DNA of 40,458 nucleotides from Hyphomicrobiales bacterium (GTDB taxonomy: Bacteria; Pseudomonadota; Alphaproteobacteria; Rhizobiales; JACESI01): contig JBDWKL010000020.1 of assembly GCA_039973685.1 (NCBI GenBank), forward strand, positions 1 to 40,458. The letters run 5' to 3'. This document shows, piece by piece, positions 1-40,458 of the stretch; within the stretch, counting starts at the first letter, position 1, and the number at the start of each line of letters is the position of its first letter. Below the pieces are notes generated by a model. It did no database searches, was not told where the DNA came from, and was given only the letters and a program-made list of their open reading frames with translations. Made by a program: the position numbers and the translations under genes.

Positions 1-302
1 CAAAAGACGCAGAAGACCGCGTGATCCTCGACCAAGAGCGTATCAAGCATTGGCTTGACCAAGGTGCACAACCAACTGACCGCGTTCTTCGCTTCCTTGA
101 TGCTGCTGGTCTTATGAAACGTGACGCACGCAACAACCCGAAAAAAGCGTTGCCAGGCAAAAAAGCTCAAGAGCGTATTGAAGAAGCTAAGCAAGCTGAA
201 GAAGACGCAAAAGCTGCAGCTGAAGAAGCAAAAGCCGCTGAAGCTGCTGCTGCCGCAGCGCCTGCAGAAGAAGCACCAGCTGAAGAAACTGCAGCTGAAT
301 AG
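1..302 (+). CDS. rpsP: 30S ribosomal protein S16, 3' part (5' end outside window)
   Basis: Structural protein of the 30S subunit. The reading frame is open from base 3 to the left edge, so the real start lies outside the window; the GTG at 21 is an internal Val codon. The visible part contains the conserved S16 core stretch [20 protein letters not shown] followed by LMKRD. After it comes a low-complexity tail of about 50 residues rich in Ala, Glu and Lys, ending ETAAE. Such acidic tails are usual in rhizobial S16, while the core family is only about 80 residues long. It is first in the rpsP-rimM-trmD block, with rimM starting 75 bases downstream. Identification is very secure; only the length is unknown. 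Confidence 0.96.
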
Positions 303-377
303 TTTTACGCCAACAAGCGTACTCGACAATAAGCAATGCCGGATCATGCCGGCATTGATTGGCGAGGGAGATCAGCG

Positions 378-920
378 ATGACACAAAAACGCATCTGCCT
401 CGGCCAAATTGGCAAAGCCAACGGCATTCAAGGCCATGTCCGCGTCAAACCGTTTACCGGCGAACCAGAAGCTTTTTCTGATTACGGTATGCTGGAAGAC
501 GAAAGCGGAAAAACAAGCTTCAAAGTCGCAAGCCTTCGCTCCATTAAGGGCGGTATGCTTGTGGTTAAATTCAAAGGCGTGAACGACCGCAACGCGGCAG
601 AAGCCTTAAATGGCACAAAGCTCTATATCGACCGCGACAAACTTCCCGAAGTCGACGACGAAGATGATTTCTACGTCGAAGACTTACTCGGTCTCGATGT
701 TGTAACCACCACGGGCGACGCCTTTGGGCGGGTTGCCAATGTTGATAATTACGGCGCGGGCGATTTGATCGACATTAAACCTGACAACGGGCAAAGCGTG
801 CTGGTTCCTTTCACCAAGGAAGCGGTTCCTGAAATTGATCTTGCAGGCCGCAAAATCACCATTGATACAGATGCTGCCGGACTTAACGGCGACAATAAGG
901 TGCGCGGCGATGTCGGATAA
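378..920 (+). CDS. rimM: 16S rRNA processing protein RimM
   Basis: RimM is a cytoplasmic assembly factor for the 30S head. It binds S19 and helps mature 16S rRNA. The N-terminal barrel begins with the family pattern [20 protein letters not shown]. The PRC-barrel half follows, with [11 protein letters not shown], then [17 protein letters not shown] and VLVPF. At 180 residues it has normal length. An in-frame ATG lies 14 codons upstream (336), but the ATG at 378 is preferred because it has a purine-rich ribosome-binding site (gagggag, 364-370) and matches the family N-terminus. The 3' end overlaps trmD by 11 bases, consistent with translational coupling. Confidence 0.95.
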
Positions 921-1602
921 ACCGTGGCGCGCCAGCGTGCTCACCCTTTATCCCGACATTTTCCCCGGCCCACTCGGCGCCTCTCTTTCAGGCCGCGCGC
1001 TTGATGCAGATAAATGGGCCCTTGATACAGTCAACATTCGCGACTTCGGCGACGGCAAACACAAAAATGTCGACGACACACCCGCAGGCGGCGGCGCTGG
1101 CATGGTGCTACGCGCCGACGTGTTGGGTTCAGCAATAGACAGTATTCCAGACGACCGCCCCCGCCTCTTGATGAGCCCACGCGGCAAACCGCTCACACAA
1201 AAACGCGTGCGCGAATTGACTGAAGGTAATGGCGTGATCATCGTCTGCGGTCGCTTCGAAGGGGTCGATCAACGGGTCATTGATGGCCGCGACTTAGAAG
1301 AAGTCTCCATCGGCGATTACATCTTATCTGGCGGCGAAATCGCAGCCATCACCCTAATCGACGCCTGCGTGCGCCTACTACCCGGCGTCATGGGCGCAGA
1401 AGCATCTGGCGAAGACGAGAGCTTCGAAAGCGGCCTACTAGAATACCCGCACTACACCCGCCCAGCGATTTGGGAAGACCAAGAAATCCCATCAGTACTC
1501 ACAAGCGGCAACCACAAACACGTCGATGAATGGCGCCAAGCAGAAGCCGAAGACATCACCCGCAAAAGGCGGCCTGATTTATGGGATACTTTTAAGAAGT
1601 GA
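910..1602 (+). CDS. trmD: tRNA (guanine-N1)-methyltransferase TrmD
   Basis: TrmD uses S-adenosylmethionine to make m1G at position 37 of tRNAs that read CNN codons, preventing frameshifts. The SPOUT trefoil-knot signature is visible at residues 103-145: [20 protein letters not shown], then [13 protein letters not shown]. The [11 protein letters not shown] block follows. At 230 residues it has normal length. The start at 910 ([16 protein letters not shown]) fits the family; a longer in-frame ORF upstream lies inside rimM and is ignored. In most alphaproteobacteria rplS follows immediately. Here a terminator-like hairpin follows instead, and rplS is not in the window. Confidence 0.95.
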
Positions 1603-1652
1603 GATGGGTGAGTGATCGCAAGATCTACGCCTCATTAACTCCAAACACCCAT

Positions 1653-1686
1653 AAAAAAAGCGGCCCCAAAGGGCCGCTCATTTTTA
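1653..1686. terminator. Bidirectional intrinsic terminator between trmD and a small secreted-protein gene
   Basis: A perfect 8-bp stem, agcggccc (1659-1666) with gggccgct (1671-1678), has a 4-base loop. It is flanked by a run of seven A on the left and T-rich sequence on the right. On the minus strand the hairpin is followed by seven T, a strong terminator for the gene ending at 1703. On the plus strand the T-tract begins after two bases and would serve trmD less strongly. Confidence 0.85.
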
Positions 1687-1702
1687 AATATCGTCGTGCG
1701 TT

Positions 1703-1930
1703 TTAGCGCGGGCCAGCAAATCCAGCATCATTGCCATCTTCAACGCTTGGTAGTGTGCTTTCTTCAAAATTTGAAAACCCATCAAAGCTGGAACTCACAC
1801 CGAATGTTGTTTCAGACGCAACAGATTGTGGTGCGTAGACTGTTTGGTCAGCACCCAATTGGCTTTCTGCAGCGGCAAAACCAGTTGTTAAAACCAAGGC
1901 AACACCTGCTGAGATCAATAGTTCTTTCAT
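1703..1930 (-). CDS. Small secreted protein of unknown function (75 aa)
   Basis: I do not recognise this gene. The product has a clear Sec signal peptide: MKELL, then a hydrophobic core ending GFAAA, with probable cleavage near residue 21. A mature region of about 54 residues follows, rich in Ser, Phe, Glu and Gly, with no cysteines. It is probably periplasmic or secreted. The ATG at 1930 has a good ribosome-binding site (aaagga, six bases upstream). The open frame extends much further upstream, but that extension overlaps the divergent gene at 2075 and lacks support. A strong terminator lies 25-45 bases beyond the stop. Rhizobia carry many such tiny secreted proteins, but I see no diagnostic motif linking this one to a named family. 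Confidence 0.6.
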   Translation of the reverse strand: MKELLISAGVALVLTTGFAAAESQLGADQTVYAPQSVASETTFGVSSSFDGFSNFEESTLPSVEDGNDAGFAGPR

Positions 1931-2074
1931 GATTATTCCTTTCGTATCTTCCAAAGAACCGAACAGATGGGAGACTTGGGAGGGACTGTTCGGCTTGGTT
2001 TTGATGTAAGAACTATTGGACAAAGAATAAGCCATCGTCCTAGAAACAAATTGTTCACAAAAAGCGAGACAATC

Positions 2075-2335
2075 ATGGGTACTCAAGAAAACAAGAATGA
2101 AGCCGCTGCAAATCGGGCAAAACGTGATCTTGAGCGGGTTAACGCGCAAGGTGATACCATTGGCACATCTGCTGCCGCCCGCATGGCAACCAAAATGGGT
2201 GACCGTTTTAAAGCCAGTGATGCGGATCAAGACGATAAAATTGAAGTTTTAGGCACACGAATTGGTCGTGGGCTCGGTTTAATCGCTTTTATTGGCCTCG
2301 CGATCTATCTTTTCATCACCTATGTCTTGAACTAG
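2075..2335 (+). CDS. Small single-pass membrane protein of unknown function (86 aa)
   Basis: I do not recognise this gene. The first 60 residues are charged and hydrophilic ([20 protein letters not shown]...), and one C-terminal hydrophobic helix ([20 protein letters not shown]) ends the protein, so it may be a tail-anchored inner-membrane protein. The ATG at 2075 is chosen because coding character starts there; a longer in-frame start at 1967 would overlap the promoter region of the divergent secreted-protein gene. The ribosome-binding site (gcgagac) is weak. It sits 59 bases upstream of leuD, in the place where rplS and leuC are found in related genomes. Whether it is expressed is unproven. 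Confidence 0.55.
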
Positions 2336-2394
2336 ACCCCTTTGCTCGGTTAGAACGACGCCAAGCCTTACAAAGCGTTGAGAAAGAGACTGTC

Positions 2395-3000
2395 ATGGAA
2401 AAATTTGACAAGCTGTCTGGTGTTGCTGCACCGCTGCCAATTATCAATATTGATACGGATATGATTATCCCAAAACAATATTTGAAAACCATTCAAAGAA
2501 CTGGCCTTGGAACAGGTCTCTTTTCTGAAATGCGTTACAATGAAGATGGCAGCACGAACGAAGACTTCGTTCTCAACAAGCCAGCCTACAAAGACGCCTC
2601 CATTCTTGTTGCAGGTGACAACTTTGGTTGCGGTTCCTCGCGCGAACATGCGCCTTGGGCGCTGCTGGATTATGGCATCCGTTGCATCATCTCAACCAGC
2701 TTTGCCGACATTTTCTATAACAACTGTTTTAAGAACGGTGTTTTGCCAATCGTCGTCAGCCAAGATGAGCTCGACAAGCTGATGGACGACGCCAATCGCG
2801 GTGCCAATGCGACCATGAGTGTTGACTTGGAAACACAAGAAATTAGCGGTCCAGATGGTGGCAAAATTGCTTTCGACATCGACCCATTCCGCAAACATTG
2901 CATGATGAACGGCCTTGATGACATCGGTCTTACGATGGAAAAAGCAGCCAATATTGATAGTTTTGAGGCGGATCTTTCTGCAAGCCGCCCTTGGGTATAA
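2395..3000 (+). CDS. leuD: 3-isopropylmalate dehydratase small subunit
   Basis: LeuD pairs with the Fe-S subunit LeuC to isomerise 2-isopropylmalate to 3-isopropylmalate in leucine synthesis. The swivel-domain signatures are present: [15 protein letters not shown] near residue 18, [14 protein letters not shown] near residue 77, then [20 protein letters not shown]. At 201 residues it is full length. A purine-rich ribosome-binding site (gagaaagaga) precedes the ATG. leuB follows after 45 bases on the same strand, and together they look like one transcription unit. The large subunit gene leuC is not in the window and must be elsewhere for the pathway to work. Confidence 0.96.
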
Positions 3001-3045
3001 GCGCACGCGCTTCACCCCATTTTAAAATTCAAAGAGGATAAACCC

Positions 3046-4170
3046 ATGGCGACCCATAAAGTATTGCTACTGCCCGGTGATGGCATTGGCCCTGAAGTAT
3101 TCGACGAAGTTTCAAAAGTTATTGACTGGATGAACGCAGAAGGCGTGCTTGACGGCGATACGTTTGAAACCGAAACCGATCTTGTGGGTGGCGCTGCTTA
3201 CGACGCGCATAAAGTATCAATCACTGACGATGCAATGAAGATTGCAATGGACGCAGACGCTGTCTTATTCGGCGCTGTTGGTGGACCTCAGTGGGACAAC
3301 GTGGAATACGACCACCGCCCAGAAGCAGGCCTTCTTCGTCTACGTAAAGACCTTGGTTTATTCGCAAACCTTCGCCCTGCTATTTGCTACCCAGCACTTG
3401 CTGATTCCTCATCCCTTCGCCGCGATGTGATTGAAGGCCTCGACATTTTGATCGTGCGCGAATTAACCGGTGGTGTTTACTTCGGTGAACCAAAAGAGAT
3501 CGTCGATCTTGGCAACGGCCAAAAACGCGCGGTTGATACGCAAGTTTATGAAACATATGAGATTGAGCGCATTGCAGAAGTAGCCTTCGACCTTGCTCGC
3601 ACCCGCGATAACAAAGTCTGCTCAATGGAAAAACGCAATGTAATGAAATCTGGCTTCTTCTGGAACGAAGTCGTGACAGAAACACATGCGAAAAACTATT
3701 CAGACGTAGAGCTCAGCCACATGCTTGCAGACGCAGGCGGCATGCAACTTGTGCGCTGGCCAAAGCAGTTTGATGTGATTGTAACCGATAACTTGTTCGG
3801 CGATATGCTATCTGACGTTGCTGCCATGTTGACAGGCTCTCTTGGTATGCTGCCATCAGCATCTCTAGGTTCACCTGACGAGAAGACCGGCAAGCGCAAA
3901 GCCATGTATGAGCCAGTGCACGGTTCAGCCCCTGATATTGCAGGTCAAGGCGAAGCAAACCCAATCGCAATGATTGCGTCTTTTGCCATGATGTTGCGCT
4001 ATTCGTTTAACAAAGTTGATGCAGCGACCCGCGTTGAAGGCGCCATCGCTTCCGTTTTAGACCAAGGCCTACGCACCGGAGACATCATGTCGGAAGGCAT
4101 GACAAAAGTCGGCACAAACGGCATGGGTGCCGCTATTTTGGCTGAGATACAAAAAAGCTACGGAAAATAA
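3046..4170 (+). CDS. leuB: 3-isopropylmalate dehydrogenase
   Basis: LeuB oxidatively decarboxylates 3-isopropylmalate to 2-oxoisocaproate with NAD+, the penultimate step of leucine synthesis. The N-terminus [12 protein letters not shown], the substrate-loop region [15 protein letters not shown], the metal-binding [10 protein letters not shown] and the NAD-binding [16 protein letters not shown] are all intact. At 374 residues it has the usual rhizobial length. A strong ribosome-binding site (agagga) lies upstream of the ATG. It is the second gene of the leuD-leuB pair. The next gene is convergent and ends only 36 bases away, with no clear terminator between them. Confidence 0.97.
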
Positions 4171-4206
4171 GACCTCCGGCCCGTTTACCTCATCGAGGCT
4201 GGTGCA

Positions 4207-4758
4207 TCAAACACGATCCACCAGTCGCACGAAGCGAGGGCGTCGAATTGCGTGTTCCATAAAGTCAACTTGCGCATCAAAGAAACCTTGAATTACGGGG
4301 TTATAAGACCCCTCAACAACAACCAGCATAACGCTTTCGGATGCTTCCATTGCTGGGAAATCATACCTTAGAATATCGTTATCTTGATGTTCTTCGCCAT
4401 CGATGTTTGATGAACTCCAATTGACGAAATACTCATCTTCCGTGGCATTGTAAGAAACGCTCGTTAAAATGACCCTTAAATTATCGTCAGACACGACCAA
4501 GGATTGAGCCGTCGCGTAAAAATCATCCGCATTAGAATCGGTAACTTGAATACGCCTGGTGACCAAATCACTAAGCGTTGTTGCAGCGTGGAGGTACGAA
4601 GAGTTTACTCTTTGCACCTGAAAAAGTGTTGTGGACCCAATAAAAAGCAACGCAAATACAGGAAGAAGAAAGGCGCTTTCAATAGCGATCGACCCTTTAA
4701 CTTCGCTCTTAAAAAATGATTTCCAGCTCCAAGTGCGGAAGGATTTTCTCAAAAACAT
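4207..4758 (-). CDS. TadE-like pseudopilin/pilus assembly protein
   Basis: The N-terminal region has a positively charged segment, then KGSIAIESAFLLPVFALLFI. This is the prepilin-like hydrophobic helix with the Glu typical of TadE/TadF minor pseudopilins (PF07811 type); a periplasmic domain follows. TadE proteins act in Flp/Tad pilus assembly or related secretion at the inner membrane. I prefer the ATG at 4758 because agggtggtg precedes it; the ATG at 4782 would overlap the upstream gene by 14 bases and lacks a ribosome-binding site. That gives 183 residues. It is the last of three co-oriented tad-like genes. No tadA/B/C, rcpA or flp pilin gene is present here. Confidence 0.72.
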   Translation of the reverse strand: MFLRKSFRTWSWKSFFKSEVKGSIAIESAFLLPVFALLFIGSTTLFQVQRVNSSYLHAATTLSDLVTRRIQVTDSNADDFYATAQSLVVSDDNLRVILTSVSYNATEDEYFVNWSSSNIDGEEHQDNDILRYDFPAMEASESVMLVVVEGSYNPVIQGFFDAQVDFMEHAIRRPRFVRLVDRV

Positions 4759-4768
4759 ATTCACCACC

Positions 4769-5305
4769 CTAACTCGGTTCATTTACAAATGCAGTCGACG
4801 AAATAATATTGTGCCTATCATCGGTTGTCGCAACTCTTAGAGCAAAGCCTATGCCCGGAAAGAAGAACTCGGTCGAGTAACAGGCCCGTAAGAAGATGGT
4901 ACTGCTACCTATCCCGACGTTGAAATCAACAACTGGTCTTACCACCTGATTGCTAGAATTGAAGGTGATACATTCCGCATTATCGGTCGGAAGAGATGTC
5001 AAACCTGCAACCTCAGTCAATTCAAGGACCAACTTTTCTTCACAATCAGCCCCTGAGAGAGGGAAATTTTCGCAAATTTGCTCTTCCAAGTCAGCAATCG
5101 TAAGCCCAGACGTTCCAACAGAATTAATATAGATGTCTTTCGTCAATTGCTGGACCGAGCTATCAAACAAGACAACTCTGGTAAAATACCAACTGGATTC
5201 CAAAATGAAAAACGTCAGCGCAAGTATGATCGGGAACAGCATTGCGAATTCAATCGCGGAAACGCCACTCTTATCTTTGCGTAATTTTCTTAGAATGCGA
5301 AACAT
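4769..5305 (-). CDS. TadE-like pseudopilin/pilus assembly protein
   Basis: The product has 178 residues. The N-terminus LRKDKSGVSAIEFAMLFPII is the classic TadE motif: a basic patch, Gly, then xAIEFA and a hydrophobic helix of about 20 residues. The rest is a periplasmic domain with several cysteines (CENFPLSGADCEE, AECITF, RACYST) that could form disulfides. It is the middle gene of the tadG-like / tadE-like / tadE-like set, and the next gene starts 10 bases beyond its stop. The ATG at 5305 has only a weak ribosome-binding site. A stem-loop at 5328-5355 lies between it and the upstream gene. Family assignment is firm; the exact role (pilus, secretion or matrix) is inferred. Confidence 0.78.
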   Translation of the reverse strand: MFRILRKLRKDKSGVSAIEFAMLFPIILALTFFILESSWYFTRVVLFDSSVQQLTKDIYINSVGTSGLTIADLEEQICENFPLSGADCEEKLVLELTEVAGLTSLPTDNAECITFNSSNQVVRPVVDFNVGIGSSTIFLRACYSTEFFFPGIGFALRVATTDDRHNIISSTAFVNEPS

Positions 5306-5327
5306 AATACAGCCATCGAAACGAGTG

Positions 5328-5355
5328 GCTAAGGGTCTAACCAGAGACCCTTAGC
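5328..5355 (-). other. Stem-loop spanning the stop codon of the tadG-like gene
   Basis: A perfect 11-bp inverted repeat, gctaagggtct (5328-5338) with agacccttagc (5345-5355), has a 6-base loop. It covers the last codons and the TAG stop (5337-5339) of the upstream gene and ends 23 bases before the next start. No run of T follows on the minus strand, so it does not look like a standard intrinsic terminator. An mRNA-processing, stabilising or partial-attenuation role would fit, but this is inference. Confidence 0.6.
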
Positions 5356-6782
5356 GTTGAAAGAGAACTACGGATCGCCTGAAACGCCGCCCCAATATTT
5401 AGGTTTTCAACCGCAAGGTGGTTGGAAGGTACAGAAGCGCAACTTTGCAAGAGAGCCGCCGCATCTGAGTTTTCATTGAGTTGGAAACCGATGGTGAAGA
5501 CAGCCACGTTATTTTGGCGGAAAGCTTCACAAGCCTCGATGAAATACGCAGAAGCTGTTCCTTGACCAATCTGATGGGAAGAATTACCTCGTGCATAAAT
5601 ATTCTGGCGGTTTCCACTATCGCCATTGTTCGTAACATCAACAACAGATGGATCTCTTTGGCGAATCTGTGCGGTAATACCACCATCTGTCATGATAATC
5701 GCAACTTTAAGTGTTTCAGGATCATCAAAATCAGCTGGACGGCTCGCAAAACCACCACCAAGCTTTCCACGCCATTCTGGTGAAAGCGAATTAAGGCCCC
5801 AAGCAGTACCATGGTCAGTTCCAGTACCATCAGACAATGTTAGCTCATTAATCCGATCTTTAATCGCTTCAAAGTTACTTGAATTAAAAATAGCTTTGGA
5901 TTTGTCACCAGGACACCATGGGTTACCAGTAACGTAGCGATAAAGCAGAGGAATTTGACCGCGCGAATGATCTGGAATTAACTCGCCTTCAAAATCATCA
6001 CGTTCCAATTCGAGACAAGTGCCACCATTAGAAAATCTAAATCCTGCATCTTGAACGCCGTTACCAATATTATATTGAGCTCTGGAAGGGTTATGGTTCG
6101 CCGTATTAATTAAAGCCGCATAATCATCAAAGACAGGCCCAACATTAACCGAGCCGCCGTAAGGGATAAGATTAATCGACACTTCGGCCGCGTTGCCGTC
6201 ATCACTAACGCTATCAACAAATTCGGTTGCCGCCGTTTTAAGTGCCGCTAATTTTGCACCGTTCATTGATGAGGAAACATCAAGAACCATAGCAATTTCT
6301 ACCTTTGTACGACTTTGTATAGCTTGTGCATCCGCATTCACGCCAAGTACATCAACGCCGAATATTTGCATAAATGAAGTCGGCATATCATATTGCGCAG
6401 CAACACGTATCGTACGAGCATTAAGCGAACGGTCATTTTGAAGAATAGACACATTGATGCCATTTCGGACTTCTTCATCATCGAAGTTTGCTTTTATATA
6501 ATCATCGATGGTTTCAGACGTCGGGCGCGCATTATCCAATGACGCGGCGGCCAAAACACCTGTTTCAACTGCACTTTGAAGCTGCGCTTCAATGTTTGAT
6601 TGGCGCACAAGGTCCACTGCTGAACTACCTGCGAATGCTGTAAGAGTGGTCAATACCACGCCTGCATACACTGAGATACTGCCTCTTTTGTCACCACAAA
6701 AGCGACTAGCTGTGCTCTTAAGGTTTTTCAAATGGGTCTTGAAAGGGAAAAGTTCTGCTACTTTTTGATTTTTTTCTGACAT
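5337..6782 (-). CDS. TadG-like protein with von Willebrand factor A domain
   Basis: Residues 31-80 form the TadG N-terminal pattern: CGDKRGSISVYAGVVLTTL, a membrane helix, then RQSNIEAQLQSAVETGVLAA. From about residue 160 a vWA domain follows with an intact MIDAS metal site, LDVSSSMNG (D168, S170, S172), and later IIMTDGG. It ends with a conserved helix, AFQAIRSSLSTLRVSG. TadG-type proteins are inner-membrane-anchored, periplasm-facing components associated with Tad pilus systems, and the vWA part probably binds a protein ligand through a divalent metal. I prefer the ATG at 6782 (481 aa), which has a gtgagag ribosome-binding site, over the in-frame GTG at 6797. It is first in the three-gene unit, with an AT-rich 190-base upstream region that probably holds the promoter. 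Confidence 0.8.
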   Translation of the reverse strand: MSEKNQKVAELFPFKTHLKNLKSTASRFCGDKRGSISVYAGVVLTTLTAFAGSSAVDLVRQSNIEAQLQSAVETGVLAAASLDNARPTSETIDDYIKANFDDEEVRNGINVSILQNDRSLNARTIRVAAQYDMPTSFMQIFGVDVLGVNADAQAIQSRTKVEIAMVLDVSSSMNGAKLAALKTAATEFVDSVSDDGNAAEVSINLIPYGGSVNVGPVFDDYAALINTANHNPSRAQYNIGNGVQDAGFRFSNGGTCLELERDDFEGELIPDHSRGQIPLLYRYVTGNPWCPGDKSKAIFNSSNFEAIKDRINELTLSDGTGTDHGTAWGLNSLSPEWRGKLGGGFASRPADFDDPETLKVAIIMTDGGITAQIRQRDPSVVDVTNNGDSGNRQNIYARGNSSHQIGQGTASAYFIEACEAFRQNNVAVFTIGFQLNENSDAAALLQSCASVPSNHLAVENLNIGAAFQAIRSSLSTLRVSG

Positions 6783-6973
6783 CACTACTACTCTCACTTA
6801 ATTTGATTGCAGCAGTTATAACAGTAAAAAATTTAGGCTCAGTAAAACGATTACCCGATTATTACTAAGTGGAATAAACTTTTTAGTAAGTCTTATCTAT
6901 TGCCCATAAAATCGACACAGAAAGTAAAAAACATCAACAATATCAATAAAATAAGATATTTCTCTTAGCTCTA

Positions 6974-7561
6974 TTATCGATTTTGGCCCGGCACCCAAAG
7001 CACATCTCCGCCTGCTTTAGCGTTCGTATAACGGCTCGCGACGAAAAAAAAGTCTGATAATCTATTTATATATTTATTGGCTGCAGCGCTCACTTCATTG
7101 TCGCCAACTTGGGTTAAAGCAACCATCAAACGTTCCGCACGACGAGATACTGTGCGAGCCATGTGGAGACCTGCAGCGGCAGGAGTTCCACCGGGAAGCA
7201 CAAAAGACTTCAAAGGCTCGAGGTCCGCATTTAATGTATCAATCTCGCTTTCAATACGGTCAACTTGCGCGTCAACAATGCGTAATGGTTCATATCCCAA
7301 ATCTTCACCCGTATCAGGTGTTGCAAGATCAGCCCCAAGATCAAACAGGTCGTTTTGAATACGAGCAAGCATATTGTCCAGCTCTTGAAGCTCTGGCACC
7401 TTGGCCGTTTCAATACGCACCATACCGAGACAAGCATTGGTTTCATCAACTGTGCCATAGGCCTCAATACGCAAATCACTTTTAAGACGACGCTCACCAG
7501 AACCAAGCGCTGTTGTGCCCGCATCACCCGTCTTCGTGTAAATCTTATTCAGCGTGACCAT
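6974..7561 (-). CDS. Cob(I)alamin adenosyltransferase, PduO type
   Basis: This enzyme transfers the adenosyl group of ATP to cob(I)alamin to form adenosylcobalamin. The ATP-binding N-terminal motif KIYTKTGDAGTTALGSGERR is intact, with YGTVDETNA following at 35-42. The conserved SRRAERL and NKYINRLSDFFFVASRY helices lie near the C-terminus. The ATG at 7561 (195 aa) is preferred over an in-frame start at 7588, because gggag lies just upstream and the family begins MVxLNKIYTKTGD. The upstream HIG1-domain gene ends one base before the start, so the two are almost certainly cotranscribed. No other cobalamin genes or B12 riboswitch were seen nearby. Confidence 0.93.
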   Translation of the reverse strand: MVTLNKIYTKTGDAGTTALGSGERRLKSDLRIEAYGTVDETNACLGMVRIETAKVPELQELDNMLARIQNDLFDLGADLATPDTGEDLGYEPLRIVDAQVDRIESEIDTLNADLEPLKSFVLPGGTPAAAGLHMARTVSRRAERLMVALTQVGDNEVSAAANKYINRLSDFFFVASRYTNAKAGGDVLWVPGQNR

Positions 7562-7562
7562 A

Positions 7563-7754
7563 TCAGCTCCCAAATATCCAAAGCCCAAGCATCAAAACGC
7601 CAATTGCGATAAATTGCAAAAGCACGCGCATACGCATCAACTTTTGTGAAAGGTTCGCCGAGCCGCCCGTCGCCATGTTCTTGAGACCAAGGAAAAGCAC
7701 GACGGCTACGCTGCCGAGTGCCAAGACAATCACAATTTTATAAAACAGTTCCAA
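7563..7754 (-). CDS. HIG1-domain small inner-membrane protein (63 aa)
   Basis: This is a two-helix membrane protein: helix 1 spans about residues 6-24 and helix 2 about 46-61. Between them lies QKLMRMRVLLQ (residues 37-47), which fits the HIG1 signature Q-x3-R-x-R-x3-Q exactly. HIG1 proteins in mitochondria (Rcf1/HIGD) associate with cytochrome c oxidase and respiratory supercomplexes. Alphaproteobacterial members are often annotated only as 'twin transmembrane protein'. The start is a TTG at 7754 with a strong ribosome-binding site (aagggg, six bases upstream); no ATG gives a complete first helix. It ends one base before the adenosyltransferase gene. The role here is inferred from the family. 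Confidence 0.8.
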   Translation of the reverse strand: MELFYKIVIVLALGSVAVVLFLGLKNMATGGSANLSQKLMRMRVLLQFIAIGVLMLGLWIFGS

Positions 7755-7822
7755 ATCGAACCCCTTTGTTGTTGAGCGGTATATCGCTGACTAGATCATA
7801 TTCGTAAAGAGCTAGACGTGAA

Positions 7823-8440
7823 TTAGCCACCCAAATGATCAAGTCCTATCGACTCACCTTCGCGAATGATCTCTGGGTCATAGGCTTTGCGAGCAAAGAC
7901 CTCGCGCACCATCGGCTCGAAATACTCAATCGGTTTACTCTTATAATCAGGGTCGAAAGAAGATTGGTCCCAGCGCTCGCAGAAGATGGCGCAGGTGTCA
8001 AAACACGGATGGTCCTTAAACCGGTCCCGCGCATTTTCATCCCAACCATAATGATGCGCATAATAGATCATCTGAAAAATACCGTGGTGTTCAATCACCC
8101 ACGACACTTCCCATCGCACAAAGGGACGGATTACTTCGGCAGAAAAGCGGTCATGGTTTTGTGGGGCAAGACCATCACCAACATCATGCAAGAGAGCGCC
8201 GACAATCCAATCTATATCAACGCCGTCTTCTTCCGCACGCGTGGCTGATTGAAGCGCATGATCAAGTCGCGTGATCTGATACCCTTCAATCGACACCTCA
8301 CCTTGCCTGCGCAATTCGTCCAGCACACGATCAGGGGTCAACGCGAGATACGGCTTTTCAAGCTCATGCAAAAGCTCGTAGTCGGCTTTTGTGCCGTCTT
8401 TCATCTGCGTGAAGGAAACCGTCGGTTTATGATCGTTCAT
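7823..8440 (-). CDS. HD-domain protein resembling PhnZ-type diiron oxygenases
   Basis: The 205-residue product has an HD-domain metal-ligand pattern: H61 (RLDHALQSA), H85-D86 (ALLHDVGDGL), H96 (QNHDRFSAE), H118/H119 (VIEHHG) and D158 (CERWDQSS). The order and spacing resemble PhnZ, whose mixed-valent diiron site cleaves the C-P bond of hydroxylated 2-aminoethylphosphonate, rather than HD phosphohydrolases. This comparison is from memory. The Tyr/Glu gating pair of PhnZ is not conserved in place; a Tyr sits seven residues before H61, where PhnZ has Glu. It starts 34 bases after the taurine:pyruvate aminotransferase gene on the same strand, so a joint pathway is likely. I chose ATG 8440 over an in-frame start at 8455. 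The substrate is unknown. Confidence 0.75.
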   Translation of the reverse strand: MNDHKPTVSFTQMKDGTKADYELLHELEKPYLALTPDRVLDELRRQGEVSIEGYQITRLDHALQSATRAEEDGVDIDWIVGALLHDVGDGLAPQNHDRFSAEVIRPFVRWEVSWVIEHHGIFQMIYYAHHYGWDENARDRFKDHPCFDTCAIFCERWDQSSFDPDYKSKPIEYFEPMVREVFARKAYDPEIIREGESIGLDHLGG

Positions 8441-8474
8441 GGGAAACCCGCCCAAAGTTACAAAGGATCAACGC

Positions 8475-9860
8475 TTACGCAGTCACGCGCGTAATTGCGC
8501 CATCGATGGCAGTTAGGATCTCATCAATATCATCTTTTGTACAGATCAATGCAGGGCTGAGACACAACGTGTTGTTAAAGCCTTTCAGTGAACGATTGGT
8601 CACACCAATCACAACGGCACTTTCCTTAAAGCAATCACCAACAATCGCCTGAGCAATCGCCTCATTGATCGGTTCTTTGGTGCCGCGGTCCGCCACAAGC
8701 TCCGCACCGCAGAACAAGCCCTTGCCGCGTACATCACCGATGATTTGGTGTTTGCTTTTCAAACGCTCCAAGCCTTCAAGCACATATTCACCCATCGCTG
8801 TGGTATTTTCCAAAAGCTTCTCATCTTCCAAAATACGCATATTCTCAAGTGCAGCCGCTGGACCTGCCGTGCAACCGCCGAAGGTAGAAATATCGCGGAA
8901 ATAGCTCATTGGATCAGACGGGTCCGCTTTGAAGTCTTGGAAAACAGCTTCTGTCGTCACTGTGCAAGAAATCGCTGCATAGCCAGAGGCAACCCCCTTC
9001 GCCATTGTCACCATATCAGGCTCAATGCCATAATGCTGATAGCCGAACCATGTGCCCGTGCGGCCCATGCCACAGACCACTTCATCAATGTGCAGCAACA
9101 CATCATACTTCTTACAAATTTCCTGAACGCGCTCCCAATAGCCCTCTGGCGGGGTAATAACGCCGCCACCAGCAGTGATCGGCTCGAGACAGAGCGCACC
9201 AACCGTGTCAGGCCCTTCACGCAGGATCACGTCTTCAATGGCGTTAGCCGCGCGGATACCGTAATCATCCACATCGCCCCATTGCGAACGATACTCAAGA
9301 CAATGCGGCACTTCCACAAAACCTGGTGTGAACGGACCATACTGACCCTTGCGCTCATCTTGACCACCAGCAGAAAGGCAAGCAATCGTGGTGCCGTGGT
9401 AGTCACGATCGCGGTACAGAATTTTGTGTTTCTTGCCGCCATATTTATTATAGGCAATCTGGCGCACCATCTTAAAGCATTTCTCATTCGCCTCAGAGCC
9501 AGAGTTTGAATAATAAACGCGGCTCATACCGGGCATTTTCTCAATCAAGCGCTCGGAGAACAAGGCACCTGGGATAGACCCCATGGAGCCCGCAAAATAA
9601 TTCATCTTCACCAGTTGATCGCGCACAGCATCCGCAATGCTCTCACGGCCATAGCCAACGTTCACAGTCCATACACCGCCAGAGACGGCATCAAGATGCT
9701 CACGCCCTGCTTGGTTCCAAACCCGCATGCCTTTACCTTCAACAATGATTTGAGGATCAGCATCATCAAATTTTTGGTGTTGGGTAAGATGGTGCCAAAC
9801 GTGGGCTTTATCAGCTTCAACAACGTGGCTTAGATCATTTTGTGTAAGAGGCAAATTCAT
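8475..9860 (-). CDS. tpa: Taurine:pyruvate aminotransferase (class III)
   Basis: This PLP enzyme moves the amino group of taurine to pyruvate, giving sulfoacetaldehyde and alanine. It is a 461-residue class III aminotransferase with PLP lysine K288 (MVTMAKGVASGY), the cofactor-ring Asp in LLHIDEVVCGMGRTG (D259), and the phosphate-binding YYSNSGSEANEKCFKM. The assignment to Tpa rather than other omega-aminotransferases rests on recalled Tpa-specific stretches: KAHVWHHLTQH, LDAVSGGVWTVNVGYGRES and YFRDISTFGGCTAGPAAAL. The ATG at 9860 has a tggaga ribosome-binding site; an in-frame TTG at 9875 is less likely. No xsc, tauABC or ald gene is in the window. A closely related substrate such as hypotaurine cannot be excluded. 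Confidence 0.85.
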   Translation of the reverse strand: MNLPLTQNDLSHVVEADKAHVWHHLTQHQKFDDADPQIIVEGKGMRVWNQAGREHLDAVSGGVWTVNVGYGRESIADAVRDQLVKMNYFAGSMGSIPGALFSERLIEKMPGMSRVYYSNSGSEANEKCFKMVRQIAYNKYGGKKHKILYRDRDYHGTTIACLSAGGQDERKGQYGPFTPGFVEVPHCLEYRSQWGDVDDYGIRAANAIEDVILREGPDTVGALCLEPITAGGGVITPPEGYWERVQEICKKYDVLLHIDEVVCGMGRTGTWFGYQHYGIEPDMVTMAKGVASGYAAISCTVTTEAVFQDFKADPSDPMSYFRDISTFGGCTAGPAAALENMRILEDEKLLENTTAMGEYVLEGLERLKSKHQIIGDVRGKGLFCGAELVADRGTKEPINEAIAQAIVGDCFKESAVVIGVTNRSLKGFNNTLCLSPALICTKDDIDEILTAIDGAITRVTA

Positions 9861-9949
9861 GACCAGTGTCTCCAAATAACAAACAGGCGCTTTTATCTAA
9901 GGGTAATTGAACAGAAATTTTACGTGTTGAATAGAGGCAAGATGGTGCC

Positions 9950-9963
9950 AGAACAAAAGTTCT
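9950..9963. promoter_or_regulatory. Short inverted repeat upstream of tpa
   Basis: agaac-aaaa-gttct forms a perfect 5-bp inverted repeat about 90 bases upstream of the tpa start, in the 143-base gap between the SDR gene and tpa. It could be a regulator half-site pair, but it does not match an operator I know, and a repeat this short can occur by chance. Confidence 0.25.
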
Positions 9964-10003
9964 CAGGAACCAATCCTCAGCACGGTTGAAAGCTTATGAG
10001 CCA

Positions 10004-10831
10004 TCACCCTTTTGCAAGAGGCCCATCAAGCAGACGGGTGGGTAATAAACGACGCATTGCATCAACCAGATAGGTCAGAGTTGTCACTGAATAGGCCGCT
10101 TTCGGTATTGGTGCTTCAGCCGCGTGGACAAGTTTTCTGAATACCGCTTCCGGCTCCAATTTAAAGACTGAAGATTTGGCTCCAGAGTTAAGCCGCTTTT
10201 TGCTGGCCGCATAGTCTTGGCTGTGCACCGTGTTTTCAAGGTCAATCTTCGCCTCTAGCATCGCCAATGCATTGGGCATGAACATCGTGTTGATCGGGCC
10301 GGGCCTGATGGAACTTGTGTAAATGCCGAACGGTTCCAACTCTATACGCATAGATGTGGCGAAGGCTTCAATCGCGTGCTTGGTCGCTGCATAGGGCGCG
10401 CGGTGTTTGCCTGACACGATGCCCAACACTGAGGAGCATTGCACAATCCGCCCTTCGCCCTGTTCACGCATCACCGGAATAAAACGCCGCGTTAATTCAT
10501 GCCAGCCAAAGAAATTGGCTTCAAACTGTTCGCGCAGTGCATCGGTTGGTATATCTTCCACCGCGCCCAAAAGGCCGTAAGCCCCATTATTAAACAGCAC
10601 ATCAAGCCGCCCGCCAGTCTCAGCCAGCACTTGATCAGCGCAGGCATGGATGGAAGCTTCGTCCGTATAATCAAGATAGAACGTTGTGATGCCTTCCGCG
10701 TTTAGGCGGTCGATGTCTTCGGTCTTTCTGGCTGTCGCAAACACCTGCCAACCACGCGCTTTCATGCCATGGGCAGAAACATATCCAATGCCAGTGGAGC
10801 ATCCTGTGATGAGTATGGTTTTAGCGGCCAT
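10004..10831 (-). CDS. Short-chain dehydrogenase/reductase
   Basis: A classical SDR of 275 residues, probably NAD(P)-dependent and cytosolic. It has the nucleotide-binding TGCSTGIG (residues 10-17), FNNGAYGLLG (80-89), the catalytic Ser in VQCSSVLG and YAATK (Y147, K151). The longer C-terminus and the NNGAYG variant resemble the 17-beta-hydroxysteroid/retinol dehydrogenase-like branch, but no substrate can be assigned from sequence. The start MAAKTILITG at 10831 is chosen; an in-frame start at 10855 would overlap the upstream permease gene. The DMT permease gene ends four bases before this start, so both are probably cotranscribed and the permease may carry a related compound. Confidence 0.85.
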   Translation of the reverse strand: MAAKTILITGCSTGIGYVSAHGMKARGWQVFATARKTEDIDRLNAEGITTFYLDYTDEASIHACADQVLAETGGRLDVLFNNGAYGLLGAVEDIPTDALREQFEANFFGWHELTRRFIPVMREQGEGRIVQCSSVLGIVSGKHRAPYAATKHAIEAFATSMRIELEPFGIYTSSIRPGPINTMFMPNALAMLEAKIDLENTVHSQDYAASKKRLNSGAKSSVFKLEPEAVFRKLVHAAEAPIPKAAYSVTTLTYLVDAMRRLLPTRLLDGPLAKG

Positions 10832-10835
10832 TCGC

Positions 10836-11747
10836 TTACACCTTCTTCTTCGCATTCTTGCGTGAAAAAATATCAGACGCCAAGGCCACAGCCGCAGCAG
10901 TGATAAGCATGCCGACCACCTGCACGGTTGTCAGTGTATCACCGAATAAGTAGTAGCCTTCAACGGCCGAGAAAACTGGCACGAGATAAAAAACACTCGC
11001 AACCTTCGTCGCACCACCTTGTTGCAACAAATACATATAGAGCGTGAAGGCGATGCAAGAGAGGATCAAGGTCATCCATGCATAGCCAATGATCAGATCA
11101 CGGGCGAAAATGAAATTGAAACTTTCGCTAAACAAAGCAATAGGCAGTGCCACCAAAAGCCCGCCGATCAACTGCAATCCTGGCTCTGTTTTAAAATTCA
11201 TCGCGCCAACATATTTCTTTTGGAAAATCGAACCAAAAGTAATGCCAAGCACTGCAATAATATGCGCACCCACCGTGATGGCCGTAATGCCGCTCCCATC
11301 AAGACCCAGCTTAGGCGATACCACTAGCCCGCAACCAACAATGCCGATCAACAATCCAAGCCAATGACGAGGACTAATTTTCTCGCCCAAAATTGGACTA
11401 GCAAAGATCGCGGTCAACAAAGGCTGTAACCCGACAAGCAACGCGCTAACACCGGCAGGCATGCCATTTTTGACACCCCAAAATACAGCGCTCAAATAAA
11501 CCCCATGGATCAACGCGCCTGACACAATGATTTTAAGTGCGCGCTCTTTGTTTGGCCAAACACCGCGCGAAAGCAAGCCGAACAGCAAAAGCACAATGGC
11601 CGCACCGCCAAACCGCAGGGTTAAAATAGATAAGGGTTCAGAATAGGGCGCAACAAGAGCTGCAACCACAAATCCGGTTGACCATAAAAACACAAAGAGA
11701 AGAGGAAGTCCGACACCCATGCGGCCACTTAGCCAGAAGCGATGCAT
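10836..11747 (-). CDS. DMT-superfamily (EamA) permease
   Basis: A 303-residue integral inner-membrane protein with about ten hydrophobic helices in two EamA repeats. The first opens LPLLFVFLWSTGFVVAAL and the second GAHIIAVLGITFGSIFQ. The typical EamA Pro- and Gly-rich helices include GLQPLLTAIFASPILGEKIS and SVFYLVPVFSAVEGYYLFGD. The substrate is unknown; the family exports amino acids, metabolites and other small molecules. It is four bases upstream of the SDR gene on the same strand. The start at 11747 has a weak ribosome-binding site, and the ATG at 11720 is a possible alternative. The C-terminal tail RKNAKKKV is cytoplasmic in the usual topology. Confidence 0.88.
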   Translation of the reverse strand: MHRFWLSGRMGVGLPLLFVFLWSTGFVVAALVAPYSEPLSILTLRFGGAAIVLLLFGLLSRGVWPNKERALKIIVSGALIHGVYLSAVFWGVKNGMPAGVSALLVGLQPLLTAIFASPILGEKISPRHWLGLLIGIVGCGLVVSPKLGLDGSGITAITVGAHIIAVLGITFGSIFQKKYVGAMNFKTEPGLQLIGGLLVALPIALFSESFNFIFARDLIIGYAWMTLILSCIAFTLYMYLLQQGGATKVASVFYLVPVFSAVEGYYLFGDTLTTVQVVGMLITAAAVALASDIFSRKNAKKKV

Positions 11748-11821
11748 AATAGCAATGCGATTTTATCACTCCTAAAAAGCTTTTAATCTGATAGTGATAG
11801 CGGCAAGGAGCATCCGCCTAC

Positions 11822-12793
11822 ATGTTGTCATTACTTCAAATCGTCCTACCTGTTTGTTTACTCGTGGTACTTGGGTTTTCCATTCGCTGGTTTGGCTTGG
11901 TAAAACCCAATGCAGATGAGATTATTGGCGATTTGGTCTTCAAAATTGCAATCCCCGTTTTACTGTTTCGTTTGATTGCTATTTCCAAATTGGACGACGC
12001 CAACCCGTGGACAATTTGGGCAAGTTACTTCATCCCTGTTGCGATTGTCTGGGTGTTTGCCGCTATTCTTTTGCCTTGGGCTTTTAAGCGGGAGGCCCTT
12101 TACGGCCTCATCGGTGGCATTGCTTCTGGGTTTGCCAATACAGTCCTTGTCGGCATTCCGCTCATTCTCCAAGCTTACGGCGAGGCGGGCATGGTCTCTC
12201 TCACCATTCTTCTTTCCGTGCACTTGCCCGTTATGTTTTTCGCCGCTGCTATCCACCACGATATCGCGGTCGCGATTGATGGGGAAGGCGGACAACCAGA
12301 AGAAACTTGGCCGCAAAAAATCAGTCGGCTGGTGATCACCGTTTTAAAAAACCCGATCATTATCGGCATTATTGCTGGCAGCGCCTTCCGCTTTTCAGGC
12401 CTCGACATGCCTGTGATTTTGCTTGATGTAACGGGTAAAATCTCTTCCATCGCTGGCCCGCTCGCCCTGATTGTACTTGGCATGGGTCTCAACAAATATG
12501 GCTTAAAGGGCAATGTCGGTCCCGCCACGATCACAACGTTCTTGAAACTCTTTGTGCATCCAGGCCTCGTGTTTGTGTTCGGCGCCTATGTCTTCGGTCT
12601 GCCGCCAGTGTTTACAGCAGGTCTGGTGCTTGCAGCCGCTGCTCCAACAGGCGTTAACGCCTATCTGTTTTCCCAGCATTTTGGAACGGGGCACGCTTTG
12701 GCTGCCAATTCGATATCCATATCAACACCGCTCTGCGTCATCACCACGACATTCTGGCTTGGGGTATTGGCAGCACACATAGGTGGTGGTTAG
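11822..12793 (+). CDS. AEC-family (auxin efflux carrier type) transporter
   Basis: A 323-residue inner-membrane protein with about ten helices in two halves. The start, LLQIVLPVCLLVVLGFSIRW, and the ending GTGHALAANSISISTPLCVITT are typical of the AEC/MdcF family (PF03547). IASGFANTVLVGIPLILQAYGE carries the N-x-x-x-x-G-x-P pattern of the family. Bacterial members move organic acids such as malate or malonate; the substrate here is not evident. An aaggag ribosome-binding site lies 12-17 bases before the ATG. The 3' end overlaps the convergent recQ gene by four bases. Upstream, it is divergent from the DMT permease with a 74-base shared promoter region. Confidence 0.88.
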   Translation: MLSLLQIVLPVCLLVVLGFSIRWFGLVKPNADEIIGDLVFKIAIPVLLFRLIAISKLDDANPWTIWASYFIPVAIVWVFAAILLPWAFKREALYGLIGGIASGFANTVLVGIPLILQAYGEAGMVSLTILLSVHLPVMFFAAAIHHDIAVAIDGEGGQPEETWPQKISRLVITVLKNPIIIGIIAGSAFRFSGLDMPVILLDVTGKISSIAGPLALIVLGMGLNKYGLKGNVGPATITTFLKLFVHPGLVFVFGAYVFGLPPVFTAGLVLAAAAPTGVNAYLFSQHFGTGHALAANSISISTPLCVITTTFWLGVLAAHIGGG

Positions 12794-14601
12794 TCGAGCG
12801 CAATAACGCCTAAGAACGTCTCGCCAAAATTCTTGAGCTTTGCCGTGCCGACCCCTTTAACGGTAGCCATATCATCCAGCGTAGACGGGCGAATGACCGC
12901 CATCTCTTCCAGCGTTTTATCAGGGAAGATCACATAGGCTGGCACCCCCTTGGCCTTTGCCAATTCAAGACGCTTTTCTTTAAGCAGTGATAACAGCGTT
13001 TGGTCTCGATCTGAAATCTCGCGGCTGGCTTTTGATTTGTCGCGCTCTTTCGGTTTTTTAGAGCGAACAGCCACTTCTTCCAATCGGCATTCAAATTTGC
13101 CTTCGCCCCGCGAGAGTGCATTGCCTTTGTCGGTCATTTTCAAACCGCCATAGCCTGCAATATCGACCTCTAAAAAACCCGTCGATATCATTTGGCGCAC
13201 CAGCGATTGCCAAAGCCCTTTGGTCATGCCGGATCCCACACCAAAGCAATCAACGCTGTTATGCCGCGCTTTGGTTATCTTCTCGGTTTTTGACCCGCGC
13301 AGCACGTCAATAATATGAGCTTGGCCATATCGCTCACCCGTTTCAAAAATCGCATCAAACACCATAAGCGCGTGTTCGCTGCTATCAGTTAGCTCAACTG
13401 GGTTTTCGCAAATATCGCAATTGCCACATGGTTCAGCACTCTCACCGAAGTAAGCAAGCAGCGCCTGCCGCCTGCAACTCATGCTATCGGCAAATTGCAC
13501 CAAAGCATCCAGCCGCTTATTCTCGCGCCATTTGCGGTCATCGTCGCTGTCTTCTTGATCAATGAACTGGCGCCGCATGCGAATATCACCTGCACCAAAC
13601 AGCATATGCGCTTCAGCTGGCGACCCATCACGGCCCGCGCGGCCAATCTCTTGGTAGTAGGCTTCAACACTGCCCGGCAAATCGGTATGAAAGACAAAGC
13701 GCACATCTGGCTTATCAATACCCATACCAAAGGCAATGGTGGCCGCCATAATAACGCCGCTCTCGGTGACGAACCGGTTTTGATGGTCGGAACGATCATC
13801 CGCCGTCAGCCCCGCATGATAGGCCAGCGCATTAAAGCCATCTTGCCTAAGAAGCTGTGCCACCTCTTCCGTCTTCTTACGAGACAGACAATAGATGATG
13901 CCACTTTCGCCGCGCCGCTTATCAACGAAGTTTAAAAGCTGGTCCTTCCAACTCGCCTTCGGCGTTACGTTGAGCTTGATGTTCGGGCGGTCAAAGCCGG
14001 ATATGAAGCTTGAGAATTTACCTGAAAATAATTGCGTCTCAACATCTTTGCGCGTTGCTTCGTCGGCGGTGGCCGTAAGCGCTGCAATTGGCGTGTTGGG
14101 GAAGGCTTGCGAGAGCTTTCCAAGTTCTGCATATTCAGGCCGGAAGGCTGGACCCCACTGCGACATGCAATGCGCTTCATCAATGGCAAACAGGGTGATT
14201 GGTAATTTTGAAAGGGCAGACAACATCCGCTCTGTCATCAATCGTTCTGGTGCTAGATAAAGAATAGAGATTTCACCAGCAGCCACTCGCCGCCATGTGG
14301 CAACATTAGTATCGCGGTCGCGGGTGGAATTAATTGCTTCAGCGGCAACACCTGCAAGCTTCAAAGCGGAAACTTGGTCTTCCATTAGCGCGACCAAAGG
14401 CGAGATAACAACGCTCAATCCGCCAAGCGCCAATGCAGGCACTTGAAAGCAGAGTGATTTGCCCGCGCCCGTCGGCATAATCGCCAACACGCTTTCACCG
14501 TTCAGCAGGCAATCAACCACGCGCTCTTGGCCATCACGAAACTTGTCGTAACCAAACACGTCGTTAAGCACCGCCATTTTGGCTGCTTGCAAATCAGACA
14601 T
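12790..14601 (-). CDS. recQ: ATP-dependent DNA helicase RecQ
   Basis: A 3'-to-5' DNA helicase in the RecF recombination pathway and replication-fork repair. Motif order is complete: Walker A PTGAGKS (residues 43-49), the DEAH box (141-144) in FAIDEAHCMSQWGPAFRPEY, and SF2 motifs IV-VI including QEIGRAGRDG. The zinc cluster follows (CRRQ ... EPCGNCDIC), then the winged-helix RQC region. An HRDC domain closes the protein (LLSLLKEKRLELAKAKGVPA). The length, 603 residues from ATG 14601, is normal. An alternative ATG at 14616 adds five residues, and neither has a clear ribosome-binding site. It converges on the AEC gene with a four-base 3' overlap. Confidence 0.96.
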   Translation of the reverse strand: MSDLQAAKMAVLNDVFGYDKFRDGQERVVDCLLNGESVLAIMPTGAGKSLCFQVPALALGGLSVVISPLVALMEDQVSALKLAGVAAEAINSTRDRDTNVATWRRVAAGEISILYLAPERLMTERMLSALSKLPITLFAIDEAHCMSQWGPAFRPEYAELGKLSQAFPNTPIAALTATADEATRKDVETQLFSGKFSSFISGFDRPNIKLNVTPKASWKDQLLNFVDKRRGESGIIYCLSRKKTEEVAQLLRQDGFNALAYHAGLTADDRSDHQNRFVTESGVIMAATIAFGMGIDKPDVRFVFHTDLPGSVEAYYQEIGRAGRDGSPAEAHMLFGAGDIRMRRQFIDQEDSDDDRKWRENKRLDALVQFADSMSCRRQALLAYFGESAEPCGNCDICENPVELTDSSEHALMVFDAIFETGERYGQAHIIDVLRGSKTEKITKARHNSVDCFGVGSGMTKGLWQSLVRQMISTGFLEVDIAGYGGLKMTDKGNALSRGEGKFECRLEEVAVRSKKPKERDKSKASREISDRDQTLLSLLKEKRLELAKAKGVPAYVIFPDKTLEEMAVIRPSTLDDMATVKGVGTAKLKNFGETFLGVIALD

Positions 14602-14732
14602 TAATGCCAAACCCATTCAATCATATCGAGTTGCATAAATGAGTCGGCAAGCAGGCAACACCGTCACAGGCGACTTTGACCAACTGATTTTAAGATCTTG
14701 TAGAGAGTTCCCCGTCATGCTTTGCGCGAATC

Positions 14733-15263
14733 ATGACCAAAAACGCAGTAACACCCATGCAAAATCCAATGATTGCCCATTTCTCCCTTCAAGGCCGCCT
14801 TTCGATGGCAGCTTTCAGGCAGAATATTGTCATCGCACTGGCAATCGGCCTAGGTCTCGCATTTGGCATATCCTTCATTCTGTTTGGAACGATCCATCTG
14901 CCCCTACAGCCCTTCATGTGGAACCCTGATCCATTCCATCAAATGCTGTTTGTCTTGATCCCGCTATTTCTTGCTGCTCCATTGATCATTAAACGGTTGC
15001 AAGATCGCGGCAAAAAACCGCATCTATTCGCGCTTTTTGCAGGCCTTCTGGTCGGCATGCAATTGTTTGGCAGTTTTGATGCAACACCTGCCTATCTCCT
15101 ACGTGATTTAACGCTAGAAAGTTTTGTCGCCCATTATGTCGTCTATACGCCCATCATTTTGCTGGGTTTGTGGATCTTGGTGAGCTGTAGTTTCTTGGAC
15201 GGCACTGAGGGTCAAAACCAATACGGGCAAGCGCCTTTAAAGAGCGAAACAAGCGCCGCTTAA
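14733..15263 (+). CDS. DUF805-family membrane protein
   Basis: About 176 residues. Features of DUF805 are the N-terminal FSLQGRLSMAAFRQN (the degenerate F-x-GRIGRxxFW motif), the central KRLQDRGKKPHLFAL (family R-L-H-D-R-G pattern) and the C-terminal GTEGQNQYGQAPL (family GTxGPNxYGPDP). Four to five hydrophobic helices lie between them. DUF805 has no established function. The start is uncertain: ATGs at 14733, 14757 and 14769 all lack a clear ribosome-binding site, and family alignment suits 14757 well. The gene stands between recQ (divergent) and dapE (54 bases downstream, same strand). A second member and a relic lie at 24741-25199 and 26960-27151. Confidence 0.78.
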   Translation: MTKNAVTPMQNPMIAHFSLQGRLSMAAFRQNIVIALAIGLGLAFGISFILFGTIHLPLQPFMWNPDPFHQMLFVLIPLFLAAPLIIKRLQDRGKKPHLFALFAGLLVGMQLFGSFDATPAYLLRDLTLESFVAHYVVYTPIILLGLWILVSCSFLDGTEGQNQYGQAPLKSETSAA

Positions 15264-15317
15264 TTGCGTTATCAAAGATGATTTGACGAGATGAAAAGCG
15301 AAAGCTAAATCTTAGTC

Positions 15318-16487
15318 ATGACCGATAAAATTCCCCATAGTGTTGAAATCGCACAAGCCCTTGTTCGCTGCCCTTCTGTTACACCGGAAGAAGGCGGCGC
15401 CCTCACCTATCTTGAAGGCGTGTTGAAAGGCGCAGGCTTTGAAACGCACCGTGTCGTTTTCTCAGGCGATGGTTCTTATGACGTGGATAACCTCTATGCT
15501 CGTTTTGGCACCGGCGCACCGCATTTTTGTTATGGCGGCCACACAGATGTGGTGCCTGTGGGTGACCGTGAAGATTGGGACCACGATCCGTTTTGCGGCG
15601 ACCTAATTGATGGCTATCTCTATGGCCGTGGTGCAGAAGACATGAAGGGCGGCGTTGCAGCCTTTGCAGCAGCAGCCATTCAATTCATTCGCGAACACCC
15701 CGACTTTGGTGGCTCAATCTCCATGCTCATCACGGGTGACGAAGAAGCTGATTCTATCAACGGCACGATCAAGCTCATCGAATGGGCACACCAGCGTGGT
15801 GAAGCGATTGACGCATCGATTGTCGGAGAACCAACAAATTCCGAGCGCGTTGGAACGACCATTAAAAATGGCAGACGCGGCAGCTATTCTGCCAGACTGA
15901 CTGTGGAAGGCGTGCAAGGTCATGTTGCCTATCCAGAAGGCACACAAAATCCGATCACGGCAGCGCTTCCCCTGCTAAGCGCATTGACCTCTCCAGCCTT
16001 TGATGAAGGCAGCAAATATTTTCCGCCAACAAACCTCGAAATCACAACAGTCGATGTGAACAATCAGGCAAGCAACGTGGTGCCTGCAAAACTCACAGCG
16101 CGGTTTAATGTCCGTTTCAACGACCATTGGACTGGACAAACACTGACTGAAGAACTGGAACGCCGTCTAAGCGAAGCAGCGCCTGAAGGCACAGTTTATC
16201 ATTTTGAACCCGTTAAACCTGTCAATGATGCATTCTTAACCGAAGCACCTGATCTTCTAGCACCGTTGCAAAAAGCTATTGCTGAAATTACAGGAGAGAC
16301 CCCAAGTCTCTCAACGGCTGGTGGCACGTCTGATGCGCGCTTTATTAAAAACTATTGCCCCGTCGTCGAATTCGGCTTGGTGTTTAAAACATTGCATCAA
16401 GTGAATGAACGCACACCTGTCAAAGACATCGAAATTCTATGCGATGTCTATCAGGCCTTTTTGAAGAGATATTTCAAACAAGCATGA
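15318..16487 (+). CDS. dapE: Succinyl-diaminopimelate desuccinylase
   Basis: DapE hydrolyses N-succinyl-LL-diaminopimelate to LL-diaminopimelate and succinate for lysine and peptidoglycan synthesis. The dizinc ligands are present: H75 (GGHTDVVP), D108 (RGAEDMKGG), E142/E143 (ITGDEEADS), E171 (VGEPTNSE) and the late His of KTLHQVNER. GGTSDARFI is the DapE-specific C-terminal block. At 389 residues it has the usual length. The stop overlaps the start of the next gene by ATGA, so the two are translationally coupled. dapD, the enzyme two steps earlier, lies about 11 kb away on the opposite strand rather than beside it. Confidence 0.96.
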   Translation: MTDKIPHSVEIAQALVRCPSVTPEEGGALTYLEGVLKGAGFETHRVVFSGDGSYDVDNLYARFGTGAPHFCYGGHTDVVPVGDREDWDHDPFCGDLIDGYLYGRGAEDMKGGVAAFAAAAIQFIREHPDFGGSISMLITGDEEADSINGTIKLIEWAHQRGEAIDASIVGEPTNSERVGTTIKNGRRGSYSARLTVEGVQGHVAYPEGTQNPITAALPLLSALTSPAFDEGSKYFPPTNLEITTVDVNNQASNVVPAKLTARFNVRFNDHWTGQTLTEELERRLSEAAPEGTVYHFEPVKPVNDAFLTEAPDLLAPLQKAIAEITGETPSLSTAGGTSDARFIKNYCPVVEFGLVFKTLHQVNERTPVKDIEILCDVYQAFLKRYFKQA

Positions 16488-17125
16488 TTTACAAACTGCC
16501 CCCTGATGAAATTCGCGCGTCAATCCTTGGCGTCATCAAGATTTTCAAGGGTGATGCAGATGCACTATCGCATTTCAATCTCAGTGCGGAAGGGTTCTGG
16601 CGATCATTCCAAGCCTTGTGGTTGATCCTTGTGCCCTATTTCATTGCAATGCTAGCAGAGCGCCACACACTTGTTGGCAATATGGGTATTGAGCTTGCAG
16701 CCTTTCCAAGCGCACAATTCTTCTTCGCCAAACTTTCAAACATTGGCCTTGAATGGATCATGATGCCCATCGCACTCGCCTTGCTTGCTGGCGTCCTTGG
16801 TATCAAACGCGAATATTCAAGCTACATTATCGCGCGCAATTGGGCATCCGTTCTGATGACATGGGTGTTCTTCATTCCAACACTCGCCTCAATTGCCAAA
16901 TTGGTTTCAATCGAATTGGTGCTCTTTTTACAATTGGGGCTTTTGGGGGTAGTTGTCTTCTTCAGCTTCCGCATCGCACGGACCACTTTACAAAAACCTG
17001 CAAGCTTTTGCGCAACACTTGTCGGCATTGATTTTATGGCGGGCCTTTTGCTGTCACAGATTGTTTGGCGAACCTTCGGCCCAGCAGAAGTCGTCGAGTT
17101 TTTGAACACGCAGGTTATTCAATAA
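16484..17125 (+). CDS. Integral membrane protein of unknown function, coupled to dapE
   Basis: I do not recognise a named family. The 213-residue product has a hydrophilic N-terminus of about 40 residues ([20 protein letters not shown]...) and then about five hydrophobic helices: near [69 protein letters not shown] and [18 protein letters not shown]. The ATG at 16484 overlaps the dapE stop (ATGA); an in-frame upstream ATG at 16439 lies inside dapE and is rejected. As I recall, an uncharacterised membrane gene follows dapE in several rhizobia. Its 3' end overlaps the convergent truA by seven bases. A role linked to cell-wall precursor metabolism is only a guess from position. Confidence 0.75.
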
Positions 17126-17856
17126 TCCACTTGATAAAGACAAAGACCATCTGGCGGCGCAACAGGACCGCACCGACTCCTGTCGCACGCCTCTAATGCA
17201 TTTTTAAAATCAGCCACGGCCCAGCGTTCACCACCAACTTGCACAAGCGAGCCCGCAATAGAGCGCACTTGATTGTGGAGGAATGAACGGGCTGAAACAA
17301 AAATTGAAATCTCATCACCATTACGCTCCACATTGATATGATCGATGCTCTTTACTGGCGATTTTGCTTGGCAGTGAACATGGCGGAATGTCGTATAATC
17401 ATGGGTTCCAACCAAGCATTGCGCTGCCTCATGCATGGAAGTTACATCTAGATCGTGCTTCACATGCATGGCTTGCCCGCGATCAAAGGTGAGCGGTGGG
17501 CGGCGGTTGATAATGCGGTAATGATAGTGGCGAGCCTTCGCACTAAAGCGAGCATCAAATTCTTCGCTAACCTCTTCAACACCAAGGATCGCAATCGGGT
17601 TGGGTTTCAAATGAAAATTGAGCGCCTCGCGAACACGGTTTGCATCCCATGAGCCATTAAGGTCAACATGAGCCACCTGCCCTGTTGCATGCACACCTGC
17701 ATCGGTGCGACCAGCGCCACCAATAAGGGCAGCTTCACCTGAAAAACCTAAAATTGCTTTTTCAATCTCTTCTTGAACTGACGGATGATCAGCCTGTCTT
17801 TGCCACCCGCGAAACGGGCGTCCGTCATATTCAATGATGAGTTTAAAACGCGCCAT
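17119..17856 (-). CDS. truA: tRNA pseudouridine(38-40) synthase
   Basis: TruA isomerises uridines 38-40 of the anticodon arm of many tRNAs. The catalytic Asp is D52 in [18 protein letters not shown], the hallmark of the family. The N-terminus [18 protein letters not shown] and the C-terminal [17 protein letters not shown] are also diagnostic. At 245 residues it has normal length. The ATG is one base after the fmt stop, so truA is third in the def-fmt-truA operon. The 3' end overlaps the convergent membrane-protein gene by seven bases. Confidence 0.96.
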
Positions 17857-17857
17857 A

Positions 17858-18784
17858 TTAGGTGAGCCGCATACCGGGAACGATCTTGTTCCCCTTCAAA
17901 AACTCTCCAGCACTCATAACACCTTTGCCAGAACGCTGGACAGACAAGAGTTGCACAGCACCTGAGCCGCACCCGATCGTCAACGTGTCATCAAGCACTT
18001 CACCCACAGGGCCGCTTTGATCGGTAAGCGATGTGCGTAGCACTTTTAAACGATGTACTTTGCCACCAATCTCAATCTCAGACCAAGCGCCCGGAAAGGG
18101 TGACAGACCGCGAATGTGATTATGAACGGCTTTCGCATCCAAAGACCAATCAATCCGCGTCTCATCTTTTGAGAGTTTATGGGCATAGGTCACACCCTCT
18201 TCTGCCTGCGGATGCGCCTCAAGACCAGTACGGGAAAGAGCACCCAAAGCGCGCGCCATCAAATCACCACCAAGCACCATCAACCGATCATGCAAATCAC
18301 CAGCAGTCTCATCAGCGCCAATGGCCATACGTTCAGCCATCAACACAGGTCCCGTGTCTAACCCTTTTTCCATCTGCATCACCATCACACCGCTCTCCGC
18401 ATCACCGCTCATAATCGCGCGATTGATCGGAGCCGCACCGCGCCAACGCGGCAAGAGCGATGCATGCAGGTTTAAACAGCCATAGGTAGGTGCTTCCAAG
18501 AGTGATGTTGGTAACAACAAGCCGTAAGCCACAACCACAGCAACATCCGCTTCATGGGCAATGAAGGCGTCCACATCGGCTTGCTCTTTGAAATTATCAG
18601 GCGTGAAAACTGGAATACCGAACTGCTCAGCCTTTTCATGCACTGGAGACTTGCGCAATTCCATACCGCGTCCAGCCTTGCGCGGTGGTTGGCTATAGGC
18701 TGCTACCACCTCATGGCCTTGGGCAATAATTTCCATCAATGTCGGGACGGAGAAATCAGGTGTCCCCATAAAGACAATGCGCAT
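17858..18784 (-). CDS. fmt: Methionyl-tRNA formyltransferase
   Basis: Fmt formylates the amino group of initiator Met-tRNA using 10-formyl-THF. The catalytic triad is in place: N105 and H107 in [19 protein letters not shown] and D143 in EKGLDTGPV. The N-terminus is the Rossmann motif [16 protein letters not shown]. The C-terminal OB-like tRNA-binding domain is present, including [14 protein letters not shown]. At 308 residues it has normal length. It lies 26 bases after def and one base before truA. Its product acts with Def: one adds the N-terminal formyl group and the other removes it. Confidence 0.97.
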
Positions 18785-18810
18785 GGTCTACCAATCTGCT
18801 TGAACGCCTC

Positions 18811-19350
18811 TTAGAGGTTTCCAGCTTTTTTGAGTTTTGCAAATTTCTTGATCACACGATCACGCTTCAATTTGGAAAGGTAATCAATAAACAAGATGCC
18901 GTCCAAGTGATCGATCTCATGCTGAACACAGGTTGCTAGAAGCCCATCTGCTTTTAGCTCTTCTTCCTGTCCATTATAGCCGACATATTTGACAACCACC
19001 TCAGCAGGACGCTCGATCTCTGCATAGTATTCCGGGATTGAAAGGCAACCTTCTTCATAAGATGACATGTCATCCGACGACCAGACAATCTCAGGGTTCA
19101 CCATGAAGATCGGCTGTGGCTTTACTGGTTCTTCGCTCTCATTATCTTCCGTGCGTCTGGCGCAGTCCATGGTGAGGATGCGCCGCGTCACACCAATTTG
19201 CGGGCCAGCAAGACCAATGCCCGGCGCGTCATACATTGTCTCCAACATATTATCGAGCAAACGGCGCAAATCATCGTCAACACGCTCAACAGGATCGCAA
19301 GCGACTTTTAGGATGGGATCAGGAATTTTAACAATATCGAGAATACTCAT
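18811..19350 (-). CDS. def: Peptide deformylase
   Basis: Def removes the formyl group from nascent N-terminal formyl-Met. All three signature motifs are intact: [10 protein letters not shown] (44-53), EGCLSIP (100-106) with metal ligand C102, and QHEIDHLDG (143-151) with metal ligands H144 and H148 and catalytic E145. A length of 179 residues from ATG 19350 is normal; an in-frame start at 19380 would run into the terminator of the upstream chemoreceptor gene. It is first in def-fmt-truA. An acidic insertion ([17 protein letters not shown], about residues 64-80) in the middle is common in alphaproteobacterial enzymes. Confidence 0.96.
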
Positions 19351-19364
19351 GCCCACGACATATG

Positions 19365-19395
19365 AAAAGCAAAAGGCCACGTCAATGGCGCGGCC
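19365..19395 (-). terminator. Intrinsic terminator downstream of the chemoreceptor gene
   Basis: On the minus strand ggccgcgcc (19395-19387) can pair with gacgtggcc (19383-19375) around a 3-base loop, with one G-U pair and one mismatch. The T-rich tract ttttgctttt (19374-19365) follows. It lies 43 bases after the chemoreceptor stop and just before the def start, so it should separate the two transcripts. Confidence 0.65.
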
Positions 19396-19437
19396 CTTAG
19401 GGATAGAATGAAAATGTCTCTTATCAGCCTGACTTGA

Positions 19438-20886
19438 TCAATCTTGCTTGTAAGCAAGGCGAATATTGCCCCAATGACGCCCTTGTACGATGATCGGCGC
19501 ATTAAGCTCTTTCATCAAAACGAACACACCGCCGCCCATGTCACGACGATAGCTTTGCAGCAAGATTTCTTTTTGGTTTTGCGCTGCCCGCAAACCAATT
19601 CTGTCACGGAATAAATTGCGGTTACGACAATTAGCTGTGTTCCAAACGGGATCATTACCCATCGGCTTAGAAAACTTTTTGACATGAACCGGCACATAGC
19701 CTTCACGGTCTGCAATAATCAAAAAGACAATTTCAGATCTCGATTCAGCGATCGCATCATTGAGATGAGCAATTCGTTTTTCGATCAAAGGCAAGGATGG
19801 GGTCTTATAACGCGTCGGATTTGTGCCAGGAATCTCCTGATGATCGACGTTAAACAGATCGTTCAGCGAAATATCTCCGCTTTCCACTGCATTTTCCAGA
19901 ACTTGCGACACCGTCTTTGCGTGATCACTAGCAATATTTAAAAACGCCGTCTCTTCCGTTTCCGCACCTGTTTGAAGAACGTCTGCCGTCAAATGATCCA
20001 GCTTGTCTGCAATTGATTGAAGCTGCGTGCTGAACTTCACGAGTTCGCCCGAAGAACTCGAGGATGCATTAGAAAGCTGATCGAATGCCTGTGAAAAGAC
20101 AGAACAAGTATCATCAACTTGATTGGCATGGCCAGAAACGGCATTCGTCGATTGGTCTATCTGAGTAATCGCAGAACCGACAGTGGTCAAAATTTCATTG
20201 AATGATCCAGCACTCTCATTCACCGCTGCTGCTTTCATAGCTGCACCGCCTGATTGACTATTTAACTGATCCAATCCAGATCGCACACGTGTTATGGTCG
20301 TTTCAATTTCTGTGGTTGCAGCAGTGGTGTTTTGCGCAAGCTGTTTTACTTCACTGGCAACAACCGCAAACCCTTTGCCTGCTTCACCAGCACGAGCGGC
20401 CTCTATGGTTGCGTTGAGCGCCAAAAGGTTGGTTTGACGAGCAATCGTTTCAATTATACCCGTAACCGAACGAACGCTTTCCATCGCGTTGTTTAACTCT
20501 TCCATATTGGTATCAAAACCCGAAACATCGTCAATCAACTCTTGGATTGCGGTGATCGCTTCGTTCGCGGTTTGTTGAGATTGGCCGAGCTCTTTGTCCA
20601 CGTGCTGCGCAACATTGCGCGCTGTGTCTATGCTGGCATTAATTTCACCGGTTCTCGCTTTAACAGTCTCAAGATCGCTTGAAAGAACACCAAATTGCTC
20701 AACTTCTTCAATTGAAGAAGCAGATATTTCCTGCATAGCGCCAGCAATTGCAGCCATGTCCAATCCAAATGCACTCAATTCCTTTGAAACCGTGCATAAA
20801 ATTTCACGCATCTGAGTATTTTCAAACTCTAACTGCGCGCACTTATCTTCGATAGAAAAATCAAGACTAGAAGCAGCCAACACCAT
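19438..20886 (-). CDS. Soluble methyl-accepting chemotaxis protein with C-terminal sensor domain
   Basis: The 482-residue protein has no membrane helix. The conserved receptor hairpin tip that binds CheA/Che[21 protein letters not shown] followed by [19 protein letters not shown], is at residues 146-185. Heptad-like Ala/Gln-rich coiled coil flanks it on both sides. The C-terminal region (about 345-482) is a separate domain with the blocks [49 protein letters not shown] and [13 protein letters not shown] recall this domain at the end of other proteobacterial receptors, where it probably senses a cytoplasmic ligand. The ATG has an excellent ribosome-binding site (gaggtga). The gene stands alone, with no other che genes nearby, between def and rmuC. 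Confidence 0.9.
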
Positions 20887-21036
20887 AAATCACCTCATAT
20901 TAACCTGTATAATCCTGCAGGAACCTGGTTAATTTTCACTTAACATGGGAACAAATTCCGATACCGACTTAATGCTTCCAACGTTTTGAAAATCTTTACT
21001 TTGGCCGCTTGTTGAGAATCGGTGTATTCCTGCGCC

Positions 21037-22257
21037 ATGTCATTTGAACAAATCGTCATCACTTTGGGCAATCGTTCCTTTTCTCTCGGTGAAATATTAA
21101 TCGCCGGTGCAGGCTTAGCCCTTCTTCTGCTTTTCATGCTTTTGCTGATGGCATGGAAAAATGCATCACGCAGATCACACTTAGAGCGGTCTGCCCAAGC
21201 GCGCGCTGCGGAGATGGATTTGCGCATGGCTGAAGTGATGAAAGCGCAAGCCGAGATGGCGGGGCGCATGCAAACATTCGCAAATGTTTTTGGCACAAGC
21301 CAGCAAGACCTCACCAAATCCTTGGGCGACCGTATGGATACGATGAGCCATCGGCTTGGTCAAAACTTGGCAGAAACAACAAAATCCACCCATCAAAACT
21401 TGCAAGCGTTGGGTGAACGGCTAGCCGTTATTGATAAGGCGCAAACCAACATCACACAGCTTTCCAGCCAAGTTGTTGAGCTCCAAAATGTTCTGGCCAA
21501 CAAACAAACGCGCGGTGCCTTTGGTCAAGCACGCATGGAGACCATTATCAAAGACGGTTTGCCGCAGGGTGCCTTTTCGTTTCAGGCAACGTTATCAAAC
21601 AGCACGCGGCCAGATTGTTTGATCTATATGCCAAACGATGCCCCTTCGCTGGTGATCGATTCAAAGTTTCCTCTCGAAGCATGGAACACGGCGCGCCATA
21701 GCGACCAGCCAGATGAAATTCATGCAGCAAAAACACAGTTTCGCCGTGACGTTGATAAGCATGTCAAAGACATTGCATCCAAATATTTTATCACAGGCGA
21801 AACCCAAGACACTGCTTTTATGTTCGTGCCGTCTGAATCGATTTTTGCCGACATCCATGAGCATTATGAAGACATCGTACAAAAAGCCCATCGCTCACGC
21901 GTGGTGATTGTCTCCCCATCTTTGCTTATGTTGTCTATACAGGTGGTCCAATCCGTCCTCCGCGATCAACGCATGCGCGAACAGGCGCATATCATCCAAA
22001 AAGAAGTGATTGCCCTAATGGCAGATGTTTCAAGGTTGGATGATCGGGTCGGAAAGCTTCAAACGCATTTCTCACAAGCCAATCGCGATATTGATCAAAT
22101 CATGACCTCGACAAAGAAAATCACAGGCCGTGGCAGTCGCATTGAAGCGTTGGATTTCTCAAAGGAAAACGATGCTGACGACACAGAGGTTTCTGCCGCG
22201 CCAGATGAAGCCCCTCTCAACCGCCCGATCCAACCAGATTTATTGGCTGGCGAATAG
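21037..22257 (+). CDS. rmuC: DNA recombination protein RmuC homologue
   Basis: RmuC-family proteins limit recombination at inverted repeats and carry a nuclease-like core; the biochemical activity is not well settled. One N-terminal membrane helix (LIAGAGLALLLLFMLLLMAW) is followed by a long coiled coil (about residues 45-160). The conserved RmuC core follows: RGAFGQARMETII, CLIYMPNDAPSLVIDSKFPL, FMFVPSESIFADIHE and VVIVSPSLLMLSIQVVQSVL. ATG 21037 (406 aa) is preferred over a GTG five codons upstream. It is divergent from the chemoreceptor with a 150-base spacer, and a bidirectional terminator follows. The family is clear. Confidence 0.93.
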   Translation: MSFEQIVITLGNRSFSLGEILIAGAGLALLLLFMLLLMAWKNASRRSHLERSAQARAAEMDLRMAEVMKAQAEMAGRMQTFANVFGTSQQDLTKSLGDRMDTMSHRLGQNLAETTKSTHQNLQALGERLAVIDKAQTNITQLSSQVVELQNVLANKQTRGAFGQARMETIIKDGLPQGAFSFQATLSNSTRPDCLIYMPNDAPSLVIDSKFPLEAWNTARHSDQPDEIHAAKTQFRRDVDKHVKDIASKYFITGETQDTAFMFVPSESIFADIHEHYEDIVQKAHRSRVVIVSPSLLMLSIQVVQSVLRDQRMREQAHIIQKEVIALMADVSRLDDRVGKLQTHFSQANRDIDQIMTSTKKITGRGSRIEALDFSKENDADDTEVSAAPDEAPLNRPIQPDLLAGE

Positions 22258-22296
22258 CGACGATAGAGCTCAATTCAATAAAAAAACTCAGCAAAG

Positions 22297-22335
22297 AAAA
22301 AAGCCCGGCTTGAACAAATCAAACCGGGCTTTTTA
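22297..22335. terminator. Bidirectional terminator between rmuC and the OmpA-like gene
   Basis: aagcccgg (22301-22308) pairs with ccgggctt (22324-22331), and ttg/caa adds to the stem after one mismatch. Six A on the left and five T on the right make it effective on both strands. It lies in the 98-base gap between two convergent genes. Confidence 0.88.
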
Positions 22336-22355
22336 ATGTTTAAAAGGTTCGGATC

Positions 22356-23042
22356 TTAAGTCTCTGTCAGCGGAGAAATTTGAATTTCTACGCGACGGTT
22401 AAGCGCCCGACCTTGTTCATTGTCATTGGAAGCAACCGGACGGGCTTCACCATAGCCTTGCACCAAGAAACGACGGCTATCAACGCCTGTGGTTGCAAGA
22501 TATTGCGCAACATTCGTCGCACGGTTTTGTGACAGCACTTGGTTATCAGCATCACTACCAACGCTATCGGTATGGCCAACCACATCAACCAATGTTTTGT
22601 CATATTTCTTGAGCACAATACCGACAGAGTTCAACACAGGCTGGAACTGAGGCGACACCTGAGATTCACCCGTTGCAAACGTAGCGTTGCTTGGCAGGTT
22701 CAAAGTGATGTTATCGCCGTTACGCGTAACGCTAACACCTGTTCCTTGCAGTTGCTGGCGAAGCTCTGCTTCTTGGCGATCAAGATAAAGGCCCACACCG
22801 CCACCTGTTAGAGCACCAACGCCAGCGCCAATTAATGCGCCTTTACGGGCGGCTTTACCGCCACCAGTTAATGCGCCAATACCAGCGCCAGCCAAGGCGC
22901 CGCCAACGGCCCCAATACCAGTGCCTTTTACCAAATTAGAAGTTTTGGATTGCCCTGTGAAGGCATCTTGCGTTGTAAAACAGCCCGCAAGGCCCATCGA
23001 AAGAGCCGCCAAAGTGGCAGCTGTTGTCATAAATTTAGTCAT
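22356..23042 (-). CDS. OmpA-family lipoprotein with glycine-zipper segment
   Basis: The 228-residue protein begins with a lipoprotein signal, LSMGLAGC, with lipobox Cys21 as the probable acylation site. Residues about 40-83 are a Gly/Ala-rich zipper (GIGAVGGALAGAGIGALTGG and a second repeat), likely membrane-associated. Residues about 110-225 are an OmpA C-terminal peptidoglycan-binding domain with VVGHTDSVGSDADNQVLS, NRATNVAQYL and GRALNRRVEI. The architecture matches YiaD-type outer-membrane lipoproteins. It probably tethers the outer membrane to the cell wall. The ribosome-binding site gaggaag precedes the ATG. It converges on rmuC. Confidence 0.93.
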   Translation of the reverse strand: MTKFMTTAATLAALSMGLAGCFTTQDAFTGQSKTSNLVKGTGIGAVGGALAGAGIGALTGGGKAARKGALIGAGVGALTGGGVGLYLDRQEAELRQQLQGTGVSVTRNGDNITLNLPSNATFATGESQVSPQFQPVLNSVGIVLKKYDKTLVDVVGHTDSVGSDADNQVLSQNRATNVAQYLATTGVDSRRFLVQGYGEARPVASNDNEQGRALNRRVEIQISPLTET

Positions 23043-23187
23043 CTGAGTTCTTCCTCATATACGAGATTTCTGCACTAAACTCTCAAAAGAAGGCGAATTT
23101 TGGATTAAGCAGCATGGTTAATAGGTAGTTGACCAAATTGCACAGGTTTGGAAAACTTGATTTCATTACGATTACTTACGGATTTTT

Positions 23188-23946
23188 ATGATGAAATTTA
23201 ATTTTTCCAGCCTGTTTTTATTTACCATTATTATCTCAACACCCCCTTCTTATGCAGAATCATTGCGAGAAATGAGCGAACTTGGCGGGGAGTGCATTGA
23301 AACTGACGGAAGTTTAAGTTGTGGCGAAGGCGATCTTGCACTCCACATCATCGATGGCACACAATCACCCGCCAACGCCGCATTCGCTGTTGGCTGGCGC
23401 GCGCCAGAGCGGGAGGATTGGCTTTTTGCAGAGCTCTATCTCGTGCGTTTATCAAATGGCAAAGCCATCCAACCTCTAAAAGCAAAGGTCGAATGGGTCA
23501 GCAAAACACAACTCGCCAATCATCAATCTGTTTTTGCAAGCTGGATGGGCAATAAACCGAATACTGGCGGCGGCTTCATGGTGGGGGTCAATGGAAAATG
23601 GAACACCCAAAGCCTTGAGATGTACCAATGGGCTGGCGAAGACGCACTCACCTTTGAAGGCGAAGTTCTGCCGAAGATTGGCGAAGCGCTTTACAATAAG
23701 CTTTATGAGGACAATCCGGACGTTGATCTCGGCGGCTATGTCTTATCCACCACCGAAGCCCCTCTAATTGGCCCTACCGAACACAAGCAATCAACCAAGC
23801 CTTTCACGGTCATTTTCACCGCTGTGTTTCAAGAACCGAAAGCCTCAACCCCGATTTATGAGTATGAAGTCGAAGTGAAGTTGGAGGGCTATAAATCATG
23901 GAGCCAACCCGTTATGACTTCTATCAGACCTCTTGAAACGAACTAA
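23188..23946 (+). CDS. Secreted protein of unknown function (252 aa)
   Basis: I do not recognise this protein. A Sec signal peptide is clear: MMKFNFSSLFLFTIIISTPPSYA, with probable cleavage after Ala23. Two cysteines soon after (C36 and C45 in GGECIETDGSLSCGEG) could form a disulfide. The mature part has aromatic- and Gly-rich stretches (ASWMGNKPNTGGGFMVGVNG) and beta-strand-like patterns, with no catalytic motif visible. It is probably periplasmic. It starts 145 bases from the divergent OmpA-like gene and ends 11 bases before an SDR gene on the same strand, so the two may be cotranscribed. Codon use and length support a real gene. Confidence 0.75.
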   Translation: MMKFNFSSLFLFTIIISTPPSYAESLREMSELGGECIETDGSLSCGEGDLALHIIDGTQSPANAAFAVGWRAPEREDWLFAELYLVRLSNGKAIQPLKAKVEWVSKTQLANHQSVFASWMGNKPNTGGGFMVGVNGKWNTQSLEMYQWAGEDALTFEGEVLPKIGEALYNKLYEDNPDVDLGGYVLSTTEAPLIGPTEHKQSTKPFTVIFTAVFQEPKASTPIYEYEVEVKLEGYKSWSQPVMTSIRPLETN

Positions 23947-23957
23947 TGGATAGATAA

Positions 23958-24656
23958 ATGGCAAAACCTCGCGCTCTCATAGTTGGCGTTGGTGACGGCG
24001 TCTCCGCCTCCCTCGCCCGTGCCCTTAAAGCCCAAGGCTATAAAATCATCCTTGCCGCCCGCAACATCGAGAAGATTGCAGGGCTGATTGCAGAAACCAA
24101 AGCCGAAGCCCATGTTTGCGACATTGTGAAAGCTGAAGATGTCACAGCCCTTTTTGATGCAATCGAAGGGCGGCTGGAAGTCGTCATCGCCAACCCTGCA
24201 CGGCGCGTGCGGGGACCGCTTACGGAAGTTGATCCTGCCGAGGTAAAAGCATCACTTGAAATCACAGCCTTCGGTTCTTTCTTGGTAGGGCAAGCAGCAG
24301 CAGAGCGCATGCTTGAACAAGAAATGGACGACGGTAAGCGCGGCACGATTTTATTCACTGGCGCATCAGCAGGCGTAAAAGGCTTCCCACAATCCGCAAC
24401 CTTCGCCATGGGCAAATTTGCCCAGCGTGGTCTCGCCCAATCCATGGCACGAGAGCTCCACCCCCAAGGCGTGCATGTGGCATGGATCAACATCGACGGC
24501 GCCATAAAAAGTGCGACCCGCGAAGAACCAGCTGACAAGCCAGCTTCGATGTTAGACCCTGACGAGATTGCGAAAAATTACGTTCACCTGATCAATCAAC
24601 AACGCTCAGCTTGGACGGATGAGCTTGTGGTTCGACCTTGGGTTGAGAAATTTTAA
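23958..24656 (+). CDS. Atypical short-chain dehydrogenase/reductase-like protein
   Basis: A 232-residue Rossmann-fold SDR. The nucleotide-binding loop is LIVGVGDGVSASLA (residues 8-20), an altered form of TGxxxGxG. Cofactor and active-site motifs follow: AARN (33-36), VIANPARRVRG (76-86) in place of NNAG, and S137 in FTGASAG. The usual YxxxK is FAMGK (F149, K153), so the catalytic Tyr is replaced by Phe. That argues for an altered reaction, or for loss of classical dehydrogenase chemistry, though the fold looks intact. It follows the secreted-protein gene by 11 bases. A related SDR branch with F-x-x-x-K exists, so the change may be lineage-typical. Confidence 0.82.
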   Translation: MAKPRALIVGVGDGVSASLARALKAQGYKIILAARNIEKIAGLIAETKAEAHVCDIVKAEDVTALFDAIEGRLEVVIANPARRVRGPLTEVDPAEVKASLEITAFGSFLVGQAAAERMLEQEMDDGKRGTILFTGASAGVKGFPQSATFAMGKFAQRGLAQSMARELHPQGVHVAWINIDGAIKSATREEPADKPASMLDPDEIAKNYVHLINQQRSAWTDELVVRPWVEKF

Positions 24657-24740
24657 GAGCTGTAGATATTTAATCTTGCCCCTTAAACCGATATTGCCAG
24701 CTAACTCTATTCCCTAAGCGAACTCACGCCCCAAGCGCAT

Positions 24741-25199
24741 TCACGCCAACGGATCTCGCCCATATTGGTTTGGTCCATCGGTGCCTTTAAGGGCGCCGCA
24801 GATAACTAGAAAATATAATGCGAGAAAGGACACCGCCAATTTTACAAACTGGATAACCCAAAACAGCAGGTTGCCCCCGTGGGCGACGATGCCATTAGGG
24901 TCTGATATCTCTGACGGAACAACGAATACGAGTATATAATGAAGGGCAAGATAGATAATGAATAGTTTTCCGTTCCTGCCGCGATCGTGCAACCGTTTCA
25001 CGAAAAGGCAATAGTTGGAATACAAAAACATCACCAAGCATGATGCAATCAAGGCCATGGATTTGACCTGCAAATTAACAAGAAGAAACGTAAGGAATGT
25101 TATCAAAAGGGAGGCGGCTAACAAAGCCAACATTCCCATCCAAAATTGCCGACGCCCAATACGACCTTCAGTCGAAAGCAGTGTGTAAATCATCTCCAT
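24741..25199 (-). CDS. DUF805-family membrane protein
   Basis: About 152 residues with the family N-terminal motif YTLLSTEGRIGRRQFWMG, the central FVKRLHDRGRNGKLF and the C-terminal LKGTDGPNQYGRDPLA, plus four hydrophobic helices. The function of DUF805 is not established. The ATG at 25199 is preferred because cggggt lies at suitable distance; ATGs at 25205 and 25193 are possible. The gene starts 51 bases after the PiT transporter stop on the same strand and may be cotranscribed with it. A decayed copy of the same 3' end lies on the other side of the transporter gene (26960-27151). Confidence 0.87.
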   Translation of the reverse strand: MEMIYTLLSTEGRIGRRQFWMGMLALLAASLLITFLTFLLVNLQVKSMALIASCLVMFLYSNYCLFVKRLHDRGRNGKLFIIYLALHYILVFVVPSEISDPNGIVAHGGNLLFWVIQFVKLAVSFLALYFLVICGALKGTDGPNQYGRDPLA

Positions 25200-25250
25200 A
25201 ACCATACCCCGAGCCAAACAGATAAATCAAAGGTTCACTGGGGAAAGGTA

Positions 25251-26735
25251 TTAGCCACCAAGATTAGATAAAATCAAGAAGAACACAGCTGAGATGATCG
25301 CAGCGGCTGGCACTGTGATGAGCCATGCGGCGATGATAGTGAGGAAGTGTGAGCGACGCACGAGTTTTCTGTGCTTACGCTTTTTACTGCCAGATTTATC
25401 AACTTCGTGCTGGATGACCTCCCGCACTTCTTGTTTGCCTGTTGTTGCACGCCAGTGAATTTCACGGAAGAAGCCAACACCAAACACAGCACCAACCGCG
25501 ATGTGGGTTGAGCTAACCGGCAAGCCGAGCCATGAGGCAACAATCACAGTGATCGCCGCAGACAAAGCCACGCAATAAGCGCGCAATGGGTTCAGCTTCG
25601 TGATTTGTTCGCCAACCATGCGGATGAGTTTAGGACCAAACAGCATCAAACCGAATGAGATACCAAAGGCACCAATAACCATAACCCAAATTGGGATAGA
25701 CACTTTAGAAGCAACTTCGCCCGCTTCAATAGTGTGCACGATGGCAGCAAGGGGGCCGACAGCGTTTGCAACGTCATTCGCGCCATGCGCAAAAGATAAC
25801 AAAGCAGCAGCACAAATAAGTGGGATCGTGAACAATTTGCGCACGGAATCTTTTGTGTTTGGCATCGTGCTTGATTGGCGTTGGATCAATGGACGCGTAA
25901 ACAGATACGTCGCAACGAAGAAACCAGCACCAATGAGCAGCGCCACCTCAAGGTCAATCTTGATGATCTTCTTGAGGCCTTTAACCGCGAGATAAGCAGA
26001 AAATGCACCCGCCATAACAGCGATAAGCACCGGCACCCAACGCTGGGCTGCGGCAATTTTTTCTGTTCTGTCGGTAATTTTGGATTTGATGAACCATAAG
26101 AACATGGCGGCGATGACACCACCAAGCACAGGCGAGATCACCCAGCTTGCTGCAATCTGCGCCATTTTCGGCCAGTTCACAGCCGTCATGCCTGCAGCCG
26201 CAATACCTGCGCCCATAACACCACCAACAATTGAGTGCGTGGTAGAAACAGGAGCTCCAAGCCAAGTGGCAAGGTTAATCCATACAGCAGCAGACAAGAG
26301 CGCTGCAAACATGGCCCAAACAAAGATATGCGGATCACCCACAGCTGAAGGGAAGATAATGCCTTTGGAAATCGTTCCAACAACATCGCCACCAGCAAGA
26401 AGTGCACCAGCACTTTCAAAGATTGCGGCGATGATTAGAGCGCCAACAATCGAGAGCGCATTTGAACCAACCGCAGGTCCAACATTGTTTGCAACATCGT
26501 TCGCGCCAATGTTCAACGCCATGTAGGCGCCAACGGCTGCTGCTGCGATGATGATGTAGTTATCGGCGTGGAGTCCCAAAATGATGCTGACGATAAAGCC
26601 AACGGCGATAATGAAAGCAAATCCGAGGGATGGCGCTAAAAACTGCTGTCTTGTTGCTACCGTTGCCTGCTCAAGCGAAACGCGTGTTTTAAGATCGCGA
26701 TCAAGCGTCTTGTTTGGTCTTGGATTCTTAACCAT
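25251..26735 (-). CDS. PiT-family inorganic phosphate transporter
   Basis: A low-affinity phosphate permease of the inner membrane, driven by proton or cation symport. The two inverted PiT signatures are present: ALNIGANDVANNVGPAVGS near residue 75 and SFAHGANDVANAVGPLAA near residue 320. GAPVSTTHSIVGGVMGAG and GLPVSSTHIAVGAVFGVG are the matching second motifs of each half. At 494 residues with about ten helices it resembles the longer PitA-type proteins; the hydrophilic N-terminus of about 35 residues and a basic loop (KSGSKKRKHRKLVRR) are cytoplasmic. A 444-base region upstream holds a triple repeat (26863-26914) that may be regulatory. Confidence 0.95.
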   Translation of the reverse strand: MVKNPRPNKTLDRDLKTRVSLEQATVATRQQFLAPSLGFAFIIAVGFIVSIILGLHADNYIIIAAAAVGAYMALNIGANDVANNVGPAVGSNALSIVGALIIAAIFESAGALLAGGDVVGTISKGIIFPSAVGDPHIFVWAMFAALLSAAVWINLATWLGAPVSTTHSIVGGVMGAGIAAAGMTAVNWPKMAQIAASWVISPVLGGVIAAMFLWFIKSKITDRTEKIAAAQRWVPVLIAVMAGAFSAYLAVKGLKKIIKIDLEVALLIGAGFFVATYLFTRPLIQRQSSTMPNTKDSVRKLFTIPLICAAALLSFAHGANDVANAVGPLAAIVHTIEAGEVASKVSIPIWVMVIGAFGISFGLMLFGPKLIRMVGEQITKLNPLRAYCVALSAAITVIVASWLGLPVSSTHIAVGAVFGVGFFREIHWRATTGKQEVREVIQHEVDKSGSKKRKHRKLVRRSHFLTIIAAWLITVPAAAIISAVFFLILSNLGG

Positions 26736-26862
26736 GGTTCCCTGCCCATTTAAAATTTAATCACCGGCCAATTTTGCGTACCTTTAGACAGAAACAATTT
26801 GCTTTATCAAGCTGTTTTTCGCTTATCTTACGAGCTTATCAACTGAATCGTATTTTTTATCG

Positions 26863-26914
26863 GTTTCACGAGGAAAGACTATAAGTTTCACGGAAAACTT
26901 GCTTAAGTTTCGCC
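26863..26914. repeat. Three 22-nt-spaced repeats upstream of the phosphate transporter gene
   Basis: gtttcacg occurs at 26863-26870 and 26885-26892, and gtttcgcc at 26907-26914, each exactly 22 bases apart, or about two helical turns. Flanking bases (tata/ttaa before the second and third copies) are also partly shared. They lie about 130-180 bases upstream of the transporter start. The spacing fits binding of a regulator on one DNA face. The sequence does not match the Pho-box consensus I know, so the regulator is unknown. The rest of the gap at 26736-26959 shows nothing further. Confidence 0.45.
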
Positions 26915-26959
26915 CCTCCAGTTGAGCACTATAATTCGCAATTGATCAGAATTTAAAAC

Positions 26960-27151
26960 GGGATCTGGGCTAAATTGGTTTGGCCCATTCGTGCCCTACA
27001 ACAAATCACAGATAATAAGTAAAAAGAAAAGAGCGCTCGCAATGAGCGACGCCGCGGCTGGAATAAGCACTTAACTTAGATGCAGTCGCAACGCCTCAAC
27101 GTTATAAAATGCAGCCAAAACAACAAAGGCGCAAAAGGATAAAACGCGAAT
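26960..27151 (-). pseudogene. Decayed 3' half of a DUF805 gene
   Basis: Translated on the minus strand, this stretch reads as a hydrophobic DUF805-like C-terminus: ...SLIASALFFLLIICDLL, stop, GTNGPNQFSPDP. It carries at least two in-frame stops (one after LRLHLS, one before GTNGPNQ). The ending matches GTDGPNQYGRDP of the intact gene at 24741, and the DNA over 26961-26995 agrees with 24751-24785 at 28 of 35 positions by my count. No N-terminal GRIGR motif or start is found upstream before dapD. It is therefore a relic, probably from an old duplication or from a disrupted neighbour of the transporter gene. Confidence 0.75.
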
Positions 27152-27179
27152 TCATCCTCAGCTCGCCCCTGCTTAGCTA

Positions 27180-28034
27180 TTAGTCGCGCAGCAGCTCATT
27201 GATGCTTGTTTTAGAGCGGGTTTTCTCATCCACGCGCTTTACGATAACCGCGCAGTAAAGGTTTGGACCCGGTGTGCCGTCTGGCAACGGTTTGCCTGGG
27301 AGCGTGCCAGAAACCACAACAGAATAAGGCGGCACTTCGCCCATGTAAATTTCGCCAGTGGCACGGTCGATGATTTTTGTCGAAGCGCCAAGGTATACGC
27401 CCATTGAAAGTACAGAGCCTTCACCAACGCGAACACCTTCAGCAACTTCGGCCCGTGCGCCAATGAAGCAATTATCTTCAATGATAACCGGACCAGCCTG
27501 CAAAGGCTCCAATACGCCGCCAATGCCAGCGCCGCCAGAAAGGTGCACGTTCTTACCAATCTGCGCACATGAACCAACAGTTGCCCATGTATCAACCATT
27601 GTGCCTGAATCAACATAAGCACCAAGGTTTACGAAAGAAGGCATCAACACCACGCCTGGTGCGATGTAAGCAGAATGGCGAACTGTACAATTTGGCACAG
27701 CGCGGAAGCCTGCGTCTTTCCATTGAGCTTCACCCCAACCGTTGAATTTAGACGGCACTTTATCCCACCAAGTCGCGCCATCCGGCCCGCCAGTAATGGT
27801 CGCCATATCATTAAGGCGGAAACCCAAAAGCACTGCTTTTTTAAGCCATTGGTTCACAACCCAATCATTGCCAGATTTCTCAGCAACACGCGCAGCGCCG
27901 CTATCCATCAGGTTCAATGCTTCTTGCACGGCCTCGCGCACCTCACCAGTTGTTCCAGTGTTGATGTTATCACGGTCGTCGAAGGCTTTTTCGATTGTGG
28001 CTTGAAGGTCAGCGTTGCTCATTGGGTCACTCAT
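27180..28034 (-). CDS. dapD: 2,3,4,5-tetrahydropyridine-2,6-dicarboxylate N-succinyltransferase
   Basis: DapD transfers succinyl from succinyl-CoA to tetrahydrodipicolinate in the lysine/diaminopimelate pathway. The helical N-terminal domain (about 1-100) is followed by a left-handed beta-helix of hexapeptide repeats with the family blocks [59 protein letters not shown] and [17 protein letters not shown]. At 284 residues it is full length. The start at 28034 ([10 protein letters not shown]) is uncertain by four codons, as neither ATG has a strong ribosome-binding site. It is divergent from the LOG-family gene. The stop is 28 bases from the DUF805 relic. Confidence 0.96.
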
Positions 28035-28156
28035 GTTGAAATGGTTATGAAGTTGACCGGAAATTATGCCAAACCCCGCAAAGACGCAATGCTTTTCGAC
28101 GAATCAACTATAGCTATTTATCAACAGCAATATCAGCAGCGGTGAATGGAACAGAC

Positions 28157-29002
28157 ATGAGCGAGAAATCTGAACGGGTTGTAGGCAAGTTTAAAAGTTC
28201 ATCCGACGACCTAGAAAAAGCGCAAGCGATCCCCGACACGCCCCAGACCCGAGCGCCCGCCTATCGGCTTGCTTTTGCAGATAATGACTTTCTCGTTTCT
28301 GAATATACCCGCAATATTCGCCTTCAACTGGAATATCTAAAACCAGAACTCACCCTGATTGAAGAGGGTATCCGATCTACCGTCGTACTCTTTGGTGGCG
28401 CTCGCATTCCAGAACCGGGCGGCGAAGCGTGGGCGGCGAAAACCGACATTGCACGCAAGAACCTTGAAGCAAACTCAAAATATTACCAAGAAGCCCGCGA
28501 ATTTGCACAGCTCTCCTCCAAAGCATCACTCAAACATGACAACAAAGAATACGTCGTTGTCACAGGCGGTGGACCTGGCGTTATGGAAGCGGGCAATCGC
28601 GGTGCAGATGACGTGGGCGCAAAATCCATCGGCCTCAATATCGTGTTAGATCACGAACAAGCACCAAATGAATATATCACACCGGAGCTCTGCTTTAACT
28701 TCCATTATTTTGCCATCCGCAAAATGCACTTTTTAGTGCGGGCTAAAGCGGTTGCCGTTTTCCCCGGTGGCTTCGGCACGATGGATGAACTGTTTGAGAC
28801 GCTCACGCTTATTCAAACAGGCCGAATGGAAGAAGTACCTGTCTTATTATTTGGCAAAGCTTTCTGGGAACGTGTCATCAATCTGGATGCTTTGGCAGAA
28901 GAAGGCACCATCTCACCAGATGATATCAACCTCTTCCATGTGGTTGACACAGCTCAAGAAGGTTGGGACATAGTCAAAGACTTTTACGGCGAAGAAAGCT
29001 AG
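28157..29002 (+). CDS. LOG-family protein (nucleoside-monophosphate phosphoribohydrolase-like)
   Basis: The Rossmann-like LOG fold is identified by VVVTGGGPGVMEAGNRGA (133-150) and the catalytic/substrate motif PGGFGTMDELFETLTL (203-218). RKMHFLVRAKA precedes the latter. Members release ribose 5-phosphate from nucleoside monophosphates, some making active cytokinins; older annotations call them lysine decarboxylase-like. At 281 residues this is the longer type, with an extra N-terminal region of about 70 residues before VVLFGGARIP. I chose ATG 28157 over a GTG at 28142. It is monocistronic or followed by the DMT permease (55 bases). The true substrate cannot be told from sequence. Confidence 0.9.
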   Translation: MSEKSERVVGKFKSSSDDLEKAQAIPDTPQTRAPAYRLAFADNDFLVSEYTRNIRLQLEYLKPELTLIEEGIRSTVVLFGGARIPEPGGEAWAAKTDIARKNLEANSKYYQEAREFAQLSSKASLKHDNKEYVVVTGGGPGVMEAGNRGADDVGAKSIGLNIVLDHEQAPNEYITPELCFNFHYFAIRKMHFLVRAKAVAVFPGGFGTMDELFETLTLIQTGRMEEVPVLLFGKAFWERVINLDALAEEGTISPDDINLFHVVDTAQEGWDIVKDFYGEES

Positions 29003-29057
29003 GGACACACCCCCTTCCCGTTCTGCCCTTTAAAAACGAACTCCGAAAGCCTGCCTC

Positions 29058-29948
29058 GTGACAATTCGCAGAGCCACGCCGCTTGATCTGACCCTTATGG
29101 TCGGCACCATGATTATATGGGCGCTTGCGTTTATCGGCATGAAGATTGCCGTGCCAGAAACGGGGCCTTACTGGCTTTCTGCCTACCGTGCCCTTTTGGG
29201 GTTGATTGTGGTCCTGCCTCTCGCGCTTTGGTCCGGCTTAAAACTACCACAAGGCCAGAAACAATGGTTTTATATGGCCGTCATCGTCATATTGAACATT
29301 GTCTTCCCAATCATCTTAATTGGCTGGGCAGAGCTAACCCTTCAAGCAGGTGTCGCAGCCCTCTTGATGGGAACAGGACCATTCTTGGCGCTTTTCATCG
29401 GGCATATTCTCACCAAGGATGAACCGCTCACGCCAATGAAGTTCCTTGCTGTGTGCATGGGATTTGGCGGCGTGGTTGCTGTTGTTGGTGTTGATGCGCT
29501 ATCCGCCATTGGCCGCGGCAATCTTTTCCCGCAGCTTGCTTTGATGCTGGCCTCTCTCATGTATGTAACAGCAGGCTTTACGATCCGCAAAATCGAACTG
29601 CCGCCGCTCTCGATCGCGGCCACATCACTCGGGCTGGGCTCAATGGCCCTCGTTCCGCTTAGTCTTGTAATGAGCGGCCCGTTTCCGACAGATTTCACCC
29701 CACCTGCTTTTTGGTGGCTGATGTTTACTGGTCTTGCTGGCACTGGTTTTGGTTTTCTCTCACGCTATTATCTGATCCAGAATATCGGCTATTCCATCTT
29801 CTCAATCGGCATCAACATGATCCCCGTTTTCGGCGTCATTGCTGGTGCGCTCATTTTGGGTGAGGTGATTGAATGGACAACAGCACTCGCACTTGTTTTG
29901 GTTGTTGGCGGATTGTTTGTGGCCCGCTATGACCCAAAGGGCGCTTGA
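29058..29948 (+). CDS. DMT-superfamily (EamA) permease
   Basis: A 296-residue membrane protein with ten predicted helices in two EamA repeats. The first begins LMVGTMIIWALAFIGMKIAV; the second contains LMLASLMYVTAGFTIRK and ends GEVIEWTTALALVLVVGGLF. It is probably an exporter of an unknown small molecule. The start is a GTG (29058) with a weak ribosome-binding site; the next Met is 13 codons in and would shorten the first helix context. Its 3' end overlaps the convergent FAD oxidoreductase gene by 22 bases. It is the second of three DMT permeases in the window, and sequence differences show they are not recent duplicates. Confidence 0.87.
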   Translation: MTIRRATPLDLTLMVGTMIIWALAFIGMKIAVPETGPYWLSAYRALLGLIVVLPLALWSGLKLPQGQKQWFYMAVIVILNIVFPIILIGWAELTLQAGVAALLMGTGPFLALFIGHILTKDEPLTPMKFLAVCMGFGGVVAVVGVDALSAIGRGNLFPQLALMLASLMYVTAGFTIRKIELPPLSIAATSLGLGSMALVPLSLVMSGPFPTDFTPPAFWWLMFTGLAGTGFGFLSRYYLIQNIGYSIFSIGINMIPVFGVIAGALILGEVIEWTTALALVLVVGGLFVARYDPKGA

Positions 29949-31084
29949 GCCTTTTTCGCCTTATCAAGATGATAAGCAACGGTGAAGCTCTCTGGCAATT
30001 GCACCGTGCGTTCGCCACCTGTCATTTCTTCAACCAAAGCCTTCGCGACGCGGTGCGCGATGCCAAAGCTCACCTTAAACCCGCCCGTTGCAATATAGAT
30101 CGGCTCGCCCTCAGTAAGCTTTCCAATAATCGGCTCCCGCTCATAGCATTTCGGACGAACAGACGCCCAGCGCTCGATGATCTCAGCATCGCGCAATTGC
30201 GGGCATAGCTGATAGGCTTTTTCGATAAAGGCGTCATCGTCGTCATTATAAGAAGTTGGATCACTCCAGACCTTTTCCGCCGTAGAACCAACACCACAAG
30301 TGCCATCTTCATGGGGCACGATATAAACGCCGTCATCAAAAACCACTGGCAAGTCTTCGCGCAGGTCAATCGCGAAGGAAACCGCTTGGCCTTTAATGCC
30401 TGTGCCAATATCAAGATCAAATTGATCGCGCAGGAAGTCGAAGGTTTGATAGCCCTGAGACAAGACAACTTGACCAACCGCTATATCTGCATGCCCATCT
30501 AAGAGCGCTTTGCCATCTCGGTAACCTGAAAAAGTAACGCCCTCAATTAATGTGCCACGCGCACTGACATAGGCTTTTAATACGTCCAGATAATCACGGG
30601 GGTGAACACGGGCCGCAAAAGTGTCGAGGATATAGCCATAAGGCGCATAATCTGGCGACAACCAATCTGCATAACGATCATCATGGCCTGTCAGAAAATC
30701 AAATGTCTCTTCGCGCTGGTGCCATGTCGTAAGTGCTGCTTCGCCTCGTTTCTTCGTCGTCTTGATGAAACCCTCTTCACGCAAAGGCATAAGACGCCCG
30801 ACCCGTTGATAGCCAGCCTTTTTGCCTGTTGCCTCTTCAATAGCTGCAATATCGCTTGGTAGCTCATAAAGCGCTTCAAATTGGAACTGCTTCTTCTCAA
30901 TCCAATTGGAAGGAAGATGGGGAATAAGCGCACCAAGAATGCCACCACTTGCGCCCGCGCCAACGCGGTCTTTATCCACCACAACAACGGAGAGGCCAGC
31001 ATCTATCGCATGCTTTGCCACCCACAGGCCGACAATGCCGCCGCCAACAATCAGTACATCATAATTTTCAGTTTCACTTTTCAT
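29927..31084 (-). CDS. FAD-dependent oxidoreductase resembling the MnmC oxidase domain
   Basis: A 385-residue DAO-family flavoprotein. The dinucleotide-binding motif is VLIVGGGIVGLWVAKHAIDA, followed by VVVVDKDRVGAGASGGILGA and LIPHLPS. The GASGxxxGALxP arrangement is like the C-terminal oxidase half of E. coli MnmC, which removes carboxymethyl from cmnm5s2U34 to give nm5s2U34. The C-terminal FAD block is IYIATGGFKVSFGIAHRVAKA. The neighbouring divergent gene, 39 bases away, encodes the other half of MnmC (MnmD). I infer that the two form a split MnmC. A generic D-amino-acid or glycine oxidase remains possible. The start at 31084 is used; an 83-codon upstream extension overlaps mnmD and is rejected. 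Confidence 0.78.
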   Translation of the reverse strand: MKSETENYDVLIVGGGIVGLWVAKHAIDAGLSVVVVDKDRVGAGASGGILGALIPHLPSNWIEKKQFQFEALYELPSDIAAIEEATGKKAGYQRVGRLMPLREEGFIKTTKKRGEAALTTWHQREETFDFLTGHDDRYADWLSPDYAPYGYILDTFAARVHPRDYLDVLKAYVSARGTLIEGVTFSGYRDGKALLDGHADIAVGQVVLSQGYQTFDFLRDQFDLDIGTGIKGQAVSFAIDLREDLPVVFDDGVYIVPHEDGTCGVGSTAEKVWSDPTSYNDDDDAFIEKAYQLCPQLRDAEIIERWASVRPKCYEREPIIGKLTEGEPIYIATGGFKVSFGIAHRVAKALVEEMTGGERTVQLPESFTVAYHLDKAKKAQAPFGS

Positions 31085-31123
31085 GAGCTGCAAGTAGAAC
31101 AGTTGCAAGATAAAGGAAAGAGC

Positions 31124-31804
31124 ATGAGCGATACGATCATTTGGGAAGACAACGAAACGCCCGTCGCTGTGCGCTTTGATGATCCGTATTATTCCAAAAA
31201 AGACGGCCGCGCCGAAACGCGGCATGTGTTTGTTGAAGGCAATCAATTGCCTGATCGTTTTGCCGCATGTGAGACCTTCCATGTGGCTGAACTTGGCTTT
31301 GGCACCGCGCTCAATTTTCTTGAGACAGTTCAAACATGGCAGCAGAACGCACCTGAAAACGCTCGCCTTATTTACACATCGTTTGAGCTTTACCCACTTT
31401 CAAAACAAGACATGACTCGCGCCCTCACACCATGGCCAGACCTGCTGGCGCTCGCAACGCCCTTCTTGGAGCAACTCAGCCTCCAATCAGGCGTCAATGA
31501 AATGGCGCAAGAAAACATCACGCTTCGGCTGGTGATTGGTGATGCGAATGACACCGTGCCGCAAACCACAACGCCTGTGGATGCATGGCACCTCGATGGC
31601 TTTAGCCCTGCAAAAAACCCTGAGCTTTGGAATGCTGAATTGATGCAATCAGTCGGGCAGCAAACAAAGCCAGAGGGAACCTTCGCAACCTACACAGCAG
31701 CAGGTTGGGTGAGACGCATGTTAGATGAGGCGGGTTTTGACGTTGAACGGGTTAAAGGCTTCGGCACCAAACGCCATATGAGCGTTGGCACAAAACGCAG
31801 TTAG
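31124..31804 (+). CDS. mnmD: tRNA 5-methylaminomethyl-2-thiouridine methyltransferase domain protein
   Basis: MnmD methylates nm5s2U34 to mnm5s2U34 with S-adenosylmethionine at the wobble base of tRNAs for Glu, Lys and Gln. Diagnostic blocks are the N-terminal ETRHVFVEGNQLPDRF, the SAM motif VAELGFGTALNFLET, the DAWHLDGFSPAKNPELWN block shared with E. coli MnmC, and TYTAAGWVRRMLDEAGFDVE. At 226 residues it is only the methyltransferase half; the FAD oxidase half is the separate divergent gene. The ATG at 31124 has aaaggaaag upstream. The 3' end overlaps gluQ by four bases in convergent orientation. Confidence 0.9.
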   Translation: MSDTIIWEDNETPVAVRFDDPYYSKKDGRAETRHVFVEGNQLPDRFAACETFHVAELGFGTALNFLETVQTWQQNAPENARLIYTSFELYPLSKQDMTRALTPWPDLLALATPFLEQLSLQSGVNEMAQENITLRLVIGDANDTVPQTTTPVDAWHLDGFSPAKNPELWNAELMQSVGQQTKPEGTFATYTAAGWVRRMLDEAGFDVERVKGFGTKRHMSVGTKRS

Positions 31805-32637
31805 AGATAAGCATCAACCTCATTATCATTCCATCCGATCAGGCGATGAATATCCGCAACACTCGCCCCATCATCACGCAAGGCTTTGAGCGCGGTTGAT
31901 TTGACAGACTTGGACAATCGCTCACCTTGCTCATCGAGAATAAGTCGATGATGTTTATAGTCAGGGCTTGGCAGGTTCAGCATTTTTTGCAGCAGAAGAT
32001 GGATGCTCGTCGAGGCTTCCAAATCGTGCCCCCGCACTACATGCGTCACCCCTTGCGCGGCATCGTCAATCACCACACTCAAATGATAACTCGTTGGCGT
32101 TTCCTTGCGTCCGAGAACCACATCCCCCCAAGCCTCAGCGCCCTCAATAGGGTAAAGCGACAAAGCCTGCTTCATATCAAGCCGCCACGCATAGGGTTTG
32201 CCGCTTTTCATCGCAGTCGCCCGTTCAGCCTCGCTCCACTCCCGTTCCAAGCCTGGATAGAGAGCCGCACCATCAGGATCACGCGGCCAAGCGGGGTGCT
32301 CTTTGACATGCTGTTTGATCTCACCACGCGACAAGAAACTTGGATAGATCAGCTCTTGATCACGCAAACTGTCGAGCGCTTCTTGATAAGACCCAAACCG
32401 CTCTGATTGGCGCAAAACTGGCTGTTCCCATTCAAGGCCCAGCCACGCCAAATCATCAAACATCGCCGCTTCCAATTGAGGCGTACAGCGTGCGGTATCA
32501 ATATCTTCCACCCGCACCAAAAAATCCGCACCGACCCGCTTGGCGAGTTCAAAATTCAAGATCGCAGAATAAGCGTGCCCCAGATGCAAGGCACCATTGG
32601 GACTGGGGGCAAATCGGAAGGTCGGCTTGTCGTTCAT
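31801..32637 (-). CDS. gluQ: Glutamyl-Q tRNA(Asp) synthetase
   Basis: GluQ (YadB) activates glutamate and attaches it to queuosine 34 of tRNA-Asp. It is a truncated GluRS-like protein of 278 residues without the anticodon-binding domain. The class I HIGH motif is in RFAPSPNGALHLGHAYSA, the KMSKS-like motif is GERLSKS, and FLVRVEDIDTAR is present. The zinc-binding cysteines usual near residues 98-105 are absent: the sequence is IYPSFLSRGEI. The start at 32637 fits the family; a 20-codon extension to 32697 is not supported. It is divergent from the AlkA-like gene and convergent with mnmD, another wobble-base enzyme. A discriminating GluRS fragment is less likely. Confidence 0.9.
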   Translation of the reverse strand: MNDKPTFRFAPSPNGALHLGHAYSAILNFELAKRVGADFLVRVEDIDTARCTPQLEAAMFDDLAWLGLEWEQPVLRQSERFGSYQEALDSLRDQELIYPSFLSRGEIKQHVKEHPAWPRDPDGAALYPGLEREWSEAERATAMKSGKPYAWRLDMKQALSLYPIEGAEAWGDVVLGRKETPTSYHLSVVIDDAAQGVTHVVRGHDLEASTSIHLLLQKMLNLPSPDYKHHRLILDEQGERLSKSVKSTALKALRDDGASVADIHRLIGWNDNEVDAYL

Positions 32638-32717
32638 ATGTCGATTGACGACAATTGATGATGCTGCGTCAAGTGGAATTGATTGCACAGCTTTCATCTC
32701 CCTTTATAAATGGAAAG

Positions 32718-33359
32718 ATGAAACCCATTAAAACCCTTGATGATGTGGCTAGAGGCTTGAGCGCCCTAAAAGTACTCGACCCGCGATTAATCCCCGTGAT
32801 TAAAAGCGCCGATCCCGTGCCACTAAGGTTGCGCGAACCAACGCTCGGCAGCCTAATGAAAATCGTCGTCTCGCAACAAGTGTCCGTGCAAAGTGCAGCC
32901 GCCATTTGGGGGCGGTTTGAAGCTGTGTTTGATCCAGCATCACCCGCTCAAATTGCAAAAGCATCTGACGAGGATATGCAAGCCGTCGGCCTTTCTCGCC
33001 CAAAAATCAAAACCCTTCGCGCCATCGCCATTGAAGCGTTAGACAACAACCTCGATTGCCCTTCCCTCATGGGTAAGCAGCTAAATATGGTCAATGACCG
33101 TCTCACCTCTATTCATGGTGTTGGCCCTTGGACGGCAGAAGTTTTCGCCTTGTTTTGTCTTGGTCATCCAGACATTTTTCCCGTCGGCGATGTCGCCCTT
33201 CAACATGGCGTGCAGCAAGCCTTCAAGTTAGATGAGCGCCCCAAAGGTGACGTGCTTACTTCCATCGCAGAACAGTGGTCGCCTTGGCGTGGGGTTGCAG
33301 CCCGCCTCTTCTGGGCTTATTACGCAACATATAAAAAGCGCGACGCGCTTCCAGTTTAG
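32718..33359 (+). CDS. DNA-3-methyladenine glycosylase, AlkA-like (HhH-GPD)
   Basis: A base-excision glycosylase for alkylated purines, 213 residues. The helix-hairpin-helix SIHGVGPWTAEVFALF (131-146) is followed by FPVGDVALQ with the catalytic Asp D158. The preceding IVVSQQVSVQSA block is typical of AlkA/MagII-type enzymes. It lacks the N-terminal AlkA domain of E. coli, as do most alphaproteobacterial homologues. ATG 32718 has a close ggaaag ribosome-binding site; an in-frame ATG at 32655 would overlap the gluQ upstream region. The esterase gene starts eight bases after its stop, so they are cotranscribed. Confidence 0.88.
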   Translation: MKPIKTLDDVARGLSALKVLDPRLIPVIKSADPVPLRLREPTLGSLMKIVVSQQVSVQSAAAIWGRFEAVFDPASPAQIAKASDEDMQAVGLSRPKIKTLRAIAIEALDNNLDCPSLMGKQLNMVNDRLTSIHGVGPWTAEVFALFCLGHPDIFPVGDVALQHGVQQAFKLDERPKGDVLTSIAEQWSPWRGVAARLFWAYYATYKKRDALPV

Positions 33360-33367
33360 GATCAATC

Positions 33368-34033
33368 ATGTCTCATGCTCCCCTCACCGGCCCTCATGTC
33401 GAAGCTCAATCTGGCACAGCTAAAAGCCTTGTCATTCTCATCCACGGTTATGGCGCGAACGGCGATGATTTGATCGACATTGGCAAACAGCTTGCCCCGC
33501 ACTTCCCAGACACTGCCTTCTCATCTCCACACGCACCGGAAGATTGTGCAATGTCACCGGGGGGCAAACAATGGTTTCCACTCACTCACAATCCAGGTGG
33601 GTTTCGCAGCGAAGAAGAATATTGGAACGGCGTGAACCATTCACAAGACGTGCTCAATGATTATATCGACAAAGAACTTGAACGCCTCAACCTTGATGAA
33701 AGCCAATGTGTGTTGCTTGGCTTTTCACAAGGCACCATGATGTCGTTCCACGTCGGCCTACGCCGCAAAAAGCAATTGGCTGGCATTATCGCCTTTTCTG
33801 GCGTGCTTACAGGTGACGAACGTTTGAATGATGACATTCAATCAAAACCACCTGTTCTGATCGTACACGGCGAAGAAGATCCAGTTATCCCAGTAGAAGC
33901 GGTGCCTCGTGCAACCAAAGCGCTGCGTGGTGTTGATATAGACGCGGAATGGCACATTGTTGCAGGGCTTGGCCACGGCATTGAACAGATGGGCTTGATG
34001 CTTGCTGCAAACTTCTTGCGCCGCACATTGTAA
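33368..34033 (+). CDS. Alpha/beta-hydrolase, carboxylesterase/phospholipase family
   Basis: A 221-residue serine hydrolase of the YpfH/carboxylesterase II type. The catalytic triad can be read: S120 in LLGFSQGTMMS, D170 in VHGEEDPVIPV and H202 in GLGHGIE. The oxyanion region is VILIHGYGANGDDL. No signal peptide is seen, so it is cytosolic. Members cleave short-chain esters or lysophospholipids; the substrate here is unknown. It follows the AlkA-like gene by eight bases, an arrangement I recall from rhizobial genomes without a known functional link. Confidence 0.9.
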   Translation: MSHAPLTGPHVEAQSGTAKSLVILIHGYGANGDDLIDIGKQLAPHFPDTAFSSPHAPEDCAMSPGGKQWFPLTHNPGGFRSEEEYWNGVNHSQDVLNDYIDKELERLNLDESQCVLLGFSQGTMMSFHVGLRRKKQLAGIIAFSGVLTGDERLNDDIQSKPPVLIVHGEEDPVIPVEAVPRATKALRGVDIDAEWHIVAGLGHGIEQMGLMLAANFLRRTL

Positions 34034-34084
34034 CGCACGAATTAATTCTCAAGCATTGCGCCAATCTATCCATTTGTGGATCGC

Positions 34085-34114
34085 TTGACGCAAAAGGCTT
34101 CACATCTCCATATT
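34085..34114 (+). promoter_or_regulatory. Possible sigma-70-like promoter before the HNH gene
   Basis: ttgacg (34085-34090) and catatt (34109-34114) are separated by 18 bases in the 125-base gap before the HNH gene. The -35 match is good and the -10 is weak. This is a candidate only. Confidence 0.3.
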
Positions 34115-34158
34115 AGTCCCTATAGTCTTAGGTGTACGGACAAGTGCTGGAGAATGAA

Positions 34159-34716
34159 GTGACTATTCACGTTTCACCGGAAGCCCACCCTACCCTCGTT
34201 CTCAACGCGGATTATCGCCCGTTGAGTTACTACCCCCTCTCGCTCTGGTCTTGGCAAGATGCTGTAAAAGCCGTGTTCCTTGATCGGGTAAATACCGTCT
34301 CAGAATACGACCACGCTGTTAGAAGCCCCTCAACAGAGTTTAAAATTCCAAGCGTGGTCTCGCTTAAGAACTACGTCAAACCCGCACGCTATCCAGCGTT
34401 CACTCGATTTAACGTCTTCTTGCGCGATCAATTCTCTTGCCAATATTGCGGCTCGAAAAAGGATCTCACCTTTGACCACTTAATCCCTCGCTCCAAAGGC
34501 GGGCAAACAACTTGGGAAAATGTGATCACAGCGTGCAGCCCATGCAATTTGCGCAAGGCCAATAAATCCTGTGCCCAAATCGGCATGCACCCTTATCAAG
34601 ACCCGTTCCAACCGACCGTGTTCGAACTCCACAACAATGGCCGCCTCTTCCCACCTAATCATCTGCATGAAAGCTGGATGGATTATCTCTATTGGGATGC
34701 GGAGCTGATGCCGTAG
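34159..34716 (+). CDS. HNH endonuclease family protein
   Basis: A 185-residue protein with a zinc-supported HNH nuclease domain: C94-x2-C97 (SCQYCGSKKDL), the DH of LTFDHLIPRSKGG (D106, H107), N121 (TWENVITACSPCNLRKA) and C126-x2-C129. The N-terminal part, LVLNADYRPLSYYPLSLWSW, is a conserved extension of this family in alphaproteobacteria. The biological role is not established; it is not clearly linked to a phage or restriction system here. I chose the GTG at 34159 because ggag lies six bases upstream; an earlier in-frame GTG at 34132 lacks a ribosome-binding site. The PaiB-like gene follows after 53 bases. Confidence 0.87.
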   Translation: MTIHVSPEAHPTLVLNADYRPLSYYPLSLWSWQDAVKAVFLDRVNTVSEYDHAVRSPSTEFKIPSVVSLKNYVKPARYPAFTRFNVFLRDQFSCQYCGSKKDLTFDHLIPRSKGGQTTWENVITACSPCNLRKANKSCAQIGMHPYQDPFQPTVFELHNNGRLFPPNHLHESWMDYLYWDAELMP

Positions 34717-34769
34717 GGGGAGAGGTTCTGTTACTAGAGGCTTATACCTACAACCAAACCACGGTACCT

Positions 34770-35405
34770 ATGTTTCAACCTGCCATATTCCAAGAAGACC
34801 GCCTTGATGTGATGCATGGTCTTATGCGCACTCATCCGTTCGCGACGCTTATTTCCTCGGCAACAGGGGAATTGACGGCAGATCATGTTCCGTTGGTTTT
34901 GCATGATGAAGAAGGTGAGTTTGGTATCTTGCGCGGACATATCGCGGCAGGCAATCCGCTTTTCACAAAGACCGAAGGGGCACTCGATGTGCTGGGTGTT
35001 TTTCAAGGTCCGCAAACCTACATCACCCCCTCATGGTACGCCTCAAAACAAGAGCATGGCAAAGTGGTGCCGACATGGAACTATACCGTGGTTCATGCCC
35101 GTGGTGCCCTTACCTTCATCCGTGAGGAGAACTGGTTATTGCGCCATCTGCATGACCTTACCCAACAGCACGAAGGCCATCGCCAAAACCCATGGGCTGT
35201 ATCAGACGCGCCGGAAGATTTTGTAAAACGACAATTGCGCGGGCTTGTTGGGTTTGAAATCCAAGTGACCAGCATCGAGGGCACATGGAAAGTAAGCCAG
35301 AATAAAAGTGATGCGGATAAAGCCGGCGTAACGTCAGGCCTCTTGGATGAAAACACGTCCAATGCCAATGAAATTTCAAGATCTGTGACCGAGCGCTCTC
35401 AATGA
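34770..35405 (+). CDS. FMN-binding PaiB-family protein
   Basis: A 211-residue PaiB-like protein of the split-barrel flavin-binding fold. Diagnostic parts are MFQPAIFQEDRLDVMHGLMR, HPFATLIS, LTADHVPLVL, FQGPQTYITPSWYASK and VPTWNYTVVHARG. In Bacillus, PaiB is linked to negative control of protease and sporulation genes; in proteobacteria it is annotated as an FMN-binding regulator without proven targets. The start at 34770 matches the family; the in-frame extension upstream overlaps the HNH stop region. The stop overlaps the start of the DMT permease (ATGA), implying translational coupling and possibly regulation of, or a shared role with, that exporter. Confidence 0.87.
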   Translation: MFQPAIFQEDRLDVMHGLMRTHPFATLISSATGELTADHVPLVLHDEEGEFGILRGHIAAGNPLFTKTEGALDVLGVFQGPQTYITPSWYASKQEHGKVVPTWNYTVVHARGALTFIREENWLLRHLHDLTQQHEGHRQNPWAVSDAPEDFVKRQLRGLVGFEIQVTSIEGTWKVSQNKSDADKAGVTSGLLDENTSNANEISRSVTERSQ

Positions 35406-36250
35406 GCGGCATTGTCTTTGTGGCCGTTATAGGTGCCGCCCTCCTTCATGCCTGCTGGAATGCGCTGGTTAAAAGTGGGGCGGATAAAACGCTCAGCATG
35501 GGTGCCGTCATCATCGGCCATTTGCCAATTGCTTTAGTGCTCATTCCTTTCGTCCCTCTGCCAACAATGGAAAGCTTGCCTTATATAGCCGCGGGCATCG
35601 TGCTTCATTTTGGCTACCAGATGTTTTTGCTAAAGTCCTATCAAACCGGCGACCTCACCCAAGTCTATCCCATCGCCAGAGGCTCCGCGCCCCTCGTTGT
35701 TGCCTTGGTGTCTGTCTTGTTGCTTGAGGTTCACCTTGAGGGCTTAGAGATTCTTGCAATCACGATAATTGGCACGGGTATTATTAGCTTGGCTTTGGTC
35801 CGCCACTCTGACGGCCGGCGCAATAAACACGCAGCCATGCTGGCGTTGGTGACGGGATTATTCATCGCGTCCTATTCACTGGTTGATGGCCTCGGCGCAC
35901 GGTTAGCTGGAACCGCACTTGGTTATTACAGCTGGCTCTCAGTTGCGAACGGAATGGCGATGATTGCCTATCTTCGCCTTAAATCACCTGAAACATTGCG
36001 AGCAATACCAACCAAAGGCATGCGCATCATGGTGCTGGGCGGAGGCGGATCGTTCATCGCTTACGCCATTGTCACATGGGCTTTCACACAAGCTCCGATC
36101 GCCTTGGTAACAGCACTTCGCGAAACCAGTATTATCTTCGCCCTACTAATCGGCGTATTTTTCCTGAAAGAACGACTAAACCTGATCAAAGTCTTTTCAA
36201 CCTTCGCAACAATGCTCGGCGCGATCTTGCTGCGCTTTGCGCGGTCTTGA
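35402..36250 (+). CDS. DMT-superfamily (EamA) permease
   Basis: A 282-residue inner-membrane protein with about ten helices. The start VIGAALLHACWNALVKSGAD and the YPIARGSAPLVVALVSVLLL block are typical of a distinct EamA branch; the C-terminal half has LVTALRETSIIFALLIGVFF and LKERL. The substrate is unknown. Its ATG overlaps the PaiB-like stop by four bases. It ends 8 bases before a strong bidirectional terminator, so this is the last gene of the HNH-PaiB-DMT run. Confidence 0.88.
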   Translation: MSGIVFVAVIGAALLHACWNALVKSGADKTLSMGAVIIGHLPIALVLIPFVPLPTMESLPYIAAGIVLHFGYQMFLLKSYQTGDLTQVYPIARGSAPLVVALVSVLLLEVHLEGLEILAITIIGTGIISLALVRHSDGRRNKHAAMLALVTGLFIASYSLVDGLGARLAGTALGYYSWLSVANGMAMIAYLRLKSPETLRAIPTKGMRIMVLGGGGSFIAYAIVTWAFTQAPIALVTALRETSIIFALLIGVFFLKERLNLIKVFSTFATMLGAILLRFARS

Positions 36251-36258
36251 GTTCAAAT

Positions 36259-36287
36259 AAAAAGGCCGCTCGATGAGCGGCCTTTTT
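36259..36287. terminator. Bidirectional intrinsic terminator between the DMT permease and lpdA
   Basis: A perfect 10-bp stem, aaggccgctc (36262-36271) with gagcggcctt (36275-36284), has a 3-base loop and is flanked by A5 on the left and T5 on the right. It works in both directions, ending the plus-strand permease transcript and the minus-strand sucA-sucB-lpdA transcript. Confidence 0.92.
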
Positions 36288-36312
36288 AAATCTCGAACAT
36301 ACAAAACCAAAT

Positions 36313-37713
36313 CTAGATATGGATCGGCTTTGCGAATGTTGCCAAGGCTGCTTCACGCACAGCTTCTGACATTGTTGGGTGAGCGTGGCATGTACGACCC
36401 AAATCTTCTGAGCTTCCGCCAAATTCCATCAGTACGGCTGCTTCGTGGATCATTTCGCCAGCGCCAAGGCCAACGATGTGAACACCAAGAACACGGTCTG
36501 TGGCTTTGTCTGCCAGAATTTTCACAAAACCATCTGTCGCATGCATTGCGCGCGCGCGGCCATTGGCAGTGAACGGGAAGTTGCCTTTGTTATAAGCAAC
36601 ACCTTCTGCTTTTAGCTCGTCCTCAGTTTTACCAACGGAGGCCACTTCTGGCATGGTGTAGACAACACTTGGGATCACATCATAATTCACATGACCATGT
36701 TGGCCTGAAAGAATTTCAGCAACCGCCATACCTTCGTCTTCCGCTTTATGCGCAAGCATTGGGCCAGCGACAACATCACCAATTGCGTAGATGCCATCAA
36801 CGTTGGTTTTATAACCATGGTCGATAACAACGCGGCCACGTTCAGTTGCAATACCTGCAGCTTCAAGACCAAGTCCATCGGTGTAAGGCACGCGACCAGT
36901 AGAGATCAGCACGATGTCAGCGTCCAAGTTCACAGCATCGCCACCAGCAACCGGTTCATAAGTAACCGTTGCACCGTTGTCGTTCTTTTGAACGTCTGTC
37001 ACTTTGGCTGACAGTTGGAAAGAAAGGCCCTGCTTCTTCAGCATGGACAAGAACTTCTTAGAGACTTCGCTGTCCATTGGGCCAAGAATTTTGCCCATGT
37101 ACTCAACCACGGTTACTTCAGCACCAAGACGAGCCCATACAGAACCAAGCTCAAGGCCAATCACACCGCCGCCAACAACGACAACTTTCGCAGGCACCTT
37201 CTCAAGCACCAAAGCGCCCGTTGATGAAACGATGGTTTTCTCATCCACATCGATATCAAGACCTGGAATACCAGCCACATCAGAACCTGTCGCAATCACA
37301 ATGTTCTTTGTTTCGACAATCTGTGTCACGCCGCTATCAGATGATACTTTCACCTTGCCTGCAGCTTCAATAGAACCCCAACCGATATAAGTATCGATGT
37401 TGTTCTTCTTAAACAGATAAGCAACGCCTGAAACATTGGCATCAACAACGCCATCTTTATGCGCCATCATCTGCTTGAGATCGAGTTCAGGCTTGCCAAC
37501 TTTAATGCCGAGGCTTTCAAAGTTTTGGCCCGCTTCTGAAAACATTTCAGAAGCATGCAAAAGCGCTTTAGAAGGGATACAGCCAACATTGAGGCAGGTA
37601 CCGCCAAAGGTTTCACGCTTTTCAACAACGGCAACTTTTAGTCCAAGTTGCGCTGCTTTAATCGCACAAACATAACCACCCGGGCCTGTACCAATTACGA
37701 CAAGATCATACAT
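36313..37713 (-). CDS. lpdA: Dihydrolipoyl dehydrogenase (E3)
   Basis: E3 reoxidises dihydrolipoyl groups with NAD+ for the 2-oxoglutarate dehydrogenase complex. The FAD motif is VVIGTGPGGYVCAIKAAQLG, the redox disulfide GGTCLNVGCIPSK (C40, C45), the NAD motif VVVGGGVIGLELGSVW and the C-terminal His-Glu block HAHPTMSEA. At 466 residues it is full length. It starts 12 bases after the sucB stop on the same strand, confirming membership in the sucA-sucB-lpdA operon, as in rhizobia. A strong terminator follows. A separate E3 for pyruvate dehydrogenase would be expected elsewhere. Confidence 0.96.
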   Translation of the reverse strand: MYDLVVIGTGPGGYVCAIKAAQLGLKVAVVEKRETFGGTCLNVGCIPSKALLHASEMFSEAGQNFESLGIKVGKPELDLKQMMAHKDGVVDANVSGVAYLFKKNNIDTYIGWGSIEAAGKVKVSSDSGVTQIVETKNIVIATGSDVAGIPGLDIDVDEKTIVSSTGALVLEKVPAKVVVVGGGVIGLELGSVWARLGAEVTVVEYMGKILGPMDSEVSKKFLSMLKKQGLSFQLSAKVTDVQKNDNGATVTYEPVAGGDAVNLDADIVLISTGRVPYTDGLGLEAAGIATERGRVVIDHGYKTNVDGIYAIGDVVAGPMLAHKAEDEGMAVAEILSGQHGHVNYDVIPSVVYTMPEVASVGKTEDELKAEGVAYNKGNFPFTANGRARAMHATDGFVKILADKATDRVLGVHIVGLGAGEMIHEAAVLMEFGGSSEDLGRTCHAHPTMSEAVREAALATFAKPIHI

Positions 37714-37725
37714 GTTTGGTATCCT

Positions 37726-39255
37726 TTAGAGATCAAGAACGAGGCGTTGTGGGTCTTCAAGGCTCTCTTTAACGCGCACGAGGAAAGTAACCGCCTCTTT
37801 GCCGTCTACGATGCGGTGATCGTATGAAAGCGCTAGATACATCATTGGGCGAATAACAATCTCGCCACCAACAACAACCGGACGTTCTTGAATTTTGTGC
37901 ATGCCCAAAATACCAGACTGCGGTGCGTTCAAGATCGGCGAAGACATGAGTGAGCCATAAACACCACCATTTGAAATGGTGAATGTACCGCCCTGCATGT
38001 CATCCATACCAAGCTTGCCATCACGACCGGCAGCACCGAGGCGACCGATTTCTTTTTCGATCTCAGCAATCGACATTTCGTCAGCATCGCGCACCACTGG
38101 CACAACAAGACCCTTCGGTGTGCCAACAGCAACACCGATGTGAGCAAAGTTTTTGTAGACGATGTCTTTGCCGTCAATCTCAGCATTCACTGCTGGAATT
38201 TCTTTCAACGCATGACAAACAGCTTTTGCGAAGAAACCCATAAAGCCAAGCTTCACGCCGTGCTTTTTCTCAAACAGGTCTTTGTACTGTTTGCGAAGAT
38301 CCATCACAGGCTTCATGTCCACTTCGTTGTAAGTGGTGAGCATGGCAGCGGAGTTTTGTGCGTCTTTCAAACGACGAGCAATTGTCTGGCGAAGACGTGT
38401 CATTTTCACGCGTTCTTCACGTACTTCGTCATCAGCAGAAACAGGACCGCGCGGTGCAGCAGCAGCCGCAGGAGCAGACGAAGAAGCGCCAGATGCCATC
38501 GCATCCATCACGTCGCCTTTAAGAACCTGACCGCGTTTGCCGGAACCTGCAACAGAACCAGCATCAACATTGTTTTCAGCCATCATCTTTGCAGCAGAAG
38601 GTGCCGGCGGCATATCTGTACCCGCAGCAACTGGGGCAGGAGCAGCGGCAGCAGGAGCTGGCGCGCTTGCAGCAGGTGCAGCAGGCGCATCGCCAGCAGC
38701 CCCTTCTTCGATCAGAAGAACCACATCGCCTGGCGCAATAGTCGCACCTTCTTCATGGAGAATTTGGGCTATCTTGCCAGAAACAGGAGAGACAACTTCA
38801 AGAGCTGCTTTGTCTGTTTCAAGTTCGAACAACGCATCATCTGCGTTCACGACATCACCCACTTTTACGTACAAAGAACCGATATCAGCCTCTGTGACAG
38901 ATTCGCCAGCACTTGGCGCAACCACTTCAATCATAGATCCCCCTTTGGAGCTTTCATTTGTTTCGACTGCGGCCACTACTGGTTGAGCAGCCGTTTCAGG
39001 TGATGCGCCGCTTGCCTCACCCTCTGCAATTGTTCCAAGAAGGGCACCAACGGCAACCGTTTCGCCCTCCATAATTATGGTTTCTGCTAACACGCCCGTT
39101 GCAGAAGCTGGCACATCAAGAGTTACCTTGTCTGTTTCCAGCTCTACAATTGGCTCATCCTTTCGGACCGCATCACCAACTTTTTTGTGCCATTGCCCGA
39201 TCGTTGCTTCACTTACGGACTCACCGAGCGTCGGCACTCGGATTTCATTTGACAT
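37726..39255 (-). CDS. sucB: Dihydrolipoyllysine succinyltransferase (E2o) with two lipoyl domains
   Basis: E2o transfers the succinyl group to CoA in the 2-oxoglutarate dehydrogenase complex. The first lipoyl domain is residues 1-78 with lipoyl Lys K43 ([14 protein letters not shown]), and a second is 108-184 with K149 ([13 protein letters not shown]). An Ala/Pro-rich linker, the E3/E1-binding domain (about 218-252) and the catalytic domain follow. The catalytic domain ends with the His-Asp block [11 protein letters not shown]. At 509 residues it is about 100 longer than the usual single-lipoyl E2o. It sits between sucA (46-base gap) and lpdA (11 bases). An E2 for pyruvate is unlikely given the adjacent sucA. 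Confidence 0.95.
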
Positions 39256-39301
39256 TGTTCAGTTCACTTCCATTGTCATTCTAAACAGCTCAACGCCTTG
39301 A

Positions 39302-40458
39302 TCACGCAAAAGCGTCATCAATAAAGGCTTCAAGCTGCGCAAGGTGTGCTGACATCAATCCAGTTGCCGTCGCAGCTGAAGCTGGACGCCCTGCATAAAC
39401 AGGCCGTGCATGAGTTGAGCCCACATGATTGAGCGCCCATTCCAAATACGGTTCAACAAATGTCCAGCTACCCATGTTCTTCGGTTCTTCCTGACACCAA
39501 ACAATTTCAGCATTCTTAAAGCGTGTAAGCTCCGTGATCGCTGCCTTTGCTGGGAATGGGTAAAGCTGTTCAAGACGCATGATGTAGATATCATCAAGAC
39601 CACGTTTTTTGCGGCCTTCATAAAGATCAAAATAAACCTTACCTGAACATAAAACCACTTTGCGAATGTCTTTGTCCGCAACCAGTTTTTCTTCAGTATG
39701 GTCCAGCTGCGCATCATCCCAAAGCACACGGTGGAAAGATGAATCCGCAGAGAATTCTTCAATCGTTGATGTACACATTTTGTGACGAAGCAAAGACTTC
39801 GGCGTCATCAAGATGAGCGGTTTTCTGAAATCGCGACGAAGTTGACGGCGCAAAATGTGGAAATAGTTTGCAGGCGTCGTACAGTTGGCAACTTGCATGT
39901 TGTCTTCCGCACACATTTGCAAGAAACGCTCGAGGCGCGCTGATGAGTGCTCTGGACCTTGGCCTTCATACCCGTGTGGGAGAAGGCAAACCAAACCAGA
40001 CATCCGCAACCATTTGCGTTCAGCAGATGAGATAAACTGGTCGAAGAGAACCTGCGCCCCATTGGCGAAATCACCAAACTGCGCTTCCCACAAGATCAAG
40101 CCGTTCGGTTCTTGCATGGAATAACCATACTCATAACCCAGCACTGCTTCTTCAGACAACATCGAGTTAATCACGTCATATTCGGCTTGATTATCATCAA
40201 TATTGTTGAGCGGAATGTAGCGCCCTTCCGTATCTTGATCATAAAGCACTGTATGGCGTTGCGAGAACGTACCGCGTTCACAATCTTGGCCAGATAAGCG
40301 AACAAGGTGGCCATCCATGCAAAGCGTACCAAAGGCTAGTGCTTCACCGGTTGCCCAGTCAAATCCCTTACCTGTCTCAAACATCTTCGCACGGTTTTTC
40401 ATAAACCGTTTTATGGTTTTATGCGCATTGAAGTCGTCCGGTATTTTGGTGATAGCTT
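39302..40458 (-). CDS. sucA: 2-oxoglutarate dehydrogenase E1, C-terminal part (5' end outside window)
   Basis: E1o decarboxylates 2-oxoglutarate with thiamine diphosphate and succinylates the lipoyl group. The frame is open to the right edge; the ATG at 40402 is internal. Upstream codons read IPDDFNAHKTIKRF, a known SucA stretch. Visible family blocks are EALAFGTLCMDGHLVRLSGQ, DCERGTFSQRHTVL, EYGYSMQEPNGLILWEAQFG, LLPHGYEGQGPEHSSARLER and KSLLRHK. It ends normally, with IVWCQEEPKNMGSW, 46 bases before sucB. Only the last 385 or so residues are seen. Confidence 0.97.
   Translation of the reverse strand, partial: AITKIPDDFNAHKTIKRFMKNRAKMFETGKGFDWATGEALAFGTLCMDGHLVRLSGQDCERGTFSQRHTVLYDQDTEGRYIPLNNIDDNQAEYDVINSMLSEEAVLGYEYGYSMQEPNGLILWEAQFGDFANGAQVLFDQFISSAERKWLRMSGLVCLLPHGYEGQGPEHSSARLERFLQMCAEDNMQVANCTTPANYFHILRRQLRRDFRKPLILMTPKSLLRHKMCTSTIEEFSADSSFHRVLWDDAQLDHTEEKLVADKDIRKVVLCSGKVYFDLYEGRKKRGLDDIYIMRLEQLYPFPAKAAITELTRFKNAEIVWCQEEPKNMGSWTFVEPYLEWALNHVGSTHARPVYAGRPASAATATGLMSAHLAQLEAFIDDAFA

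Follow-up and report, generated by a model that had tools for sequence, protein, structure and literature searches.

An HD-domain protein family akin to the oxygenases PhnZ and TmpB and its possible links to carnitine metabolism

The HD-domain protein encoded behind a putative taurine aminotransferase gene in the window, i.e., the whole stretch of 40,458 nucleotides analyzed here, belongs to a family with the six metal ligands and the predicted fold of the phosphonate oxygenases PhnZ and TmpB, in which the residues of the substrate pocket are exchanged. In other genomes the family has different gene neighbors, and the pairing with tpa is not conserved. For this family we infer iron, an oxygenase activity and the type of substrate: its members may be widespread proteobacterial HD diiron oxygenases, sister to PhnZ and TmpB, that act after a hydroxylase on carnitine-linked substrates, with the window member stranded beside tpa. 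We regard this reading as evenly poised between right and wrong. The family is of interest for its occurrence in 59 of 398 genomes, for conserved ligands combined with a re-made pocket, for two unrelated types of 2-oxoglutarate (2-OG) hydroxylase partners and for its links to carnitine loci. If the reading is true, the family would extend this chemistry to C–C cleavage and might provide one more route of betaine and carnitine turnover, a Pelagibacteraceae relative included. The family is unnamed, and its link to trimethylammonium and carnitine metabolism, although unproven, is testable.

Fold, metal ligands and substrate pocket

Both open reading frames are real, with the positions and the 34-base gap given in the original prediction, and the residue numbering fits the ATG start of the HD gene exactly; an alternative TTG start is possible at 8455. 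The two genes are likely co-transcribed. Public annotations of family members read HD domain-containing protein, inositol oxygenase family protein, phosphohydrolase or hypothetical protein. Residue counts below refer to 103 rows, 31 of alignment A1 and 72 of alignment A2, with the window protein as a row in each and 101 distinct sequences in total.

8475..9860, minus strand: tpa, putative taurine/hypotaurine:pyruvate aminotransferase; open reading frame of 461 amino acids from ATG; Pfam Aminotran_3
8441..8474, minus strand: gap of 34 bases between tpa and the HD gene, which lies downstream of tpa
7823..8440, minus strand: gene of the HD-domain protein, putative PhnZ/TmpB-like diiron oxygenase; open reading frame of 205 amino acids from ATG; Pfam HD, 31 bits
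8267..8269, minus strand: codon of R58, three residues before H61, at the Arg position of HD phosphohydrolases; R in 103/103 rows
8258..8260, minus strand: codon of H61, first predicted metal ligand; H in 103/103 rows
8183..8188, minus strand: codons of H85-D86, predicted metal ligands; invariant in 103/103 rows
8174..8176, minus strand: codon of D89, in place of the His of HDxGH in PhnZ/TmpB; D in 102/103 rows, E in 1
8153..8155, minus strand: codon of H96, predicted metal ligand; H in 103/103 rows
8084..8086, minus strand: codon of H119, predicted metal ligand; H in 103/103 rows
8072..8074, minus strand: codon of Q123, in place of the TmpB Lys four residues after the matching His ligand; Q in 103/103 rows
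7967..7969, minus strand: codon of D158, predicted metal ligand; D in 103/103 rows

The AlphaFold2 model of the window HD protein had a mean pLDDT of 95.1. In a Foldseek search with this model, ten matches fell under E 0.001, and all were PhnZ or TmpB. VIA-align gave Z scores of 17.6 for PhnZ, 16.4 for TmpB and 11.6 for MIOX; among the entries listed, the best other one was 8.2, a value that no listed hydrolase exceeded, with YqeK-type chains at 6.1. The PhnZ-like character proposed originally is hence supported, because the predicted fold ranks PhnZ, TmpB and MIOX on top. The profiles agree, since TIGR03276, NF049941 (TmpB) and NF052439 (PhnZ1) were matched by all 72 members of A2. The window protein itself passes none of these three phosphonate HD-oxygenase cut-offs, with 40.5 bits for TIGR03276 (cut-off 214.6), 32.8 for NF049941 (300) and 27.0 for NF052439 (300).

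The ligand pattern on which the prediction was built stood for H61, H85-D86, H96, H119 and D158, all invariant, and fell for H118, a variable position with H in 65, K in 17 and T in 10 of the 103 rows. As the mark of an oxygenase, however, the pattern is not diagnostic alone, because the Ap4A hydrolase YqeK has the same H...HD...H...H...D six-ligand motif, as described in the section of PMC8177086 that treats it. According to the legend of figure 3 in that paper, HD phosphohydrolases, YqeK type included, have a conserved Arg at the third position ahead of the first His, and all members of the family carry this Arg as R58. The family might hence comprise dinuclear, YqeK-like hydrolases of a small phosphorylated or other ester without O2 chemistry. 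We consider this unlikely, yet it has to be taken seriously in view of R58 and the shared ligands, and one plasmid record names a family member phosphohydrolase. It is at odds with Z scores of 16–18 for PhnZ and TmpB versus those of the listed hydrolases, with the match of every A2 member to three oxygenase models, and with a tight 2-OG hydroxylase pairing in part of the family that mirrors PhnYZ and TmpAB.

The substrate loop of PhnZ and TmpB is a YxxE motif, according to the relevant part of PMC8177086. This loop is not kept in the 103 rows of the HD family: the Tyr position holds Tyr in a single row, Leu in 77 and Ile in 10, and the Glu position holds Tyr in 99, Phe in three, Cys in one and Glu in none, the window protein having I51 and Y54. 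Equally absent are the basic residues at HDxGH and four positions after the matching His ligand, which are Asp or Glu and Gln in every row. In the pocket of PhnZ and TmpB, these basic residues are presumably the ones that hold the phosphonate. The same exchanges are found relative to a TmpB-like paralog at one locus of the family (L117), namely Tyr to Ile (mostly Leu in the family), Glu to Y54, Met to R58, His to D89 and Lys to Q123. The family would thus keep the six-ligand diiron site of PhnZ and TmpB within a re-made pocket, in which R58 could hold a carboxylate and Y54 and D89 a cationic head group.

Hydroxylase partners and carnitine genes

Gene neighborhoods were compared in a main set of 114 HD loci, 113 of them distinct (L104 repeats L052), with 1,479 neighboring genes, 227 of these at rank 1. 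HD positions were taken from tblastn throughout, and genes came from a composition-scored caller that was checked on annotated loci and missed the HD gene of L039. Partner HMMs were built from neighbors at most four genes from HD, rank 1 included, and searched over all locus genes. TauD-like genes were found 19 times, 18 times at rank 1 (Fisher p 2e-14), and PhyH genes 14 times, 13 times at rank 1 (p 2e-10), where both p values ignore shared ancestry. The commonest partner of the family is a 2-OG oxygenase, which directly adjoins HD in same-strand orientation in 29 of the 114 loci (16 TauD and 13 PhyH), and the other 85 loci have no such neighbor. A second sample comprised 27 loci (25 new) with flanks of 1.5 kb; two TauD and six PhyH genes lay within this distance upstream on the same strand, seven of these eight in new loci.

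For all ten HD-linked TauD proteins that were scanned, the top-scoring model was one of TmpA or of butyrobetaine dioxygenase. Two proteins passed the TmpA cut-off of 400, those of L098 (581) and of genome G414, locus L209 (423), and eight stayed below. The one PhyH partner scanned belongs to Pfam PhyH, which we take to be the family of the phytanoyl-CoA alpha-hydroxylase. A LysR regulator shared by the TauD-HD and PhyH-HD operons was considered and rejected, with the regulators only 23–36% alike across the two types. In a midpoint-rooted tree, TauD-linked members lie mostly outside the PhyH and carnitine-operon groups, with L098, L102, L111 and L112 as exceptions. The window protein groups (support 100/96) with L078, L079 and L099, and in L078 and L079 a PhyH gene lies 17–36 bases upstream of HD. 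In the window genome itself the usual partner is missing, since no TauD-domain match was found and the best PhyH match had 28% identity, so no close PhyH is present. The absence of TauD rests on the Pfam TauD search, in which the E. coli control was positive, because NF049936 was silent in controls too.

A second recurring neighborhood points to carnitine. In 14 Mesorhizobium-type loci the HD gene is flanked by BKACE on one side and by a gene of carnitine 3-dehydrogenase type on the other (596.7 bits versus a cut-off of 592 in the one member scanned); an enoyl-CoA hydratase (scanned) and acyl-CoA dehydrogenase and CoA-ligase-like genes (assigned by eye) follow downstream. Three Rhodobacteraceae loci have a similar arrangement. 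No hydroxylase adjoins HD in the Mesorhizobium-type operons. The short carnitine dehydrogenase of these loci lacks the betainyl-CoA thioesterase. We tried the idea that HD takes over this function, and do not favor it, because L137, L141 and L143 have HD near a long carnitine dehydrogenase (485–502 amino acids).

Both neighborhoods meet in some genomes. In G414 (L209) the gene after the TauD-HD pair encodes a choline-type binding protein (257 bits, cut-off 379), and GbdR-like regulators (240 and 324 bits, cut-off 480) lie next to the pair; BKACE, a thioesterase-type gene and an L-carnitine dehydrogenase at 413.7 bits (cut-off 414) are also near. The P. aeruginosa plasmid pF045_1 carries, in this order, TauD, HD, choline binding protein, choline dehydrogenase and aldehyde dehydrogenase. 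Within about 6 kb of the TauD-HD pair, a Comamonadaceae locus (L123) has an L-carnitine dehydrogenase (619.7 bits, over the cut-off) and BKACE. In a Pelagibacteraceae locus (L145), the same distance covers BKACE, another TauD and a gene of carnitine dehydrogenase type (391.9 bits, cut-off 414). In both loci, the carnitine genes lie on the strand opposite to TauD-HD. All three TauD-HD pairs, those of G414, L123 and L145, are located among carnitine genes or no more than about 4–5 kb away from them. In the PhyH-HD loci read at length (L212 and L213), no carnitine genes were nearby. The carnitine operon of the window genome (contig C25) contains no HD gene and has a lipocalin-like gene between BKACE and the dehydrogenase.

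At the level of genomes, a carnitine dehydrogenase match (E 1e-90) was present in 21 of the 23 genomes with a close HD, defined as E 9.8e-66 or better by a cut chosen after seeing the data, versus 59 of 398 overall, 35 of the 59 being over the curated cut-off. In the two remaining close-HD genomes, G255 and G480, a TauD gene precedes HD. Distant HD members showed no excess of carnitine dehydrogenase (6 of 36 genomes). This co-occurrence is confounded by ancestry, because Tpa too co-occurs with both: it was found in 10 of the 23 close-HD genomes, compared with 23 genomes in the whole set of 398, and carnitine dehydrogenase is present in 18 of these 23 Tpa genomes. Our search of open-license papers found no link between an HD oxygenase and carnitine, and we know of no HD step in the bacterial route of carnitine catabolism.

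The systems PhnYZ and TmpAB use a hydroxylase and then an HD oxygenase, as the corresponding parts of PMC8177086 and PMC10574752 describe. By analogy, a 2-OG oxygenase, either a TauD resembling TmpA and butyrobetaine hydroxylase or a PhyH, would hydroxylate a carbon adjacent to the scissile bond; this C–X bond would then be broken by the HD enzyme with O2, as PhnZ does after PhnY. The substrates would probably be hydroxylated trimethylammonium compounds or related carboxylates tied to carnitine metabolism rather than phosphonates or sulfonates. Carnitine may be viewed as the TmpB substrate with CH2COO replacing PO3, and its conversion with O2 to glycine betaine and glycolate balances. We may thus speculate that the family is a mixed-valent diiron, C–C-cleaving counterpart of TmpB that splits a hydroxylated betaine (for instance carnitine and O2 to glycine betaine and glycolate), or else a 2-hydroxy acid to an acid one carbon shorter and bicarbonate, and that exchanged its hydroxylase partner between TauD and PhyH during its spread. 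In this full form the proposal is tentative, a possibility that we hold with some reserve.

A variant restricted to alpha-oxidation appears more doubtful than the hydrolase reading. Here, PhyH or TauD would hydroxylate beside a carboxylate and the HD enzyme cut C1–C2, giving an acid one carbon shorter and bicarbonate, a carbon analog of the PhnZ reaction. The balance of 2-hydroxy acid and O2 with the shorter acid and H2CO3, the PhyH assignment of the scanned partner and the carboxylate that R58 could hold are consistent with it; the Mesorhizobium-type operons are not, for they lack an adjacent hydroxylase and the substrate expected at these loci, carnitine, is already hydroxylated. That the family acts in the manner of TmpB or PhnZ on some other hydroxylated phosphonate is improbable, even with two of the ten scanned TauD partners (L098 and L209) passing the TmpA cut-off and the TauD-HD pair of L117 adjoining a TmpA-TmpB-like pair. 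The lost YxxE Glu and the two acidic or amide residues at formerly basic positions speak against such an activity, as do window scores of 27–41 bits versus cut-offs of 214–300, and a scan of 26 of the 43 called window genes found no phosphonate gene over its cut-off.

The neighboring tpa gene

Tpa is a fair name for the putative activity of the window aminotransferase, because of its identity to annotated Tpa: it is 72–77% identical to plasmid-borne relatives among the matches listed (20 of 31), four of which (H19, H25, H32 and H33; 72–75%) are annotated hypotaurine--pyruvate aminotransferase Tpa. It passed no NCBIfam cut-off among the 25 models listed, PRK07678 being the best with 442.8 bits versus 488. 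Eight further copies with 69–87% identity occur in 7 of 120 genomes of relatives. As originally noted, no xsc or tauABC lies nearby, i.e., no xsc or tau gene was recognized among the same 26 scanned window genes. A non-standard taurine route is not needed, since xsc is present on another contig (C3) of the window genome (953 bits, cut-off 676). The gene directly after it reads, by eye, as phosphate acetyltransferase, and the usual Tpa-Xsc-Pta route thus appears to be present in unclustered form.

Conservation of the pair was assessed in 398 genomes drawn from the phylum, with HD called at E 1e-25 and Tpa at E 1e-180. Besides the 59 genomes with HD, 23 had Tpa and ten had both. Adjacency was confined to the window genome (one of these ten), an outcome that the original prediction had named as refuting it; in the nine others the two genes either belong to separate contigs, where adjacency across a contig break remains conceivable, or are over 2 Mb from each other in contig coordinates. 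The tpa regions read in five of the seven relatives' genomes contained no HD of the window family; two of the five are of the same genus, one of these two being represented by a contig of 4,024 bases. Three congeners of the window genome gave no HD match. Conversely, none of the 80 named HD loci contains a Tpa-like gene (E 1e-10). Four of the 114 loci have a class III aminotransferase, the window and L058, L061 and L062; the latter three enzymes are about 32% identical to the window Tpa, and that of L058 adjoins HD on the opposite strand. This aminotransferase family was not found in the second sample of 27 loci.

The idea of an oxygenase for hydroxylated taurine or for the Tpa product, working together with Tpa, is hence very improbable: the 34-base same-strand gap and the above-chance sharing of genomes by Tpa and close HD, exceeded by that of carnitine dehydrogenase, are set against adjacency in one of ten genomes, tpa regions free of HD, the presence of xsc and the lost basic pocket positions. 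Most likely the tpa-HD pairing is an accident of one genome, and the taurine pairing is of no consequence in itself.

The gene was likely gained laterally and landed behind tpa, because the sisters of the window HD protein are Rhodobacterales or unclassified Alphaproteobacteria, while among the relatives of the window genome is a contig (L052, L104) whose sequence is the same as that of a Hyphomicrobiales record. No close viral copies of the HD protein were confirmed. In the proposed scheme, the HD gene, despite its place behind tpa, would have no part in a taurine pathway.

Comparison with known HD enzymes and carnitine loci

Few HD oxygenases have known substrates, and the pertinent parts of PMC8177086 and PMC10574752 name MIOX, the PhnZ types and TmpB. 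PhnZ, the 2-amino-1-hydroxyethylphosphonate oxygenase (4N71), is the best structural match of the window model, with 3.3 Å over 154 residues, and together with PhnY it follows the two-step logic with a 2-OG hydroxylase that we propose for the family. Identity is 23%, however, and in the alignment the PhnZ residues Y24, E27 and H62 correspond to I51, Y54 and D89 of the window protein. TmpB, the (R)-1-hydroxy-2-trimethylaminoethylphosphonate oxygenase (6NPA), likewise shares fold and six ligands, and part of the family resembles TmpA-TmpB in pairing with a TauD of TmpA or butyrobetaine dioxygenase (BBOX) type. In contrast, the YxxE loop, the HDxGH His and the +4 Lys of TmpB are replaced in the window protein by I51/Y54, D89 and Q123, with R58 in addition, and its profile score is 33 bits versus 300.

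MIOX, the myo-inositol oxygenase (2HUO), has the HD oxygenase fold in common with the window model; it shares 15% identity, is larger and acts without a partner hydroxylase. The passage of PMC8177086 on MIOX presents it as a precedent for C–C cleavage, with no hydroxylase partner. YqeK has the same ligand pattern and H−3 Arg as the family, as far as that source covers it, whereas its fold match is much weaker and its gene context unrelated.

With respect to gene neighborhoods, the Pelagibacteraceae locus resembles the published SAR11 island, for which the part of PMC12421898 that describes it lists butyrobetaine dioxygenases, carnitine dehydrogenase and BKACE and names no HD protein. More broadly, several HD genes of the family lie inside or near the bacterial carnitine catabolism locus, with its carnitine 3-dehydrogenase, BKACE, thioesterase and GbdR-like regulator.

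Two HD types at one locus

In Halomonas urmiana, a TauD-HD pair of the new type immediately adjoins a TmpA-like ORF and a TmpB-like HD protein (locus L117, 6849-11296). The ORF beside the pair passes the TmpA cut-off of 400 bits with a score of 563, and the TmpB-like protein carries the YxxE substrate loop and remains, at 263.5 bits, under its cut-off of 300. This locus hence provides a natural comparison of both HD types.

Other genes of the window and its genome

Two further window genes are:

5337-6797(-), protein matching von Willebrand factor A (32 bits), possibly a Tad-type pilus system component
10836-11747(-), EamA transporter that weakly matches TIGR03340, the model of a phosphonate-utilisation-associated membrane protein (37 bits against a cut-off of 288)

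Elsewhere in the window genome, a carnitine operon (L206:5449-12525, contig G000:C25) comprises a GbdR-like regulator, BKACE, a fused dehydrogenase-thioesterase, an acyl-CoA dehydrogenase and a CoA-ligase-like gene. As its sequence reads, the slot held by HD in Mesorhizobium-type loci would here be occupied by a lipocalin.

Recurrent neighbours of the HD family

In some closer order-level relatives, the HD gene is adjoined by putative M24 peptidase/creatinase-like genes, and near HD or PhyH-HD genes we repeatedly observed a large molybdenum-hydroxylase-like subunit of the CO or glyceraldehyde dehydrogenase family, the single member scanned being under the model cut-offs.

Neighbour genes at the loci examined (M24 naming from sequence reading only)
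L048:8001-9128, M24 peptidase/creatinase-like
L049:3334-4434, M24 peptidase/creatinase-like
L051:7977-9329, M24 peptidase/creatinase-like
L212:535-2835, large molybdenum-hydroxylase-like subunit
L213:9662-11977, large molybdenum-hydroxylase-like subunit
L046, L129, L148 and L152, large molybdenum-hydroxylase-like subunit, cluster c20

Class II aldolase/adducin genes also repeatedly adjoin HD family members or lie close to them (loci L107, L043, L079 and L123). A class II aldolase is likewise named for the SAR11 carnitine island in its published description (PMC12421898).
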